From NCBI RefSeq assembly GCF_003987175.1, contig NZ_PIPM01000009.1, forward strand, positions 1-64,000: a DNA stretch of 64,000 nt. Reading direction: 5' to 3'. Numbering within the stretch: position 1 is the first letter of the stretch; every line of letters begins with the position of its first letter. The DNA is from Aliidiomarina sanyensis. GTDB lineage: Bacteria; Pseudomonadota; Gammaproteobacteria; Enterobacterales; Alteromonadaceae. This document shows positions 1 through 64,000 of the stretch, one piece after another. The translations under genes and the position numbers were made by a program. Under the pieces are notes generated by a model that saw only the letters and a list, made by a program, of their open reading frames with translations, was not told the DNA's origin and did no database searches.

Positions 1-71
1 AGAAGTGAAACATGTCAGCGCCGATGGTAGTGTGGGGCCTCCCCATGTGAGAGTAGGACACCGCCAGGCAT
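1..71 (+). rRNA. rrf: 5S ribosomal RNA, 3' part (truncated by window edge)
   Basis: The first 71 bases match the 3' two-thirds of a gammaproteobacterial 5S rRNA. The conserved AGAAGTGAAAC, GCGCCGATGGTAGTGTGGGG and CTCCCCATG..GAGAGTAGG blocks are present, and it ends at CCGCCAGGCAT, the strand that closes helix I. The 5' part and the rest of the rRNA operon must lie upstream of the window. A rho-independent terminator follows 12 bases later, so this is the last gene of its operon. Confidence 0.95.
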
Positions 72-132
72 CCAAATAAAATAGCCCTTCGCGTAAGCGA
101 GGGGCTTTTTTATTTGTTTCACATCTGAGTGT
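61..132. repeat. 72-bp direct repeat, copy 1 (5S tail plus terminator)
   Basis: Positions 61-132 are repeated without mismatch at 227-298. The unit holds the last 11 bases of the 5S gene, the terminator hairpin and 20 bases behind it. This copy belongs to the real 5S gene. Confidence 0.95.
84..111 (+). terminator. rRNA operon terminator, copy 1
   Basis: A 9-bp stem (GCCCTTCGC / GCGAGGGGC, with one T-G pair) and a GTAA loop are followed by six T residues. It sits just behind the 5S gene and is a classical intrinsic terminator. Confidence 0.93.
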
Positions 133-163
133 ACTACTCTCGAGTAGGGCGGAGCAGGTTCCT

Positions 164-189
164 GGTGAAGCCAACAGTTTGGCTTCACC
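164..189. repeat. Perfect 11-bp inverted repeat between the terminator copies
   Basis: GGTGAAGCCAA at 164-174 pairs perfectly with 179-189 across a 4-base loop. No T tract follows, so it is not an obvious terminator. It lies in the 94-bp non-coding stretch separating the two copies of the rrn terminator block. A smaller palindrome (CTACTC/GAGTAG, 134-147) precedes it. Confidence 0.75.
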
Positions 190-226
190 CTGCGTAGCGG
201 GGCGAGCTCTGCGAGTCCCTGGCAAA

Positions 227-298
227 CCGCCAGGCATCCAAATAAAATAGCCCTTCGCGTAAGCGAGGGGCTTTTTTATTTGTTTCACATCTGAGTGT
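227..298. repeat. 72-bp direct repeat, copy 2 (orphan 5S tail plus terminator)
   Basis: Exact copy of 61-132, but here no 5S gene precedes the CCGCCAGGCAT end. The block begins directly after unrelated sequence. It carries a second, identical terminator hairpin at 250-271 with its T tract. It is probably the scar of a duplication or of recombination between rRNA operons. Confidence 0.93.
250..277 (+). terminator. rRNA operon terminator, copy 2
   Basis: Same 9-bp stem, GTAA loop and T run as at 84-111, shifted by exactly 166 bp. It may act as a back-up terminator for the rRNA operon. Confidence 0.85.
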
Positions 299-308
299 CC
301 TACCGTAG

Positions 309-337
309 CCAACGCACGTTCCGTAACGGTGCGTTGG
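309..337. repeat. REP-like palindrome flanking the tandem array
   Basis: Perfect 9-bp arms CCAACGCAC / GTGCGTTGG enclose an 11-base centre that contains GTT..AAC and can extend the stem. The core CCAACGC is the same as in the tandem units that follow. Confidence 0.8.
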
Positions 338-370
338 GCCAGACCTTTTAATACCCCGTTAAGGACCATG

Positions 371-675
371 TGTTGGTTACATCAATGCAATGCATAAGTC
401 TTGGTGGTGTATTCAATTACGCTCCCAACGCGGTGCGTTGGCTACATCAATTCAATGCAAATGTCTTGGTGATGTATTTAATTGTGCTCCCAACGCGGTG
501 CGTTGGCTACGTCAATTCAATACATAGGTCTTGGTGGTGTATTTAATTACGCTCCCAACGCGGTGCGTTGGCTACGTCAATTCAATGCATAAGTCTTGAT
601 GGTGTATTCAATTACGCTCCCAACGCGGTGCGTTGGCTACGTGATACTTGGCTCCCAACGCGGTGCGTTGGCTAC
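371..675. repeat. Tandem array of ~65-bp REP-like units
   Basis: Units start at 421, 485, 551 and 616, with a truncated one at 651 and a partial leading one from 371. Periods are 64, 66 and 65 bp, then 35 bp. Each unit has a short GC-rich palindrome, CCAACGC-GGT-GCGTTGG (425-441 in the first), and a variable AT-rich part (TCAATTCAATGCA.. to ..GTATTCAATTAC) with a few substitutions per copy. Small open frames here are by-products of the repeat. There are no unique spacers, so it is not a CRISPR array. REP palindromes are typically moved by RAYT-type Y1 transposases; none is visible in the window. No gene is seen anywhere from 72 to 778. Confidence 0.88.
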
Positions 676-723
676 GTCGCGTTCCTACGCACCGTTATGG
701 TCCGTGCGTTGGTCACCTCGGCA

Positions 724-755
724 CCCAACGCCCCTTTATGGAAGGTGGCGTTGGG
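724..755. repeat. Second flanking REP-like palindrome
   Basis: Perfect 9-bp arms CCCAACGCC / GGCGTTGGG enclose a 14-base loop. It shares the CCAACGC core with the array and the hairpin at 309-337. It sits 23 bp beyond the stop codon of the DUF4870 gene on the other strand and could act there as an mRNA-stabilising 3' hairpin. Confidence 0.78.
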
Positions 756-778
756 GCATTAAAGCGCAATCTACTTGC

Positions 779-1123
779 TTATACTGCGGTGGACTTCAGG
801 ATTTTGAGTGAGAGTGGATAAGGCCATACCTCTCCATCTGCCGCTCGAATACCACCAACGATTGCAAAAATGAGCGTACAGATCCCGATAGCGATAAAGA
901 TTAAAACGCCAATTCCAATCACCAACAGAACGGTAGCGATGATTGCATAGATTAAAGAACTGATAATCCAGTTGGCAACAATTCGCCCATGTAGATCAAC
1001 TTCTGGATTTTCCCTTTTTAGAAGCCATAAAATGATGGGTACGACGAGCCCCATTCCGGGTAAGATAAGCCCACTTAACAGCGATAAGTGGATGAACATA
1101 CAATATTGCCGGCTTGATTCCAT
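779..1123 (-). CDS. DUF4870 family small membrane protein
   Basis: A 114-residue protein with three hydrophobic segments (about residues 9-33, 46-75 and 77-97). It has the features of DUF4870/Tic20-like proteins: a short loop with charged residues (KRENPEVDLHGR) after the first helix pair, and an NWIISSLIYAI-type second segment. I chose the ATG at 1123 because GAGGGG lies 5 bases upstream; longer in-frame starts run into the neighbouring promoter region and add a non-conserved stretch. It is divergent from the AlkB-type gene (111-bp gap). Function is unknown for the family; the inner-membrane location is inferred from the helices. Confidence 0.85.
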   Translation of the reverse strand: MESSRQYCMFIHLSLLSGLILPGMGLVVPIILWLLKRENPEVDLHGRIVANWIISSLIYAIIATVLLVIGIGVLIFIAIGICTLIFAIVGGIRAADGEVWPYPLSLKILKSTAV

Positions 1124-1234
1124 GATTTTCCCCTCTTTGCAAAGAATCAGAATTATCGTTCTAAACGTAGCAGAGTTTTGATTGATCACAATAATTTTGC
1201 CGGCATCTGAGCAACCAAAAAAGGCCCTCCTTTT

Positions 1235-1858
1235 ATGCAGCACCGAATAGCTATACCTTCGAGATATCGGCTTGATGCGCAGGATTCCGAGCTTTATTAC
1301 ATTGCTGATTGGCTTCCGATAAATGAGGCCAATTCCGCATTTCAATCCTTACGCGAGGAAATTACTTGGGAGCAGGGCGAGGTTTTTATATTCGGCAAAC
1401 ACCATTTGACTCCCCGTTTGCAGTCATGGCATGGCGAACCGGATGCGGTGTATGCGTATTCAAATAAAATGTTATTGCCAAAGCCTTGGACCCCAAGTCT
1501 TTTAAACTTAAAACGGAAGCTTGAAGATTTAGGTATTTTCACGAATTCGGTACTCGCGAACCTTTATCGGGATGGGAATGACAAGATGGGCTGGCATCGG
1601 GATAACGAAAAGGAGCTAGGGCCTCAACCCGTCATTGCGTCGCTAAGTTTTGGAGGACAACGAGACTTTGTACTCAGGCATCGGTTAACGAAACAAAGAA
1701 TATGCATCCCACTTGAGAATGGGAGTCTCTTTGTTATGGCAGGTCAAACTCAGCATTTTTGGGAACACTGTCTTCCGAGGAGAGCACGATGTCATCATGA
1801 GAGAATCAACCTGACATACCGAACCATTATCATGGGAAACCCTGAAGAATTTGTCTGA
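1235..1858 (+). CDS. AlkB-type 2-oxoglutarate/Fe(II) dioxygenase
   Basis: A 207-residue enzyme of the ALKBH2/3-like branch, expected to remove alkyl groups from 1-methyladenine and 3-methylcytosine in nucleic acids by oxidative demethylation. Visible motifs are PRLQSWHG (about 60-67), the iron site HRD (H121-D123), VIASLSFGGQRDF, the distal iron ligand H178 in FWEHCLP, and the 2-oxoglutarate-binding arginines in RINLTYR (R190, R196). The length is normal for the family. The product overlaps no neighbour, and the BolA gene follows 46 bp later on the same strand. The family is certain; the preferred substrate (DNA or RNA) cannot be read from the sequence. Confidence 0.92.
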   Translation: MQHRIAIPSRYRLDAQDSELYYIADWLPINEANSAFQSLREEITWEQGEVFIFGKHHLTPRLQSWHGEPDAVYAYSNKMLLPKPWTPSLLNLKRKLEDLGIFTNSVLANLYRDGNDKMGWHRDNEKELGPQPVIASLSFGGQRDFVLRHRLTKQRICIPLENGSLFVMAGQTQHFWEHCLPRRARCHHERINLTYRTIIMGNPEEFV

Positions 1859-1904
1859 AAAGGCTATAATCAAAAACCAGTTTATTCGAACGCACGGAGT
1901 GGTT

Positions 1905-2228
1905 ATGGCGAGCGTTTATGCGCAAATTGAGCAAAAGCTTTTAAAGGCTTTTAGTCCCACGCATCTTGAAGTAAAAGATGAGAGCTACATGCATAGCTCT
2001 GGTCCACAAGCAGAATCCCATTTTAAGGTGACTATAGTGACATCTTCCTTTGATGGTAAGCGTTTACTACAACGACATCGAGAGGTGAACAAGGTGTTGG
2101 CGAACGAATTGCGTGATCGTATTCATGCTTTGGCACTCCACACGTATACGGATTCAGAATGGCAGAATCTCTCGAATCAAATCCCTGAGTCACCGCGCTG
2201 CATGGGTGGAAGCAAATTAGTAGATTAA
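1905..2228 (+). CDS. bolA: BolA family protein
   Basis: A 107-residue BolA-type protein with the diagnostic stretch SHFKVTIVTSSFDGKRLLQRHR and a preceding variable loop (SYMHSSGP). BolA proteins work with monothiol glutaredoxins in [2Fe-2S] handling and influence cell shape and stress responses. The ATG at 1905 is preferred over one 54 bases earlier because GGAG stands 5 bases upstream and BolA proteins normally start near here (short helix ASVYAQIEQKL). The earlier start would overlap the end of the oxygenase gene. The true-BolA subtype rather than an IbaG type is inferred from the longer C-terminal tail. Confidence 0.92.
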   Translation: MASVYAQIEQKLLKAFSPTHLEVKDESYMHSSGPQAESHFKVTIVTSSFDGKRLLQRHREVNKVLANELRDRIHALALHTYTDSEWQNLSNQIPESPRCMGGSKLVD

Positions 2229-2308
2229 GCACATCAGATGTGCAGATATGTTGGCTTCAGGTAAGATGTTGAAAATTTTTTTGCGAAGATAACAACAGGA
2301 ATAGAGCA

Positions 2309-3487
2309 ATGGTCATTCAACCACGTATTCGCGGTTTCATATGTACGAATGCACATCCAATCGGTTGTGCTGAAAATGTCCGTCAGCAAATAGCTTATGT
2401 TAAATCAGAACCGCACATGAACATTGGGCCAAAACGTGTGTTAGTCATCGGGTGCTCGACTGGCTATGGCCTTGCTTCTCGAATTGTATCGGCCTTTTCA
2501 AGTGATGCGAAGACGATTGGTGTTTGCTTCGAAAAAGAGCCAACAGAAAAGAAGACGGGTACTGCGGGTTGGTACAATACCGCGGCTTTCCATGCTGAAG
2601 CAGAAAAAGCAGGTCTTTATTATCACACCATTAACGGCGATGCTTTTTCCGATGAGATTAAAGCGGAAACTATCGCAAAGATTAAAGAAGACCTAGGACA
2701 AGTTGATTTAGTGGTCTATAGCTTGGCCTCTCCAAAACGCAAAGATCCGGTCACGGGTGAAGTCTACTCATCAACACTGAAGCCAATCGGTCAATCGTAT
2801 ACGACAAAAACATATGATACCGACAAGGATCTCGTGCACGAAATTTCCCTTGAGCCTGCCAATGAAGATGAAATTGCGCAAACGGTTAAGGTGATGGGCG
2901 GTGAAGACTGGGAACGTTGGATTGAACAGCTTCATGCCGCAGGTGTGTTGGCTGAGGGATGTCAAACCACGGCTTATACCTACATTGGTAAGAAGCTCAC
3001 CTGGCCAATCTACGGACACGCAACGATCGGAAAAGCGAAAGAAGATTTGGACCGCGCTGCAGCTGCGCTTCGTCGCGGTTACAAAGACATTAAATTGAAG
3101 GCTTGGGTCTCTTCGCTCAAAGCGCTCGTGACGCAGGCTAGTTCAGCAATTCCAGTTATGCCCTTGTACATCTCGCTCATTTATCGTGTGATGAAAGAAG
3201 AGGGAACTCACGAGGGCTGCATTGAACAAATTTATCGTTTGTTCACCGAAGATCTTTATGTGGAAGTTCCGGAAATCGATGATCACAACCGTCTCCGTGT
3301 GGATAGTTGGGAAACAAACGACAAGACGCAGGCGAAGGTTGAGGCATTGTGGGATCAAATCACCCAAGAGAACTTCCATCAACTGGCCGACTACGCTGGA
3401 TATCACAGCGATTTCTTGCGCTTGTTTGGTTTCGGTATCGATGGAGTGGATTACGCTGCAGATGTCGATCCCGTTGTTCACTGGTAA
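2309..3487 (+). CDS. fabV: Trans-2-enoyl-CoA/ACP reductase (NADH), FabV
   Basis: A 392-residue reductase catalysing the last step of fatty-acid elongation, reducing trans-2-enoyl-ACP with NADH; FabV enzymes are intrinsically triclosan-tolerant. The N terminus PRIRGFICTNAHPIGC, the glycine-rich cofactor site VLVIGCSTGYGLASRI (about 45-60), the segment DLVVYSLASPKR and the active-site region TYIGKKLTWPIYGHATIGKAKEDLD with its Y-x8-K spacing are all present. Length matches the family (about 390-400). The ATG at 2309 fits the conserved N terminus. No fabI is seen in this window. The stop is followed by a weak imperfect hairpin (3501-3535) and then the long nqr leader. Confidence 0.96.
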   Translation: MVIQPRIRGFICTNAHPIGCAENVRQQIAYVKSEPHMNIGPKRVLVIGCSTGYGLASRIVSAFSSDAKTIGVCFEKEPTEKKTGTAGWYNTAAFHAEAEKAGLYYHTINGDAFSDEIKAETIAKIKEDLGQVDLVVYSLASPKRKDPVTGEVYSSTLKPIGQSYTTKTYDTDKDLVHEISLEPANEDEIAQTVKVMGGEDWERWIEQLHAAGVLAEGCQTTAYTYIGKKLTWPIYGHATIGKAKEDLDRAAAALRRGYKDIKLKAWVSSLKALVTQASSAIPVMPLYISLIYRVMKEEGTHEGCIEQIYRLFTEDLYVEVPEIDDHNRLRVDSWETNDKTQAKVEALWDQITQENFHQLADYAGYHSDFLRLFGFGIDGVDYAADVDPVVHW

Positions 3488-3598
3488 GCATACAATACGC
3501 GGCCATGCTCATTAATTTTCAAGATTAGCGTGGCCAGTTTTAGCAAAAATATGTAGAATACGGCCCTGGAAGTTACAGGGTAGCTTTAGCATGTTCCG

Positions 3599-3632
3599 CG
3601 CCTCACTGGTTTTAGTCGACCAATCTGAGGCG
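3599..3632 (+). promoter_or_regulatory. Stem-loop in the leader of the nqr operon
   Basis: The 233-bp gap between fabV and nqrA can form a hairpin: CGCCTCA (3599-3605) with TGAGGCG (3626-3632), extended by TGGT/ACCA inside. A 10-bp palindrome TGTCGCGACA follows at 3661-3670. No T run is present, so it is not a standard terminator. Whether these are operator or RNA elements is unknown; only the base complementarity is seen. Confidence 0.4.
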
Positions 3633-3720
3633 AGCGGCGCTTGCTTATATGGTTGTATTCTGTCGCGACAAACGAATTTTGAGCTTTCAATCTTCCCTAA
3701 ATTGAGTAGTGCAAACGCGT

Positions 3721-5061
3721 ATGATTACGATAAAGAAAGGTTTGGACATCCCTATTGCGGGTGCTCCACAACAAATCATTGAAGATGGCCCAGCCATCAA
3801 GACCGTTGCTACATTGGGTGAAGAGTATGTGGGTATGCGCCCGACCATGCATGTCCAGGTCGAAGACCGGGTCAAGAAAGGTCAGGTTCTTTTTGAAGAT
3901 AAAAAGAACCCAGGTGTCAAATTCACAGCTCCTGCAGCCGGTGTAGTGAAGGAAGTGAACCGTGGTGCGAAACGTGTACTGCAATCGGTCGTTATCGAAA
4001 TTGATGGCGACGAACAGATCACGTTTGCAAAATACGACGAAGGCAAATTATTGCAACTAAGTCGTGAAAATGTGCAGCAGAACCTCGTTGATTCAGGTCT
4101 CTGGACTGCATTGCGTACGCGCCCGTACTCGAAGTCTCCAGCCTTGGATTCAGAACCAAAAGCAATTTTTGTCAACGCAATGGATACCAATCCGTTGTCT
4201 GGCGACCCGCTGTTGGTCATCAAGGAGCATGCGAAAGATTTTAGTAACGGCTTGAAAGTGTTGAGTCGTCTCACGGAAGGCAAGCTGTACGTCTGTACTG
4301 CGCCTGACGCCGATATCGATTTTGACAGCGCCCCTGTGACGCACGAAACGTTCTCGGGTCCTCACCCTGCCGGCAACGTAGGTACTCACATTCACTTCCT
4401 TGAAGGGGTGAATATGAACTATCACGTATGGCATATCCATCCACAAGACGTTATCGCCGTCGGTAAATTGTTCACCACGGGTGAAATCTTTACGGATCGC
4501 GTTGTTGCGCTTGGCGGACCGGGTGTAAAGAACCCGCGTTTACTGCGGACTCGTTTGGGTGCAAACCTGAATGAATTGACCGCGGGTGAGCTTGTTGAAG
4601 GCAAGCAGCGCATTGTGTCGGGTTCGATTTTGAACGGTCACAAAGCGTCTGGCGCCCACGCTTACCTTGGACGTTTCCACAATCAAGTTTCCGTACTTGA
4701 AGAAGGCGATGAGAAGCACCTGTTCGGATGGATTTGGCCTGGTAAAGAAATGCACTCGATTACACGTGCATATGCGGGTCACTTGTTCCGTGGCAAGTTG
4801 TTCAATATGAACGCCTCAACCAATGGTTCAGACCGTGCGATGGTTCCAATTGGAAACTACGAGCGCGTCATGCCATTGGATATGCTCCCAACCCTGTTGT
4901 TGCGTGACTTGTGCTCTGGGGATATCGAGAGTGCACAAGCTCTAGGCTGTCTGGAATTGGATGAAGAAGATCTGGCGCTGTGCACCTACGTGTGTCCAGG
5001 CAAATATGACTTCGGCCCAATTCTGCGTAAGTGCCTGACTACGATTGAGAAAGAGGGCTGA
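3721..5061 (+). CDS. nqrA: Na+-translocating NADH:quinone reductase subunit A
   Basis: A 446-residue peripheral subunit of the Na+-NQR complex, which oxidises NADH, reduces ubiquinone and pumps Na+ outward. The N terminus [16 protein letters not shown] is diagnostic; I start there rather than four codons earlier because NqrA proteins begin at this methionine. The ribosome-binding site is weak (GAG at some distance). Conserved blocks include [17 protein letters not shown] and the C-terminal cysteine region [19 protein letters not shown]. First gene of nqrABCDEF-apbE-nqrM; nqrB begins 2 bp after the stop. Confidence 0.97.
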
Positions 5062-5063
5062 TC

Positions 5064-6293
5064 ATGAGCTTGAAGAATTATATTGAGAAAATTGAACCCC
5101 AGTTTGAGCCGGGCGGAAAGCACGAGAAGTGGTACGCACTCTATGAAGCAGTTGCGACTATTCTGTACACGCCAGGATATACAAACAAAGGGACAACCCA
5201 TGTACGGGACAACGTCGATCTGAAGCGAATCATGATTTTCGTTTGGATGATGACGTTCCCAGCGATGTTCTACGGCATGTACAACATCGGTTTTCAAGCA
5301 TCTTTGGCGGTTGCTGAGGGATATCAACTTGCTGACGTATGGCAAGTTGGATTGTTCCAAGCACTTGGCGGAAGCTTAGAGAACGCTGGATGGGGCGCAA
5401 TGATGTGGTATGGGGCCTGTTGGTTCTTACCGATTTATGCGACTGCCTTCGTAGTGGGTGGTTTCTGGGAAGTTTTGTTTGCCTCGGTACGTAAGCACGA
5501 AGTGAATGAAGGCTTCTTTGTAACTTCAGTTCTGTTTGTCCTTACCCTTCCAGCGACTATTCCTTTATGGCAGGTCGCCCTTGGTATCACATTCGGTATC
5601 GTTATCGGTAAGGAAATCTTTGGTGGTACTGGACGTAATTTCCTGAACCCAGCGTTGACTGGTCGTGCATTCTTGTACTTCTCGTTCCCAGCTGCAATTT
5701 CAGGCGACCAAGTTTGGACCGCTGTCGACGGATATTCTGGTGCGACTCTATTAACCCAAGCCTTCAATGGTGACGTGGATTACAGCAACATTGCAGGAAC
5801 TGGTGTGCTTGAGAATGCATACACCTGGATGGACGCCTTTATTGGTCGTGTGCCGGGCTCAATGGGTGAAGTATCAACCCTTGCTATCTTGATTGGTGGC
5901 TTGGCCTTGATTTACTTCCGCATTGCGAGCTGGCGGATTGTCGGTGGTGTGTTCATCGGAATGATCTTGTTCTCAAGCTTGTTGAATCTGATCGGTAGTG
6001 AAACGAATGCGATGTTCGCGATGCCATGGTACTGGCACCTCGTCATCGGTGGCTTTGCGTTCGGTATGATGTTTATGGCAACTGATCCAGTGTCAGCATC
6101 TTTCACCAATGAAGGAAAGTGGGCATACGGTATTTTGATCGGCTTTATGACGGTTATGATTCGTGTCATCAACCCCGCGTTCCCAGAAGGTATTATGCTT
6201 GCGATCTTGTTCGCGAACGTATTCGCACCATTGTTTGACCACTTTGTAGTACAGGCCAACGTGAAGCGGAGGGCGTTACGTCATGGCAAGTAA
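5064..6293 (+). CDS. nqrB: Na+-NQR subunit B (covalent FMN)
   Basis: A 409-residue multi-helix membrane subunit carrying the covalent FMN and riboflavin of the complex. The flavinylation motif DGYSGAT is seen, with the acceptor Thr at residue 228. The motifs [17 protein letters not shown] and FMATDPVSA, typical of NqrB/RnfD proteins, are present. The soluble N-terminal segment (residues 1-50) distinguishes NqrB from RnfD. The stop overlaps the start of nqrC by 11 bp, implying translational coupling. Confidence 0.97.
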
Positions 6294-7041
6294 GAACGAT
6301 ACAATTAGTAAAACGTTTACGGTCATTATTCTTCTCTGTCTGGTGTGCTCGATCATTGTATCGGGTGCAGCGGTCGGTCTGAAGGATCGTCAAGAGGCCA
6401 ACGCAGCGCTTGCGAAGCAACAGAACATTCTGCGCACTGCAGGCGTTGATCTCGGTGGCCGTGCGGCAGATTCCGTGTTCGCGGAGCGTGTTCGTCTGTT
6501 GACATTTAATCGTGAAACTTCAGAAATTTCAGAGTTCGATTCACTGTTTGACCTCGAAGAAGCGTTAGCGCAATCTTCAGCGAAGGATGGTGGAGAGCGT
6601 GCGAGCGCAGCGGGTGTTCGTGGATTGCGTCGTGATATCCCAGTCTATGTGATTCGCGGTGACAACGGCGATTCAATCGATGCGTACGTGATTGACATCC
6701 GTGGTGCGGGTCTGTGGGGCATGATGTATGCATTTTTGGCTATCGACCCTGATGGCCAAACGATTCGTGGCATTAACTTTTACGACCACTCAGAAACTCC
6801 GGGGCTCGGTGGCGAAATTCAAAATCCTCGCTGGCGTTCAAACTTCGAAGGCAAAGATGCGGTCGATAGCGATGGTCAAGTGGCTATTCGTGTCCGCAAA
6901 AGTGCAGGGGACAATGAAGTTGACGCACTGTCAGGTGCAACCATCACGAGTGATGGCGTAGACCGAACGCTTCAGTTCTGGTTAAGCCAAGAAGCGTATG
7001 GTGCGTTCCTGGCACGAGTTCGTGAAGAGGGGACGATCTAA
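6283..7041 (+). CDS. nqrC: Na+-NQR subunit C (covalent FMN)
   Basis: A 252-residue protein with one N-terminal membrane helix (about 11-33) and a periplasmic flavin domain. The second flavinylation motif, DALSGAT, has its acceptor Thr at residue 220; [14 protein letters not shown] is the conserved FMN-domain block. It needs the ApbE flavin transferase for maturation, which makes the nearby diverged ApbE-like gene notable. nqrD starts at the very next base after the stop. Confidence 0.97.
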
Positions 7042-7677
7042 ATGGCTAGCACAAAAGAAATGAAGCAAACGTTGTTTGGCCCAATCTTCGCCAACAACCC
7101 AATTGCATTGCAAATTCTCGGGGTCTGCTCAGCGTTGGCAGTCACCTCGAAGATGGAAAATACGTTGGTTATGTGTATCGCACTAACATTCGTATTGGTT
7201 CTATCAAACGTTTCAATTTCAATTATTCGGAATCACATTCCATCCAGCGTGCGAATCATCGTTCAGATGACTATTATCGCGAGCTTGGTTATCGTGGTTG
7301 ACCAGTTATTGAAAGCATTCGCTTATGATATCGCTCAAGAGCTATCGGTATTCGTTGGTCTGATTATTACCAACTGTATCGTCATGGGTCGTGCTGAAGC
7401 CTTTGCAATGAAAGAAGGCCCAGGAATGTCATTCTTGGACGGCTTAGGGAACGCTTTGGGTTACTCAGTGGTTCTCCTGACCGTTGGCTTCTTCCGTGAG
7501 TTGTTTGGCTCGGGTAGCTTGTTCGGTTACCAAATCCTGCCTTTGATCACCGAGGGCGGTTGGTATACACCGATTGGTTTGTTGGTGTTGCCACCAAGTG
7601 CGTTCTTTATCATTGGCGGATTTATTTGGGTACTTCGTATCTACCGTCCAGAACAGGTCGAAGCGAAGGAGGTTTAA
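7042..7677 (+). CDS. nqrD: Na+-NQR subunit D
   Basis: A 211-residue integral membrane protein with six predicted helices. The N terminus [24 protein letters not shown] and the segment [17 protein letters not shown] are family hallmarks; the Cys of ITNC is one of the residues that, with its NqrE partner, holds the intramembrane iron-sulfur centre. It is separated from nqrE by 3 bp. Confidence 0.97.
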
Positions 7678-7680
7678 GCC

Positions 7681-8289
7681 ATGGAACACTATTTAAGCAT
7701 GTTTGTCCGTGCCGTGTTCATTGAGAACCTCGCACTTTCGTTCTTCCTTGGAATGTGTACATTCCTCGCGGTATCAAAAAAAGTAACCACAGCTTTAGGT
7801 TTGGGTGTGGCGGTTATCGTTGTGCTTGGAATCGCGGTTCCTCTCGGTAACTTGGTCAACACCTTTGTCTTGGCTCCAGGCGCACTTTCGTGGGCTGGTT
7901 TCCCAGACGCTGACTTGAGCTTCCTGCGCTTTCTGACCTTTATCGGGGTGATTGCAGCGTTGGTTCAAATTTTGGAAATGACACTGGATAAATACTTACC
8001 TGCGCTTTACAACGCACTGGGTATTTTCCTTCCGCTGATCACTGTGAACTGTGCGATCTTTGGTGGCGTTCTGTTCATGGTTGAGCGTGATTACAACTTC
8101 ACCGAAAGTATTGTTTACGGCGTGGGAAGCGGCGTGGGCTGGGCCCTTGCAATTACCCTGTTGGCGGCAGTACGAGAAAAACTGAAATATGCGGATATTC
8201 CTGATGGCCTGCGTGGTCTGGGGATCACCTTTATCAGTACCGGTTTGATTGGTTTGGGCTTTATGTCGTTCTCTGGCGTATCCCTGTAA
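7681..8289 (+). CDS. nqrE: Na+-NQR subunit E
   Basis: A 202-residue membrane subunit paralogous to NqrD but with inverted topology. It begins [26 protein letters not shown] and has the matching VNCAIFGG motif whose Cys pairs with that of NqrD around the intramembrane iron-sulfur cluster. The ribosome-binding site AAGGAGG overlaps the end of nqrD, 8-9 bases ahead of the ATG. Confidence 0.97.
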
Positions 8290-8331
8290 ACCGTTGGTGT
8301 AACGAAGTAGCGGAATAAAAGGAACAAGTCG

Positions 8332-9558
8332 ATGCAAGAAATATATCTTGGCGTGGGCATGTTCACCATTATTGTAGTAGCTCTGGTTTTGGTGATTATG
8401 TTTGCCAAATCAAAGTTGGTACCTTCTGGTGATGTCCAGATCATCATTAATGATGACGAAGAAAAAACGATTACAACCCAACCGGGTACGAAGCTTCTTA
8501 ATGCGTTAGCAAATGCCGGAATCTTCGTTTCCTCTGCGTGTGGCGGCGGTGGCTCGTGCGGTCAGTGTATCGTTCACGTAAAAGAGGGCGGCGGCGACAT
8601 TCTCCCAACCGAGCGTGATCACATTACACGTGGTGAAGCACGTGACGGTGCCCGTCTGTCATGTCAGGTGAATGTAAAACAGAACATGAAAATTGAGCTC
8701 GAAGAAGAAATCTTCGGGATCAAGAAGTGGGAATGTACGGTTCGTTCGAACGATAACGTTGCGACCTTCATTAAAGAGCTTGTCTTGGAAATTCCAGATG
8801 GCGAATCGGTTCCGTTCCGGGCCGGTGGTTACATCCAGATCGAGGCACCGCCTCACCATGTCAAGTTCAAAGACTTTGAAGTCGAAGACCAATACCGTGG
8901 AGACTGGGAGCGCTTTAAGCTGTTTGATCTGGAGTCAAAAGTCGACGAAGAAGTTATTCGTGCTTACTCTATGGCAAACTACCCTGAAGAGAAAGGCATC
9001 ATCATGTTGAACGTGCGGATTGCAACCCCGCCACCAAATGATATGACCTTACCTCCAGGTAAGATGTCTGCTTATATCTTCAGCCTGAAGAAAGGCGACA
9101 AAGCAACGATCTCAGGCCCATTCGGTGAGTTCTTTGCGAAGGAAACTGAAGCAGAGATGGTCTTTGTTGGTGGTGGAGCAGGCATGGCGCCGATGCGTTC
9201 ACATATCTTTGACCAACTCCGTCGCTTGAACTCGAAACGTAAGATCTCGTTCTGGTACGGTGCGCGTTCTAAACGTGAGATGTTCTATGTTGAAGACTTT
9301 GACATGCTCGCAGACGAGAACGAAAACTTTGAATGGCATGTCGCTCTGTCTGATCCAATGCCTGAGGATAACTGGGAAGGGTACACCGGGTTTATTCATA
9401 ACGTATTGTATGAAAACTACCTAAAAGACCACCCAGCACCAGAAGATTGCGAGTTCTACATGTGTGGTCCACCCGTAATGAATGCGGCGGTCATCAACAT
9501 GCTCAAGGATTTGGGCGTGGAAGATGAGAACATCATGCTGGATGACTTCGGTGGTTAA
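8332..9558 (+). CDS. nqrF: Na+-NQR subunit F (NADH dehydrogenase, 2Fe-2S/FAD)
   Basis: A 408-residue electron-input subunit. It has an N-terminal membrane helix (about 5-26), a plant-type [2Fe-2S] domain with cysteines C70, C76, C79 and C111, a FAD-binding RAYSMANYP motif, and an NADH-binding region with [12 protein letters not shown]. The C-terminal [12 protein letters not shown] is typical of the ferredoxin-reductase fold. It follows nqrE after 42 bp with its own ribosome-binding site (AAAGGAA). Confidence 0.98.
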
Positions 9559-9567
9559 GGTTTCCGC

Positions 9568-10422
9568 ATGGTGAATGCATTCGTGCAGAGACATCTAAAA
9601 TGGCTGGCCCCTCTGGGGCTAGCCTTTTTTGTTTCCGCATGCAGTAACTCGGCAGAAATGGAAACTCTCCAAGGCGAAGTGATGGGCTTTGAGTACGAAC
9701 TCATGTATCTGCCTGCTCATCCAAACCACACTGAATCTCGAATTTCTCAGCGGGTTCAGGGAATTATGCAATACGTGGGAATGCAATTTAGTGTAACGCA
9801 CCCACACTCCGAGATTGCTCGATTTAATGAATGGCGTTCAACGGAACCGCTCGTTTTGACACGCGAATTGGAAGGGCTTCTCCGACAGGGTTTGCAACTC
9901 CATGAAGTCAGTAACGGTGAAATTCAGCTGTTCGTATCGGAGCGTGAGGCGGAGACGCCTCGGGTTTATATTCGCAATCACCAGATCGTGAAGTCTGATC
10001 CATCAGTGCAAGTTGATCTCGACGGATTATTACGAGGTCACATGGCAGACCGTATCGCCGATATTTTTGACTTAATGAATATTCAGCAATACTCCGTTCG
10101 TGTTGGACAAGATTACCGAGTGCGCGCGGGGAAGCGCGGAAGGCAGCGCCCGGCACTCACATGGGACGAGGTTCCAGATTTGTCACTGCAAGTCCGAGAA
10201 GGTGCGGTTTCAACTCGAACAACAGAGACCGGCGATTTTGTCATCGTCCTACATGAAAGTGCAGCGATTTCTGAGGCATTGACCCGGTGGTTCGCGGGTG
10301 GCGATTATGAGAGAGCACTGGCAACGACCGAGCAACACGGTATTGCAGCGGCGGTTTTCGTGCGTGAAGATTCGGGTATAACGCGGTATAATAACGCAGC
10401 ATTCAACGCAATTGTTCTATGA
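9568..10422 (+). CDS. apbE: Diverged ApbE-like lipoprotein
   Basis: A 284-residue predicted lipoprotein (signal peptide with lipobox VSAC, C25) in the place where other nqr operons carry apbE, the FAD:protein FMN transferase that flavinylates NqrB and NqrC. It aligns with ApbE only loosely: HSEIARFNEW matches the SEIsrfN motif, and VDLDGLLRGHMADRIADIF stands where ApbE has DLSAIAKGYAVDRVAELL. The block with the aromatic active-site loop (FDVTVGPLVNLWGFG-type), the GGE motif and the SHIIDPRTG-type motif are missing or unrecognisable. At about 50 residues below usual length it may be inactive or specialised. The frame is intact with an ATG 9 bp after nqrF. Family assignment by position and partial motifs; activity doubtful. 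Confidence 0.75.
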   Translation: MVNAFVQRHLKWLAPLGLAFFVSACSNSAEMETLQGEVMGFEYELMYLPAHPNHTESRISQRVQGIMQYVGMQFSVTHPHSEIARFNEWRSTEPLVLTRELEGLLRQGLQLHEVSNGEIQLFVSEREAETPRVYIRNHQIVKSDPSVQVDLDGLLRGHMADRIADIFDLMNIQQYSVRVGQDYRVRAGKRGRQRPALTWDEVPDLSLQVREGAVSTRTTETGDFVIVLHESAAISEALTRWFAGGDYERALATTEQHGIAAAVFVREDSGITRYNNAAFNAIVL

Positions 10423-10432
10423 GGTACCGTTT

Positions 10433-10666
10433 ATGCAAACCTTGATGTTGGCTTTCGTTCTTATGCTGATCGTGATCGCAGGGATGGCCATTGGGTATTT
10501 GGTCCAGCGTAAATCCATCAGTGGAAGCTGCGGCGGCATCGGTGCTTTGGGCATGGACAAAGCGTGTGATTGTGATGATCCATGTGAATCACGTAAAGCG
10601 AAAATGGCAAAAGAATCCGCCAGAAAAGCGAAAGAAGAAGCGTGGCAGGAAAATCGCATTCACTAA
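10433..10666 (+). CDS. nqrM: Na+-NQR maturation protein NqrM
   Basis: A 77-residue protein (DUF539 family) with one N-terminal membrane helix (residues 2-24) and four cysteines, C33, C45, C47 and C51, in the pattern GSCGGIGALGMDKACDCDDPC. NqrM is known to be required for iron delivery to the NqrD/NqrE centre. The tail is rich in Lys, Ala and Glu. The ATG at 10433 is chosen over a TTG seven codons earlier because GAGGT lies 8 bases upstream and the helix begins here. It overlaps nothing and is followed by a terminator, closing the operon. Confidence 0.95.
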   Translation: MQTLMLAFVLMLIVIAGMAIGYLVQRKSISGSCGGIGALGMDKACDCDDPCESRKAKMAKESARKAKEEAWQENRIH

Positions 10667-10696
10667 TTTCTGTGTGGCTGTATGCTGAATTTAGAG

Positions 10697-10726
10697 AAAG
10701 CGCCGACACTGTCTGCGCTTTTTTAA
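10697..10726 (+). terminator. Terminator of the nqr operon
   Basis: AAAGCGC pairs with GCGCTTT across an 11-base inner part (which can form GAC/GTC), followed by six T residues. It lies 30 bp behind nqrM. Confidence 0.85.
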
Positions 10727-10780
10727 TATCTAAATTTCGATATACTATATGGATATAAGATATAACAAAGAGGTATGAGC

Positions 10781-12598
10781 GTGCGCTACATGTATCCTGA
10801 AGGCTTTGAAGTACGAGGGCGTGAAATATTCATGGATGCAAATGCAACGACCCCGGTCCACCCTGAGCTCCGAAACGTCATGGAGCATGTCTATCAATCT
10901 CACTACGGTAATCCGAGCAGTCCTCACTATGCGGGTATTCGTGCGAAACGTATTCTGGCAGAAGCGCGTGCGGAGGGGGCTACACTTCTGTCCTGCGCTC
11001 CGGAATCGCTCGTTTTCATGAGCGGTGCTACGGAGGGAATTAATACTGCCATTCTCTCCGTGTTAAGTCAGTACACCGCAGGGAAGGGAAAAGGAAAAAC
11101 GTTGTTATATGGTGCGACCGAACATAAAGCGGTTCCTGAAGCTTTAAAACACTGGAATGAGGTGCTTGCTGTGGGCGCTCGAGTTGAGCCGGTTGCGGTT
11201 GATGAGCTCGGATTGATTCATCTCGATGATTTGGCAAGAAAACTGCCTGATGCCCTTATGATCTGTACGATGGGTGCAAACAATGAAACAGGCGTGTTCC
11301 AAGATATGGGAGCGCTCGAGGAGAAAATTCGTGGGCTTCGACCGGATATTCCGTGGATGGTCGACTGTGTCCAGATGCTCGGGAAACGTCCTGTGGCACT
11401 TGGGCGAACAACCATAGATTATGCGCCTTTTAGTGCCCATAAGCTTTATGGTCCTAAGGGAGTCGGAGCGCTTTATGTTCGTCCAGGCGCACGTTATGTG
11501 CCCCTGCAAATTGGGGGTGGACAGGAAGCAGGAGCCCGAGGCGGAACGGAGAATGTGGCGGGAATTGCGGCGTTAGGTCGAATTTTTCACTGGTTGAATC
11601 ACCCAGAATTAGGTCCCTTTCATTCACCGAATACCTTATATGAAATGCGCAATGCCTTGCTGACGAGCTTACAGCAAGCATTTCCAAAGCTCGTATTAAA
11701 CCAACCACTTGAAGTTTCCCTGCCGACAACGCTCAATTTTTCAGTGGCTGGATATAGCTCAGCGGAGTTGATCGCTATCTTTGATGCAGCAGGTATTCGA
11801 GTCAGCGCTGGCTCTGCATGCAGTACGGGCAAATCTCGTAGTTTCGTCCTTGATGCCATGAACCTGCCGACATGGCAATCCGAGGGGGCGATTCGTATGT
11901 CCTTTGGTCCTACTTTCACGCAGGAAGAGCTGTTGGAGGTTTGTGAGCGCTTGCGGTTCATCGGTGAGCAATTATCGCACGCACCCCTTCACAGGGATTG
12001 TGCGTTTTACCTACCGGACCCGTTCACATCAAACAGTGCTTGGATTGCTTGTCCCGAATCCGCACTTGTATTGATTCTTGAGCTGCAGCAAAAGCATGAA
12101 GAACAGCTGAAAAGGGAGTTTCCCGTGACCCAATGGACGCATCGTACGTGGGGTGGAAGTGAAGAGGATTTTGCAGGTTTTCGCATTACACCAACTGCAG
12201 AGGGCTTTGTGCTCCGCTATCTGAAAACCAACCGCGAGCTTCATGTTCATGCCGATGGAATTCATCAACCGGCAAACACAGCACCTGTGCGAGCACTGAC
12301 ATCGCTCGAGGAGGGGGACTATCAGTTTGTCGATGTCCGCGAGGACGTTGAGCGCGCAATGGAGCCTCCGCGAGTCGCTCAGGACAAAACCCTCTCTATT
12401 GTCCGAAGTGGATGGGCCGACTTTCTATTAACCCGCTCACAGGATGAGGTAAAAACACCGGTATTCTTTTGTCGTTCGGGGCGTCGGGCACGCGATGTGG
12501 CAACTTGGGCGCGTGTTCTTGGCTGGCACAATGCGGTTGCATGTGACGCGAGCGCCAGTGAAGTTAATCACTGGCTTGCACGGAAAGCAAAAGTGTAG
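10781..12598 (+). CDS. Cysteine desulfurase-rhodanese fusion protein
   Basis: About 605 residues. Residues 1-400 form a NifS/IscS-type, PLP-dependent cysteine desulfurase: MDANATTPVHP, cofactor Lys in SAHKLYGPKG (about K221), and the persulfide Cys in SAGSACSTG (about C347). Residues 400-505 are an unassigned linker domain. From about 510 to the end is a rhodanese-like domain starting QFVDVRED, with catalytic-loop Cys in FFCRSGRRA (about C564). Sulfur freed from cysteine could therefore be passed within one chain. Start: AAGAGG at 10768-10773 is 7 bases before GTG 10781 but only 1 base before ATG 10775, so the GTG is preferred; ATG 10790 is a third option. It is preceded by an AT-rich promoter region with three GATATA copies. 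The acceptor of the sulfur is unknown. Confidence 0.88.
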   Translation: MRYMYPEGFEVRGREIFMDANATTPVHPELRNVMEHVYQSHYGNPSSPHYAGIRAKRILAEARAEGATLLSCAPESLVFMSGATEGINTAILSVLSQYTAGKGKGKTLLYGATEHKAVPEALKHWNEVLAVGARVEPVAVDELGLIHLDDLARKLPDALMICTMGANNETGVFQDMGALEEKIRGLRPDIPWMVDCVQMLGKRPVALGRTTIDYAPFSAHKLYGPKGVGALYVRPGARYVPLQIGGGQEAGARGGTENVAGIAALGRIFHWLNHPELGPFHSPNTLYEMRNALLTSLQQAFPKLVLNQPLEVSLPTTLNFSVAGYSSAELIAIFDAAGIRVSAGSACSTGKSRSFVLDAMNLPTWQSEGAIRMSFGPTFTQEELLEVCERLRFIGEQLSHAPLHRDCAFYLPDPFTSNSAWIACPESALVLILELQQKHEEQLKREFPVTQWTHRTWGGSEEDFAGFRITPTAEGFVLRYLKTNRELHVHADGIHQPANTAPVRALTSLEEGDYQFVDVREDVERAMEPPRVAQDKTLSIVRSGWADFLLTRSQDEVKTPVFFCRSGRRARDVATWARVLGWHNAVACDASASEVNHWLARKAKV

Positions 12599-12616
12599 TG
12601 CCGATCCGTTGGAATA

Positions 12617-13618
12617 CTAGTCGTGGAGGCGAGCGTGTTGCAGCTCATGATCCGCGTCAATAAACCAACATGCGCCATCGTTCAGACACGACAGAGAAAT
12701 TGCGCCCGAACCGGAAACTTGAGACCAAGAATCACCAAAGTCGCGTGAAAAATAGAGCCCTTGAGGATTCCCCGCGACGATCGCATCGCCAGATACGGTC
12801 ATTTGGGTTAGCGCGCCTGAAATGGGCGGGCTCGTAAGCTGGGTAAACGACCCGCTTTGATATCGAAACAACTCAGGTGCTGCTTCGTCATCATTTCCAC
12901 CGCCTGCTATTAGGAAGTCCCGATTTGCCAGCGGAAACACCGAATGAATACCGCTATTTAAACCGCCAGTGAGGGGCGTGTCCACCACACTGAAGCGCAG
13001 TGCAGTTCGACCCTTGTACATGATGCGTGGGGTAGACGCGTTCAATGTACCCATCACCCAGTTGTTATTCGCAAATACTGTGCAGTTGCCTGTGTTCGAT
13101 GCAGCCTCACCGGTTAGCGGCCGTTCCGCAAAACCACTGCGTGATGCGAGCCAGTGGTTTCCATTACTGCTGCGCACCACATGCCAATTGTCATTTAGTG
13201 TGTCGCCGAGCACCCAAGCTTCCCCATCGGGGATTAAGCCAAAGCAGCGCAGTTCTTCATCACCATTGCCACGATACATTTGTCGCCAAGAAAAGCCCCC
13301 ATTGCGTGTCATCAAAAGACGACTACGTTCCCCACGTCCGGTCGAGAGTGCATATGCGTGCCGGTCATCGAACGCTTTCAATTGGCGAATTTCCAGGTTT
13401 GCTGTGCGGCCACCTGGGGTTGTAACATTCCATGTCGCGCCACCATCGCTTGTGACGGCGACATACCCGTCGCGATTACCTAGCCAAACGATGTCTTGGT
13501 TGACCGCGTAGACTGTCGACCAATCTCCATCGGGGAGACCATCGTTTTCAGCGGCGATAATAGGGCTTGCCATGAGGCAGCCGAAGATAGTCAGAGAACT
13601 CAATAAGCGCGCTTTCAT
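12617..13618 (-). CDS. Ycf48/HCF136-like BNR-repeat periplasmic protein
   Basis: A 333-residue exported protein (signal peptide MKARLLSSLTIFGCLMAS..AA, cleaved about residue 23). BNR/sialidase-type blades are visible: VTSDGGATWNV, MTRNGGFSWRQ, RSSNGNHWLA and FSRDFGDSWSQ, the pattern of a seven-bladed propeller of the Ycf48 type. In cyanobacteria this fold helps assemble photosystem II. Here nothing else photosynthetic is seen, so the role is unknown; it may be an envelope assembly factor. Start at 13618 gives a clean signal peptide; the open frame extends 24 codons upstream without support. It is divergent from the CpcT/CpeT-like gene. Confidence 0.82.
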   Translation of the reverse strand: MKARLLSSLTIFGCLMASPIIAAENDGLPDGDWSTVYAVNQDIVWLGNRDGYVAVTSDGGATWNVTTPGGRTANLEIRQLKAFDDRHAYALSTGRGERSRLLMTRNGGFSWRQMYRGNGDEELRCFGLIPDGEAWVLGDTLNDNWHVVRSSNGNHWLASRSGFAERPLTGEAASNTGNCTVFANNNWVMGTLNASTPRIMYKGRTALRFSVVDTPLTGGLNSGIHSVFPLANRDFLIAGGGNDDEAAPELFRYQSGSFTQLTSPPISGALTQMTVSGDAIVAGNPQGLYFSRDFGDSWSQVSGSGAISLSCLNDGACWFIDADHELQHARLHD

Positions 13619-13742
13619 AACGATTACACAATCCTTTCTCTGTGAAAAAACAACATGTGATATATTGCCAACAAATGTAAACGGACACAAACCAAGCTTG
13701 GATTCCTTTTGTGTCCGAAACCGAAAGAGAACCTTATCTACT

Positions 13743-14702
13743 ATGACATCTGTTTTTCAAAAAGTACTCGGCGCCTTCGCTCTTATTACCTTTCTTGTTG
13801 CGTTTCCGGCGGTCGGCCAGGCCGAGGAACGCGAGTCGCAACGAAGTCTGTTGTTGCAATATCTGGTGGGTGAGTTCTCGAATCTGCGCACGATTTTAGA
13901 GACAGGGCGAGGCGCAGGTCATGCGCCTATATTTGTGCGCAATCATCGTCTGGCTTGGGACGATGAGGATGTGATTTGGTCGCGCCAATCATTGCTTAAC
14001 ACACCGAACGCAACGTACCGCCAGCAGGTATATCGGTTTGTCTTGCCGCGCCGAAACACCGGGATTGTTCAGCAAATCTACCTTGCCCCCGCTTCGTGGG
14101 AGCCCCAATCTGATGATTGGAGCGCTCTAGAACGTCTCCAAGGCTGTGATATCGTTTGGCGTTATACGGGGGATGGCTTTGTGGGAAGTCGAGAAGGGAG
14201 CCAATGTGGATTTGTTGATGAACAGGGGCGTGCTATTTTCTTAGCGACACACCTGCAGGCGAATTCTGTGCGATTCACGGTCGAAGATGCTGCGCTATCT
14301 CGCGGAGGCGAATTAATTCTCGGTGACCTGAACGGCGAACCCGTTGTCCATGAACGAATTCGATTCTTTGATGTGAATATCGAGTTTTTACCTGCGGGAG
14401 CAAGTTCAGAGAATGATTCAGCGTGGATTGTGGCTGAACCTTTTCGAGACCTACATGATCATGATATTCGCGTCCCGCTCGTATCTTCCGATGAGAGAAT
14501 GTTTCTTGGTCATGATATTCAAGTCCTTGGAAATTCTGAGGAGCCAACAGGGCTGACTATTCGGGTGTATCGACAAGCAGAAGAGCAGCCGGTTCTCTCG
14601 TTGAAAGTAGAAGGGGAGGATGGACGGTGGAGTGCGGAAGCTGAGCGCTTCCGCATTCAATTACGTGCGCAGGAGCGATTTAGCGACTCGCCGCATCATT
14701 AA
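13743..14702 (+). CDS. CpcT/CpeT-like exported protein
   Basis: A 319-residue protein with a signal peptide (to about VGQA, residue 26). Residues 30-190 resemble the CpcT/CpeT family: QYLVGEFSNL, TYRQQVYRFV, RLQGCDIVWRYTGDGFVGSREGSQCGF and ATHLQANSVRFTVEDAAL. Family members in cyanobacteria attach bilins to phycobiliproteins; many proteobacterial relatives are known only by sequence. The C-terminal 130 residues are a less conserved beta-rich part. ATG 13743 is chosen since it starts the signal peptide. Its 3' end overlaps the convergent nuclease gene by 23 bp. Function unknown here. Confidence 0.8.
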   Translation: MTSVFQKVLGAFALITFLVAFPAVGQAEERESQRSLLLQYLVGEFSNLRTILETGRGAGHAPIFVRNHRLAWDDEDVIWSRQSLLNTPNATYRQQVYRFVLPRRNTGIVQQIYLAPASWEPQSDDWSALERLQGCDIVWRYTGDGFVGSREGSQCGFVDEQGRAIFLATHLQANSVRFTVEDAALSRGGELILGDLNGEPVVHERIRFFDVNIEFLPAGASSENDSAWIVAEPFRDLHDHDIRVPLVSSDERMFLGHDIQVLGNSEEPTGLTIRVYRQAEEQPVLSLKVEGEDGRWSAEAERFRIQLRAQERFSDSPHH

Positions 14703-15474
14703 TGATCAGTGCCATGCGTTGTGCTGCATGAATAAGCTGTGACTCAACAATAGGGCGTGCTTGGCGAAAATAACGCTCACCAAGTTGCGCACCGTCTTCT
14801 GCCTGAGGGTATGCGTTGCCCCGTGCGAGGTGATACGAGTCATTAGCCCAATCGACAATGGCAAGCGACCAGTCATCCTCTTTTTCTGGGAGTGGATTTA
14901 GCTCAGCTTGCATCGCAGGCCCAGGCATTTCATCCATGCCACGGATAAGGACAGTGTCCCACAGCCGGTGCAAATTTGTTTCGCTGCCGAAGAATGTCAC
15001 GCGAATATCATTTCCGCCTCGATCGCGCTGAAAGCCCATATGCAAAGGTTGATGCATATCGGTTATCCAATGAGTAAAGGTGCGAAGTGCTTTCGCTTGT
15101 TCCTCAAGTGAACGCTCCGGATCCATCATGATTTTCACATCATCGATCGCCGCAGCGACGACACAGCGGCGATTCGGGCAATCACGCTCCATGTCGAAAT
15201 AATCTTCTTCCGGAGGAACGTTGGCAAAATGTAATGGGCCTAACCAACGACCTTCCTCAGTTCCGCGCACGCGATCGGCCCACGTGGTCATCGTTGCGAG
15301 TGAATCCTCACCAACGTAATCCATCCGCTCCTGAACCCACTGTCGTGCCTCTGGCGTGAGATAGTTCCAGGTCATTTCACCGATATATTCATGACCTTGA
15401 AACCCCCAAGTAAATGCTTTGGTGGGGGTTAGTAGAAAAATTGTGATGATCAGTGTACTAACGAGTCTGCGCAT
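14680..15474 (-). CDS. S1/P1-type zinc nuclease, secreted
   Basis: A 264-residue enzyme expected to cut single-stranded DNA and RNA and to remove 3'-phosphates. A signal peptide (about residues 1-20) precedes W23, the equivalent of the N-terminal tryptophan zinc ligand of mature P1 nuclease. The remaining zinc ligands can all be located: H28, D67, H82, H135, D139, H145, H169 and D173, within HWITDMHQPLHMG and LHRLWD. The site is thus complete and the enzyme probably active, in the periplasm or outside. Its start overlaps the end of the upstream SDR gene by 17 bp, indicating an operon with it. Confidence 0.93.
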   Translation of the reverse strand: MRRLVSTLIITIFLLTPTKAFTWGFQGHEYIGEMTWNYLTPEARQWVQERMDYVGEDSLATMTTWADRVRGTEEGRWLGPLHFANVPPEEDYFDMERDCPNRRCVVAAAIDDVKIMMDPERSLEEQAKALRTFTHWITDMHQPLHMGFQRDRGGNDIRVTFFGSETNLHRLWDTVLIRGMDEMPGPAMQAELNPLPEKEDDWSLAIVDWANDSYHLARGNAYPQAEDGAQLGERYFRQARPIVESQLIHAAQRMALIINDAASR

Positions 15475-16246
15475 CGAGCGATTCTCCTGTGATTCCAGCT
15501 GCCGCGTCCGACATTAAAAAGATATACACGGGCATGATTTCTGCTGCGGTCTTCAGTTTTCCTGAGTCTTCCGCAGGATAGGCCCGGGCACGCATTGCAG
15601 TGCGCGTGGCGCCGGGATTGATCACGTTGACGCGTAATGACGTATTTTCATATTCATCCGCGATGATCTGTGCCATCCCTTCGGTTGCGAATTTCGAGAC
15701 TGCGTAAGGCCCCCAATGAGCACGCCCCGTGCGCCCGACACCCGATGAAGTAAAGATGATCCGTGGAGAAGGGGCCTTGAGCATTACGGGAATAAGTGCC
15801 TTGGTCATCATAAACTGGGCTGTCACATTGACATGGAGGACATCGTTCCAGGTTGGTAAATCGATGTGCGTAAATGGTGAGAGGACGCCCAAGATACTCG
15901 CATTGTGGAGCAATCCATCAAGTTTTCCGAACTGGTCCTCAATGGTTGCCGCCATATCGCGATAATGACTTTCTGTCGCGCCTTTCATGTCAAGCGGGAT
16001 AATAGCAGGCTCAGGGTATCCAGCCTCAATGATTTCGTCGTAGACAGCTTCGAGTTTCTTGGTTGTGCGGCCCAGCAAAATCACCGTAGCGCCAAGTCGA
16101 GCATAGGTTAACGCGGCCTCGCGACCAATTCCGTCGCCAGCCCCAGTCACAAGGATAACTTTTCCTTGCAGCGCCCCCTCAGGGGCTTGATAATTTTGGT
16201 AATCCTGCATAACTTTGAGTGAGGTTAAATGAAGTTTAGCGTCCAT
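15458..16246 (-). CDS. yciK: YciK-type short-chain dehydrogenase/reductase
   Basis: A 262-residue oxidoreductase of the SDR family. It has the cofactor motif VTGAGDGIGREAA, the NNAG-equivalent LHNASILG, the catalytic Ser in FTSSGVGR and the Tyr-Lys pair YAVSK. The segment DYQNYQAPEGALQGKVILVTG and VILLGRTTKKLEAVYDEI resemble E. coli YciK and its Pseudomonas homologues; the substrate is unknown. The ATG at 16246 has GAGG 4 bases upstream; an internal ATG at 16210 fits the homologous N terminus better but lacks a ribosome-binding site. It is translationally coupled to the S1/P1 nuclease. Confidence 0.88.
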   Translation of the reverse strand: MDAKLHLTSLKVMQDYQNYQAPEGALQGKVILVTGAGDGIGREAALTYARLGATVILLGRTTKKLEAVYDEIIEAGYPEPAIIPLDMKGATESHYRDMAATIEDQFGKLDGLLHNASILGVLSPFTHIDLPTWNDVLHVNVTAQFMMTKALIPVMLKAPSPRIIFTSSGVGRTGRAHWGPYAVSKFATEGMAQIIADEYENTSLRVNVINPGATRTAMRARAYPAEDSGKLKTAAEIMPVYIFLMSDAAAGITGESLDAQTR

Positions 16247-16337
16247 TGTACCTCGGAACGCAACAGAACTCAGTAAAGTGATCCGACACTCAACGATTTT
16301 TCTTTAATAATCATCGACAGACGTGTATAACTTTCTG

Positions 16338-16367
16338 TTAACGATTCTCGAACAGCTGTTTTATACT
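16338..16367 (+). promoter_or_regulatory. Probable sigma-70 promoter of the lipase gene
   Basis: TTAACG (16338-16343) and TATACT (16362-16367) are separated by 18 bp, 47 bp ahead of the lipase start codon. A palindrome AACAGCTGTT (16351-16360) lies in the spacer and could be an operator; nothing more supports that. Confidence 0.55.
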
Positions 16368-16414
16368 GCTGCTCGAAAAATGAGAATTAGAACAACAAGG
16401 ATTGGGGATACCTC

Positions 16415-18832
16415 ATGAAAAAACTGTTTCTTTCATTGGCCATTACGTCGGTACTCGGCCTCGCCGCATGTACACCGGATGGCGATCAAGCTCCTAGCTC
16501 GGAAACCGGAAGTAATATTCCTGCGACGCGGGTAGCCTTTGACCCGGGTGCCGGTAATGTTCCGGTTCCAAGCGATATTTTATTGGCCGGAACGACTGAT
16601 GGAACATTGAATATCCCAGTGCCCGATCCAACTGACTTCAGTAACCCACAAAACGCATTGAATGGCCTTGATGGTTGGTCTACAGCGATGCCACTTACCT
16701 TCGGCTTCACGCTCGCGCGCGATGAAGACGGGAATTCGATTGGGATCAACGGTGGCTCGGTTACAGCTGAGGGTTCTGTTCGTGTATTCAAGGTGGTGAT
16801 GGGTGGCGATGTGAGCGATCCAGATTGTGCAACCCAGCCAGCGGGTACGGCGTGTAAGTTTGTTGAAGAGCTTCAGCACGGCGTCGATTTCACCGTGGCA
16901 TTTAGTGGTGGCCAAGTGCAGGTCATCCCGCTGCGTCCGTATCAACCGAAGACGGGTTATATTGCAGCGTTAACCGACAACATTCGCGACGATTTGAATC
17001 GTCCAGTGCAGCCTTCGACGACTTACTACCTGTTAAGTAAGCCGCTGGCCACGGATCCAATCGGTGGTGCCCAAGAGCAAGCCTTGCAGGGGATCATCAA
17101 CAGTCATCAGGCCGTTCTCGCTCAAGGTGGCGTGAATACAGGCTCATTGATTTATACTTCTGGCTTCACGACGCAGTCTGTGGGTGATGTCTTGGGTGTG
17201 GTAAAACAGTTAATGCTAACCCCTGAGCTTCGTCCGCAACTAAATGCTGAGCCGACTGGGTTAACGGCAGCAAACTTGCTTGGGATTCCACCAAGTACGT
17301 CACCAACGTTCTTGATTGCAAATTCCGCAGATATTTATGGTGGTGAAGTAAGCTTGCCATACTTTAGTCCGATTCCAACGGAAGACAATCCCACGGCGCC
17401 TCTGACAGGCCGCTGGGAAGCAGGCTTTGTCAGCCCAGCAACCATCTTGATTGCATTGCAATCGAATGCAATCACAGTAGAAGAATTGGTCGGCCTTGGT
17501 CTGGATCCAGCCCTATTGGCTAATCCGGCATCGCTTGCTGGCCAAATTCCTTACGAGGCAGCAGCGGGCACCGTGCTTGAAGAGCGCGACCGTTTCCGGC
17601 ATTTGACGAAATTCAACCCAATTCCGCGTCCGCGGACGATTGCCGATGTTCCACATTGGATGTCTGTACCGAATGTAGCGAATGCGAACATTGTCCGTGC
17701 AGCGAATGGAATGGAACCATTGGTCATGCCTGAGGGTGGTTGGCCAGTCGTGATCTTCCAGCACGGTATTACTGGGCAGAAAGAGAACTTCTTGGCAATT
17801 GCAGGAACACTGGCGGTCTTTGGTCATGCAGCGGTTGCGATCGACCATCCATTGCATGGGGAGCGCGGCTTCACGATAACGGACGAGGAAGGCAACGTCG
17901 TTGCGAATATCAATGCAACAACGGGCTCACCAACGAGTTATCTGAACCTAGGCAGCTTGCTGACAGCGCGTGATAATTTGCGTCAGTCCAGTTCAGATCT
18001 GATGGGTCTGCGTTTGGGCCTTAACTTCTCAAATGTCGCTGGCACGATAATTAATCCAACGGATGTGAAGTTCATTGGTCACTCTCTGGGTGCCATTGCA
18101 GGAACAAACTTCCTTGCAGCTGCGAATACACCGTTAACAGGTGATTTGGCTTCCGCGCAGGGCTTGTTCCAGACTCGCGCTGCGGCATTGGGTATGCCAG
18201 GCGGTGGCCTTGCTCCATTCTTAGTGGCTTCAGAGCGCTTTGGACCCGTCATTGGTGGCTCGATTGCATTCCAATCGTTCAGCTACTTCCGTGACTACGC
18301 AATTCAAGAAGCCGTGTCATCAGGTATCGATCCGCAATCACCTCAGTTTGAAGCTTTCTTGCCTCAGGCATTCGTCCAGTTCTATCAGGGCGGAGTTGCG
18401 ACATCAGCGCAACAAGCAGAGCTGCAAGCGACTCTTGCGCAGTTCCAGTTTGCTGCTCAAACCGCGGTTGATTCAGGGGACCCGATTAACTATGCAGCAC
18501 AGTTGCGGGCGACTGAAACTCCGATTTATCTGATTCAGGCCAATGGTGATAAAGTGGTTCCAAACAGCACCCCACATCCATTGGGTGGAACAGAGCCACT
18601 GATCCGCGCGCTCGGATTGCCATCTGTGAGTGGTCCGACGCAAAGCGAAGATCCAATCAGTGCAGCCGTTCGTTATGTTGGAGCAGGTCATAGCTCTCTG
18701 TTGAACCCGGCGGACGCTGATGCAGATCCTGACACAGCGGCAGCTATTACCACGGATATGCAGCAATCAATTGCACTTTACTTCGAAACAATGCAGCGTT
18801 TGTTGCAAGTGAACCCTGATCTGGTTCAATAG
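16415..18832 (+). CDS. VolA/Pla-1-type lipoprotein lipase
   Basis: An 805-residue lipoprotein (lipobox LAAC, Cys 19) of the family that includes Vibrio VolA and Pla-1/Cef lipases, enzymes that cleave lysophospholipids or other lipids at the cell surface. The N-terminal ~300 residues form the family-specific domain that begins FDPGAGNVPVPSDILL. An alpha/beta-hydrolase core follows with the oxyanion region VIFQHGITGQKEN, the nucleophile elbow GHSLG (Ser near 556), and a late GAGHSSLL with the likely catalytic His. A good ribosome-binding site (GGGGAT) precedes the ATG. Single-gene unit with its own promoter and terminator. The substrate is inferred from the family. Confidence 0.88.
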   Translation: MKKLFLSLAITSVLGLAACTPDGDQAPSSETGSNIPATRVAFDPGAGNVPVPSDILLAGTTDGTLNIPVPDPTDFSNPQNALNGLDGWSTAMPLTFGFTLARDEDGNSIGINGGSVTAEGSVRVFKVVMGGDVSDPDCATQPAGTACKFVEELQHGVDFTVAFSGGQVQVIPLRPYQPKTGYIAALTDNIRDDLNRPVQPSTTYYLLSKPLATDPIGGAQEQALQGIINSHQAVLAQGGVNTGSLIYTSGFTTQSVGDVLGVVKQLMLTPELRPQLNAEPTGLTAANLLGIPPSTSPTFLIANSADIYGGEVSLPYFSPIPTEDNPTAPLTGRWEAGFVSPATILIALQSNAITVEELVGLGLDPALLANPASLAGQIPYEAAAGTVLEERDRFRHLTKFNPIPRPRTIADVPHWMSVPNVANANIVRAANGMEPLVMPEGGWPVVIFQHGITGQKENFLAIAGTLAVFGHAAVAIDHPLHGERGFTITDEEGNVVANINATTGSPTSYLNLGSLLTARDNLRQSSSDLMGLRLGLNFSNVAGTIINPTDVKFIGHSLGAIAGTNFLAAANTPLTGDLASAQGLFQTRAAALGMPGGGLAPFLVASERFGPVIGGSIAFQSFSYFRDYAIQEAVSSGIDPQSPQFEAFLPQAFVQFYQGGVATSAQQAELQATLAQFQFAAQTAVDSGDPINYAAQLRATETPIYLIQANGDKVVPNSTPHPLGGTEPLIRALGLPSVSGPTQSEDPISAAVRYVGAGHSSLLNPADADADPDTAAAITTDMQQSIALYFETMQRLLQVNPDLVQ

Positions 18833-18862
18833 TCAGCGAATCGGTTTTGAGGAAAATCAGAG

Positions 18863-18888
18863 AGGCCAGCGTATAAGCTGGCCTTTTT
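18863..18888 (+). terminator. Terminator behind the lipase gene
   Basis: Perfect 8-bp stem AGGCCAGC / GCTGGCCT with a 6-base loop, running directly into a T tract, 31 bp past the stop codon. Confidence 0.93.
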
Positions 18889-18977
18889 ATTTGCTCACGG
18901 ACCCATCATAATGCTTTGAACAGTGCTTTCACTGTGCCCGTCTACTTGGGAAGCAAGTTGTATTAGAGGAGATAAAT

Positions 18978-19988
18978 ATGCTCGAAGCGCTCATGGAATA
19001 TGGTGTGTTTCTTATCAAAACCATCACGATTGTTGCTGCAATCGTATTCGTCATCGCAACCATAATGAATGCGGCTCAACGACAGAAAGAAAGTAAAGGC
19101 GAGCTAAAGATTGAGAATATGAGTGATGATTTCCGAGAAACGCAAAAAGAAATTCGTCTGAGCTTGTTACGCGGTAAAGCCCGCAAGCTCGCTGAGAAAG
19201 AGGCAAAGAAGGAAAAGTCGGTCGATGCTTTTGAGCAACGCAGCTTTGTCATTGATTTCAAAGGATCGATGGACGCGCGCGAAGTTGAATCACTGCGTCG
19301 CGAGGTGACGGCTATTCTAACGATTGCCGACCCGAAGAAAGACCAGGTCGTGGTCCGTTTGGAAAGCCCAGGTGGCGTTGTCCATGGGTATGGTCTTGCT
19401 GCTGCGCAGCTGAAGCGTTTACGAGATGCTGGGATTGATGTCACGATAGCCGTTGATAAAGTTGCGGCGAGTGGCGGGTATATGATGGCGTGCCTCGGGA
19501 GTCAGGTTGTCGCGGCACCGTTTGCGGTCGTTGGTTCAATTGGAGTATTGGCTCAATTACCTAATTTTCATCGCCTGTTGAAAAAGAACGATATCGACTT
19601 CGAATTGATTACAGCGGGTGAGTATAAGCGAACGCTGACCGTATTCGGCGAAAATACTGAGAAGGGGCGCAAGAAATTCCAAGAGGATATTTCGGATATT
19701 CATTTGCTTTTCAAAGATTTCGTTGCTGAGAATCGGCCGAGCTTAGATATAGAAAAGGTGGCGACTGGAGAGGTCTGGTTTGGCAAACGCGCGCTTGAAC
19801 GAGGTCTCATTGATAAAATACAAACCAGCGATGATCTTTTGCTTGAGCTCGCGAAAGATCGCGAAATTTTTAAGGTGTGTTATAAGCCAAAAGTAAAACT
19901 AGCAGATAAGTTAGCGCATTCAGGGCAAGCGATGATGGACCGAATGGTGATGGATTGGCTTCAACGCGTTCAATTCTGGCGTTTCTAA
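18978..19988 (+). CDS. sohB: SohB inner-membrane peptidase (S49)
   Basis: A 336-residue membrane-bound serine protease of the S49 (signal peptide peptidase-like) family. An N-terminal helix (about 10-31) anchors it. A charged linker follows (35-88), then the protease domain with LESPGGVVHGYG, the nucleophile in KVAASGGYM (S165) and the general-base Lys in AGEYKRTLTVFG (K217). The Lys-rich linker and the GENTEKGRKKFQ stretch are characteristic of SohB rather than SppA. AGAGGAGAT precedes the ATG. It is a single gene; a striking palindrome lies behind it. Confidence 0.96.
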   Translation: MLEALMEYGVFLIKTITIVAAIVFVIATIMNAAQRQKESKGELKIENMSDDFRETQKEIRLSLLRGKARKLAEKEAKKEKSVDAFEQRSFVIDFKGSMDAREVESLRREVTAILTIADPKKDQVVVRLESPGGVVHGYGLAAAQLKRLRDAGIDVTIAVDKVAASGGYMMACLGSQVVAAPFAVVGSIGVLAQLPNFHRLLKKNDIDFELITAGEYKRTLTVFGENTEKGRKKFQEDISDIHLLFKDFVAENRPSLDIEKVATGEVWFGKRALERGLIDKIQTSDDLLLELAKDREIFKVCYKPKVKLADKLAHSGQAMMDRMVMDWLQRVQFWRF

Positions 19989-20027
19989 GCTTTCGAAACG
20001 ACTTCAAATAAAAAGCTTGTCCGGTTT

Positions 20028-20073
20028 TGAAATGCCCCCAGTCATTGGATATCCCATGACTGGGGGCATTTCA
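20028..20073. repeat. 46-bp near-perfect palindrome between convergent genes
   Basis: TGAAATGCCCCCAGTCAT (20028-20045) pairs perfectly with 20056-20073, and the 10-bp centre contains GGATATCC, so only one T/C mismatch interrupts it. It lies between the stops of sohB (+) and the symporter gene (-). No long T tract follows on either side, so if it ends transcription it is an atypical bidirectional terminator. It could also be a cruciform or a protein-binding site. Confidence 0.85.
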
Positions 20074-20106
20074 GTTTGTCAGTATATTGTTTTGTTCGTG
20101 CCAGCC

Positions 20107-21465
20107 TTAGGATGGCGGTTGTTTCATCTCGTTTGTGGCAGCTTGAGCGTCCGAAGTCACGCTCTGCCCTCCGATCACCGAGCCATCGTTACCGGCTTCG
20201 GGATCGTTGTAAATGGATTCGTCGAACTGCCCCTCTGATTTCCCAATCACGGTTGTGACCATTGCATCACCGGTGATATTGACTGCAGTACGCGTCATGT
20301 CGAGGAGTCGATCGATACCCATAATGAGTGCGATAGCATCAATTGGTAAGCCAACTTGCTGGAGAACCATGGCGAGCATGATCAGACCAACACCCGGAAC
20401 ACCCGCGGTGCCGATCGAAGCGAGGGTCGCCGTTAAGATAACCATCAGGTAGTCGGTAAAGCTTAAATCAACGCCATAGAGCTGCGCGATAAAGACCGTG
20501 GCAACACCCTGCATGATGGCTGTCCCATCCATATTGATGGTAGCACCAAGAGGCACGGTAAAAGAACTCACACTATTATTGACGCCTAAACGCTTTGTCG
20601 TCGTGCGGAGGGTTACCGGAATGGATGCATTGGAGCTCGAGATACTAAATGCAAAAATTTGATTGCTAAACATTTTACGAATGAAAACAATCGGGTTGAG
20701 ACGTGTAAGAAGCTTGAGAAGTAATGGGTAAACCACGAAACCATGCACTAATAGCAAGAGGAGGACTGTGAGGAAGTACTTGAGCAAATCACCGAGTAAT
20801 TCGCCAAAGCCCAAATTTGCGAAGGTTCGCGCAAGTAACGCAAAGACACCATAAGGGGCGACTTTCATGAGAATCATGACAAGCTTCATGATGACTTCAT
20901 TCACGTCTTCAAAGAACCCTTTCAGACGATCACCGGCTTTGCCAGTTAAAGCCATCGCAATACCAAATAACAACGCGAAAACAATGATTTGTAGCATATT
21001 GCCTTCGGCCATCGCGTTGATTGGATTCCGTGGAACCATATCAATCACAACATCGACAAAGCTCGGTGCCTCAGCGACACTCACGCTCTCGTCGAAACTG
21101 TCGGCAAATGCCGCATTACTTCCCGGTTTAACAATGGTTGCAACCGTGAGCGCAATTGAGATTGCAATACAGGTTGTTACCAGATAGAGCACCAAGGCCT
21201 TTCCGCCGAGTCGCCCGAGTTTACTAGGGTCACTCAGTTGGCAAGTGCCTACAATCAATGACACAAAGACGAGTGGAACCACTAACATCATCAGGGAGGT
21301 GATGAAAAACTCACCGACGATTCGTAATATTCCATCGACAACGAGTCCGTGGAATAAGGGAGTTGCCTCTGGCGAACTCCATAAATTAAACAGGATACCG
21401 GCGATAATGCCGGTAAACATCCCGAGGACAATTTTGCCCGTGAGGCCCAGCTTCTTTTCACTCAT
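20107..21465 (-). CDS. Dicarboxylate/glutamate:cation symporter (DAACS family)
   Basis: A 452-residue transporter of the GltP/DctA/GltPh type, importing dicarboxylic amino acids or C4-dicarboxylates with Na+ or H+. Eight helices and two re-entrant hairpins are expected. The signatures are FSISSSNASIPVT (serine-rich hairpin 1), INMDGTA in helix 7, SIGTAGVPGVG in hairpin 2, and DRLLDMTRTAVNITGDA in helix 8. R in MTRTAVN at the substrate site is usual in glutamate/aspartate carriers, so an amino-acid substrate is likely. The C-terminal ~35 residues are a polar extension. It has no operon partner. Confidence 0.93.
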   Translation of the reverse strand: MSEKKLGLTGKIVLGMFTGIIAGILFNLWSSPEATPLFHGLVVDGILRIVGEFFITSLMMLVVPLVFVSLIVGTCQLSDPSKLGRLGGKALVLYLVTTCIAISIALTVATIVKPGSNAAFADSFDESVSVAEAPSFVDVVIDMVPRNPINAMAEGNMLQIIVFALLFGIAMALTGKAGDRLKGFFEDVNEVIMKLVMILMKVAPYGVFALLARTFANLGFGELLGDLLKYFLTVLLLLLVHGFVVYPLLLKLLTRLNPIVFIRKMFSNQIFAFSISSSNASIPVTLRTTTKRLGVNNSVSSFTVPLGATINMDGTAIMQGVATVFIAQLYGVDLSFTDYLMVILTATLASIGTAGVPGVGLIMLAMVLQQVGLPIDAIALIMGIDRLLDMTRTAVNITGDAMVTTVIGKSEGQFDESIYNDPEAGNDGSVIGGQSVTSDAQAATNEMKQPPS

Positions 21466-21550
21466 GCGTGCTTACCCACGTATTGTTGTAATAATGAACC
21501 CGCTAAGGTTATCAGACGTGAAGCAATTCCCATAGTCTGACCATTCCACC

Positions 21551-21586
21551 AAATAAAAAAAGAGGAGCAGTGTGCTCCTCTTTTGC
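21551..21586 (-). terminator. Terminator of the Yip1 gene (probably bidirectional)
   Basis: An AAAGAGGAGC/GCTCCTCTTT stem with a short loop is followed on the minus strand by a long T run (TTTTTTTATTT). It sits 37 bp past the Yip1 stop. Since As and Ts flank both sides, it could also work in the other direction. Confidence 0.88.
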
Positions 21587-21622
21587 TCGATTCATCTCTG
21601 TGAACGATAGAAACCGATAATT

Positions 21623-22222
21623 TTAGCCAACAAACGTTGGTGCAAAGCCATTGGTCCATGCAATCACGGTTGCGGTCATTAAGCAGACCATAAGAATCAG
21701 CCCTGCGGTGACTACGGAGCTTGCATAAATGAAACCGCGTTCCTCTGGAATGTGCATTAGAATCGGTACGCCCGCGTACAGCAAATAAACTGAGTAAGCC
21801 ACGCCGGCGAGGAAGACCATCGAGACGAACCAAAGCTCAGGATACAATGCGGCGATGCCCGACATCATAACGGGTGTCGCTGTGTACGCTGCCAATTCAA
21901 TTGACTGCGTAAAGGTTGGGGTAGCGCCGAATGTTTTTGCCATCCAATGTACGAGGTAAGCAAGTGCCAAAACACCGCCAATGAGTCCAACGTACATTGC
22001 GCCCGCCATCATGAGCGCGCTCCCTTGTGTCATGTAAATGCTCTCGCGAGCGCCAATACTCCATCCAATGTGCGCCGACGCGAAGTAGGCAGCAATGCAT
22101 GGAATCAGTGCGACGATAAGGATGTGGGACAGGGAAAATCGTAAACTCTCATGTCGTTGGTCGATGGTTTTCCATTCTTCTACCGGATGAGCGTAGAGAC
22201 CCCAGATATGATTTAGTATCAT
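21623..22222 (-). CDS. Yip1 family membrane protein
   Basis: A 199-residue integral membrane protein with five to six hydrophobic segments. It has the Yip1 start NHIWGLYAHPVEEWKTI, where an N-terminal cytoplasmic segment precedes the first helix, and the later YTATPVMMSGIAALYPELW block typical of bacterial YIP1-domain proteins. The function of bacterial members is not known. Single gene with its own terminator, divergent from miaE. Confidence 0.85.
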   Translation of the reverse strand: MILNHIWGLYAHPVEEWKTIDQRHESLRFSLSHILIVALIPCIAAYFASAHIGWSIGARESIYMTQGSALMMAGAMYVGLIGGVLALAYLVHWMAKTFGATPTFTQSIELAAYTATPVMMSGIAALYPELWFVSMVFLAGVAYSVYLLYAGVPILMHIPEERGFIYASSVVTAGLILMVCLMTATVIAWTNGFAPTFVG

Positions 22223-22323
22223 GTAAAACTCCTTGAAGCCGCAGCTCCTAAAACCCTAAAAACCACAACGGTGGTGGGACCATTATAGGTTGAGAATTCG
22301 AGGTGAAATCAAGAATGAAAGGT

Positions 22324-22344
22324 TCTGAACAATTTCTGTTCAGA
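22324..22344. promoter_or_regulatory. Operator-like inverted repeat upstream of miaE
   Basis: TCTGAACA and TGTTCAGA form a perfect 8-bp inverted repeat with a 5-bp spacer, 28 bp ahead of the miaE start codon and beside a possible -10 hexamer (TTATAA, 22354-22359). It looks like a dimeric regulator site; no regulator can be named. Confidence 0.45.
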
Positions 22345-22371
22345 TTATTTTGTTATAAAAGCGTTAATCAT

Positions 22372-23157
22372 ATGAACGAGCAATTACCTGAATCTTATCA
22401 AGTGCTTCTTGAGCCGATCGAGCGCCTTTTAAAGTGTCCGACGCCCAAGGCCTGGATCGACCATGCAGTGCGTCCAGAAAATATCCCACTTATCCTGATC
22501 GACCATTTGCATTGTGAGTTAAAAGCGGCACAGAGTGCAGGGTTACTTTTGCGTCGATATGCCCTCGATAACGAGGCAAAAGAGCAGGTTTTGGACTGGC
22601 TACTTCCCTATGAGGACCGTTTATATCGTCATCAAGTTGGTACCTTCGGGAGTAAGAACAAACATGTGCCTCGAATTCGTTTACGTGGCGCGGAGCCTTG
22701 GCAGGAGCGTTTGGTCGATCGGATGGTCTTGCTCATGAAGGAAGAGTTACATCATTTTGACCAGGTTTTTGACATTCTAGAGGAGCGCTCAATCACGCTG
22801 TTTCCAGTCTCCGCGTCTCGCTATGCAGCACGCATGCTTCGGGACATTCGAGGTGGAGAAAAAACTGGTTTAATTGATAAATTGATTATCGGCGCGATTA
22901 TCGAGGCTCGCTCTTGTGAACGCTTTGCCGCGCTTGCGCCGCATGTTGATGAGTCGTTGGCTCGCTTTTATTTATCGTTACTCCGTTCTGAAGCCCGACA
23001 TTATGAAGATTATCTTGCGTTGGCGCAGCAAGTTGCAGAAGAGGATATTTCTGAGCGCGTGGCGTATTTTTTAGGGCTTGAGAAGACCCTGATCGAGAGC
23101 CCTGACCAGGAACTTCGTTTTCACAGTGGGATTCCTGTGCTGAGCGACGTTGCCTAA
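22372..23157 (+). CDS. miaE: tRNA 2-methylthio-N6-isopentenyladenosine-37 hydroxylase
   Basis: A 261-residue di-iron monooxygenase that hydroxylates the isopentenyl side chain of ms2i6A37 in tRNAs reading UNN codons, using O2. The ferritin-like carboxylate ligands can be seen as E49 in HLHCELKAA, EELHHFDQV (about 124-132), the later EARSCERF and the SEARHYEDY motif. ATG 22372 matches the family's N terminus. An ATG at 22315 (GAGG 11 bases upstream) is a possible alternative that would add 19 atypical residues. Its stop overlaps the convergent lpxH stop. Confidence 0.93.
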   Translation: MNEQLPESYQVLLEPIERLLKCPTPKAWIDHAVRPENIPLILIDHLHCELKAAQSAGLLLRRYALDNEAKEQVLDWLLPYEDRLYRHQVGTFGSKNKHVPRIRLRGAEPWQERLVDRMVLLMKEELHHFDQVFDILEERSITLFPVSASRYAARMLRDIRGGEKTGLIDKLIIGAIIEARSCERFAALAPHVDESLARFYLSLLRSEARHYEDYLALAQQVAEEDISERVAYFLGLEKTLIESPDQELRFHSGIPVLSDVA

Positions 23158-23900
23158 TCTTTGATGAGTGGCTCGCTACGGAGGGTGGTTCCGGACGCAT
23201 CGACATCGAGGATGCTGCCTTGGTCATACCAATCACCTAGCACGATACGAATACCATGCGGATGTTCATGGATATTGGGGCGATGCGTATGCCCATGAAT
23301 CATCTGCACCGTGCCTGTGTCTTGAAACAGCGCGTCGACTGCATGGGGTGTGGCATCATATTTGGCCAATTCCGCTTCCGTCAGAGGCTTGGTCTCTTGA
23401 GAATTTTCGGAATTCCCACTGCTGTTATCCCTCAGAAAGGTGGCAATTTTTCTTCGCAGTGCCAAAGGGAAAGTGCGTGCGATGCTGAGCAGCCATGGAT
23501 GACGGATTATTTTTCGAAAGCGCTGGTAGCTCGTGTCGTCTGTGCACAGAGTGTCACCATGTAAAATCACGGTGGGAACTCCGTACAACTCAATCACCGA
23601 AGGCTCTGGAAGGAGTTCAACACCGGTCTCATCAGAAAATCGTTGTCCGACTAAAAAGTCACGATTCCCGTGAATGAAATAACAAGGGATGCCACTTTGC
23701 GTGAATGATTTAAGCTCGGACTTTATGTGGCGGTGAAATGGCGTTTCGTCATCGTCACCAATCCAATACTCGAACAGGTCACCCAGAATGTAGAGCGCTT
23801 CAGCTGAACGTGCTTCATGGCGTAAAAAGTCCACGAACAGACCCGTAATATCGGGTCTGTCCGCACTCAGGTGTAAGTCCGAAATAAACTTAGTCGTCAC
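23154..23900 (-). CDS. lpxH: UDP-2,3-diacylglucosamine diphosphatase LpxH
   Basis: A 248-residue peripheral membrane metallophosphoesterase that makes lipid X (2,3-diacylglucosamine-1-phosphate) in lipid A synthesis. The motifs are ISDLHL (D8, H10), LGDLFEYWIGDD, HGNRDF, LHGDTLCTDD and HGHTHRP, which together give the two-manganese site. I start at GTG 23900 (protein MTTKFISDLHL) because this is where LpxH proteins begin and it lies 4 bp past the ppiB stop; the frame runs on into ppiB without need. A poly-Ser/Asn insertion near residue 165 (NSSGNSENSQET) is mildly unusual. Confidence 0.95.
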   Translation of the reverse strand: MTTKFISDLHLSADRPDITGLFVDFLRHEARSAEALYILGDLFEYWIGDDDETPFHRHIKSELKSFTQSGIPCYFIHGNRDFLVGQRFSDETGVELLPEPSVIELYGVPTVILHGDTLCTDDTSYQRFRKIIRHPWLLSIARTFPLALRRKIATFLRDNSSGNSENSQETKPLTEAELAKYDATPHAVDALFQDTGTVQMIHGHTHRPNIHEHPHGIRIVLGDWYDQGSILDVDASGTTLRSEPLIKD

Positions 23901-23904
23901 GCGA

Positions 23905-24402
23905 TTACTCGGAGATCGTTGCTTTTTCGATGATGACGTCTTCGACGGGAACATCGGCGTGGTAGCCTGAACGACCGGTTTTTACAACGCGAATCGCATC
24001 GACGGTTTCCATACCGTTCACCACTTCACCGAACACACAGTAACCCCAACCAAATGGATTCGCGCCCGTAAAGTTCAAGCTGTCGTTATCCCGCACATTG
24101 ATAAAGAATTGGGCTGTGGCGGAGTGAGGGTCTTGGGTTCGAGCCATCGCGATGGTGCCGCGTGCATTCGCTACGCCGTTGTCTGCTTCGTTCTTTATTG
24201 GAGCGCGAGTTTTCTTTTGCTCCATTCCAGGTTCAAAGCCACCACCTTGAATCATAAAGCCATCAATGACGCGATGAAAAATAGTGTTGTCGTAAAAACC
24301 ATCGCGAACGTATTGAACAAAGTTGGCGACCGTTTCAGGTGCTTTATCGGCAAACAAAGTGAGTTCAATCTCACCGTGGTTTGTGTAAAAGGTCACATTC
24401 AT
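23905..24402 (-). CDS. ppiB: Cytoplasmic peptidyl-prolyl cis-trans isomerase B
   Basis: A 165-residue cyclophilin that catalyses proline isomerisation during folding. It has no signal peptide. The catalytic core [13 protein letters not shown] (with Arg and Phe of the active site), [19 protein letters not shown] and [16 protein letters not shown] are conserved. Upstream of lpxH in the same operon, as in many gammaproteobacteria, where the cysS gene stands on the opposite strand beyond. Confidence 0.97.
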
Positions 24403-24476
24403 AAGATTTTTTACTCATATTTTCGGGAAAAACAGGTCCGTTATTCTATCGGATCTCAGTCCACATCGAAATGCTT

Positions 24477-25241
24477 TCAGGGCGCTTCATATTCTGCGTG
24501 AAGATCAGCCAGAATGGGCGCTATCCATTCCCATGCTTCATCGACACTATCGACCATGTGATACAGGGCAAGATCTTTCTCATCGATCATTCCCGTTCGC
24601 GCGAGGTGTTTCACATTCAGTAGGCGGTCCCAAAATTGTTTTCCGTATACGAAAATCGGGATTCGAGGCATTTTGCCTGTTTGAATCAACGTGAGGGTTT
24701 CAAACAGTTCATCAAGGGTTCCAAAACCACCAGGGAACACAATCAGTGCCCGAGCACGTTTTAAAAAGTGCATTTTGCGCAAAGCAAAATACTGAAATTC
24801 AATACTGTGTTTTGCTGCGATAAACGGGTTTAATCGCTGTTCGCGAGGAATGACAATATTTAATCCAATGCTGTTGTGGCCCGCATCATAGGCCCCTCGG
24901 CTTGCGGCTTCCATAATACCGGGGCCACCGCCAGTTATAAGCCGTGTGTGGATCATCTGATTGGACTCAATGTACGCGCCAATTCGTTTTGAAATCTCGC
25001 GGGCATCGGCATAATACTGCGCCATGTCGAGGCATGGATCCGTATTTGTGCAATCACTCGGATCAGGAATCCGTGCGCTACCGAATATAGAAATTGTGTG
25101 TTTTACATTTTCGGTATTGAAGGTCTTTTCGGCGGTCATCCATTCGCCGGATAGGTGCTCGGCATGGGTGCGTTCAAAGGATTCGACGCTCTCGGTTAAA
25201 TGCATTTTTGAGAGGGGTAAATCCCCATTTGATTTTGCCAT
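24477..25241 (-). CDS. LOG/TIGR00730 family Rossmann-fold protein
   Basis: A 254-residue protein with the LYSINE-decarboxylase-like LOG fold: ISIFGSARIP, TGGGPGIMEAASRGAYDAG and the PGGFGTLDELFETLTLIQTGK motif. Family members with these motifs act as nucleotide 5'-monophosphate ribohydrolases (cytokinin-activating type in plants, PpnN type in E. coli). The N-terminal ~50 residues are an extension as in the longer bacterial members. The substrate is inferred only by family. Divergent from cysS with 73 bp between starts. Confidence 0.88.
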   Translation of the reverse strand: MAKSNGDLPLSKMHLTESVESFERTHAEHLSGEWMTAEKTFNTENVKHTISIFGSARIPDPSDCTNTDPCLDMAQYYADAREISKRIGAYIESNQMIHTRLITGGGPGIMEAASRGAYDAGHNSIGLNIVIPREQRLNPFIAAKHSIEFQYFALRKMHFLKRARALIVFPGGFGTLDELFETLTLIQTGKMPRIPIFVYGKQFWDRLLNVKHLARTGMIDEKDLALYHMVDSVDEAWEWIAPILADLHAEYEAP

Positions 25242-25314
25242 GTGAGTTCCTCGTTTCCGCGTAAAGTGCTAGTATACTCGCTTTCATTCGGTTCCGAACA
25301 GAGATAGATATCCT

Positions 25315-26700
25315 ATGCTCCGCATATACAATTCATTGACGCAAGAGAAAGAAGAATTCAAGCCGCTTGAGCTCGGAAAAGTGAAACTCTACGTCTGTGG
25401 TGTGACAATCTACGATTTCTGTCACATCGGGCATGCGCGGACTTATGTTGCGTTTGATGTTGTGGTGCGTTATCTGCGCTACTTGGGCTACGATGTGACG
25501 TTCGTGCGAAATGTGACGGATGTAGATGACAAAATTATTAAGCGTGCGGCTGAGAATAACGAAGCCATTGATGATGTCACCGAACGTTTTCTTGGTTATA
25601 TGCACGAGGACTTTGCGGCGTTGAATCTTGTTGAACCGGATATTGAGCCCCGCGTGACGACACACATGCAGGACATTATCGAATTGGTGCAGACCCTCAT
25701 CGATAAAAAGCATGCTTACGTGGCGGCTTCTGGGGATGTTCTGTTTGATGTATCGAGTTTCGCAAATTACGGCAAATTGAGCGGTCAGAACTTAGCGCAG
25801 TTGCAGGCAGGAGCGCGCGTATCCGTTGCGCAAGACAAAGAGGATCCCCTTGATTTTGTTCTTTGGAAACGCGCAAAATCCGGTGAGCCCAGTTGGGAGT
25901 CTCCTTGGGGCGCGGGCCGTCCTGGCTGGCACATTGAGTGCTCTGCGATGAACGGTAAACACCTAGGCGCTCATTTTGATATTCATGGAGGTGGTTCTGA
26001 CTTAATGTTCCCCCACCATGAAAACGAAATTGCCCAATCCTGCTGTGCTCACGGCACACCGTATGTCAATTACTGGATGCACTCTGGGATGGTCCAAGTG
26101 AATCAAGAAAAAATGTCCAAATCATTGGGTAATTTCTTCACGATTCGCGATGTTCTTAAGTCGTATACAGCAGAAACTGTGCGTTTTTTCTTATTGTCGG
26201 GGCATTATCGGAGTCAGTTGAACTACTCTGAATCGCATCTTGACCAAGCGCACAGTGGCCTTGAGCGTCTCTACACCGCATTGCGGGGGATTGTCTGCAC
26301 AGCACCATCGGAAGCGACACGATCCGAATATGAATCTCGCTTCCAAGCTGCGTTAAATGATGACTTTAACGTCCCAGACGCGATGGCGGTCTTGTTTGAC
26401 ATTGCACGAGATTTAAACAAGGTACGGACCGAGCAACCCGATTTGGCGAATGAGCTCGGTGGTCTATTGCAAACGTACGGTGCAGTACTCGGAATTTTGC
26501 AACAGGAGCCGGATTCGTTCTTACAAGGTAAAACGGATACTTCGGTCGACGTCGCGCACGTCGAAGCACTTATTGCTGAACGTAACGCCGCGCGTGCAGC
26601 AAAAGATTGGGGTCGTGCAGATAAAGCGCGAGATGAATTGCAGGCGCTCGGGATTGTACTTGAAGATACGCCTTCGGGAACGCTCTGGCGCAAAGCTTAA
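25315..26700 (+). CDS. cysS: Cysteinyl-tRNA synthetase
   Basis: A 461-residue class I synthetase that charges tRNA-Cys. Zinc ligand Cys in YVCGVTIYD, the HIGHART signature, [30 protein letters not shown] and the EKMSKSLGN loop are all in place, and length is normal. The C-terminal helical domain ends in the family's [25 protein letters not shown] block. A TATACT box (25273-25278) may be its -10 element. The M17 peptidase gene follows after 23 bp. Confidence 0.98.
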
Positions 26701-26723
26701 TGTTTAAAGAACGAGGAGTCGGA

Positions 26724-28259
26724 ATGGCTACACCACACGTTCAGGTTTTTTCTACGCTTAACGAGCTCTCGGATCATACGCATGATTTTGATGCGGTGAT
26801 TTTAGTAGGGCCACATTTTTCAGGCCTTGATTCGCGAATTGATGAGGCCCTCAAAAGCGCGACTAAAGTTCACGAGAATATCACCCGGACTGGCGGTGTG
26901 ATTGCATGTGAGCTTGTCGCGTCCGGTCGCTTGATTCTGGCGCCCACAGGCTCGCTGGATAGAGATTACGACGATGTCCGTCGGTTTTATGATGCCGCTC
27001 GAAAGGCAGCCGATGTGGCTGAGCAAAGCGGCGCACGCAAACCCGTGTTGATGGCGGTGAACGTGCCACAAGACGCGACCTTCGAAAATGCACTTGCGTT
27101 GGTGTATTTCGGGTTTAGCCAAGGGTTATATCAGCCCTTAGAAGCACGCGAACACTTTGGCGAGGGGCTCGAGCCAATCCAGCAGGTTGGCCTAATCGGT
27201 GAAGTGGACGGAAAGTGGTTACATGCAGTGGAAGAGGGACGCCGCGTTGCTCGTGACCTGTGCGGGACAGAACCTGAGCGGATGTCACCGTTGCGTTTTG
27301 CGGAATACTGTCAGAGTGCTTTCGCGGGCACCGCGGTCAAGGTAACGGTCCTCGATGATCGTCCGCAACTTGAAGTGGAATATCCCTTACTCTCTGCCGT
27401 TGCACGCGCCTCATTTGAGACGAATCAACGCCCTTGTGTTATTCGCTTAGAGTACACGCCTGAGGGGCCGGTGGAGCAGACGTTAATGCTGGTCGGCAAA
27501 GGGATCACCTACGACACAGGTGGAGCGGATTTGAAAGTCGGTGGACACATGGCGGGGATGAGCCGTGACAAGGGCGGTGCAGCGGGCGTTGCGGGTTTTG
27601 TGAAAGCTTTGGCACACATTCAGCCGAAAGGAATCAAAGTGGTAGCCGAGTTAGCTGCGGTTCGAAATAATATTGGTGAGACGGCGTTTGTAGCAGACGA
27701 GATCATTACAGGGCGTTCTGGAGTCCGAGTTCGTATCGGGAATACGGACGCTGAGGGCCGTTTGATAATGGCAGATTGCCTCGCACGTATGACCGAACTT
27801 GCAGTGGATGAAAAGGAGCCGGTGCTCTTTACGGTAGCGACCTTGACCGGACATGCGGCACTCGCAAAAGGCCCGTATACAGCATTGGTCCCAAATAAGA
27901 CGGCTGAACGAAGCGGCTCGGTTGATGCGCTGCTTAGCGCGGGAGAGCTCTGGGGCGATCCTGCAGAACTATCTCCGAGCCGTCGCGAGGATTATGATTT
28001 TGTCGCTGGTCGGACGAAAGCTGATGATCTGCTGTCCTCAAACAACGGTCCTTCTGCAACGACCAAACGTGGGCACCAATTCCCCATGGCATTTTTAGTG
28101 CGTGTGGCGGGTTTGGATAAACACCAGTTTAGCAGTGAAACTCCAATCCCTTATGTGCATATAGATATTGCAGGGAGTGGCGTCGAGGGGGGTGATTGGC
28201 AACATGGCAAACCAACGGCAACCCCCGTACTGGCGCTATCGGGACGTTACTTGCGATAA
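26724..28259 (+). CDS. M17 leucyl-aminopeptidase family protein
   Basis: A 511-residue two-metal aminopeptidase. The C-terminal catalytic half has VGKGITYDTGGADLK, SRDKGGAAG and NTDAEGRLIMADCL, so all metal-binding residues of PepA (two Lys, three Asp, Glu and Arg) have counterparts. The N-terminal half is not closely like PepA, and the YDTGGADLKVGG variation from the usual FDSGGxSLKP suggests a separate subfamily. Start: GAGGAG lies 5 bases ahead of ATG 26724; the frame could begin earlier only by overlapping the cysS stop. It probably forms an operon with cysS. Peptide substrate unknown. Confidence 0.9.
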   Translation: MATPHVQVFSTLNELSDHTHDFDAVILVGPHFSGLDSRIDEALKSATKVHENITRTGGVIACELVASGRLILAPTGSLDRDYDDVRRFYDAARKAADVAEQSGARKPVLMAVNVPQDATFENALALVYFGFSQGLYQPLEAREHFGEGLEPIQQVGLIGEVDGKWLHAVEEGRRVARDLCGTEPERMSPLRFAEYCQSAFAGTAVKVTVLDDRPQLEVEYPLLSAVARASFETNQRPCVIRLEYTPEGPVEQTLMLVGKGITYDTGGADLKVGGHMAGMSRDKGGAAGVAGFVKALAHIQPKGIKVVAELAAVRNNIGETAFVADEIITGRSGVRVRIGNTDAEGRLIMADCLARMTELAVDEKEPVLFTVATLTGHAALAKGPYTALVPNKTAERSGSVDALLSAGELWGDPAELSPSRREDYDFVAGRTKADDLLSSNNGPSATTKRGHQFPMAFLVRVAGLDKHQFSSETPIPYVHIDIAGSGVEGGDWQHGKPTATPVLALSGRYLR

Positions 28260-28276
28260 CGGGCACGATAAAAAGA

Positions 28277-28308
28277 AAAAACCTGCACTCGGTGCAGGTT
28301 TTTTTTTG
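28277..28308 (+). terminator. Terminator behind the M17 peptidase gene
   Basis: Perfect 8-bp stem ACCTGCAC / GTGCAGGT with a TCG loop, preceded by six As and followed by ten Ts. It can serve the convergent lipoprotein gene as well. Confidence 0.93.
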
Positions 28309-28320
28309 CCCGCTACTTTT

Positions 28321-28593
28321 CTATAGTCCGCGGCTTTGTTTATCGACCACACGACGAGCGACAAAGGTAACGTGCACGTGGCGCTCATCCGTGCCCCAAC
28401 GACATTCGTTTGGCCGGTCAAAGTTATCACACCAAGTTGGCGTCCCAAGGATATGAACTACTTCTGAATAGCGCATTCCCATATCGACGTTATTATATTG
28501 GCTGCGCGTGACTCTGCTGTCGGTGCAAGCTGACAATAAAAGGAGTGGCACCGCACAAAGGAGCCCTATGAGTACTTGATTATACCGTTTCAT
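28321..28593 (-). CDS. Small BamE/SmpA-like lipoprotein
   Basis: A 90-residue lipoprotein (lipobox LLSAC, Cys 23) whose mature part contains MGMRYSEVVHILGTPTWCD and a following ECRWG..HVHVTFVARRVV, the helix-then-sheet pattern of SmpA/BamE-type domains, in which the GxP turn follows the first helix. BamE itself is longer, so this is more likely a paralogue. A strong ribosome-binding site (GGAGGT) is 5 bases before the ATG. Function unknown. It follows the thioesterase gene on the same strand. Confidence 0.8.
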   Translation of the reverse strand: MKRYNQVLIGLLCAVPLLLLSACTDSRVTRSQYNNVDMGMRYSEVVHILGTPTWCDNFDRPNECRWGTDERHVHVTFVARRVVDKQSRGL

Positions 28594-28635
28594 CAAACAC
28601 CTCCATGATTGATCATGAGCAATCGTGAAAGCCAG

Positions 28636-29034
28636 TCACGATGGTGGATCAATAGTGAGTTTATCGAGTTGCTCTTTCGTTTTCCCATGAGGTTGAGGAG
28701 TCCTCGATTCACTGTCGATATGAACAAAGACGATATCGTCTGCGATGCAGATGTTCTGTTTTGTCCCTTTATTCCGAACAACGCAAGTCACGGTTAGTGA
28801 GGTCCGTCCGACACTTTTAATAGCGAGTCCGAATTCCACTACATCTCCTTGAAATGCTGATGCTTGAAAGGTTATTTCCCCAATGTGTTTGGTCACCAGG
28901 CTTTTTTGATCGAGTTGGCAGCTGGCAAAAATGTATGCTTCTTCATCGATCCACTCAAGTATGCGCCCTCCAAATAGAGAGCCGGCAAAATTCAGATCAT
29001 TCGGCATGACAAGTCGTCGAGACAAAAATCGCAT
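28636..29034 (-). CDS. YciA-like hotdog-fold acyl-CoA thioesterase
   Basis: A 132-residue hotdog-fold protein with the core MPNDLNFAGSLFGGRILEWIDEEAYIFA, where the Asn/Asp and the FGG turn are typical of YciA/BFIT-type acyl-CoA hydrolases, and VGRTSLTVTCVVRN in the following strands. It probably hydrolyses acyl-CoA esters; chain-length preference cannot be told. A minor oddity is the C-terminal tail rich in Thr and Lys. Upstream of the small lipoprotein gene by 43 bp. Confidence 0.88.
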   Translation of the reverse strand: MRFLSRRLVMPNDLNFAGSLFGGRILEWIDEEAYIFASCQLDQKSLVTKHIGEITFQASAFQGDVVEFGLAIKSVGRTSLTVTCVVRNKGTKQNICIADDIVFVHIDSESRTPQPHGKTKEQLDKLTIDPPS

Positions 29035-29103
29035 GGAGAATCCTCGTTATGGAACCTGTGTTAAGTATAACGTAGTTTGTATTTTTTAGCGGGGTCGCGA
29101 AAA

Positions 29104-29132
29104 CAAAAAAGCCCTCTAAAAAGAGGGCTTTG
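29104..29132 (-). terminator. Terminator of the TonB-dependent receptor gene
   Basis: On the minus strand AAGCCCTC pairs with GAGGGCTT and runs into a T tract (TTTTTTG). It is 17 bp past the receptor stop. Confidence 0.9.
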
Positions 29133-29148
29133 GTCAGGTTGTTATGGG

Positions 29149-31398
29149 TTAGAAACGCGCTCTAAAGCCGACGCCAAAGTTGCGTCCTGGCATGGGAGCG
29201 TAATCCCGAATGAAGCTGTTGTGAACAAAGCCAAGTTCGTTGGTGATGTTCTCAACTTTCAAATACAACGCAATGTCTTGTCCTGCGAAGATGCCAGGGT
29301 AGTAGTTCACGTGAAGATTCACTAATCCAAAACCATCGGTTGCCTGCTCATTCTCTGCGACTCGATTTTGCGCAAGATAGTGGGTGTAACCGAGAGTACC
29401 ATCCCAATTTGCTTCTGAATATGTCGCACTCAAACCGAAACGCTGGGCTGGAATTCGCGGTACGTTGCCACCTGAGGCAAAAACTGCGCGGGTATAGTCA
29501 GTAAACCCGTTAACACGCCAGTTTTCATTGAAAACATAGCGGCCTGAGATCTCGTAACCATACAATTCAGCTGTACGCTGTGCATGCTGATACACCGGCA
29601 AACCACTGTGGTCGTGGTCGTGATCATGCCCATGATCATGTCCGTGATCATGGCCGTGGTCGTGACCATGTCCCATTCCCAGATCGATTTCACCATCCAG
29701 CTCACCGCTCAAAATGCCGGTATTCTGCAGGTAGATGAAATTGTTAATGCGGTTGAAGAACACATTGGTGTCTAGGTGCCAGCGATTACCTTCAAAGTGC
29801 ATCCCGAAATCAAAGTTGTGCGATTGTTCCTTCCCGAGCGCGCGATCAGCAAGTTCTAGATGGAAAGCCTGATCGTGGTCGTGTCCGTGATCATGGTCAT
29901 GGTCATGTCCGTGGTCGTGTCCATGGTCGTGCTCGCCGTGAATACGATACACGCCGCCCACCTCATAGGTACGCGTCGCAAAGTGCGCGCCATTTGAGAA
30001 CAACTCATTGGCTTGTGGAGCTCGCTCACTGTAGCTCAAGCTCCCTGAGAGTTTCACCATTGGTGAGACTTGCCAGTTTGCGCCAAACGATAAGCTTGCA
30101 GGATGGTACTCGAGCGCGTGGAAGCCCTGGCTGCGTAACTCGACTTGCTCAATGCGCCCACCAATTTCATAGGTAACGTCGCCTACTTGGCGTTCGCCGA
30201 TCCAGAATAGTCCCATCAAGTCGGTATCAGTTGCCGGAGTGAATGCTTCTTCTCCAAATGAATCATATTTCTGACGCGAAATTTGCGTGCCTAATGCACC
30301 ACGCCAACCCATGATCGGGGCATGGCGCGCAATAATCCGGAGCTCTGTTTGTTCGAGCATAAAGCCGGTTTCTACGAAGTCATCTTCAATTTCTTCGTGC
30401 AGAAGGTCTGTGTATCCGAAGTTGAAATCGATGCGCTCAACACCACGCATCGGCTCATTGATGCTACTAATGAACTGGAACCGGTCTTGTTTCATTTTCG
30501 CAAAGATACCGTCGTCATGTCCGTGGCCACTATCGTGACTGTGTCCGTGGTCATGTCCATGGTCATCGCCTCCATGATCGTGGTCGTGCCCAGGAAGTCC
30601 ATATTCGCGTTCAATACGGCCAAATGAGAAACCGGCAAAACCACGGTCAAAGAAATAGCTTGCGCCGACGGTCGCACCGCGGTCGTCTGTAAATGAATTC
30701 TCGATTTCGCGTTCAAGATCACCGTCTGGTGTCACGAAAGCAGGGACTCGGTAGTCTTCTGCATGACGATAAAAACCGTCAAGGTGCAGGACGAAGTCTC
30801 CATTACCCACGTTGAGGTCAAACGCAGCAGAGCGACCTTCTGAAACGCTGTCATAGCGAGCGCCATAACTTCCTTCGATGCCTTCAAGCGCTTGGCGAGG
30901 GACGCGGTTATCAACTACGTTGACTACACCACCGCTGGCGCCACTTCCAAACAGAAGGGTGGCAGGACCGCGAAGAACTTCGATCTGTTGTGCTGTGGTT
31001 GCTTCTGTCGTTACCGCATGGTCTGGACCGCCACGAGATATGTCGGCGACATCAAGACCGTTTTGGGTGATCTTGACGCGCGGACCATCGAGTCCGCGAA
31101 TGACCGGACTACTTGCGGTCGGACTGTAATAGGTTGACTGAACACCGGGTAAGTTCCGGAGTGTTTCACCGAGCGTGGCGGTCTCCGCGCTACGCAGCTC
31201 ATCCCCATGAAGGACGTAAATGGGTTGTGCTGTTTCAAGCGGTGTCCGATCAAACGGGTTTGCAGTGACAATAATTCGCTCGTACTGTTTTTCTGTACTC
31301 GTATCAGGACTGTCCGGTGCGGTCTCTGCAATGACCAGTTGGGGAGATAGGAAAGCTGCAACAGCAAGTGCAATCGGGGTCTTCTTCATCTTCAACAT
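29149..31398 (-). CDS. Histidine-rich TonB-dependent receptor, ZnuD-like
   Basis: A 749-residue outer-membrane receptor. A signal peptide (to about residue 24), the plug domain (IIVTANPFDRT as TonB-box region, VLRGPATLLFGSGASGGVVNV) and a beta-barrel ending in GFRARF are present. Three His/Asp-rich loops made of GHDHDH-type repeats occur at about residues 268-300, 488-515 and 578-606. This architecture resembles the zinc receptor ZnuD, and a Zur-like site lies 37 bp upstream, so zinc uptake under zinc limitation is the likely role. Copper or nickel binding cannot be excluded. GCAGGA precedes the ATG by 7 bases. No other metal-transport gene is adjacent. Confidence 0.92.
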   Translation of the reverse strand: MLKMKKTPIALAVAAFLSPQLVIAETAPDSPDTSTEKQYERIIVTANPFDRTPLETAQPIYVLHGDELRSAETATLGETLRNLPGVQSTYYSPTASSPVIRGLDGPRVKITQNGLDVADISRGGPDHAVTTEATTAQQIEVLRGPATLLFGSGASGGVVNVVDNRVPRQALEGIEGSYGARYDSVSEGRSAAFDLNVGNGDFVLHLDGFYRHAEDYRVPAFVTPDGDLEREIENSFTDDRGATVGASYFFDRGFAGFSFGRIEREYGLPGHDHDHGGDDHGHDHGHSHDSGHGHDDGIFAKMKQDRFQFISSINEPMRGVERIDFNFGYTDLLHEEIEDDFVETGFMLEQTELRIIARHAPIMGWRGALGTQISRQKYDSFGEEAFTPATDTDLMGLFWIGERQVGDVTYEIGGRIEQVELRSQGFHALEYHPASLSFGANWQVSPMVKLSGSLSYSERAPQANELFSNGAHFATRTYEVGGVYRIHGEHDHGHDHGHDHDHDHGHDHDQAFHLELADRALGKEQSHNFDFGMHFEGNRWHLDTNVFFNRINNFIYLQNTGILSGELDGEIDLGMGHGHDHGHDHGHDHGHDHDHDHSGLPVYQHAQRTAELYGYEISGRYVFNENWRVNGFTDYTRAVFASGGNVPRIPAQRFGLSATYSEANWDGTLGYTHYLAQNRVAENEQATDGFGLVNLHVNYYPGIFAGQDIALYLKVENITNELGFVHNSFIRDYAPMPGRNFGVGFRARF

Positions 31399-31432
31399 GG
31401 TAGTTCCTGCATTTCATCGTGTTAGCGTGTTT

Positions 31433-31450
31433 GTGATAATATAACATTAC
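31433..31450. promoter_or_regulatory. zur box: Zur-like box upstream of the ZnuD-like receptor
   Basis: On the minus strand this reads GTAATGTTATATTATCAC. The half GTAATGTTATA matches the gammaproteobacterial Zur consensus (GAAATGTTATANTATAACATTTC-type); the other half is degenerate, with 6 of 9 positions complementary. It lies 35-52 bp ahead of the receptor's start codon, an expected place for a repressor site. Regulation by Zur is inferred. Confidence 0.6.
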
Positions 31451-31603
31451 AACTGTTCAGTGCAAGCAACAACAGCCTTCGGTGCGATTGCGACCAATCG
31501 CTCGTCTCGTGCGATTAGACTCATCGTGCGTTTGAAACAATTGATTGTATGTCGTCGCTTTTTTGCCGACACTAGGGATTCCTTTATCCAACGTTGATTT
31601 GTC

Positions 31604-33313
31604 ATGAGTTTTCTAAGTACATCGAAATACCGCACAGCCCTTATTGCGTTCGTTGCGATTCTTACTTTGGCGGGGTGCAGCCCAAAAAATGAAGAGTCGA
31701 TAAAAATCGCGCTCCCTGCGGCGAAACCAACCTCGCTTCAAGCCCACCTTGAGTTTCTTGCCGATGATTTGCTCGAAGGCCGAGACACGGGCTCACGCGG
31801 GCATGAGATTGCATCAAAGTACATTGCTGCGCAGTTCCAATTGCTGGGGCTTGAACCTGCCGGGACGGATGGCTATTTCCAACGTATTACCTTTCGGAGT
31901 AGTCGTTTGGTGCAAGAAACCCCACCAAGTTTTCAGTTGGCGTTTGGTGAGCAGAACATAGAATTGCGTTATCCGAATCAATTCATGACTGGGCCGAGTG
32001 CTACCCATGAACACGCGGAAGTGACAGCGGACTTGGTATTTGCAGGATATGGTCTCGTGTCCGAGCAATTTGGTATTGATGACTATGCGGGTCTTGATGT
32101 TGACGGGAAGATCGTTGTCGTATTGCAAGGGCGTCCAGATTTTCTACCGAGTGAAGAAGCCGCCCATTTGAACGCACAAAAGACTCAAAATGCCGTAGAG
32201 CGCGGTGCTGTGGGTTTCATTACCCTCCATTCTCCCGCTACAGAGCGAGTTCGGCCCTGGCGTAGCTCGATGATTTTTCTCAATAGCCCTCGCATTCGCT
32301 GGCTAAACGAAGATGGTGAACCGCACAATGACTTTGGCCAATTGCTAGGCAGTGCGACGCTCCATTTCGAAGCTGCTGGACCCATATTCGAACATGCAGG
32401 TCATGACCTCGATGCCATTTTCTCGCAGGCCGAAGCCGGAGAAATGCCATCAGGTTTTGCATTGAATGCGCAAGCTTCTATGACACGCCATTCAACCTTT
32501 GAAGAAATTACCAGTCCCAATGTATTGGCGGTTTTACCGGGGGCCGATCCCGAGTTAAAGCATGAGTATGTTATTTACACTGCGCACTCAGATCATACGG
32601 GCGTCGCCCGGGACTTCAGTTCTACGTCAAACATTAATAATGGTGCGTTGGATAATGCAGCCGGTGTTTCTGTGATGTTGGAAACAGCTCGGATATTTGC
32701 CGAGACCGCGGCCTTAGGGCAGCGCCCTAAACGCAGCATTTTGTTCGCAGCGGTCACTGCAGAAGAGCGAGGTTTGTTGGGCGCCGATTACTTTGCCCAT
32801 AACCCCACGGTGCCACTCGAAAGCTTGGTGGCAAATGTAAATCTTGATATGCCCGTTTTGTTGTATCCATTTGCCGATATCATTGCCTTTGGTGCAGAGC
32901 ATTCGAGTTTAGGAGCGGTGGTTGCGCGGGCGGCGGCGCGTCATGACACAGCGCTCAGTCCCGACCCCATGCCAGAACAAGCTATCTTTACGCGTTCAGA
33001 CCACTATACATTGGTACGCCAGGGGATTCCTGCGGTGTTCTTGATGACAGGTTTCACGTCTCGGAATGAAGATGAAGATGGCGGTGAGATCTGGGCGCGG
33101 TTTTTTGCGGAGAATTATCACCGTCCGGGCGATGATATTGAAACTTTAACCGAGATGTACGGCGGAATTCGCTACGATTACGGCGCTATTTTTACCGATA
33201 TCAATGTAGAGATTGGTAAAGAAATTGCGAATGATGCCAAGCGTCCTTATTGGTTACCGGAGAGCTACTTCGGGACGATCTTCGCTCCCGATAGGGCGGG
33301 AGTGCGGCATTAA
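31604..33313 (+). CDS. M28 family zinc metallopeptidase, lipoprotein
   Basis: A 569-residue secreted aminopeptidase. The lipobox LAGC (Cys 25) anchors it in the envelope. A PA domain (about 140-240) is inserted in the N-terminal half, and the M28 catalytic core starts at about 300. Zinc ligands are seen in TAHSDHTG, GALDNAAG, TAEERGLLG, NVNLDMP and the late NYHRPGDD. Such enzymes release N-terminal residues from peptides and fit a peptide-feeding lifestyle. Divergent from the TonB receptor; the shared 205-bp region holds the Zur-like box on the receptor side. Confidence 0.92.
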   Translation: MSFLSTSKYRTALIAFVAILTLAGCSPKNEESIKIALPAAKPTSLQAHLEFLADDLLEGRDTGSRGHEIASKYIAAQFQLLGLEPAGTDGYFQRITFRSSRLVQETPPSFQLAFGEQNIELRYPNQFMTGPSATHEHAEVTADLVFAGYGLVSEQFGIDDYAGLDVDGKIVVVLQGRPDFLPSEEAAHLNAQKTQNAVERGAVGFITLHSPATERVRPWRSSMIFLNSPRIRWLNEDGEPHNDFGQLLGSATLHFEAAGPIFEHAGHDLDAIFSQAEAGEMPSGFALNAQASMTRHSTFEEITSPNVLAVLPGADPELKHEYVIYTAHSDHTGVARDFSSTSNINNGALDNAAGVSVMLETARIFAETAALGQRPKRSILFAAVTAEERGLLGADYFAHNPTVPLESLVANVNLDMPVLLYPFADIIAFGAEHSSLGAVVARAAARHDTALSPDPMPEQAIFTRSDHYTLVRQGIPAVFLMTGFTSRNEDEDGGEIWARFFAENYHRPGDDIETLTEMYGGIRYDYGAIFTDINVEIGKEIANDAKRPYWLPESYFGTIFAPDRAGVRH

Positions 33314-33362
33314 ATTGGTGGGTGAGCTGCCATGTTTTTAGACAATAGTGAGCCTGAAATTG

Positions 33363-33809
33363 ATGAACTATCACTTGCACCCCCAACTTGAGAAAGATTG
33401 CTTTAAAGTGGGTCGTCTGCCCTTGTGCCAGGTACTGATGATGAACGACCGTCAATACCCCTGGTTTATTTTGGTCCCTCAACGAGCGGATGTGCGTGAA
33501 GTGTTTGAGCTGTCGAAGCAAGAACAACAGATGTTATGGCATGAGGTTGCTTGGCTTGGCGAACACTTGATGACAACCTATCAGGGTGAAAAACTGAATA
33601 TTGGAGCCCTAGGGAATATGGTGCCCCAGCTTCACGTGCATGTGATTGTTCGTGATCAATATGATGCGGCTTGGCCTGCACCGGTCTGGGGGAAAAGTCC
33701 GGCAAAGGCATTTCGAGTTGAGGATGCTGCGCAGCGGATCGCGCGGGTCGAAACCTTGCTGACCACGTACGTACCACCGACCTTCGGGAATGTAGATTCA
33801 GAAGCCTGA
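33363..33809 (+). CDS. HIT-domain protein
   Basis: A 148-residue histidine-triad protein with the motif QLHVHVIVR near residue 95; the first His of the triad appears replaced by Gln (usual HxHxH). Position PQLHVHVI fits the gammaproteobacterial HIT subgroup of nucleotide hydrolases or transferases. The ATG at 33363 is used; an upstream GTG lacks support. Convergent with fldB, with 4 bp between stops and a GCCTGA/TCAGGC hairpin across them (33804-33819). Confidence 0.88.
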   Translation: MNYHLHPQLEKDCFKVGRLPLCQVLMMNDRQYPWFILVPQRADVREVFELSKQEQQMLWHEVAWLGEHLMTTYQGEKLNIGALGNMVPQLHVHVIVRDQYDAAWPAPVWGKSPAKAFRVEDAAQRIARVETLLTTYVPPTFGNVDSEA

Positions 33810-33813
33810 GTTT

Positions 33814-34350
33814 TCAGGCCTCTGCAATTTCCTCAAGGAGTTGTGTACACCACTGAGTTATGCGTTCATCTGAGAGCTCATATTGCGAGTCTTCATCAAG
33901 TGCCAGTCCAACAAAGTGGGTTTTATCTTCGGTGAGCGCTTTTGACGCGATGAAGTCATATCCTTCATTTGGCCAGAACCCAATTCGGCGGATGGTCGCG
34001 CCACCGGAGCTTGCGGCAATTTCATCATGCAGCATTCCAAGCGCGTCTTGAAACCATTCGCTGTATCCTTGTTGATCACCCATCCCATAGAGTGCGATCA
34101 CCTTGTCGGCAAGATTGAGGTCACGGATCTCGTCCCAGTGACTCTCCCAATCTTCTTGAATCTCTCCAAAATCCCATGTGGAGAGGCCGAAAATCACATA
34201 GTCATAGTCCTCTGATTTTTTGAGGGGGACGTCTTTAATGTTGTGTAGCTCTACGATATCAGCACCAATAAAATCACGTATTTTTTCTGCTGCGATCTCG
34301 GTGTAGCAAGTCGTCGATCCGTAGAATAGACCGATACGAAATTCCGCCAT
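33814..34350 (-). CDS. fldB: Flavodoxin FldB
   Basis: A 178-residue flavodoxin carrying FMN, a low-potential one-electron carrier. The phosphate loop [12 protein letters not shown], the [15 protein letters not shown] flavin-stacking loop and [24 protein letters not shown] match E. coli FldB more closely than FldA. A monocistronic gene with GAGGAGA upstream of the ATG. Partner unknown. Confidence 0.94.
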
Positions 34351-34550
34351 GGAATCTCCTCAATATGGTATCAATGGCGCACGTGCGCGGATGCAAGATC
34401 AAGATAATACAACGTGGAATGCGTCTGAGTGGATCGGATCTTAGCAAATTCACGTCCGGATGGGCAGCACTGTTCTGGGTGGCTCGCACGGCGCAACCAA
34501 TTCAGGTAAACTCCCGCACCTAGCAGTTGGAACATGAATGAGGGGTATCA

Positions 34551-34841
34551 ATGGCACAGTCGGTGACTGAACTTGCAGAGGCGCTTGAATCTGTTTTTGA
34601 CCACGCAGTAGTTGACGGAAATGACGATGAGTTATTTGCCAGCGGATACTTGCGCGGTCACTTTGACCTTGTGGTTGCTCAGCTTGAAATGGAAGGTCAG
34701 CAACAAGCGAGTACGTTGTGGGTCGCGCTCGATGATGCCTTGAACAAAACGCGGGACGAGCTAAACCCCCAAGATCGGCAGCACGTACAAAACATGCTTG
34801 CGCGCCTTCGTGAACGCGCAATACAGCTTGAATCTGCTTAG
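34551..34841 (+). CDS. yfcL: YfcL family protein
   Basis: A 96-residue helical protein with the unmistakable family motif DELFASGYLRGHFDL. In E. coli yfcL is also next to mnmC and fabB, as here. Function unknown. GAGGGG is 6 bases before the ATG. It is convergent with mnmC, whose stop lies 2 bp away. Confidence 0.9.
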   Translation: MAQSVTELAEALESVFDHAVVDGNDDELFASGYLRGHFDLVVAQLEMEGQQQASTLWVALDDALNKTRDELNPQDRQHVQNMLARLRERAIQLESA

Positions 34842-34843
34842 TT

Positions 34844-36820
34844 TCACCGCTCCCGCTTGCGCGAAGACGCGTTTCCTCGTTCGCGAGCACGACGCTTAAA
34901 GCGCATCGGCGAAAGATAAGCTTCGAGTCCACAGGTCAGCGGAGAGGGTTTGCCTTGAATCATGCTGGCCACCGCCTCCGCCGCAAGGGGAGCACTGGTC
35001 AAACCCCGAGCACCGAATCCGGTGAGCACATAGAGTCCTTGATGTGTTTTTAATCGTTGGGTTCCGGAAGCAACGTTTTCAATTAAGCCGATCAGCGGGA
35101 GATGATCGGGCGTTGTTGCGCGAACGCCAGCGCGCCCACCTTGGATAGCATCCTGTGATACCTGCAGACTAAATTGTGCATTAAATTGTCGTAGGTTCTC
35201 AACATCATCAGCCGCATCATATTCGGCCGTCCGGCGAGTTTTATCGAAGGTGGCTCCAATACAGAGACTCCCATTGATTGGAGGCGTCGCATAGCCGCCT
35301 CGACACAACACATACTGCAATTGTGCGAGCGCCGGTGTATCCACCCGTAATTGTGTGATCTGCCCGCGTACCGGACGAATCGGTAGATCGACGTCAGGGA
35401 GCAGCGTACTCACCTGATCTCCGCAGGCAAGCACGACGGTTGAGAAGTCTGTTGGACTTCCTTGCTTGTCGTGAATACGGCAACCATGCGCAATAGGCTC
35501 AACATGGTCCACAGTGACATCCCAGCGAGTTTCCCATGGAAGTGCTCGTTCGCGACGAAATGTTTGCACCTGGGATAAAATAGTCCGCACGACCGCAGCA
35601 GCTTCGATCCACCCCGCGTGTGGATGCACGCTGGCACCAACCCCGGGATTGATATTTGTCTTTGCAATGGCTTGCTCTGACGTGATGAGGTCGAAGAGCG
35701 CCGAAGGGTAAAGCGCTAGACCTTTTAGTTTGCGCATTCGTTGATAATCGTGCGCGGCGGACGACGATTGGTTCTTCGCATATTCCAGCAGTCCATCAAA
35801 ATGCGCATATTGCGGCGTGATCTGCTGATAGCGCGCACGAGCAAATAAAAATGCAGCGCTGTAAAAAGCGCTTGTTGGTGTCCATTGAGCCTGTAGGAGC
35901 GGATAGACCGCGCCCTGAGGATTGCCCGATGCCGCCTGCCCAGGTTTGCTATCCGCCCATAAACAAAGTGGCCCCGGATAATGACGAAGGGACCATGCGA
36001 GATTCGCCGCCGCAATTCCGCTGCCGATGATTAGGAGCGGCTTTGGAGACGTGGACTTGTGAGGTACTGCAAGCACCTGTTTTTGTCCGACAAGCATCTC
36101 CCTTTTGGTCCCGAAGCCCGGCACTTTTTGCATCGAGATCCCCACATTCTGCAGTCCCCGACGTACTGCACCGACGGCCGTGAATGTGGCGAGTGAACCT
36201 TGATTCTTAAGTGATATGGCGATCGCGCGATAGAGTGCTGAGCGCCACATATCTGGATTTTTTTGCGGCGCAAAACCATCGAGAAACCATGCGTCCACCT
36301 GATTGGGATGACGTTCTGACCATGCGGGTATTGCGGTGAGGACATCATCAAAAATTAAATCAAGTGTAATCCGGTCATGCAGGACAATCCGGTGTGTTCC
36401 CTGAATGGGGGGCGGGTAGCCCGCGCACAACGGCTCAATAAAGGGCTGTAAGCTTGGCTCAACCGCAACGAGAGTTTCGAGTGCACGTTCGAGGTCCTCA
36501 GGGCGCAAAGGATAGCGTTCGACACTGACGAAATGAAGGAGGGCGTCAGCAGGAGCTTCTTGCAAGAAAAGTGCACTGGCAAGTAACACGTTCAAACCGG
36601 TTCCAAAACCGGTTTCAGCAATCACGAAAGGCTGGGTAGACTGATGGTGCCGAAATCGTGAGGCAAGTTGATTGCCTGACAAAAAAACGTAACGACTTTC
36701 TGCTATACCTTGAGCGCGAGTGAAATAGATGTCTCCAAACCCTTCAGACTCTGGCGTGCCTGTGGCGTCAAAGCGAACATTCGCGTAGGAAATAGGGGTG
36801 GAAACATTGGGCCTGAACAT
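34844..36820 (-). CDS. mnmC: Bifunctional tRNA (mnm5s2U34) biosynthesis protein MnmC
   Basis: A 658-residue bifunctional enzyme finishing the wobble-uridine modification mnm5s2U34. The N-terminal part (about 1-240) is the SAM-dependent methyltransferase domain (FVIAETGFGTGLNVL, WFLDGFAPQKNPDMW). The C-terminal part is the FAD-dependent oxidase that removes the carboxymethyl group (LLIIGSGIAAANLAWSLR, GGRAGVRATTPDHLPLIG, TGFGARGLTSAPL). The two domains match the usual order and length. Divergent from fabB. Confidence 0.97.
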   Translation of the reverse strand: MFRPNVSTPISYANVRFDATGTPESEGFGDIYFTRAQGIAESRYVFLSGNQLASRFRHHQSTQPFVIAETGFGTGLNVLLASALFLQEAPADALLHFVSVERYPLRPEDLERALETLVAVEPSLQPFIEPLCAGYPPPIQGTHRIVLHDRITLDLIFDDVLTAIPAWSERHPNQVDAWFLDGFAPQKNPDMWRSALYRAIAISLKNQGSLATFTAVGAVRRGLQNVGISMQKVPGFGTKREMLVGQKQVLAVPHKSTSPKPLLIIGSGIAAANLAWSLRHYPGPLCLWADSKPGQAASGNPQGAVYPLLQAQWTPTSAFYSAAFLFARARYQQITPQYAHFDGLLEYAKNQSSSAAHDYQRMRKLKGLALYPSALFDLITSEQAIAKTNINPGVGASVHPHAGWIEAAAVVRTILSQVQTFRRERALPWETRWDVTVDHVEPIAHGCRIHDKQGSPTDFSTVVLACGDQVSTLLPDVDLPIRPVRGQITQLRVDTPALAQLQYVLCRGGYATPPINGSLCIGATFDKTRRTAEYDAADDVENLRQFNAQFSLQVSQDAIQGGRAGVRATTPDHLPLIGLIENVASGTQRLKTHQGLYVLTGFGARGLTSAPLAAEAVASMIQGKPSPLTCGLEAYLSPMRFKRRARERGNASSRKRER

Positions 36821-36920
36821 GAAAAAACCTGTGATTTAGAAAGCCGACCACTTCGGTGTACGTTTTCGTTTTGGCGATGAAGCGGTATGATACCCCAAAT
36901 TTGGCAACAGGACAGAATCA

Positions 36921-38132
36921 ATGAGACGAGCAGTCGTAACTGGAATCGGTATCGTTTCCAGCATTGGAAATAACCAACAAGAAGTGGCGGCATCGCTGCG
37001 CACTGGAAAGTCAGGCATTACTCGCTCTGAGAGCTTTGCTGAGATGGGCTTGCGCTGTCAGGTGTGGGGTGATCTTAAAATCGATGTGAGTGAGCACATC
37101 GACCGCAAGGCGCTTCGTTTTATGGGTGATGCTGCGGCCTATGCTTATATTGCACTTGAGCAAGCGATCGCCGACGCCGGTTTAACGGATGCGGAAGTAT
37201 CAAATGAGCGGACCGGTTTGGTCGTAGGCTCTGGCGGTGCTTCGGGTGAACACCAAGTTGCTGCTGCTGATATTCTTCGTGAAAAAGGCGTGAAGCGCGT
37301 CGGCCCATACATGGTTCCTCGGTGTATGGCATCGACGACATCAGCCTGTCTGGCGACACCGAAACAAATCAAGGGTGTTAACTACTCGATCAGTTCAGCG
37401 TGTGCTACAAGCGCACATTGCATTGGGCACGCACTTGAGCTGATTCAGCTTGGTAAACAGGATCGTGTGTTTGCGGGGGGTGGTGAAGAGCTGCATTGGA
37501 CGCTTGGTATGGAGTTTGATGCCATGGGCGCCTTAAGCACTAAATATAACGAGTCGCCTGAAAAAGCCTCACGCACCTACGATGCGAATCGTGATGGGTT
37601 CGTGCCTTCCGGGGGCGGTGGCATCCTCGTCATCGAGGAGCTCGAAACCGCCCTTGCGCGTGGTGCAACAATTTATGCGGAAGTTGTTGGCTACGGGGCA
37701 ACCTCGGATGGATACGATATGGTCGCTCCATCTGGTGAAGGAGCGGTGCGTTGCATGAAGATGGCGATGCACGGAATTAACGAGCCGATTGAATACCTCA
37801 ATACGCACGGTACCAGCACGCCAGTGGGTGATGTAAAAGAGCTCGAGGCGATTCGCGAAGTCTTCGGTGACAACACGCCTTTGATCAGCGCGACGAAAGC
37901 TATGACAGGTCACGCACTTGGCGCGGCGGGTGTCCATGAGGCGATTTATTCGTTACTGATGATGCGCGATGGTTTTGTTGCTCCATCGATCAACATCGAC
38001 ACACTCGATGAAAAAGCACAAGGAATGAATATTGTGCGCGAGCCGCTTCAGAAACAAGTGAACCTTGTGATGTCGAATAGTTTTGGCTTTGGTGGTACCA
38101 ACGCATCATTGGTATTCAAACGCTACAGCTAG
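36921..38132 (+). CDS. fabB: Beta-ketoacyl-ACP synthase I
   Basis: A 403-residue condensing enzyme essential for unsaturated fatty-acid elongation. The nucleophile is Cys 161 in [12 protein letters not shown], with His in [11 protein letters not shown] and TGHALGAAG (about 296 and 331) completing the Cys-His-His triad of KAS I. fabA, its usual partner, is not in this window. It is followed by a clear terminator. Confidence 0.97.
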
Positions 38133-38150
38133 TTCGCGTTATCGCGGTTG

Positions 38151-38192
38151 AAAGCCATGTAAGACCTCTCGGTTTTACATGGCTTTTTTTAT
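38151..38192 (+). terminator. Terminator behind fabB
   Basis: A 12-bp perfect stem, AAAGCCATGTAA with TTACATGGCTTT, around a 12-base loop, then a T run. Confidence 0.93.
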
Positions 38193-38276
38193 ACGCGAAG
38201 CTCAAAAATAGAGTTTTTGTATTCTGGTTCGAAGCGTGCATAATGGGCGTTCTACGGGTTTTCAAATAATAAAAAC

Positions 38277-39413
38277 ATGAACTTTTTGATTGATGAGAAT
38301 TTGCTTGCCGCGGAGTCCCTGTTTGGGGCCTGGGGTGAGCTGCAGTTTTTCTCCGGCCGCGAGATTCCGCGGGATTTGCTTGTGAAGGCAGAGGTTTTAT
38401 TAGTGCGTTCAACCACCTCGGTTGATGCGTCTGTGCTCTCTGATGCACCGCATTTACGCTTTGTGGGGACGGCCACAATAGGAAGTGAACATATCGACCA
38501 AGCCGCCCTAATCAGTCAGGGTATCAAGTTTTCAAATGCTCCGGGCTGCAACGCGATTGCAGTTGCAGAATATGTTCTGGCAGCAATCCTCACGCCTGAA
38601 GTACGGCAGGGGCGTGATTGGCGTGGTAAGAAAGCAGTCATCATTGGGGCCGGCAATACCGGCAGTGCCACAGGTCGTCGGCTTGCGGCACTGGGAATGG
38701 ATGTTTGTTACGTTGACCCATTTCTGGCTGCAGGGCACGATTCGCGATGCTTCGGTGGAATGCAAATGATTGAGCGTGCGGACTTAGTCAGTTTGCATGT
38801 CCCTTACACACAGGATGGAGCACATCCAACGCATCATATGTTCGATGGGACTGTCTTGAATTCGATGCGCTCAGATGCAGTGTTGTTAAACGCGAGCCGG
38901 GGAGCGGTCATCGATAATCAAGCACTGTTCGCTTTGTTGCAGAAAGAGCCACGCACGGTCGTTCTCGATGTGTGGGAGGGGGAGCCCGAGGTGCTGGCAC
39001 CATTAGTGCCACACATCACCATTGCCACGCCTCATATTGCCGGCCATAGCGTGGAAGGGAAGGTGCGGGGTAGCTATATGTTGTATGATGTGTTGCATGC
39101 TGAATTTCAATTGACGGACGAAAAGATTCCATTAAATAAGGTCCTTCCACAACTTGCACTGGAAGGTGGCCGGTGGGAGACCGAGATGGATGCACCGGAT
39201 TTTATCGATCGTGTGACTGACGCTGTGCTGTCAATTTATGATCCTCGTGTTGACGATCAACAGTTTCGGGCGCGCGGGCAGACGCCGGAAGGATTTGATG
39301 AATTGAGAAAACAATATAAGAAACGGCGTGAATTGAGTGCACTTCGTTTCTATACTGAGTCAGCTCACGTAGGCCGACTCCGAGCATTAGGTTTTACAGT
39401 GGAATCTGATTAG
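38277..39413 (+). CDS. pdxB: 4-phosphoerythronate dehydrogenase
   Basis: A 378-residue D-2-hydroxyacid dehydrogenase-type enzyme, the second step of DXP-dependent pyridoxal phosphate synthesis. The start MNFLIDENLLAAESLFGAWG, the nucleotide site VIIGAGNTGSATGRRLAALGM, and the catalytic Arg (NASRGAVID), Glu and His (TPHIAGHSVEGKVRG) are visible, and the C-terminal PdxB dimerisation domain distinguishes it from other family members. It heads the conserved pdxB-asd-fimV-truA string. Confidence 0.95.
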   Translation: MNFLIDENLLAAESLFGAWGELQFFSGREIPRDLLVKAEVLLVRSTTSVDASVLSDAPHLRFVGTATIGSEHIDQAALISQGIKFSNAPGCNAIAVAEYVLAAILTPEVRQGRDWRGKKAVIIGAGNTGSATGRRLAALGMDVCYVDPFLAAGHDSRCFGGMQMIERADLVSLHVPYTQDGAHPTHHMFDGTVLNSMRSDAVLLNASRGAVIDNQALFALLQKEPRTVVLDVWEGEPEVLAPLVPHITIATPHIAGHSVEGKVRGSYMLYDVLHAEFQLTDEKIPLNKVLPQLALEGGRWETEMDAPDFIDRVTDAVLSIYDPRVDDQQFRARGQTPEGFDELRKQYKKRRELSALRFYTESAHVGRLRALGFTVESD

Positions 39414-39503
39414 AATATCAGGGTACGCTTTGAAGCGGCTTTGAAAATCCATGAATACAGCACACGATGTGTGCTCTGAACTTGACGTAGGAAAGGAAGT
39501 AAA

Positions 39504-40520
39504 ATGACGATTGAAGTCAATGTGGCAGTGCTTGGTGCGACGGGGCTCGTTGGAAAGCAAATGATGGAATGTCTTGAAGAGCGAAACTTTCCCGTTAAAC
39601 GATTGTTCCCGTTAGCAAGCAGTCGGTCAGCCGGTACATCGGTAAATTTCAAGGGCGAGGAATTAACCGTTGAAGACGCAGATACCTTTGACTGGAGTCA
39701 GGTTCAGATCGCTTTCTTTTCGGCCGGTGGCTCGATTTCTGCGAAGTACGCACCGATTGCAGCGGAAGCGGGTTGTGTCGTTATTGATAACACCAGTCAT
39801 TTCCGTTACGAGCCAGATATTCCGTTAGTTGTTCCCGAAGTGAATGCGCATGCGATCGCCGAGTTTCGGAATCGCAACATCATTGCGAATCCCAACTGTT
39901 CCACCATTCAAATGTTGGTGGCATTGAAACCTATTTATGACCATTTTGGTATTGAGCGCATTAACGTGGCAACGTATCAGTCGACATCTGGCGCTGGCGC
40001 ATCGGCAATGGATGAATTAGCAAAGCAGACAGCAAATCTGTTGAACGCTAAACCCGTGGAACCGGAAGCGTTCAGCCGCCAAATTGCATTTAACTGCATT
40101 CCACAAATTGATGTGTTTTTGGAAAATGATTTCACGAAAGAAGAAATGAAAATGCACTGGGAAACCCAGAAAATTTTGGGAGATGAGGGCGTCATGGTGA
40201 ATGCCACAGCGGTGCGTGTACCTGTGTTCTTTGGGCATGCGGAGGCGGTTCATTTGGAAACGCGAATGCCGGTAGACGTTGAGCAAGTCAAAGCGCTACT
40301 GCAGCAAGCCGAGGGCGTTACCTTGCTCGAAGCGAATGAGGACTTCCCAACGCAAGTCACCAGTGCAGCAGGTAAAGATAACGTGTTTGTCGGGCGTGTG
40401 CGGAAAGACTATACCCATCCTCACGGACTGAACCTGTGGGTTGTAGCAGATAACATCCGCAAAGGAGCAGCAACCAATAGCGTGCAAATAGCCGAACATC
40501 TATTAAGGGATTACTGGTAG
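39504..40520 (+). CDS. asd: Aspartate-semialdehyde dehydrogenase (USG-1 type)
   Basis: A 338-residue enzyme converting aspartyl phosphate to aspartate semialdehyde, the branch point of the lysine, threonine and methionine pathways. NADP site VAVLGATGLVGKQMM, catalytic Cys 132 in NPNCSTIQ, YQSTSGAGASAMDEL, and RVPVFFGHAEAVHLET with the active-site His region are intact, so it should be active. In pseudomonads the corresponding place is taken by asd or its usg paralogue. AGGAAGT precedes the ATG. Confidence 0.93.
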   Translation: MTIEVNVAVLGATGLVGKQMMECLEERNFPVKRLFPLASSRSAGTSVNFKGEELTVEDADTFDWSQVQIAFFSAGGSISAKYAPIAAEAGCVVIDNTSHFRYEPDIPLVVPEVNAHAIAEFRNRNIIANPNCSTIQMLVALKPIYDHFGIERINVATYQSTSGAGASAMDELAKQTANLLNAKPVEPEAFSRQIAFNCIPQIDVFLENDFTKEEMKMHWETQKILGDEGVMVNATAVRVPVFFGHAEAVHLETRMPVDVEQVKALLQQAEGVTLLEANEDFPTQVTSAAGKDNVFVGRVRKDYTHPHGLNLWVVADNIRKGAATNSVQIAEHLLRDYW

Positions 40521-40592
40521 TCACACATGCTCTAAACCGCGCAGGTTGGAGAGGGGCGTCGTTTCGAATTGACCATACAGCAGGGACCAATA

Positions 40593-41873
40593 ATGAATAA
40601 GAAACATCCTGTAGCTCGTTTTGTGATTGGGAAAGCACCCAGATGGCTGGGTGCTTGTGCTGTGATTTTAATCAGCAGCGCTTGGTTCACCCCCCTTGCT
40701 GAGGAGGTCGCCTCCGAATCGGAAACAAATCAACAAGAACGCGTCATTCAAACCTACGGCCCGGTGCAAGCATTGGATACCCTGTGGGTGATCGCCAATC
40801 GTTTTCATCCAAATCGAAGTGTAACCATCTATCAAACGATGGCTGCAATTATGGATGCCAATCCACAGGCATTCCCCACGGATAATGTCCACGATTTGCA
40901 CGCAGGACACTTTTTGGAGATTCCAACCGGCGATCGCATTCGTCAAATTGATGCAGAAGAAGCGTATCAGCGGATTGTGCCGCAACTGGGCGGGACCGTT
41001 CAGGCACGCACGCGCGCTCAGCAAAACGCTGAGTTAGCTGAACGCGAAGCGCAGCTTGTCACGCTTCGTGAAGCGCTCGAGCAAGCACAGCAAGACGCAG
41101 AGCGTTACGCTGCGGACAATGACGCTATGCAATCGCGCCTTCGGGAATTGGAGCGTGTTCTCGAGCAGGTGCGGGCGGAACTCGAAGCCAGTGTCGCACT
41201 GGAGCAGGAAACTGGAGAGGCACTTCGTTTAGCGCGCCAGGAGCGAGAGCAGCTCGCGCAGCAAGTTTCCGAAGCTGAAGTTCCTGATTGGCGTTGGTTT
41301 ATTCAGTGGCCTGGGGTTTTGGTCACGGTCGGGCTTCTGATTCTTTTACTCCTTGCATTACGGGGAGCGAGTCGAGGCCGCGACCGGAAGGAAGTGCATG
41401 ACTCACCGCACAAAGTTGCGACTGCGGCCCACTTGAGCAAACAGGACGAACCACAAGTAGCTGAGATTGATAGTACAGAAACGCCGGAGCATGATGCGAG
41501 CGAACGCACTCGATCCGAGTCCGTTGCGGCATCGGAAACAGGCGAAGACGCGGAGCCTTCGGAGGCCGAAGCGCTTGAATCTCAAGCACCGGAAAGTACC
41601 CGTGAGGCGTTCCGCGAGATTGATGAAATTCTGGCAGAAGCAGAAGCCGATGCAGACCCAGATAGTGATGTGGATGAGGGCCAAACAGAAGACGAAGCGG
41701 CCGCGTTTTCACGTGACCAACAGGCAGCGCAACTTGATCTTGCGCGTGCTTATATAGAGATGGGCGAGCTTGCCGAGGCGCGTGCGGCGATCGATGAAGT
41801 ATTTGATCAGACCGACGCCGAGTTACGCGAAGAGGCACTCGCGTTATTGAAAAAAATCGAGGACAAAGAATAA
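40593..41873 (+). CDS. fimV: FimV-like peptidoglycan-binding protein (short form)
   Basis: A 426-residue inner-membrane protein. An N-terminal signal/anchor (about 17-34), a LysM-like FimV N-terminal domain (YGPVQALDTLWVIANRF to GHFLEIPT), a coiled coil (about 140-220), a membrane helix (about 239-257), an acidic low-complexity region (260-380) and the FimV C-terminal TPR-like motif (ARAYIEMGELAEARAAIDEVF) are present. Pseudomonas FimV is about twice as long. FimV organises type IV pili, secretion and polar localisation. ATG 40593 has AGGGA 7 bases upstream; 8 extra codons upstream are not used. Confidence 0.9.
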   Translation: MNKKHPVARFVIGKAPRWLGACAVILISSAWFTPLAEEVASESETNQQERVIQTYGPVQALDTLWVIANRFHPNRSVTIYQTMAAIMDANPQAFPTDNVHDLHAGHFLEIPTGDRIRQIDAEEAYQRIVPQLGGTVQARTRAQQNAELAEREAQLVTLREALEQAQQDAERYAADNDAMQSRLRELERVLEQVRAELEASVALEQETGEALRLARQEREQLAQQVSEAEVPDWRWFIQWPGVLVTVGLLILLLLALRGASRGRDRKEVHDSPHKVATAAHLSKQDEPQVAEIDSTETPEHDASERTRSESVAASETGEDAEPSEAEALESQAPESTREAFREIDEILAEAEADADPDSDVDEGQTEDEAAAFSRDQQAAQLDLARAYIEMGELAEARAAIDEVFDQTDAELREEALALLKKIEDKE

Positions 41874-41876
41874 GCA

Positions 41877-42680
41877 ATGCGAATCGCGCTCGGGGTTGAA
41901 TACGATGGCAGTCGTTATTATGGCTGGCAACGTCAAGATGCAGTACCCAGCGTCCAAGAGGCTTTAGAGAAAGCGCTCTCGAAGGTCGCAAATGAATCAA
42001 TTTCAGTTGTATGTGCGGGACGCACTGACGCGGGTGTCCATGCTACGGGACAGGTTGTGCATTTTGACACAACACAGCTGCGCGCCATGCAGGCCTGGAC
42101 CATGGGTGCAAACTCGAATTTGCCGAAAGATATTGCGGTGCGTTGGGCCTCAGGAGTTTCTGATGATTTCAACGCGCGCTTTTCTGCAACCGCACGGCGC
42201 TATCGGTATGTCATTTATAATCGGACGTTACGCCCCGGAATTCTGCAAGCTGGGGTGACACACGTCTATGGAGAGCTTGATGCGAAGCGAATGCATCGAG
42301 CTGCTCAATGTTTGTTAGGGGAACAAGATTTCACATCGTTCCGAGCGGCACAATGTCAATCGAATAGCCCGTATCGAAATGTTCACCACATAACGGTTCA
42401 GCGCATCGCAGACTATGTTGTCGTTGATGTGCAAGCGAATGCATTTGTGCATCATATGGTGCGCAACATCGTGGGAAGTCTGATTGTGATTGGCAAGGGT
42501 GAGCAGCCTGAACAGTGGCTTGCGGAGGTACTCGCGGCAAAAGACCGCACGCAGGCGGCGGCAACTGCGAAACCGCATGGTTTATACTTAGTTGATGTAC
42601 TTTATCCTGAATCGATCGGACTTCCTCGGTCAACGCTTGGTCCGCTATGGTTTCCCGATAGACTTGTTGACCTAGCATAG
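41877..42680 (+). CDS. truA: tRNA pseudouridine(38-40) synthase
   Basis: A 267-residue pseudouridine synthase acting on positions 38-40 of the tRNA anticodon stem. The catalytic Asp is D51 in [30 protein letters not shown] and [14 protein letters not shown] are conserved. It starts 3 bp behind the fimV stop. Unlike in pseudomonads, no trpF gene follows before accD. Confidence 0.97.
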
Positions 42681-42705
42681 AAATAAAGTGCTTAGACCAC
42701 TTGAA

Positions 42706-42779
42706 GCTGCACACATAGCGCGGATTGTGCTTTAATGTGCAGCCCTGATTCCGGATTTTCAGCTGCAGATGATGCAGCT
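42706..42779 (+). promoter_or_regulatory. Leader of accD with competing inverted repeats
   Basis: The 145-bp accD leader holds GCTGCACA (42706-42713), TGTGCAGC (42736-42743), AGCTGCA (42761-42767) and TGCAGCT (42773-42779). Segments 1-2 and 3-4 can pair, but the shared GCTGCA/TGCAGC core means 1-4 and 2-3 pairing is also possible. Such exclusive pairing suggests an RNA switch in the leader. Only complementarity is seen. Confidence 0.45.
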
Positions 42780-42825
42780 CATATCTGCCACGTGAAGCGT
42801 GCAGCGACGAGAGAGTAGATTTTTT

Positions 42826-43692
42826 ATGAGTTGGATTGAACGAATTCTAGCGAAGCCACAGTCACCAAAGCGTAAGAATATCCCGGAAGGGGTATGGAGC
42901 AAGTGCGGTGGGTGTGAACAGATTTTGTACAAGGCTGATCTCGAACGGAATCTCTATGTTTGCCCTAAATGCGGCCACCACATGCGTGTCGGTGCTCGCG
43001 AGCGGCTTTACGCGTTTCTCGACCCGAATACTCCACAAGAAATTGGAGCTGAACTTGAGCCGCAAGATAAGCTGAAGTTTAAAGATACCAAGAAATATAA
43101 AGATCGCATCAGCGCAGCGCAAAAAGCAACAGGTGAGAAGGATGCGTTGGTCGCTATGAGCGGAACCCTCAAGGGAAACCCAGTTGTTGCGACGGCTTTT
43201 GAGTTTGACTTTATGGGTGGTTCAATGGCTTCGGTCGTTGGAGCCCGTTTTGTTAAGGCGGCCGAAGTGAGTCTCGAACGGAAAATTCCTTTGATTTGCT
43301 TCTCGGCTTCAGGTGGTGCGCGGATGCAAGAAGCATTGCTGTCCTTGATGCAAATGGCAAAAACTTCAGCAGCGCTCGCACGTCTTTCTGAAGAAGGGAT
43401 TCCGTTTATTTCGGTTCTGACGGACCCGACCATGGGAGGTGTTTCTGCAAGTCTCGCGATGTTGGGGGATATTAACGTGGCGGAACCTAAAGCGTTGATT
43501 GGTTTTGCGGGACCTCGCGTGATTGAGCAAACGGTTCGTGAAACGCTGCCTCCGGGGTTCCAGCGAGCAGAGTTCTTGCTCGAGCATGGTGCTGTCGATA
43601 TGATTGTTGATCGACGTGAAATGCGGGATCGTTTGGCGGGTATTCTCGCTAAACTACAGAATCTTCCAACGACCTACGCGAGCGACGAGTAG
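42826..43692 (+). CDS. accD: Acetyl-CoA carboxylase carboxyltransferase beta subunit
   Basis: A 288-residue subunit that, with AccA, moves CO2 from carboxybiotin to acetyl-CoA. The N-terminal zinc ribbon uses C27, C30, C46 and C49. The carboxyltransferase core carries [32 protein letters not shown] and [14 protein letters not shown] 42826 matches the standard N terminus [10 protein letters not shown]; an upstream in-frame start is not used. folC follows after 12 bp. Confidence 0.97.
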
Positions 43693-43704
43693 TCGCGAGT
43701 TCAT

Positions 43705-44970
43705 ATGAAGATGTCCGATACGACTCCAGAGCAACAAGCGGCCTGGAGTCTTTCTCAGTGGCTTGAATATCTCGAGCAGATACATCATCGTCCGATCGAT
43801 ATGGGGCTTGATCGTGTGCGCGCTGTCGCGCAGCGAATGGACTTGCTTTCACCGAGCGGCACGGTCTTTATTGTCGCAGGGACGAACGGAAAAGGATCGA
43901 CGGTTCGGTATTTAGAAGTCATTTGCCAGCAAGCAGGCTTCACCACTGGAACCTATACTTCACCTCACCTGATTGATTATCGCGAGCGCGTGCGCGTTAA
44001 CGGTGCCGAACTCGATGATGCGGCACACGCCAAAGCATTTTTTGCTGTAGAGCGTGCACGTGGCGAAATATCGTTAACCTATTTTGAGTTCGGAACCTTA
44101 GCCGCGTTATTTCTCCTCCAGCAGCAGCCTATAGATGTGCTTGTGCTCGAAATTGGCCTGGGAGGCCGACTCGATGCCGTGAACATCATCGATGGTGATG
44201 TTGCGATCGTCACCAGTGTCGGTATTGACCATATTGAGTTTCTTGGCCCGGATCGCGAGGGGATCGGATTCGAGAAAGCCGGCGTGTATCGGACCGGCAA
44301 GCCTGCAATTTGTGGCGATCCCCAACCGCCTAAACGCTTAGTTGAGCAGGCGACCGCGATTTCAGCAAACTTGCTTCTTTGTGAGCAAGACTTTCATGTC
44401 ACGGAGTCAGCGGATCATTTCACGTTTCATGGTCCGCAGGGGATATGGGATGAACTACCTTATCCGTCGTTGCCGCTGGTCAATGCCAGCACCGCGCTTG
44501 CCGCTCTCCAATCCAGCGGATTAGCCATTCATATCAATTCAGTGCGCCAAGGGTTGCGGATGGCAACACTTCCCGGAAGAATGGAACAAATTCGGGAAGA
44601 ACCGACCGTTCTCCTTGACGTCGGACACAACCCGCATGCGACCACCTACATTGCCGCTGAACTCGTACGTCGCTTTCCTGACCGGCGCATTGTGGCCGTC
44701 TGTGCGATGCTTCGGGATAAAGAACATGCTGACACATTGAAACCTTTGTGTCCTTTGGTGTCTGAATGGTATCTGGGCTCAATTGAAGGGCCCCGAGGAT
44801 ACGCCGCGGCCGACCTGCGCAAAGCGCTTCCTGAGGGTGCCGATGTGACACTGGCGGTTGATGTGGAACATGCATTTACCCAGGCAATCCGTGCTGTGTC
44901 CACAAATGATGTGGTATTATGTTTCGGCTCGTTTTTAACCGTCGCAGCCATCCATAAAATACAACCATGA
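43705..44970 (+). CDS. folC: Bifunctional folylpolyglutamate/dihydrofolate synthase
   Basis: A 421-residue Mur-ligase-type enzyme that makes dihydrofolate and adds glutamates to folate. The P-loop is VAGTNGKGSTVRYLE, followed by TYTSPHLIDYRERVRVNG, LVLEIGLGGRLDAVNIID, VGIDHIEFLGPDREGIGFEKAGV and LDVGHNPHA. The ribosome-binding site GCGAG is modest. In line with the order accD-folC-dedD-cvpA-purF. Confidence 0.97.
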   Translation: MKMSDTTPEQQAAWSLSQWLEYLEQIHHRPIDMGLDRVRAVAQRMDLLSPSGTVFIVAGTNGKGSTVRYLEVICQQAGFTTGTYTSPHLIDYRERVRVNGAELDDAAHAKAFFAVERARGEISLTYFEFGTLAALFLLQQQPIDVLVLEIGLGGRLDAVNIIDGDVAIVTSVGIDHIEFLGPDREGIGFEKAGVYRTGKPAICGDPQPPKRLVEQATAISANLLLCEQDFHVTESADHFTFHGPQGIWDELPYPSLPLVNASTALAALQSSGLAIHINSVRQGLRMATLPGRMEQIREEPTVLLDVGHNPHATTYIAAELVRRFPDRRIVAVCAMLRDKEHADTLKPLCPLVSEWYLGSIEGPRGYAAADLRKALPEGADVTLAVDVEHAFTQAIRAVSTNDVVLCFGSFLTVAAIHKIQP

Positions 44971-44974
44971 CAGG

Positions 44975-45571
44975 ATGAAGGGGGAAGTTTTGGGGAGCCC
45001 ACTGAAGAACCGAATTGTCGGCACTTTGATTGTTGGTGCGATCGCCATCATCGTGCTGCCTGATCTTCTCTCCGGGAAAAACTACACGCCTGAAGAGGAG
45101 TTTCAGGTCACTCCATTGCGCCCAGAAGTTGCACTTGAATTACGTGGTGCCGAGTTCCCTCCTGATTTTTCAGAACAAGCAACCCGTGTTCCCGAACCAT
45201 TTGAGGGTGATGTGCAAGACGATGCGCCGGCGCTTGAAATGCGTGAGGCGCAATTAACACCGGCTGCGCGTCCCGCAAATCAGTCTTCAACCGCCTCTTC
45301 GTCTGCACAGGAAGCCATTACAGGTGATGCATTCGCAATTCAGCTTGGCGCGTTCAGAAATGCCGATACCGTCGCTGATCTTGTGCGGCAGTTGCAAGCG
45401 CAAGGTTTTCAAGCCTACAGCCGAACCACTCAGAACAGCGCGGGTCAATCTCTGACCTTACTGATGGTCGGGCCGGATCTTAATCAACAGCGTTTGAACG
45501 ACATGCTTCCTCAGCTAAAAGAGTTAACAAATTTAGAGGGGCGTGTCGTCGCATATTCACCGACACGTTAA
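44975..45571 (+). CDS. dedD: DedD-like SPOR domain cell-division protein
   Basis: A 198-residue bitopic protein with one membrane helix (about 13-31), a variable periplasmic linker and a C-terminal SPOR domain (about 117-196, FAIQLGAFRNADTVADLVRQLQAQGF) that binds denuded peptidoglycan at the septum. Start is uncertain: ATG 44975 has AGG almost touching it, whereas TTG 44990 has AGGGGG 6 bases upstream and gives a start (GSPLKNRIVGTL) that lines up better with E. coli DedD. Confidence 0.9.
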   Translation: MKGEVLGSPLKNRIVGTLIVGAIAIIVLPDLLSGKNYTPEEEFQVTPLRPEVALELRGAEFPPDFSEQATRVPEPFEGDVQDDAPALEMREAQLTPAARPANQSSTASSSAQEAITGDAFAIQLGAFRNADTVADLVRQLQAQGFQAYSRTTQNSAGQSLTLLMVGPDLNQQRLNDMLPQLKELTNLEGRVVAYSPTR

Positions 45572-45638
45572 ACAGTAGCGGACAGCGGGCAGACTCTTCT
45601 GGTAAAATGCGCGCACTTTGCTCAAGGCGATACCCACG

Positions 45639-46127
45639 ATGGAATGGATTGATTTTGCAATTCTAGGCGTCATAGGCCTCTCGATAGTTATTAGCTTGAT
45701 TCGCGGCTTTGTCCGAGAAGCTATGTCGCTCGCAGTGTGGATCGCGGCATTTTTCGTAGCGAGTGGATTTTACGAGCATCTCGCCGTGTACTTTTCAGGG
45801 TTCGAAGATGCAATGGTACGCAATGGGATTGCGGTCGCAATTCTGTTTGTCGTGACCCTGATCGTCGGTGCGCTCGTGACGCACATTGCAGCCACTCTCG
45901 TGCAGAAAACCGGTTTAACCGGTACGGACCGCCTTCTGGGTGCTATTTTTGGTGCCTTTAGAGGCGTACTCATTGTCTGTGCGATCTTGTTTTTTATGGA
46001 TTCATTTACGCAGTCAGCAAGTACCGATTGGTGGCTGAATGCGTCACTCATCCCCCATTTCGAAATCTATATTCAGTGGTTTTTTGACTACTTGCAGAAT
46101 ACATCCAGTTTTCTACAGCAAAACTAA
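45639..46127 (+). CDS. cvpA: CvpA family membrane protein
   Basis: A 162-residue integral membrane protein with four predicted helices. The motifs FAILGVIGLSIVISLIRGFVREAMSLAVWIAA and GTDRLLGAIFGAFRGVLIV are typical of CvpA, required for colicin V production and linked to envelope and bile resistance. ATG 45639 matches the conserved start MEWIDFAIL; the frame extends 7 codons further. Next to purF, as in E. coli. Confidence 0.94.
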   Translation: MEWIDFAILGVIGLSIVISLIRGFVREAMSLAVWIAAFFVASGFYEHLAVYFSGFEDAMVRNGIAVAILFVVTLIVGALVTHIAATLVQKTGLTGTDRLLGAIFGAFRGVLIVCAILFFMDSFTQSASTDWWLNASLIPHFEIYIQWFFDYLQNTSSFLQQN

Positions 46128-46145
46128 CTTTCGTGAGGAATTAAC

Positions 46146-47657
46146 ATGTGTGGTGTTGTCGGTATCGTAGGGAATCAACCCGTTAATCAGGCTCTCTACG
46201 ACGGACTGACGATGTTGCAGCATCGTGGGCAAGATGCTGCAGGCATTATGACAGTCGATGGTCAAACCTTACGCTTGCGTAAATCGAATGGGTTGGTCCG
46301 AGATGTGTTTCATACGCGCCACATGCGTCGTTTGAGTGGGAATATCGGTATCGGTCATGTGCGCTATCCGACCGCGGGTTCAAGCAGTTCTGCTGAAGCG
46401 CAACCTTTTTACGTGAACTCACCATTTGGCATTGCCATGGCGCACAATGGAAATCTCACGAATGCCGAGCAGCTTCAAGAAACCTTGTTTGCAAAGGCCC
46501 GTCGCCATATCAACACATCATCTGACTCTGAGATTCTTCTTAACATCTTTGCCTATGAATTAATGCAAGCGGATCAATTGGAATTGACCTCTGAGGATAT
46601 CTTTGCCGCAGTGCGGAAACTGCACGAACAGGTCAAAGGTGCGTATGCGGTCGTTGCCATGGTGATTGGCCACGGGATGGTGGCCTTCCGTGACCCGCAT
46701 GGTATTCGTCCCCTGGCTCTCGGAAAGCGTGAAACACCGCAAGGAACCGAGTATATGGTCGCCTCAGAGAGCGTTGCGATTGACGGCACAGGCTTTCAGT
46801 ATGTTCGAGATGTCGAGCCGGGAGAGGCGATTTACATCTCTGAGAGTGGTGAGATGTTCAGCCGTCAGTGTGCAGAAGGTGTGGTGCACAACCCCTGCAT
46901 TTTTGAGTATGTTTATTTCGCCCGCCCAGACTCATTTCTTGATGGCGTATCAGTCTATGCTAGCCGGATTAACATGGGGCGTAAGCTCGGGGAGAAAATT
47001 CAACGGGACCTTCCAAATCTTGACGTGGACGTGATTATTCCGATTCCCGAAACGGCTTGTGATATCGCGCTTGAAATGTCCCGTGTTCTGAACATTCCGT
47101 ATCGTCAGGGATTCGTCAAGAACCGCTATATTGGCCGAACCTTCATTATGCCGGGTCAGACCCAGCGCCGAAAATCAGTCCGTCGTAAATTGAACGCGAT
47201 TGGCGCTGAATTTAAAGGGAAGTCGGTTTTGCTGGTGGATGACTCGATTGTTCGCGGTACGACATCTGAACAGATCATCGAAATGGCGAGAGAGGCGGGT
47301 GCCAAAAAGGTATATTTTGCATCCGCTGCGCCGGAAATTCGTTTTCCGAACGTATATGGAATCGATATGCCGAGCGCGAACGAATTGATTGGGTACGGGC
47401 GAGAAGTCGAGGAAATTTGCCAGCTGATCGGTGCAGATGGTCTTATCTATCAAGATCTCTCTGACCTCGTTGCAGCCGTGCAACAGGAAAACCCGTCCCT
47501 AGAGCGTTTCGAGACTTCCGTATTTAACGGTGAGTATGTAACCGGTGATATTAGCCAGGATTACCTTGATCGATTGCATGCATCGCGCAATGATGATGCG
47601 CGTCAGGACGCCGATAATCATGGTTCAAACCCCGACGTTCATAACGAAGACGATTAG
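46146..47657 (+). CDS. purF: Amidophosphoribosyltransferase
   Basis: A 503-residue enzyme for the first committed step of purine synthesis, making phosphoribosylamine from PRPP and glutamine. Cys 2 of MCGVVGIVG becomes the N-terminal nucleophile after Met removal. The phosphoribosyl transferase motif [18 protein letters not shown] is intact. GTGAGGAA precedes the ATG. The TraB/GumN gene begins 41 bp after the stop. Confidence 0.98.
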
Positions 47658-47698
47658 TGAAACAACCCGTTGAACAGCGCAAGTTCAGGAGCAAGTTA

Positions 47699-48616
47699 AT
47701 GAAGCAAGCCCAGCGAGAAATTCCATGGTTTAAGCGGTATGCATGGCATGGGGTTGTGTTGCTGGGCTTACTGATATTGAGTGTCATGCCCCGCGCGGAA
47801 GCGCAGATTGTGTATGTCGCTGAGAAAGACCATCAACGTTATATTTTGGTTGGCACGATTCATCTTGGGTCAGGGCCTGAAACACGCCTAAGTGACGCAG
47901 TAGCGGATTCTATGCTCCGTGCAGATCATGTGTATTTTGAACTCACTATGCGTGACTTGCAGAGTGGCTTGTTTGACATGATGCGGGCGGGTCGACGTCA
48001 AGAAGGAACGCTCGAGCAGGTGCTCGGCCCCCAGTTATGGGAGGAGTTCTCGGCGTTTACTCGAGCGCATGGCATGCCGGGTGCTCAAATCAATCAACTG
48101 GAAATGTGGTTAGTCACTACGTTGTTGTCTGCGCAAATGTCGCAGAAAGCTGGCTTTTTTGCCCATTATGGCATTGAGGCTCCACTCTACGGGCGTCTCG
48201 CTCAGCAGCAGATTCAAGAACGGGGACTTGAGCGAACAGCCGCGCAAGTCGAGGCACTGCGAGCAACCTTTAGCCGCTATGATGACGCAGAGCTAGCGAA
48301 ACGGCTTATGGAGGATGCCGAAGGCTTACACGAAGAGTTAACCCGTCTTGAAGCTTCGTGGCGCGCGGGTGACCTCGATCGTCTGATGGATGCCATTTAT
48401 GCCCAGGAAACGACCGAGTCACTGTACGCGATTCTCGATGCACGGAATCTTGCTTGGTTTGCGTACCTTGAATCCGTATATATTCAGCCGGCCGAACCCG
48501 TCGAGCTATTCATCGCTGTTGGGGCAGGTCACATCGGTGGAGAAACAGGCCTTAAAACACGCTTTCAAGAGGCTGGGTTCTCGGTCACCCCTTGGGATGA
48601 ATATTCGGGTGAGTAA
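47699..48616 (+). CDS. TraB/GumN family protein
   Basis: A 305-residue exported protein (signal peptide about 1-36, ending RAEA). It has the paired GxxH motifs LVGTIHLG and AVGAGHIGG, and the conserved Glu of HVYFELTM, of the TraB/GumN/TIKI protease-like fold. Eukaryotic TIKI members are metalloproteases; bacterial function is not established. ATG 47699 has AGGAG 7 bases upstream; the frame could start at GTG 47657 on the purF stop, but without a ribosome-binding site. Confidence 0.87.
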   Translation: MKQAQREIPWFKRYAWHGVVLLGLLILSVMPRAEAQIVYVAEKDHQRYILVGTIHLGSGPETRLSDAVADSMLRADHVYFELTMRDLQSGLFDMMRAGRRQEGTLEQVLGPQLWEEFSAFTRAHGMPGAQINQLEMWLVTTLLSAQMSQKAGFFAHYGIEAPLYGRLAQQQIQERGLERTAAQVEALRATFSRYDDAELAKRLMEDAEGLHEELTRLEASWRAGDLDRLMDAIYAQETTESLYAILDARNLAWFAYLESVYIQPAEPVELFIAVGAGHIGGETGLKTRFQEAGFSVTPWDEYSGE

Positions 48617-48623
48617 ACAAAAG

Positions 48624-48649
48624 AAAAACCGGCTTTCGCCGGTTTTTTT
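48624..48649 (+). terminator. Terminator behind the TraB/GumN gene
   Basis: AAAACCGGC/GCCGGTTTT stem with a TTTC loop and a T run, directly before the convergent astB stop. Confidence 0.92.
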
Positions 48650-49985
48650 AGCCCCGTTGAAACGGATATACCGAACCGAGGTGCATAATTTGGGTTAGCT
48701 CATCAAGCGCCATTCTCGATTCGTCGAGCAGCGCCGGATCGGCAAGGTCGTCTGAAGAGAGTTCATCCCGATAATGTTTGTCCACCCACTGATTTAATCG
48801 CGCGAATAAGCTGTCTGTCAGAATGCAATGAGGATTCACTGCTGCAAGCTCTTGGTCGTTCATTGCGACGCGAAGACGCAAACATGCCGGCCCACCCCCG
48901 TTACGCATGCTCTGTTTCACATCAAAATAGCGAACTTCTTTGATGGGAGTTCCTTGCGTTACGAGATTTTCCAGATAACGAGATACTACGTCGCTTTCCT
49001 GACATTCCGTCGGTGCGATAATCACCATATGTCCGGGTTTTAACGTAACCAGTTGGGTATTAAACAGATAAGTTTTTACAGCATCCTCAACACTCACAAG
49101 TGCACTTGGAACTTCAATGAAGTGCATGGATTGACCAAGCTTTTCTTCGAGCGCTCGGAACGCTTCTTCCTGACCAATGAATGCTTCTTCATGATAGAAC
49201 AAGACATCTTGATTCCCGACGGCGATGACATCATTGTGAAAGACACCTTTGTCAATGACATCAGGATTTTGCTGAAGGAATACCACGTTATCGTCGCTCA
49301 ACCCATGTAATCGTGCGACCGCTGCACAGGCTTCATAGGTTTGTCGGGCCGGAAACTTCTTGGGTGCAGGGCGGCTATCGTCGAAGGCGTGTCGACCGTA
49401 CACAAATAGCTCCACACCCGCAAAACCATAATCACAACAAAAACGCGTGTGATTTGCCGCACCTTCGTCGCCGAAGTGCTCATTGTCGGGCAGATGACGG
49501 TGATGTTCGAAATATCGGCTATTCGCAAACATGGCGCGCAAAATCCGACCCGTCGTATCTGGTTCTAGTGAGCGATGAAATTTATTGGTCAAATTGGCCG
49601 GGGTAAAGTGAATTTTCCCATTCATGGTGTCTGCGCTTGGGGAGACGGTTGCCGCATTGGCAGTCCACATACTAGAGGCAGAGCAACACGCTCGGAAAAT
49701 CGCTGGGGCTTCTTTTGCTGCCGCCGCGAGGACTTCTTTATCACTGCCGTGGAAACCTAAACGGCGAAGTGCATAAATATCTGGACGCTCTTGTGGGGCG
49801 AGCACGCCCTGAACCAATCCCATATCCTTGAGGGCCTTCATTTTTCGCAGCCCTTGCTTGGCGGCAGACTTTGGGCTGGATGAACTTTTTGCGTTGTTTA
49901 ATGACGCAACGTTCCCGAATGAAAGTCCCGCATAATTGTGTGTAGGCCCCACCAGACCGTCAAAATTGACTTCAAAATGCTGCAT
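48648..49985 (-). CDS. astB: N-succinylarginine dihydrolase
   Basis: A 445-residue enzyme of the arginine succinyltransferase (AST) pathway; it turns N-succinylarginine into N-succinylornithine, CO2 and ammonia. The start [25 protein letters not shown] is the conserved N terminus, so 49985 is chosen over longer frames. The nucleophilic Cys in [15 protein letters not shown] and the catalytic His residues in ANHTRF and HNDVIAV regions are present. The other ast genes are not next to it, although they usually form a cluster. Confidence 0.94.
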
Positions 49986-50300
49986 GGTTGTCACGCACTC
50001 CCTGAGGTTCATATGTGGCAAATCGCCCGTGTTCATGGGTCATTATACGCGAGCATTTGATCCTGAAAAGCCCCAATATTTCGGGGCCTAGCTCGGTATC
50101 CAAGGCGGTTGACTATCTATGCAAATTTGATTTGTTTTTAATCTGTCAGCATTCGATGGGTTGTGCCAAAACCATATTCCCTATATATCTGTAATAAGAG
50201 AACGTACACCGATTGGGCTTGCACTATTGTAACTGAAGGTTTATACAGGTGCCTGTTTACGCCCTCTCCATTCGCATTCAAAGAAGAGATATCGGATTTC

Positions 50301-53012
50301 ATGGCTAAATCGCTGGTTATCGTTGAGTCCCCCGCAAAAGCAAAAACGATTAATAAATACCTCGGCCCAGACTTTGTGGTGAAGTCAAGCGTCGGTCACG
50401 TGCGGGATTTGCCGACCAAAAGCATATCGAAGGCTCCGACAAAGTCTCCGGCTGAAGTTCGTAAAATGACGCCGAAACAAAAAGAAGCATATAAAAAGAA
50501 GCGCGATTATCAGAATCTGGTCGCCCGTATGGGAATCGATCCTGAGCATGGTTGGGAGCCGCATTATGAAGTGCTACCCGGTAAAGAGAAGGTGGTCAAG
50601 GAGCTTCAGTCGCTCGCTAAGAAGGCGGATCGTATTTATCTCGCGACGGATTTGGACCGCGAGGGAGAAGCAATTGCTTGGCATCTAAAGGAGCTGATTG
50701 GTGGGAGCGAGGACCAGTATCAGCGCGTCGTGTTCAATGAGATTACGAAAAAAGCGATTCAGGACGCTTTTGCCCACCCCGCCGAACTGAATGTTGAACG
50801 GGTGAATGCGCAACAAACCCGGCGATTTCTTGATCGTGTTGTCGGATTTATGTTGTCGCCTTTGCTCTGGAAGAAAATTGCACGGGGATTATCCGCAGGG
50901 CGGGTTCAAAGTGTCGCTGTACGCCTTGTCGTTGAGCGCGAGCGAGAGATACGTGCATTTGTTCCTGAAGAGTATTGGGATATTCATGCGGAGCTGCATG
51001 CGCAGCACAATGCGAACGAGGCCGCTCGGTTTGAAGTGGTGAAACATGCCGGCAAAGCATTTCGCCCCACGAACAAGACTGATGCGATGGCTGCTGTTAA
51101 CGAATTGCAGAAACTGCCTTATCAGGTCACGGAGCGAGAAGATAAACCGACCCAAAGTCGCCCATCAGCGCCTTTCATCACGTCAACCTTGCAACAGGCT
51201 GCGAGTACTCGCCTTGGATTTGGGGTGAAGAAAACAATGATGCTGGCGCAGCGTTTGTATGAAGCCGGGTATATTACATACATGCGGACTGACTCGACGC
51301 ATTTGAGTGGGGATGCGCTGAATGCCTGCCGAAGCTTGATTGAAAAAGATTTTGGGCCGGCCTACTTGCCAGAAAAACCAAACTTCTATGGAGCCAAATC
51401 AAATGCGCAAGAAGCGCACGAGGCGATCCGTCCTTCCGATGCGCGGGTTCGCTCGTCCCAATTAAGTGGGATGGAGCGGGATGCTGAACGTTTATATGAA
51501 CTTATTTGGCGACAGTTCGTTTCCTGCCAGATGACGCCAGCAAAATATGATGCAACCACACTAACAGTGACCGCGGGCGATTATCAGCTGCGGGCGCGGG
51601 GCCGTGTCTTACGTTTTGATGGCTGGACACGTGTGCAGCCGCCAATGGGCCGCAAAGGTAACGAAGATACGTCACTCCCTGATTTACAGAAAGGACAAGC
51701 CTTGGCGCTTGAGAAGCTCGACCCACAGCAGCACTTCACCAAGCCGCCCGCTCGGTACTCCGAGGCATCATTAGTAAAAGAGCTGGAAAAACGCGGAATT
51801 GGGCGTCCGTCGACCTATGCATCAATCATCTCCACGATACAGGATCGCGGTTACGTGAAAGTTGAGCAACGTCGCTTTTTTGCGGAAAAAATGGGCGAGA
51901 TCGTTACAGACCGTCTGATTGAAAATTTCCGCGACTTGATGAGTTATAACTTCACGGCCGAGATGGAACAACGGCTCGATGATATCGCCGTTGGAAAACA
52001 AGATTGGAAGAAAGCGCTTGACGCATTTTATGCAGACTTCAAGGATCAGCTGGAACGTGCAGAAAGCGAGGAAGAATCGGGCGGAATGCGCAGCAATCAA
52101 ATGGTCCTGACAGACATTGACTGTCCGGCCTGTGGTCGCAAAATGGGCGTCCGAACGGCATCCACAGGGGTATTTTTAGGGTGCGAGGGGTATAACCTAC
52201 CACCGAAGGAGCGTTGCACTCAAACGCTTAACTTGGTACCAGGAGAAGAGGCCGTTAAGCTATCTGACGATGAGGACGATGAATCAGAAGCGCTTGCGCT
52301 GCGCGCTAAAAAACGCTGTCCAAAATGCAATACCGCGATGGATAGTTACCTGATTGATGAAGAGCGCAAGTTGCATGTCTGTGGTGACAACCCCGTGTGT
52401 GATGGTCACGTCGTCGAGCATGGGAGCTTCAAAATTAAGGGCTATGATGGGCCTCTGATTGAGTGTGATCGCTGTGGAAGTGATATGCAGCTTAAATCGG
52501 GCCGTTTTGGTAAGTACTTTGGCTGTACAAACAGCGAATGTAAGAACACACGAAAGCTCCTGAAAAACGGACAGCCTGCACCACCGCGGGAAGACCCCGT
52601 GCATTTACCTGAGTTGCCGTGCGAAAAATCTGATGCTTATTTCGTCTTACGCGATGGTGCCTCAGGGGTGTTCCTATCAGCCAACACCTTCCCTAAATCG
52701 CGAGAAACGAGAGCTGTTACGGTTAAAGAACTGCAACGATTTAAAGATCGGATCCCAGAGAAGTTTCATTATCTGGCGGAAGCACCGAACGAGGACAGTC
52801 AGGGCAACGACGCAGTGGTTCGGTTTAGTCGCAAAAACAAAAATCAGTACGTTATGACTGAAGAAAATGGCAAAGCGACGGGTTGGGTTGCACACTATGA
52901 TGGTACGGCGTGGTCAATCGAGGAGGGCAGCAAGCCCAGTGCGAAAAAAACCACACGTAAAAAGTCAGTGACAAAAACCAAAAAGGCCGCAGGAAAGGCA
53001 AAATCAACTTAA
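50301..53012 (+). CDS. topA: DNA topoisomerase I
   Basis: A 903-residue type IA topoisomerase that relaxes negative supercoils. The Toprim domain starts [20 protein letters not shown] with the acidic [13 protein letters not shown]. The active-site tyrosine is in [15 protein letters not shown]. The C-terminal half carries three Cys4 zinc ribbons ([24 protein letters not shown]), then a topoisomerase C-terminal repeat and a Lys-rich tail ([20 protein letters not shown]). ATG 50301 is used; the frame runs further upstream with unrelated residues. The pilus cluster starts 60 bp after it. Confidence 0.98.
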
Positions 53013-53030
53013 CCTGCGTGCGCTGAGGAG

Positions 53031-53051
53031 AGGCGGATAGGATGTCCGCCT
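53031..53051. repeat. Inverted repeat between topA and the pilus cluster
   Basis: AGGCGGA (53031-53037) pairs perfectly with TCCGCCT (53045-53051) across 7 bases. Without a T tract it is not a standard terminator, so the pilus genes might be read through from topA. I see no convincing promoter in this 60-bp gap. Confidence 0.55.
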
Positions 53052-53072
53052 ACCTGAACACGGAGGTTTGCT

Positions 53073-53480
53073 ATGGTATCCAATCAATGGCCCGTTTGGG
53101 CCGTTATTTCATTACTTTTGTTTTATTGGTCCTCGCCTGTGGCGGGCCAATCTTACGCCCCTTGTCCGTCACTGACGTTCCATGCTCCCCACGGGACTGA
53201 GCGGACGCCAACTGCCGCGCAATCAGCTAATAATGTTTCGGTGACATTACGACCCGCATTGCTGCGCCCACAGTTAGAGGCGCTGCTAAAAACGCAGTGG
53301 GGTGTGCAGAATGTTGTGTGGTATGCGGCTCAAGAACATTATTGGCCAACCCATTATGAGATGCACGCTGCCAATGAGAATGCACTGCTTGAACAGCTCC
53401 TCACGCCCTATCGTCTGCGTGTCACCTTTCATCATAATCATACGGCGGTTGTTAATTATCTCCCAGGAGGCGCTTTGTGA
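53073..53480 (+). CDS. TcpQ/PilL-N-like periplasmic pilus protein
   Basis: A 135-residue exported protein (signal peptide to about residue 25, VAGQ). The rest, VTLRPALLRPQLEALLKTQWGVQNVVWYAAQ...LLTPYRLRVTFHHNHTAVVNY, has the helix-strand pattern of the toxin co-regulated pilus TcpQ domain. Such proteins help the secretin of type IVb pili reach or stay in the outer membrane. GGAGG lies 6 bases upstream of the ATG. The stop overlaps the secretin start by 4 bases. Assignment is by pattern and place. Confidence 0.7.
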   Translation: MVSNQWPVWAVISLLLFYWSSPVAGQSYAPCPSLTFHAPHGTERTPTAAQSANNVSVTLRPALLRPQLEALLKTQWGVQNVVWYAAQEHYWPTHYEMHAANENALLEQLLTPYRLRVTFHHNHTAVVNYLPGGAL

Positions 53481-54979
53481 TTCGATTCACCGTGTTTGGT
53501 ATCTGTATCCTATTGCTAAGTGGCTGCCTCGCAACGTCAGAATTCGATGCGATAAGCGCATCAGCAAATGAACGATTAAATAGCGCTCGTGAGCGGGCAG
53601 TCGTGCCCAGTACGCGAGATGTCCATATCATGCATGAGCAGGGATACTTTGTTCCTCCGCTCAATCATCCACAAAACAATACGCCGGGTTGGTTCAATTT
53701 ACCGGTCCAGTTCGTCTTTTCTGACTACCCCTTACGTAACGCTTTACTGGATATTACGAGCCCTATCGGCGTGAGTGTTCGGCTGCTTGACAATATTGAT
53801 CCGGAACTTCCTCTCACCATGCAACATTCGGGAACCCTCGCAGAAGCTATTGAACAGATTGCATTGACGACTGGTTTAAGTTTCACCGCGGAAGAGCGCT
53901 TGTTAACGTGGAGACAATATGAAATGGCAGAATTCGATGTCGCTTTTTTGGCTGGCGCCACGAATTTCTTTCTTGGGGGAGATGGAAGTACCATGGGTGC
54001 GCCCTCGATGCCTCAGGGTGCGCAGGGGCTTCCTTTGAATACGGGGCTTAACGATGACTCTGGGCAATACTTAAACTTTGCAAGCGACGCCCTCTCAGTA
54101 TGGGACGATCTCGCTCGCGCACTGCAATTGTTGATTTCAACGGAAGGTGAAATAGCAATCAATCAAAGCTCTACGTCTGTACTGGTGCGTGATTTGCCGC
54201 AATATGTCCAGCAAGTTCGCGAGTATCTGATGCAGCAAAATGAGCGACTCACCCGTCAAGTCGCAGTCGATGTGCAAGTCATCGATGTGACCTTCAACGA
54301 TTCAACACAGTCAGCTGTTGATTGGGACTTAATCTATCAGGCAACGGAGGCTAGTGGAGCCTTTAACCTTGGAAGTCATGTAGGCCAGCTTTCAAGGGAT
54401 GGACTTTCATTGGGGTATGAACGACTGCAAGGTCCGATGGCAGGATCGCAGCTTCTGTTACGCGCATTGTCGCAACAAGGCGTGGTTGAAATCAGTAATC
54501 ATCCCCGGCTGGTGACTCTCAATAATCAGATTTCAAAAATCATCCTTGAGGATAATGTCACCTATCTTGCATCTGCCGGAAGCTCTTCAACGGCGAATGT
54601 AGGATCAAATGACCTCCTCATTCCTGGCGTTGTCCGGACCGGTTTTGAGCTCTATCTCCTGCCTAAAGTGGCGAATGATCAAGTTCTCCTACAGCTGTCT
54701 ACCTCGTTATCTGATTTAAAAAACATCAATGAGGTGAGCTCGGGAGATACGACGATTCAAACCCCGCAAACCAGCCGAAAAAAGTTCTTTATGAAGGCAA
54801 TCGTGCAAAATCAAGAATCCTTGCTGATATCCGGCCTGCAAAATAGCCGGTCGCATTATCAATATGATCGCTCGTTGATGTCGCGCATTCTGGGTGGCTC
54901 CCGATCGCGATCAACTCAGCATACGGAAACGCTCCTCATCCTAACACCCAGAATCTTACCGTCAGGACGAATGCTATGA
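53477..54979 (+). CDS. pilN: Type IVb pilus secretin lipoprotein, PilN-like
   Basis: A 500-residue outer-membrane secretin. The lipobox LLSGC (Cys 17) makes it a lipoprotein like R64 PilN, BfpB and TcpC. The N-terminal region has an STN-like domain (LRNALLDITSPIGVSVRLLDNID). Residues 225-310 include the N1-type part with VRDLPQYVQQVREYLMQQNERLTRQVAVDVQVIDVTF. The secretin core (about 310-495) contains ISNHPRLVTLNNQISKIILEDNVTYL and SRILGGSRSRSTQHTETLLILTPRIL. It probably forms the pore for the pilus. The stop overlaps the next start by 4 bases. Confidence 0.92.
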   Translation: MIRFTVFGICILLLSGCLATSEFDAISASANERLNSARERAVVPSTRDVHIMHEQGYFVPPLNHPQNNTPGWFNLPVQFVFSDYPLRNALLDITSPIGVSVRLLDNIDPELPLTMQHSGTLAEAIEQIALTTGLSFTAEERLLTWRQYEMAEFDVAFLAGATNFFLGGDGSTMGAPSMPQGAQGLPLNTGLNDDSGQYLNFASDALSVWDDLARALQLLISTEGEIAINQSSTSVLVRDLPQYVQQVREYLMQQNERLTRQVAVDVQVIDVTFNDSTQSAVDWDLIYQATEASGAFNLGSHVGQLSRDGLSLGYERLQGPMAGSQLLLRALSQQGVVEISNHPRLVTLNNQISKIILEDNVTYLASAGSSSTANVGSNDLLIPGVVRTGFELYLLPKVANDQVLLQLSTSLSDLKNINEVSSGDTTIQTPQTSRKKFFMKAIVQNQESLLISGLQNSRSHYQYDRSLMSRILGGSRSRSTQHTETLLILTPRILPSGRML

Positions 54980-56133
54980 GTCTGGATGTCTTATGTATTA
55001 CGTTGCGCCGTTGGCAACGTTGGCAATCCTTAGCCACCATTGCGAAGCCGTATCAAGCTGAGTTTGGCCTGCGTGTTAAGTGGGGGCAGGCTCACTGTGC
55101 CTTAGTCGCACGAGAGCAGACGCCCAATTTCTGGCCGCTGATTTCGTCACGAAAACATACATTGCCGGGTATTTTGGTTGTTCCGTTTCCGGATCGCGAT
55201 CTGGTCGCGGTGATTGTGTGGACGGAGACGGGAATCGAGTTATGGCGCTGTATTCATCGTGGGGCATTGGCACCCACGTTACGGATTGTGGAGTCTTCAA
55301 TGAAACACCACATTCGATACGGGTTTTGCCCTCAAGGCTTTGAGCGTTGTGTTTTGGAAGCTTGTTTGCCCTCAACTCAGTGGGAGTCGCTTGACTTCCA
55401 GTGGGATGATCTGAACACGCTTCCGGTGCTACAGAGAACCCCAAAATTATCCGCGGCGGTGGTCGCAAGTCTCGCGTTTTTCGCGGTCGCGTGGGTTTGG
55501 CCGGAATTGTCGAATGAGGAGGCTCCGTCGACGAATCCGGCCCAGCACATCGTGGAGTTGCGGGAGAATACTCCTTCGCAGACCCGGCCCGAAGACCCGC
55601 ACGTGCGTGATGCGTTAGCGCATCACACGATCGTATTAAACGCGCTCATTGAGTTGCCGGGGTGGGCACCTGTGAACTTTCGCTGGGATAGAAAGGGAAT
55701 CCTCGTTCAAGTTCGAGCCGATACCGGCGACCTGCTGGACCTCCATGAATTCGCCATGGGGCAAGGGATTCAGATTCAACACGAAGAGGGTGGGAGAGCT
55801 TTATACTGGGCAACAGACAAACCAAGCTCTCATGTTGTGACGCCAACATTACCGTTTGCAGCACAAGGCGATTGGTTAGAGGATCTGATTCATCGTCAGT
55901 TTCCAGGATTAGCACTCCACCGCCAACGAGTCACAGAGCATTCAGGTTTGGAGCAACGAGGGCGCTTTAGACTCCGTTTTGATGACTTTTCGTTTTACGA
56001 CTTTGACCGCTTAGCCGATCTTTTAGCCGCGCATCCGGTCGTGCTTCGAGCCTTGGAGTACGAAGTAACACGACCGCACGCCTTTCCGTGGGTGGGCCGC
56101 GGGGAAATGACATTTGAGTACGTAGGAGACTAA
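54976..56133 (+). CDS. pilO: PilO-like pilus assembly protein
   Basis: A 385-residue bitopic membrane protein: a cytoplasmic N-terminal part (1-155) with low-complexity beta structure, one helix (about 157-174, LSAAVVASLAFFAVAWVW) and a periplasmic C-terminal part. The size, topology and position between the secretin and PilP genes match PilO of R64-type thin pili (BfpC/TcpD-type inner-membrane platform proteins); sequence likeness is weak. It would link the ATPase to the secretin complex. GGACGAATGCT is a modest ribosome-binding region. Confidence 0.65.
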   Translation: MSLDVLCITLRRWQRWQSLATIAKPYQAEFGLRVKWGQAHCALVAREQTPNFWPLISSRKHTLPGILVVPFPDRDLVAVIVWTETGIELWRCIHRGALAPTLRIVESSMKHHIRYGFCPQGFERCVLEACLPSTQWESLDFQWDDLNTLPVLQRTPKLSAAVVASLAFFAVAWVWPELSNEEAPSTNPAQHIVELRENTPSQTRPEDPHVRDALAHHTIVLNALIELPGWAPVNFRWDRKGILVQVRADTGDLLDLHEFAMGQGIQIQHEEGGRALYWATDKPSSHVVTPTLPFAAQGDWLEDLIHRQFPGLALHRQRVTEHSGLEQRGRFRLRFDDFSFYDFDRLADLLAAHPVVLRALEYEVTRPHAFPWVGRGEMTFEYVGD

Positions 56134-56135
56134 AC

Positions 56136-56666
56136 ATGAACAGAGCAGGGACGCTTCTGATGGTAGGTTTTGGGTTGTTTGCCCACACAGCTGTTGCACT
56201 CGACAGCGATTCTATTTTGGATGGAATGGCGTTGCGTGAAGCTGAGCGATCTCAACACCGAAATCTCGCACTTTCTCTTAGAAACCAACAGATATTGGAA
56301 AAGCAGGCTGAGTCAAAAGCGCGCCAATTGATGTTTCAGCTGCAGGCCGCGGAAGCCCTTTCGGCCATTCAAAACTTGAGTCGTCAGCAGGATTCCATCA
56401 CGCATAACTCAGATCCTTCCGTGCGCGATAGCAAGCCGGATTATCAGATTGACCTCGAGAGGATGACACTTGCTGCCCTTTTGTATTTTGGTGACGAATG
56501 GTTTGCTCGGATCCTGTATGGGAGTCGGGTATTTTTTGCCCGAGATGGAGATGTCCTTCTAAATCAAGTCAATGTGCAAGTTCGCAAGGACGGGGTAACG
56601 CTCGTACACAACGGAAGACGTCATCGATTACAAGGGGAGTCGTCATGGACACTATCGAAACCTTGA
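56136..56666 (+). CDS. pilP: PilP-like pilus biogenesis protein
   Basis: A 176-residue exported protein (signal peptide to about residue 21, VALD). After a helical linker (about 22-90) the C-terminal part, LLYFGDEWFARILYGSRVFFARDGDVLLNQVNVQVRKDGVTLVHNG, has the beta pattern of the PilP/GspC-type domain that binds the secretin. A 77-bp set of frames downstream overlaps: the ATPase gene starts 22 bases before this stop. Confidence 0.72.
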   Translation: MNRAGTLLMVGFGLFAHTAVALDSDSILDGMALREAERSQHRNLALSLRNQQILEKQAESKARQLMFQLQAAEALSAIQNLSRQQDSITHNSDPSVRDSKPDYQIDLERMTLAALLYFGDEWFARILYGSRVFFARDGDVLLNQVNVQVRKDGVTLVHNGRRHRLQGESSWTLSKP

Positions 56667-58168
56667 GTGATCTCGGTTATAGCCAAGTTCATGAGGACGC
56701 ACTGACCACCTGTCTTGAACTCTCGGCTGAAGATGACGCCTGCGCTGTTGTCGTTTTGGCTGATGGTCGAGTGCTTGCTAGTGAAACAAGCTGGCAACAG
56801 CAAATGCCCGCGTTACTCGCGTTAACATACCGGTATATCAATGCGGAACAACCATCCCCTTGGCATCGTGCCTCGGCTGATTTAATTCGTACGCTATTAA
56901 CGGACGCTGATGGGTTAAGACGTGCGCGAGAGCAATTTGTCGGTGATTCAGAAGGTTCCAGTTTGGCGCTTCAATCCTTGCATGACATGGTAAATGACGC
57001 ACTCACGCAAGGAGCGAGTGACATTCATATACGTTTGAGTGGACTCACTGCGCAGATACGCTATCGAGTCGATGGCTTGCTGATCCCACAGCTTGATCGA
57101 AGTCGCGTTTTCGTGACCGAAGTCGTTGCTGCGGCGTTACAGACGCAGTCGGATGACCATGTCGATATCTTTGATGAACGGCAAATATCCTCTGCAACCA
57201 TTAGTCTGGAGGTGGGTGTCCCGGCACAACCGATTCGACTCCGAGTTCAAAAGTCGCCGTGCCGAGACGGATTCACCGTCACACTTCGGTTACAGCGCAT
57301 TGGGCAAGGAGAGGTTCCCACATTGGCTCAAATTGGGCTGGATGAATCACATCGACAAACGATGCAACATCTCATGGCTCAACCCAGTGGAATTGTTTTT
57401 ATTTCGGGACCAACGGGGCATGGAAAAACAACCACTCTTGCTGCATTGAATGAGGCGGTACCCGCAACGCGAAAAATAATTTCCCTTGAAGACCCGATTG
57501 AGATTATTCAGCCCCGCGTTGATCAAAAACTAGTTGTTCAGCAGGCGGGTCAGCGCTTCGCGGAATTACTTAAGGTCGCCTTGCGGGAAGACCCTGACAT
57601 TGTTGAGGTCAGTGAAATTCGTGATCTGGAAACTGCGCAAGCTGCATTGAGCGCGGCACTCACGGGCCACTTGGTGTTGTCTACGATTCATGCAACGGAT
57701 GCGATTGGCATCATTGCACGACTTCATGATCTTGGGGTGCCACTGGCGCATTTGGCACAACCGGGGCTATTTGCCGGACTGATTGCTCAACGTTTGCTCC
57801 CGAAACTATGCAGTGAATGTCGCCGTGTCGATAGCGAGGGAGCTCGACAGGGTGTCTATCGAAGAAATGCCAAAGGGTGTTCAGCTTGCCATTATGCTGG
57901 TGTGAAGGGGCGTGTCTTGGTCTGTGAGGTGATCGTGCCTGGTGATGAGGGAGGCGCATTTATCCGCACAATGGATACTCAGGAATGGCGCCAATCAATG
58001 ACAAAGCGTGGATTCCGGAGTTTGGCACAAGATGCCTACACACTCGTACGACAGGGAACGGTTGACTGGCATGATGCAAGTGAGTTGGTTCCGGGCCTAA
58101 GTCAGCTCCTATTGAATGACCTGCATGGGGGTGCTCAGAATGAGCGTATCTCTGAAACGACAAGTTAA
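56645..58168 (+). CDS. pilQ: Type IVb pilus assembly ATPase, PilQ/GspE-like
   Basis: A 507-residue motor ATPase of the secretion/type IV pilus superfamily. The N1-like part holds SDIHIRLSGLTAQIRYRVDG. Walker A is GPTGHGKTT (K261). The Asp box and Walker B region read LREDPDIVEVSEIRDLETAQ; the usual G of VGEIRD is S here. The His box HLVLSTIHATDA and a tetracysteine (C389, C392, C412, C415) complete it. Start ATG 56645 is preceded by GGGGAG and lies inside pilP. It would power assembly from the cytoplasmic face. Named PilQ after plasmid R64, not the secretin PilQ. Confidence 0.93.
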   Translation: MDTIETLSDLGYSQVHEDALTTCLELSAEDDACAVVVLADGRVLASETSWQQQMPALLALTYRYINAEQPSPWHRASADLIRTLLTDADGLRRAREQFVGDSEGSSLALQSLHDMVNDALTQGASDIHIRLSGLTAQIRYRVDGLLIPQLDRSRVFVTEVVAAALQTQSDDHVDIFDERQISSATISLEVGVPAQPIRLRVQKSPCRDGFTVTLRLQRIGQGEVPTLAQIGLDESHRQTMQHLMAQPSGIVFISGPTGHGKTTTLAALNEAVPATRKIISLEDPIEIIQPRVDQKLVVQQAGQRFAELLKVALREDPDIVEVSEIRDLETAQAALSAALTGHLVLSTIHATDAIGIIARLHDLGVPLAHLAQPGLFAGLIAQRLLPKLCSECRRVDSEGARQGVYRRNAKGCSACHYAGVKGRVLVCEVIVPGDEGGAFIRTMDTQEWRQSMTKRGFRSLAQDAYTLVRQGTVDWHDASELVPGLSQLLLNDLHGGAQNERISETTS

Positions 58169-59168
58169 TTTCGTTACGGGGCTGCATGAATGGTTGGGAT
58201 CCGGTTCTGGCATTGAAAAATCAATGTTAGGGTTCGAGATGGCTCTGAAAGAACATGGGAGTCGACGGGAGCTCTTGTGGCTTGAGCGTATCAAACGAAC
58301 GGTTCAGCGGGGTCAGCCGATCGCAAAGGGTATGGAGGCCGATTTCTCACCACAACTCGTGATGGTGATGCGGTTGGGGCAGAAATATGGCTGCTTGGGG
58401 CCTATCCTGAGCGCGTTCAATGCACAAAATCAGCGGGAACGAGCAGGACTGGTGTTGTGGATGAAGAAAATGAGCTATCCGCTGCTGTTATGTCTCGTAT
58501 CGTGCATCGCACTCATCTTTATTGGCACACAGGTGCTTCCACGTTTTGCGGATCAAGGGGTCTTCGACGATGCGCATCAAATGACTGTAACCGCCCAGAT
58601 TGTGCATCGACTCGCGGAGTTTTTGTTGATCGGCCTTCCCTTGATTGTTGGGGTTGGCATCCTGATTGCGATTGGGCTACGTTGGCTGTTACCTACAGTG
58701 GCAGCCCCGTGGCGACGCCATCTCGAATCGCTTTATATATTTCGCGTCTATCGGCGTACGCAACTGATATCGTTCTTGCGTACGAGTTCAATTTTGCTGC
58801 ATCACAACGTTTCATTCGCAGCAATTCTTCAAGAACTAAAGGCGTTATCGACTCCATATCTTCGCCACTATTTAACGATTTTTTTGGCGCGTGTTCGGCG
58901 TGGAGAGTTTGAGGTGGCACAGCTACTGCGCAGTCCTTTAGTAGATAAAACCATCTTGTTTCGACTGCAGTGTCAGAACCCAAAGCTGCCACTTAATGAA
59001 CGTTTGGATACGTTAGCGGTTTATGTTGAAGGGGATCTCGATCGACTGTTAGTACGTGCTCAACACCTCATTGCGGCGGCGTGTTTCTTTCTCGCAGGTT
59101 GCTTCATGATTCTGCTATTTCTAGCCCTTGCCACTATGATGCGGCTTTTAGCACAAGGGGCGATGTAA
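58140..59168 (+). CDS. pilR: Pilus inner-membrane platform protein, PilR/GspF-like
   Basis: A 342-residue GspF-family membrane protein. Two T2SSF domains, each with a helical cytoplasmic part, flank the membrane helices at about 105-130, 165-195 and 310-338. Conserved pieces are LVMVMRLGQKYGCLGPILSAF and QLISFLRTSSILLHHNVSFAAILQEL. The start at 58140 has GGGGG 8 bases ahead and overlaps the ATPase gene by 29 bases. It anchors the growing pilus. It corresponds to R64 PilR. Confidence 0.88.
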   Translation: MSVSLKRQVNFVTGLHEWLGSGSGIEKSMLGFEMALKEHGSRRELLWLERIKRTVQRGQPIAKGMEADFSPQLVMVMRLGQKYGCLGPILSAFNAQNQRERAGLVLWMKKMSYPLLLCLVSCIALIFIGTQVLPRFADQGVFDDAHQMTVTAQIVHRLAEFLLIGLPLIVGVGILIAIGLRWLLPTVAAPWRRHLESLYIFRVYRRTQLISFLRTSSILLHHNVSFAAILQELKALSTPYLRHYLTIFLARVRRGEFEVAQLLRSPLVDKTILFRLQCQNPKLPLNERLDTLAVYVEGDLDRLLVRAQHLIAAACFFLAGCFMILLFLALATMMRLLAQGAM

Positions 59169-59241
59169 AATTCTTAATTCTACACCAGTGTCTTGACTTG
59201 CAATGAATGCGAGTCAACTAACGATGACAAGGAGTCACATC

Positions 59242-59760
59242 ATGCAATTATCACATACATTTCTGACAAGTCCTCGGGGGATGGGGCGCTTCGGCTCAGC
59301 ACGGCGTCTCGTATCGCGGAATCGCAGGATGGGAGGTTTCACCTTTATCGAGGTCCTCGCAGTTCTCAGTATTGTTGCACTTGCAACCTTGGGGGTACTT
59401 GCCTTGCGCGATTGGGCAACCAGTAATGCACGAATTTCTGAGGCGAAATCGCAAGTGGCAGCAATTCAGTCCGGTGTTCAGCAATGGCGACCTCGGAATG
59501 GGGTCTACACGGGTGTCTCGGTCGATGCATTAACACAAGTTGCATCGCTTCCCATCTCATGGGGTGATGGTTCTTCCATTAACCCCTGGGGTGGGGATAT
59601 CCAGATAAGTGTGGACTCCACCGATGCGACTCGCTATATCGTTCGCTTGACCAATATTCGCGTGAGCGAAGAGGGACAGCGACTTAGTCGTGACTTTTCG
59701 TCTATCGCTGAGTCGGTGAGCTTCTCTGGAAATACATTTGAAGCAACGTTTCAAGGCTGA
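59242..59760 (+). CDS. pilS: Type IVb major prepilin, PilS-like
   Basis: A 172-residue prepilin with an unusually long leader (32 residues) containing many Arg. The cleavage motif is RRMGG/FTFIEVLA: peptidase would cut after G32, leaving Phe at position +1 and the Glu at +5 (E37). The long leader is typical of type IVb prepilins. The mature part has a hydrophobic helix up to about residue 50 and then PRNGVYTGVSVD. AGGAG is 7 bases ahead of ATG 59242. There are no cysteines, hence no disulfide-bonded D region, unlike TcpA or BfpA. Confidence 0.85.
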   Translation: MQLSHTFLTSPRGMGRFGSARRLVSRNRRMGGFTFIEVLAVLSIVALATLGVLALRDWATSNARISEAKSQVAAIQSGVQQWRPRNGVYTGVSVDALTQVASLPISWGDGSSINPWGGDIQISVDSTDATRYIVRLTNIRVSEEGQRLSRDFSSIAESVSFSGNTFEATFQG

Positions 59761-59765
59761 AGCAA

Positions 59766-59999
59766 ATGCGTGGTTATACCCTGCTGGAGCTCATCTTAGT
59801 ACTCGCATTGCTCAGTAGCAGTGCGATGGTTATTTCGGTCTGGCCACGCAATGCAGATTCACCGGATTCGCGTGCTCATGATGAAACGATCGTGAGACCT
59901 GCATGTTGGTTGTCAGTTCGTGACATGCAACGTGCTGAACAAGAGCGCATATTGTTCGCTGCGCAACAGAATGCCTACAGGGAGTTTTCATGTGACTAG
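59766..59999 (+). CDS. Mini-prepilin (77 residues)
   Basis: A very small prepilin-like product: MRG/YTLLELILVLAL, with the Glu at +5 of the mature form (E8). Only 74 residues would remain after cleavage, too short for a normal pilin headgroup. Two Cys (in RPACWLS and EFSCD) could form a disulfide. It may be a pseudopilin that starts pilus assembly, or an outgrown fragment. It starts 5 bp after the prepilin stop and ends inside the next gene. Confidence 0.72.
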   Translation: MRGYTLLELILVLALLSSSAMVISVWPRNADSPDSRAHDETIVRPACWLSVRDMQRAEQERILFAAQQNAYREFSCD

Positions 60000-61191
60000 G
60001 ACAGTGTTCGCCAGGAGGAAAATTCCTCATCCATTTTCATTGAGGGTTAAACGAAATGCGGGTTTTACGCTGCTTGAATTTGTTATAGCTGCAGGCTTGG
60101 TGGCTACGATGTTATTGAGCTTCGCTCACCTGCAGCGGGTTCAACGCATGGAAAGCACGCTCTCGACCGTTGCACTCGAGGTGGCCGGAATAAAGGAGGT
60201 GGTGCATTATTTTCTGATGCATAATCCACTGCCTGCTGAGGGAATTGATTTGGCAATGTTGATGGACCAGGGGCTGTATCTTGGGCCTCTGTTAAATCCG
60301 TGGGATCGACCCTATGTTTTTATATCCGATCGCTTTGGCCTACAACTATCCACGGAAGTCCCTCAAGCGCATCGCGCTCAGCAACTTGCAAACCGGCTTT
60401 CGAACGCCGGTGTTGAGGGGGAGCGTGTATTCACCCGAATTCCCGTTCCCGTGCAAGCGCAAGACGCAACAAATGCGCTCCATCGAGTGGCAATTCCTGG
60501 TCAGCCCGAACTCAATCAGATGGCCACTCATATTGATATGCAAGGTCATGCAATTACAGCGATCAACTCACTTGATGCGCAGAGTATGAGCGTGGACCAG
60601 TTATGGGCTGAAGTCGCGTATGGAGAAACTCTGTATGTTGATGGACTGGAGGCTGAATCGATTCAGACTGAAACATTGTCTACAACGTTGCTCTTCAGTG
60701 AGGAGGGTGTATTCGATACACTTTTTGCGGATGATGCACACTTCGCCCATCTGGCTGTCCATGATTTTCTAGGGCCATTACATGAGGTGTCAGTGGGAAC
60801 ATTGTTGGGAGACGTCTTGTCTGCCGACCTGCTCGATGTCCATGCACTCTCGGTTTCCGGTCAGTTACATGGAGAAAAGGCGCAGTTTTTCGAAATCGTG
60901 GCAGACCACTGGACAGCGCTTGATGCTTATATTGATTCTGTGTATGTGAACTCTGCTCAGTTTGAGTCCATTGAAACCCAATCCTTGACTGCTGACTCTG
61001 CATCGTTTGATGTGCTGTATGCGAGCGAGGCCCATGTGTCGGGCACCTTGGTTTCACAGGAGATTATAGCCAATTTGGTGTATGCAGCCGATGTCGTTAC
61101 GCCCTACGGGAGTCTTGGAGATGCACTCCAACGATTGAATGACTTTGAATCGTTATGGACAGCCTGTGTTCAATCTGGCGGATGTCAGTAA
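59992..61191 (+). CDS. pilV: PilV-like minor prepilin with repetitive C-terminal domain
   Basis: A 399-residue prepilin using a GTG start: GGGAG lies 8 bases ahead of GTG 59992, which overlaps the previous stop, and an upstream ATG would lie deep in the mini-prepilin gene. Cleavage motif NAG/FTLLEF (after G24, Glu at +5). After the hydrophobic helix, residues 60-190 form a head domain. The C-terminal ~200 residues repeat short hydrophobic-alternating units such as VDGLEAESIQTETLS, VSVGTLLGDVLSADLLDVH and SAQFESIETQSLTADSASF, suggestive of a beta-helix or stacked strands. In R64, PilV is the tip adhesin; that role is inferred here. Confidence 0.8.
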   Translation: MTRTVFARRKIPHPFSLRVKRNAGFTLLEFVIAAGLVATMLLSFAHLQRVQRMESTLSTVALEVAGIKEVVHYFLMHNPLPAEGIDLAMLMDQGLYLGPLLNPWDRPYVFISDRFGLQLSTEVPQAHRAQQLANRLSNAGVEGERVFTRIPVPVQAQDATNALHRVAIPGQPELNQMATHIDMQGHAITAINSLDAQSMSVDQLWAEVAYGETLYVDGLEAESIQTETLSTTLLFSEEGVFDTLFADDAHFAHLAVHDFLGPLHEVSVGTLLGDVLSADLLDVHALSVSGQLHGEKAQFFEIVADHWTALDAYIDSVYVNSAQFESIETQSLTADSASFDVLYASEAHVSGTLVSQEIIANLVYAADVVTPYGSLGDALQRLNDFESLWTACVQSGGCQ

Positions 61192-61192
61192 A

Positions 61193-61741
61193 ATGCCCGA
61201 GCCAACTCGAAGCAAAACACGGGGGCAGGCTTTTGTCGAAACCTTGGTTGTCTTGTTCACCATCTCAATTTTGCTGTCTGCTGCGGTGCAGCTTCTGTGG
61301 ATATTTGCACTGCAACAGCTCGTACAAGCTGCCGCAATTTATGCCGCCAAAGATGGTGCACGGAGCTCACTTGATCCGATGCGGATCTCAGAAACCTACG
61401 TGGATCGATTGCAGCGCATTCCGGGAATTGAACCGTACATGTTTAGTTTTGAGGTACTGCAACCCCTTACTGAACATCGGCCAATGACGGCTGGATTTGA
61501 TCGCCCTCGAATGGCCGAATTAGATTCTAATCGCCAAGAGAAGTACCTGCGGAGTCGCATACTGACCCTTGAGTTTACTCATTGCTTAGACCTAAAAACG
61601 CCACTCGTTCGTGACTTACTCTCATTGATACAGCGAAAGCAAACGCCATTGGCAAGCTGTCAACACGTCCCGTGGTTTTCTCACCCCTTCTTCATTCAGG
61701 TGCGTGCCACAGTGCCACTTGAGACAGCTCTGCCGCCATAG
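61193..61741 (+). CDS. TadE-like pseudopilin
   Basis: A 182-residue protein with TGQAFVET-like start RGQAFVETLVVLFTISILLSAAVQLL, the TadE-type transmembrane segment in which the Glu lies near the N-terminal end of the helix. Such TadE/TadF proteins are minor pseudopilins of the Tad (Flp) pilus. Here it ends a type IVb (R64-like) cluster, and the ATG is one base after the preceding stop. It also has two Cys in the C-terminal part (THCLDL and ASCQHV). The mixture of families is unusual. Confidence 0.78.
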   Translation: MPEPTRSKTRGQAFVETLVVLFTISILLSAAVQLLWIFALQQLVQAAAIYAAKDGARSSLDPMRISETYVDRLQRIPGIEPYMFSFEVLQPLTEHRPMTAGFDRPRMAELDSNRQEKYLRSRILTLEFTHCLDLKTPLVRDLLSLIQRKQTPLASCQHVPWFSHPFFIQVRATVPLETALPP

Positions 61742-61818
61742 GTTGGACAAACAGTTTCAAGCTACCTTTGGAGACATATCCCAGTGGTCACGAGCTAGGG
61801 GACCTTCGGTGCGAGACA

Positions 61819-62709
61819 TCAGAAAAGCGGTGGTGCATCGAATGGATCATGAAACTGATTACATGCCTGCAAAGTATTGGCCATCAAGCAAGCAACCGTC
61901 ATGGGGCCGACACCACCCGGTACCGGCGTGATCCATGAGGCCCGTTGCTGTGCAGGAGCGAACTCTACGTCTCCGCACAGGGAACCGTCGCTACGACGGT
62001 TAATGCCCACATCAATCACAATTGCGCCAGGCTTCACCCAATCGCCCGGAATAAATGACGGCTTGCCCACCGCCACCACGAGGACATCCGCGGCGCGGAC
62101 GTGGGCTTCTAGATTCTTTGTGAAACGGTGGCACACGGTGGTTGTAGCCCCGGCGAGTAGTAACTCTAGACTCATGGGCCGGCCGACAATATTCGAAGCA
62201 CCAACGACCACTGCATGCATGCCATGTAAGTCCACCCCGGTGCTTTCGAGGAGGTGAATTACACCATACGGAGTGCAAGGACGGAGCAAAGGAATTCGTT
62301 GTGATAAGCGGCCAATATTGTAGGGGTGAAAACCATCGACATCTTTTTTGGGATCGATCCGCTCAAGAATGCGCGTTGCATCGAGGCCTGCGGGGAGGGG
62401 TAACTGTACTAAGATACCATCGGTTTCTGGATCGTCGTTCAAGGAGTCTATCAAGGCTTCTAAAGATGCTTGGGATGCGGTGACCGGCAAGTCATAATCT
62501 TTGGAGATAAAACCGACCTCCTCACACGCACGGCGTTTACTGCCAACATAGACTTGTGATGCAGCGTCCTGTCCGACGAGCACCACAGCGAGACCAGGCG
62601 GACGACGGCCGTGGTCAAGACGCGCTTTGACACCTGCTTTCACTCGGTCGCGGATGCCTTGGGCTATTTTTTTGCCATCAATCAGTTGAGCGGCGTTCGG
62701 GGAGGTCAT
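61819..62709 (-). CDS. folD: Bifunctional methylenetetrahydrofolate dehydrogenase/cyclohydrolase
   Basis: A 296-residue enzyme that interconverts 5,10-methylene-, methenyl- and 10-formyl-tetrahydrofolate. The motifs are [14 protein letters not shown] (catalytic Lys), [35 protein letters not shown] and [15 protein letters not shown]. It is convergent with the pilus cluster, 77 bp separate the stops, and no terminator hairpin is evident in the gap. The N terminus [17 protein letters not shown] fits the family. Confidence 0.98.
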
Positions 62710-62869
62710 GGTCTCGTTCCGGAATCGTAGGGTGGCTGACTGGGTCCATATTGTCGCAGAAAATAGCGCCGCAGGACAACGGAATGAGCGAACTTTGCGC
62801 GGAAAAAGGACTCTTTTTCTTGTCTTTGTCTTAAAAATAGGCAGACGGTCATGTATTCTGAAAAATTGT

Positions 62870-62905
62870 TTGACGATGACCAGTCAGATAGGTAATATTC
62901 GCCCC
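62870..62905 (+). promoter_or_regulatory. Stable-RNA promoter of the tRNA cluster
   Basis: TTGACG (62870-62875), a 17-bp spacer and TAATAT (62893-62898), followed by the GC-rich discriminator TCGCCCCC just before the expected start. This is the pattern of rRNA/tRNA promoters under stringent (ppGpp/DksA) control. Confidence 0.85.
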
Positions 62906-62944
62906 CGTTGTCGCCCTGACATGAAATGTCGTGGCAACAGCTGT

Positions 62945-63021
62945 CGGCGAGTAGCGCAGCTTGGTAGCGCACTTGGTTTGGGTCCAAGGGGTCGCTGGTT
63001 CGAATCCAGTCTCGCCGACCA
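62945..63021 (+). tRNA. tRNA-Pro (UGG), copy 1
   Basis: A 77-base cloverleaf with anticodon TGG in the loop TTTGGGT, closely similar to the E. coli proline tRNA with UGG, and an encoded CCA. It is the first gene behind the promoter. An identical copy lies at 63286. Confidence 0.97.
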
Positions 63022-63054
63022 TTTTTTTCCCAGCGTCACCGCAGGAAGAACAGC

Positions 63055-63131
63055 GCGCCCGTAGCTCAGTTGGATAGAGCAGCGGCCTTCTAAGCCGTCG
63101 GTCGCAGGTTCGAATCCTGCCGGGCGTGCCA
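63055..63131 (+). tRNA. tRNA-Arg (UCU)
   Basis: A 77-base cloverleaf with anticodon loop CTTCTAA (UCU), acceptor stem GCGCCCG/CGGGCGT and encoded CCA. It reads AGA and AGG codons. Confidence 0.96.
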
Positions 63132-63183
63132 GGCTTGCAGGTATCTGGATTAATCAGACGCGGTTAGCGCAAGCTCAGTCAGT

Positions 63184-63260
63184 GGTGGGTGTAGCTCAGT
63201 TGGTAGAGCCCCGGATTGTGATTCCGGTTGTCGTGGGTTCGAGTCCCATCATCCACCCCA
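63184..63260 (+). tRNA. tRNA-His (GUG)
   Basis: A 77-base cloverleaf including the extra G at -1 that histidine tRNAs require; anticodon loop TTGTGAT (GUG) and encoded CCA. Confidence 0.97.
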
Positions 63261-63285
63261 TCTTTTAAATCCCTCTGTATGTCGG

Positions 63286-63362
63286 CGGCGAGTAGCGCAG
63301 CTTGGTAGCGCACTTGGTTTGGGTCCAAGGGGTCGCTGGTTCGAATCCAGTCTCGCCGACCA
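63286..63362 (+). tRNA. tRNA-Pro (UGG), copy 2
   Basis: Identical over 77 bases to copy 1, with different flanking sequence. Together with the first it encloses the Arg and His genes. No terminator hairpin is visible behind it. Confidence 0.97.
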
Positions 63363-63456
63363 TTTCTTTGTTTTTCAAGTGATACGGTAAAAATCGCATC
63401 CCTCGTCAGTACTCCCTATGATAAGCTCATATCGTCATTAGCAGATTGAGTATTCC

Positions 63457-64000
63457 ATGGTAGAACAACATTTATTACTTCGTGCGCGCGAGTTGTCCGA
63501 TCGATTAGTTCAGTTGCAAGCGCCGATCCGAATTCTCGATGCCATTAATTGGGACCGAGGGACTCGAGAGCAATTCTTTGCCAACAAAGCACAGAAAAAC
63601 CCGGCAATTGATCGTGACTTTTACCAACGCAAAGCACTCGGTTTTGATCCGGCGTCATTACGACACGAGCTCGCTGAACTTCAACGTGATATTACCCGCC
63701 AATTGGGTCGCTTAAGCCCCATCGCGCAATTAATGAGTCGCGCCTGTCGTGAATATCGCGATGTGGTGCGAATGCTTGAAGCGCGAGGTACGTCAGAGTT
63801 TCATGAGCTGTCCGTTGAATTATTTGGTCATCCCGATGATGTGTTTCACGCCAATGAGCCCTCACTCGTTGAGCTTGCGCATATGTTGCAAAGCCCGCTT
63901 GATTCTTTGCTGGCGAGCGATGCTTTGCCGGAAGAGAGTAAAAATATCGACGCCGCTGAAGCAGTATCACGTTTGCAATCCCAACTGAAAGAGAGCATGC
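63457..64000 (+). CDS. DUF1704 (QEGLA-motif) family protein, 5' part
   Basis: An open frame running off the window, 181 residues visible, starting MVEQHLLLRAREL. The features RILDAINWDRG, DFYQRKALGFDP, LSPIAQLMSRACREYRDVVRMLEARGTSEFHELSVELFGHPDDVF match the start of DUF1704 proteins (KIAA0895-like putative metallopeptidases, once noted as flavohaemoglobin-modulating). The catalytic HExxH-like and QEGLA motifs would lie beyond the end. The ATG has only a weak GAG upstream; TATGAT (63417-63422) may be a -10 box. Confidence 0.8.
   Translation, partial: MVEQHLLLRARELSDRLVQLQAPIRILDAINWDRGTREQFFANKAQKNPAIDRDFYQRKALGFDPASLRHELAELQRDITRQLGRLSPIAQLMSRACREYRDVVRMLEARGTSEFHELSVELFGHPDDVFHANEPSLVELAHMLQSPLDSLLASDALPEESKNIDAAEAVSRLQSQLKESM

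Follow-up and report, generated by a model that had tools for sequence, protein, structure and literature searches.

A block of ten genes sits at a fixed site between topA and folD in Aliidiomarina, Pseudidiomarina, and Idiomarina. The genes at this site have conflicting histories, and there are two apparent reductions of the block, one leaving the TadE-like gene (tadE) and the other leaving tcpQ, pilN, and tadE; these features go beyond the sequence-only reading that had singled out the block. We consider it fairly probable that the ten genes build a type IVb-class pilus with a gripping PilV tip and that the remnants are likely to be reused by another filament machine.

Gene content of the block

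In the window, a stretch of 64,000 nucleotides from Aliidiomarina sanyensis, reading of the open frames placed ten co-directional, mostly overlapping genes at 53073–61741 on the plus strand, as the sequence-only reading had claimed. They fill the interval between topA (50163–53012, plus strand, an open frame whose true start is possibly further in) and folD (61819–62709, minus strand), with gaps of 60 bases on the topA side and 77 bases on the folD side. We surveyed 62 genomes of Aliidiomarina, Pseudidiomarina, and Idiomarina, and the recognised block genes had identical order and strand in all 62, which excludes chance. topA was recognised next to the block in 61 of them, the exception (G330) being a contig end. 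Gene order and the fixed site support the earlier description of an R64-like order on the chromosome behind topA. The block had also been called compact with hybrid parts; this is the form of the whole family and not a peculiarity of the A. sanyensis genome.

The labels PilN, PilQ, PilR, PilS, and PilV given earlier were each backed by a profile match in the window protein. The annotated cluster of Escherichia coli plasmid pN83 served as the IncI1 (R64-type) reference, standing in for R64. PilN (53477–54979), the outer-membrane secretin, matched PF00263 (E 1e-15) and IncI1 PilN (hhalign prob 99.9); its best NCBIfam match was TIGR02520 (PilN), at 212 bits and so under the cut-off of 288, and its start reads as lipoprotein-type. 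PilQ (56645–58168) is an assembly ATPase with an intact P-loop, which matched T2SSE (E 1e-84) and IncI1 PilQ (hhalign prob 100 over 420 columns); the ATPase gene of one full-block genome (G014) has a premature stop. PilR (58116–59168), the inner-membrane platform protein, was recognised by the Pfam profile T2SSF only (E 2e-9). The major pilin PilS (59203–59760, true start possibly further in) matched N_methyl and PF08805 (24.4 bits, cut-off 22), with 63–76% identity in the nine congeners that have a long PilV. It is followed by a small minor pilin of 77 aa (59766–59999) that is above the cut-off of TIGR02532. PilV (59971–61191, start uncertain within a frame opening at 59920) is pilin-type, with a match to Shufflon_N that is weak and under its cut-off. 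As expected of an R64-type PilV adhesin with its conserved neck, it aligns with IncI1 PilV over 52 columns (prob 96, 29% identical). Behind the pilin head, a beta-solenoid stalk is predicted with low pLDDT (about 37–73); its likeness to the C-terminal domain of tapirin (6n2b) and to an adhesin domain related to that (4wa0) lies in a common solenoid shape, from which we claim no kinship.

Three genes are named by position. The first (53073–53480) encodes a small protein, a probable secretin partner, with homologues in 52 of the 62 genomes and on plasmids. It had been called TcpQ-like, and it is indeed the positional counterpart of a plasmid gene, but the TcpQ label was not confirmed: at E up to 0.1, Pfam TcpQ had no match among 23 members. 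The earlier PilO and PilP assignments are positional. The open frame of PilO (54976–56133) evolves fast: it is 27–28% identical to its counterparts in the nearest congeners, compared with 71% for pilN. Against IncI1 PilO the profile gave prob 9.9, and no pilus family was among the Pfam matches of 17 members. The open frame of PilP (56136–56666), compared among congeners, gave prob 5 against IncI1 PilP, and a Pfam search of 14 members likewise returned no pilus family.

The R64 genes pilT, pilU, and rci had been reported as missing, and this was confirmed for the block. Within it there was no match to a prepilin peptidase, no lytic transglycosylase (PilT type) or rci-type recombinase was matched among the ten proteins (Pfam/NCBIfam), and no shufflon-type inverted repeats occur in 59700–61900. 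A search for PilD elsewhere, as the sequence-only reading had proposed, gave a single Peptidase_A24 match in the whole genome, outside the block on contig C43 and inside a PilB-PilC-PilD operon.

The last gene (61139–61741, with a shorter start at 61193 likely) encodes a TadE-like minor pilin. Its earlier label was borne out through its relatives: 26 of 30 alignment members matched Pfam TadE (PF07811) at E up to 0.1 (best 2.5e-8), a family match shared with the Tad/Flp tip pilins TadE/F/G, and 16 of 30 relatives carry a precomputed PF07811 annotation, whereas the window protein itself did not match PF07811. Identity between the window protein and its congeners is 21–42%. In the type III prepilin signal the glutamate is present in 62 of 62 genomes and the glycine in 59, and each of the two cysteines is kept in all 62. 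In contrast to the Tad/Flp pilus, the gene here lies outside any Tad locus, and the Tad loci that we opened have a secretin of their own.

Relatives on plasmids and elsewhere

Among the outside relatives read, the nearest were the clusters of Glaciecola pGLAAG01, Alteromonas pASTE61-200, and Shewanella pPN3F2_2. Their order (tcpQ-like, pilN, O, P, Q, R, one or more pilins, PilV-like) matches the block, with O and P of the Shewanella cluster assigned by position only. PilN of these Alteromonadales clusters is 28–31% identical to block PilN. They differ in sitting on plasmids with extra upstream genes (in Shewanella, a lytic transglycosylase and a secretion-type ATPase) and in their PilV-like proteins, which are much larger than block PilV. 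TadE was not matched by profile in the three plasmid clusters, and it was absent from six matches read in other genera, some of them cut by contig ends. We infer that the block descends from a plasmid-type cluster.

With the R64/IncI1 thin pilus the block shares homologous PilN, PilQ, and PilV and the order N-O-P-Q-R-S-V. Unlike it, the block is chromosomal, lacks rci/shufflon and a prepilin peptidase, and has an extra small pilin and a TadE-like pilin. Profile comparison of the first gene gave 0.5% against the TcpQ-type PilL and 1% against PilM of IncI1. With the bundle-forming pilus, likeness was seen in two proteins: BfpB is the best solved-structure match of the PilN alignment profile (E 6.5e-47), and PilS exceeds the Bundlin cut-off. 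The proposal that this is an undescribed system holds in part. No study of a topA-folD pilus block was found in the open-licence portion of the literature, but public records already label some orthologues "R64 PilN family", "BfpB", or "TadE/TadG family", and plasmid relatives exist.

Apparent reduction and probable exchange at the fixed site

A survey for the same block behind topA, also suggested by the sequence-only reading, found the full machine in 47 of the 62 genomes and reduced forms in the remaining 15, of which five keep only tcpQ-pilN-tadE and ten only tadE; the TadE-like gene is at the topA-folD site in all 62. The trio of genes characterises one clade, 5 of the 17 Aliidiomarina (A. 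soli, A. sedimenti, A. maris, A. minuta, and one MAG), in which the block ATPase is absent genome-wide; it is present in the other 12. The tadE-only state characterises a second clade, nested in the tree within full-block Idiomarina. The machine was apparently cut back on two occasions, and each time one or three genes remained intact.

In the close pairs tested, the remnant genes show purifying selection. Omega of tadE is 0.04–0.14 in six of six tadE-only close pairs, and one close pair of trio genomes gave 0.09 for pilN, 0.15 for tcpQ, and 0.08 for tadE. Long open remnant frames are present in all 15 reduced genomes (that of G012 runs off the contig end), and in the 14 reduced genomes for which both genes are available, the distance from the end of tadE to folD ranges from −20 to +8 bases. 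It is likely that another pilus or secretion machine makes use of the retained genes. The locus may offer two natural deletion experiments, in which filament, motor, and platform are gone and what is retained is either a secretin module or one minor pilin; with selected remnants of two reductions, the interchangeability of pilus parts between machines becomes directly testable.

The history of topA conflicts with that of all seven tested pilus genes and folD in two of five species triplets, and thus the locus probably recombines between species. In several full-block pairs, identity inside the block is lower than in both flanks. Since folD sides with the pilus genes in both conflicting triplets, the breakpoint is located on the topA side only, and the data fit movement of either side. 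We infer that the pilus genes travel between species as a block; exchange at a fixed site would be expected for a surface structure that is pressed to vary.

Candidate roles of the pilus and its remnants

The block products would carry out both pilus assembly and adhesion. PilS and the minor pilins (the 77-aa pilin, PilV, and the TadE-like protein) would be cut by PilD encoded elsewhere and polymerised by the ATPase PilQ and the platform PilR, the filament would exit via the PilN secretin and the small "TcpQ-like" protein that partners it, and PilV at the tip may grip surfaces or other cells. A role in DNA transfer, either R64-like conjugation or DNA uptake, seems to us decidedly improbable. 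Relatives are on plasmids (of the three read, one is typed MPF_I and one lies beside a conjugative-transfer gene) and the locus itself probably recombines between species, but the chromosomal site is fixed, reading 50000–64000 turned up no relaxase and no transfer gene, and type IVa PilQ, the usual DNA uptake gate, is present in 11 of 11 Pseudidiomarina and Idiomarina tested.

In the tadE-only Idiomarina, the TadE-like protein may act as a minor pilin in a different machine, whether type II secretion, MSHA-type, or type IVa. Three other explanations concern this gene. It might have occupied the topA-folD site earlier, with its own job outside this pilus, and the cluster would then have been inserted between it and topA in the ancestor of the family. 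This is conceivable though doubtful: the plasmid clusters show no TadE by profile, nor do the six matches read in other genera, and tadE persists in 62 of 62 genomes while the remainder was apparently lost twice, but it closely follows or overlaps pilV (pilN in the trio), as a member of the operon would, and shares the pilus-gene history against topA in two of five triplets. Moreover, both outgroup genomes viewed (G022 and G120) have folD without topA or TadE beside it, so residency of tadE before the cluster is unseen. The protein could also be a tip pilin of a Tad pilus encoded elsewhere. TadA is present in 61 of the 62 genomes (in two pieces in one), only two tip-like pilins were noticed in the opened Tad loci, and TadE, F, and G homologues make up the tip of a Tad pilus, according to PMC12075869. 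We regard this as unlikely, since profile comparison with the TadE of Tad loci aligns the signal region only (prob 5.7), and one genome (G336) has tadE intact without a Tad locus, although that loss could be recent. That the remnants are decaying leftovers, kept only through tadE abutting the folD 3′ end, is very improbable. The short distance to folD and the fast evolution of TadE would agree with decay, but the frames are long and open, the prepilin glutamate and the cysteines are invariant, omega is far below 1, and an overlap at the 3′ end leaves the gene start unprotected.

For the trio, reuse by another machine may take a specific form. Type IVa secretin PilQ (TIGR02515) was over its cut-off in none of 17 Aliidiomarina and in all 11 Pseudidiomarina/Idiomarina searched, a set that took in five of the ten tadE-only genomes. 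The cut-off also fails to capture divergent secretins: in a control set of 14 genomes, 7 had a match and only 1 was over it. A pilin-PilB-PilC-PilD operon was present in all seven Aliidiomarina opened, including the five trio genomes. In one trio genome (G005) three secretin matches were found, one adjoining a GspE-like ATPase, one adjoining TadA, and one at PilN. Labels at these other loci (GspD/GspE, RcpA, TadA/B/C/D, PilT, MSHA, PilB/C/D) are presumed partly from sequence and operon order. Tentatively, Aliidiomarina might have lost PilQ, and TcpQ-PilN with the TadE-like pilin might have taken over as the outer-membrane exit of this type IVa-like machine. If so, five species could drop the rest of the type IVb machine while keeping exactly tcpQ-pilN-tadE, and Idiomarina, retaining PilQ, could discard tcpQ-pilN too. 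Secretins are considered dedicated to a single machine. Against such a takeover, each clade contributes one loss event as support, and the remnant secretin could instead work for the type II machine, for the Tad machine, or in some other context. The tadE-only genome G336 lacks the Tad locus and has a broken type IVa-like operon, yet its tadE is intact, indicating that neither is strictly required unless both losses are very recent.

A predicted type IVb pilus cluster between topA and folD

Open-frame reading of the window shows that topA and folD enclose ten co-oriented frames (53073-61741, + strand). The secretin, ATPase, platform, pilin, and PilV-type proteins are backed by Pfam/NCBIfam profiles, and profile comparison with the annotated R64-type (IncI1) cluster of E. 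coli plasmid pN83 also backs PilN, PilQ, and PilV. The sequence-only reading was right to place R64-like pilus genes on the chromosome next to topA. The first gene (TcpQ-like), pilO, and pilP were named from position alone. The assembly ATPase PilQ, which is distinct from the type IVa secretin of the same name, has an intact P-loop and keeps the remaining alignment-invariant columns. The TadE-like protein gave a confident structure model, for which no solved-structure match was found. In the PilV model, the pilin head and a short C-terminal helix are confident and the beta-solenoid is of low confidence.

The secretin was found in all 17 Aliidiomarina including the window's genome (single-sequence search, E 1e-144 or better), in 26 of 26 Pseudidiomarina and 9 of 19 Idiomarina (both at E 1e-60 or better), and in 41 of 295 genomes and 8 of 52 genera in a family-wide sample. 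Of 7996 candidates scored in a protein search, 105 matched at E 1e-40 or better. A scan of GTDB contigs using the secretin alignment gave 30 loci, which came from these three genera plus one gammaproteobacterial MAG, and topA and folD flank the block in every sufficiently long one. topA, folD, and TadE were absent from the stretches around six other-genus hits, some of which were ended by contig ends. The best plasmid PilN matches (27-31% identity) are mostly from Alteromonadales and Aeromonas. Three Alteromonadales plasmid clusters that we read (PilN 28-31%) have the gene order of the block but show no TadE match. A plasmid-type ancestor of the block is likely, although the secretin tree has long deep branches. 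Judged from its genes, the block is a chromosomal type IVb pilus cluster of predicted function, R64-related yet distinct from the R64 cluster, and standard for its family; the sequence-only reading, in which it was the best candidate for an undescribed system, is partly borne out.

Three states of the locus and their history

The topA-folD stretch was taken from 62 genomes of the three genera, window included, and its frames were scored with Aliidiomarina-derived profiles. Both flanks were available in 60, contig ends removing topA in G330 and folD in G012. Recognised genes keep the same order and strand in all 62. The TadE-like gene is present in 62/62 genomes and the full machine (pilQ, pilR, pilS, pilV) in 47; five, all Aliidiomarina (G005, G008, G010, G011, G012), have only tcpQ-pilN-tadE (the trio), and ten, all Idiomarina, have only tadE. 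The profiles picked out pilO in 34 of the 47 full loci and pilP in 38; in the 15 with either unmatched, the pilN-pilQ gap of 1360-1640 bases is space enough for both. Genome-wide, the ATPase is absent from the five trio genomes, where the best other match (7.7e-82) is a type II/IV paralogue, and present in the remaining 12 Aliidiomarina (about 4e-194 or better); it was not found in the four tadE-only genomes searched. The full-block Aliidiomarina G014 has a premature in-frame stop near the ATPase C-terminus (L046:8141-9664; G014:C1:236326-237828). Another Aliidiomarina, G001, has two small frames between tadE and folD (L053:12523-13256, oriented as the window), which we take to resemble an antitoxin-toxin pair.

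In a tree built from topA and folD of 60 genomes, the trio genomes form a single group (support 99) and so do the tadE-only genomes (support 99), the latter nested in full-block Idiomarina, and two changes of state are enough to account for the three states. Change counts alone do not separate gain from loss of the block. Two losses, one leaving the trio and one leaving tadE, are the simplest reading, given that the tadE-only group branches from inside full-block Idiomarina and that each of the three genera has full-block members. In the secretin tree, the three genera stay together and are set apart (99) from nine outside sequences; several branches are weak or long. The record titled Idiomarina loihiensis SN11 (L085, G323) is placed with Pseudidiomarina on the tree and by genus grouping, and it is probably misnamed.

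Probable exchange and divergence

Third-position distances with resampling were compared in five species triplets for seven pilus genes (tcpQ, pilN, pilQ, pilR, pilS, pilV, tadE), topA, and folD. In two triplets (G253/G331/G168 and G337/G239/G334), topA joins one partner in 100% of resamplings, while the seven pilus genes and folD join the other, also in 100%. Therefore, a breakpoint in these two triplets is on the topA side, and the data fit movement of either side. Two other triplets were concordant throughout and one was mostly unresolved. Among 13 pairs profiled, identity drops clearly inside the block relative to topA and folD in G253/G331, G108/G206, G337/G334, and G110/G239, G013/G016 dips too, and G168/G253 shows a weak dip; G337/G239, G298/G140, and five reduced-genome pairs have no notable drop inside the locus. 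Probable exchange plus partial loss is a notable pattern at this locus. Relative to congeneric sequences, the window's PilV, PilO, PilR, and TadE are most divergent and its PilS and PilN most similar, and PilV ranges from 134 to 427 aa across full loci.

The remnant genes and other pilus machines

By their sequences, the remnant genes are maintained. The 62 TadE-like proteins keep the prepilin Glu and each of two cysteines in all cases and the Gly in 59. dN/dS of tadE is 0.04-0.14 in six tadE-only pairs, and the sole close trio pair gives 0.15 for tcpQ, 0.09 for pilN, and 0.08 for tadE; two further trio pairs are saturated at synonymous sites, except for tadE of G008/G012 (0.32). In tadE-only genomes, 69-111 bases separate topA from tadE. 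In the 14 reduced genomes for which tadE and folD are both available, the end of tadE lies within -20 to +8 bases of folD.

A PilD elsewhere in the window's genome, which the sequence-only reading had left to a search, is represented by the sole Peptidase_A24 match, on contig C43, where it shares an operon with PilC, a pilin, and a PilB-like ATPase of 350 aa. Two further clusters in this genome encode type II secretion and a Tad system, the latter with a secretin of its own. The pilin-PilB-PilC-PilD operon, with a short PilB, is kept in the seven Aliidiomarina opened (G000, G005, G008, G009, G010, G011, G012), and G000 also keeps a PilT-like gene. A search for type IVa PilQ (TIGR02515) in 28 of the 62 genomes gave matches above cut-off in 11/11 Pseudidiomarina/Idiomarina and in 0/17 Aliidiomarina (G000-G016). 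Thus, Aliidiomarina have an inner-membrane pilus machine for which no PilQ was found, and the trio species have a PilN without an inner-membrane machine of its own. We infer that the PilN of trio species may pair with the pilin-PilB-PilC-PilD machine. Thirteen Aliidiomarina have a second secretin match and an ATPase of roughly 600 aa; G000, G005, G010, and G011 have neither and may therefore have lost an MSHA-type pilus.

G336 argues against TadE simply serving the Tad or the type IVa machine: its Tad locus is lost and its type IVa-like operon broken, yet the TadE-like proteins of G336 and G299 differ at only 4/240 residues. In this single-contig Idiomarina, eight frames unrelated to those of G299 replace the Tad locus (L149, G336:C1:1606000-1625900). 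A group of large unidentified frames splits the type IVa-like operon (L160:108-6309), a stretch that lacks the PilB start and in which a pilin was looked for without success.

The Tad loci of G000 (L056:5231-6982, - strand) and G013 (L148:13329-15053) end in a long PilV-like protein, of 583 and 574 aa, which suggests that the Tad cluster in these two genomes has gained a tip protein of type IVb style. G008, G207, and G299 have no such long protein in their Tad loci. The 583-aa protein aligned with the block PilV at hhalign prob 96.
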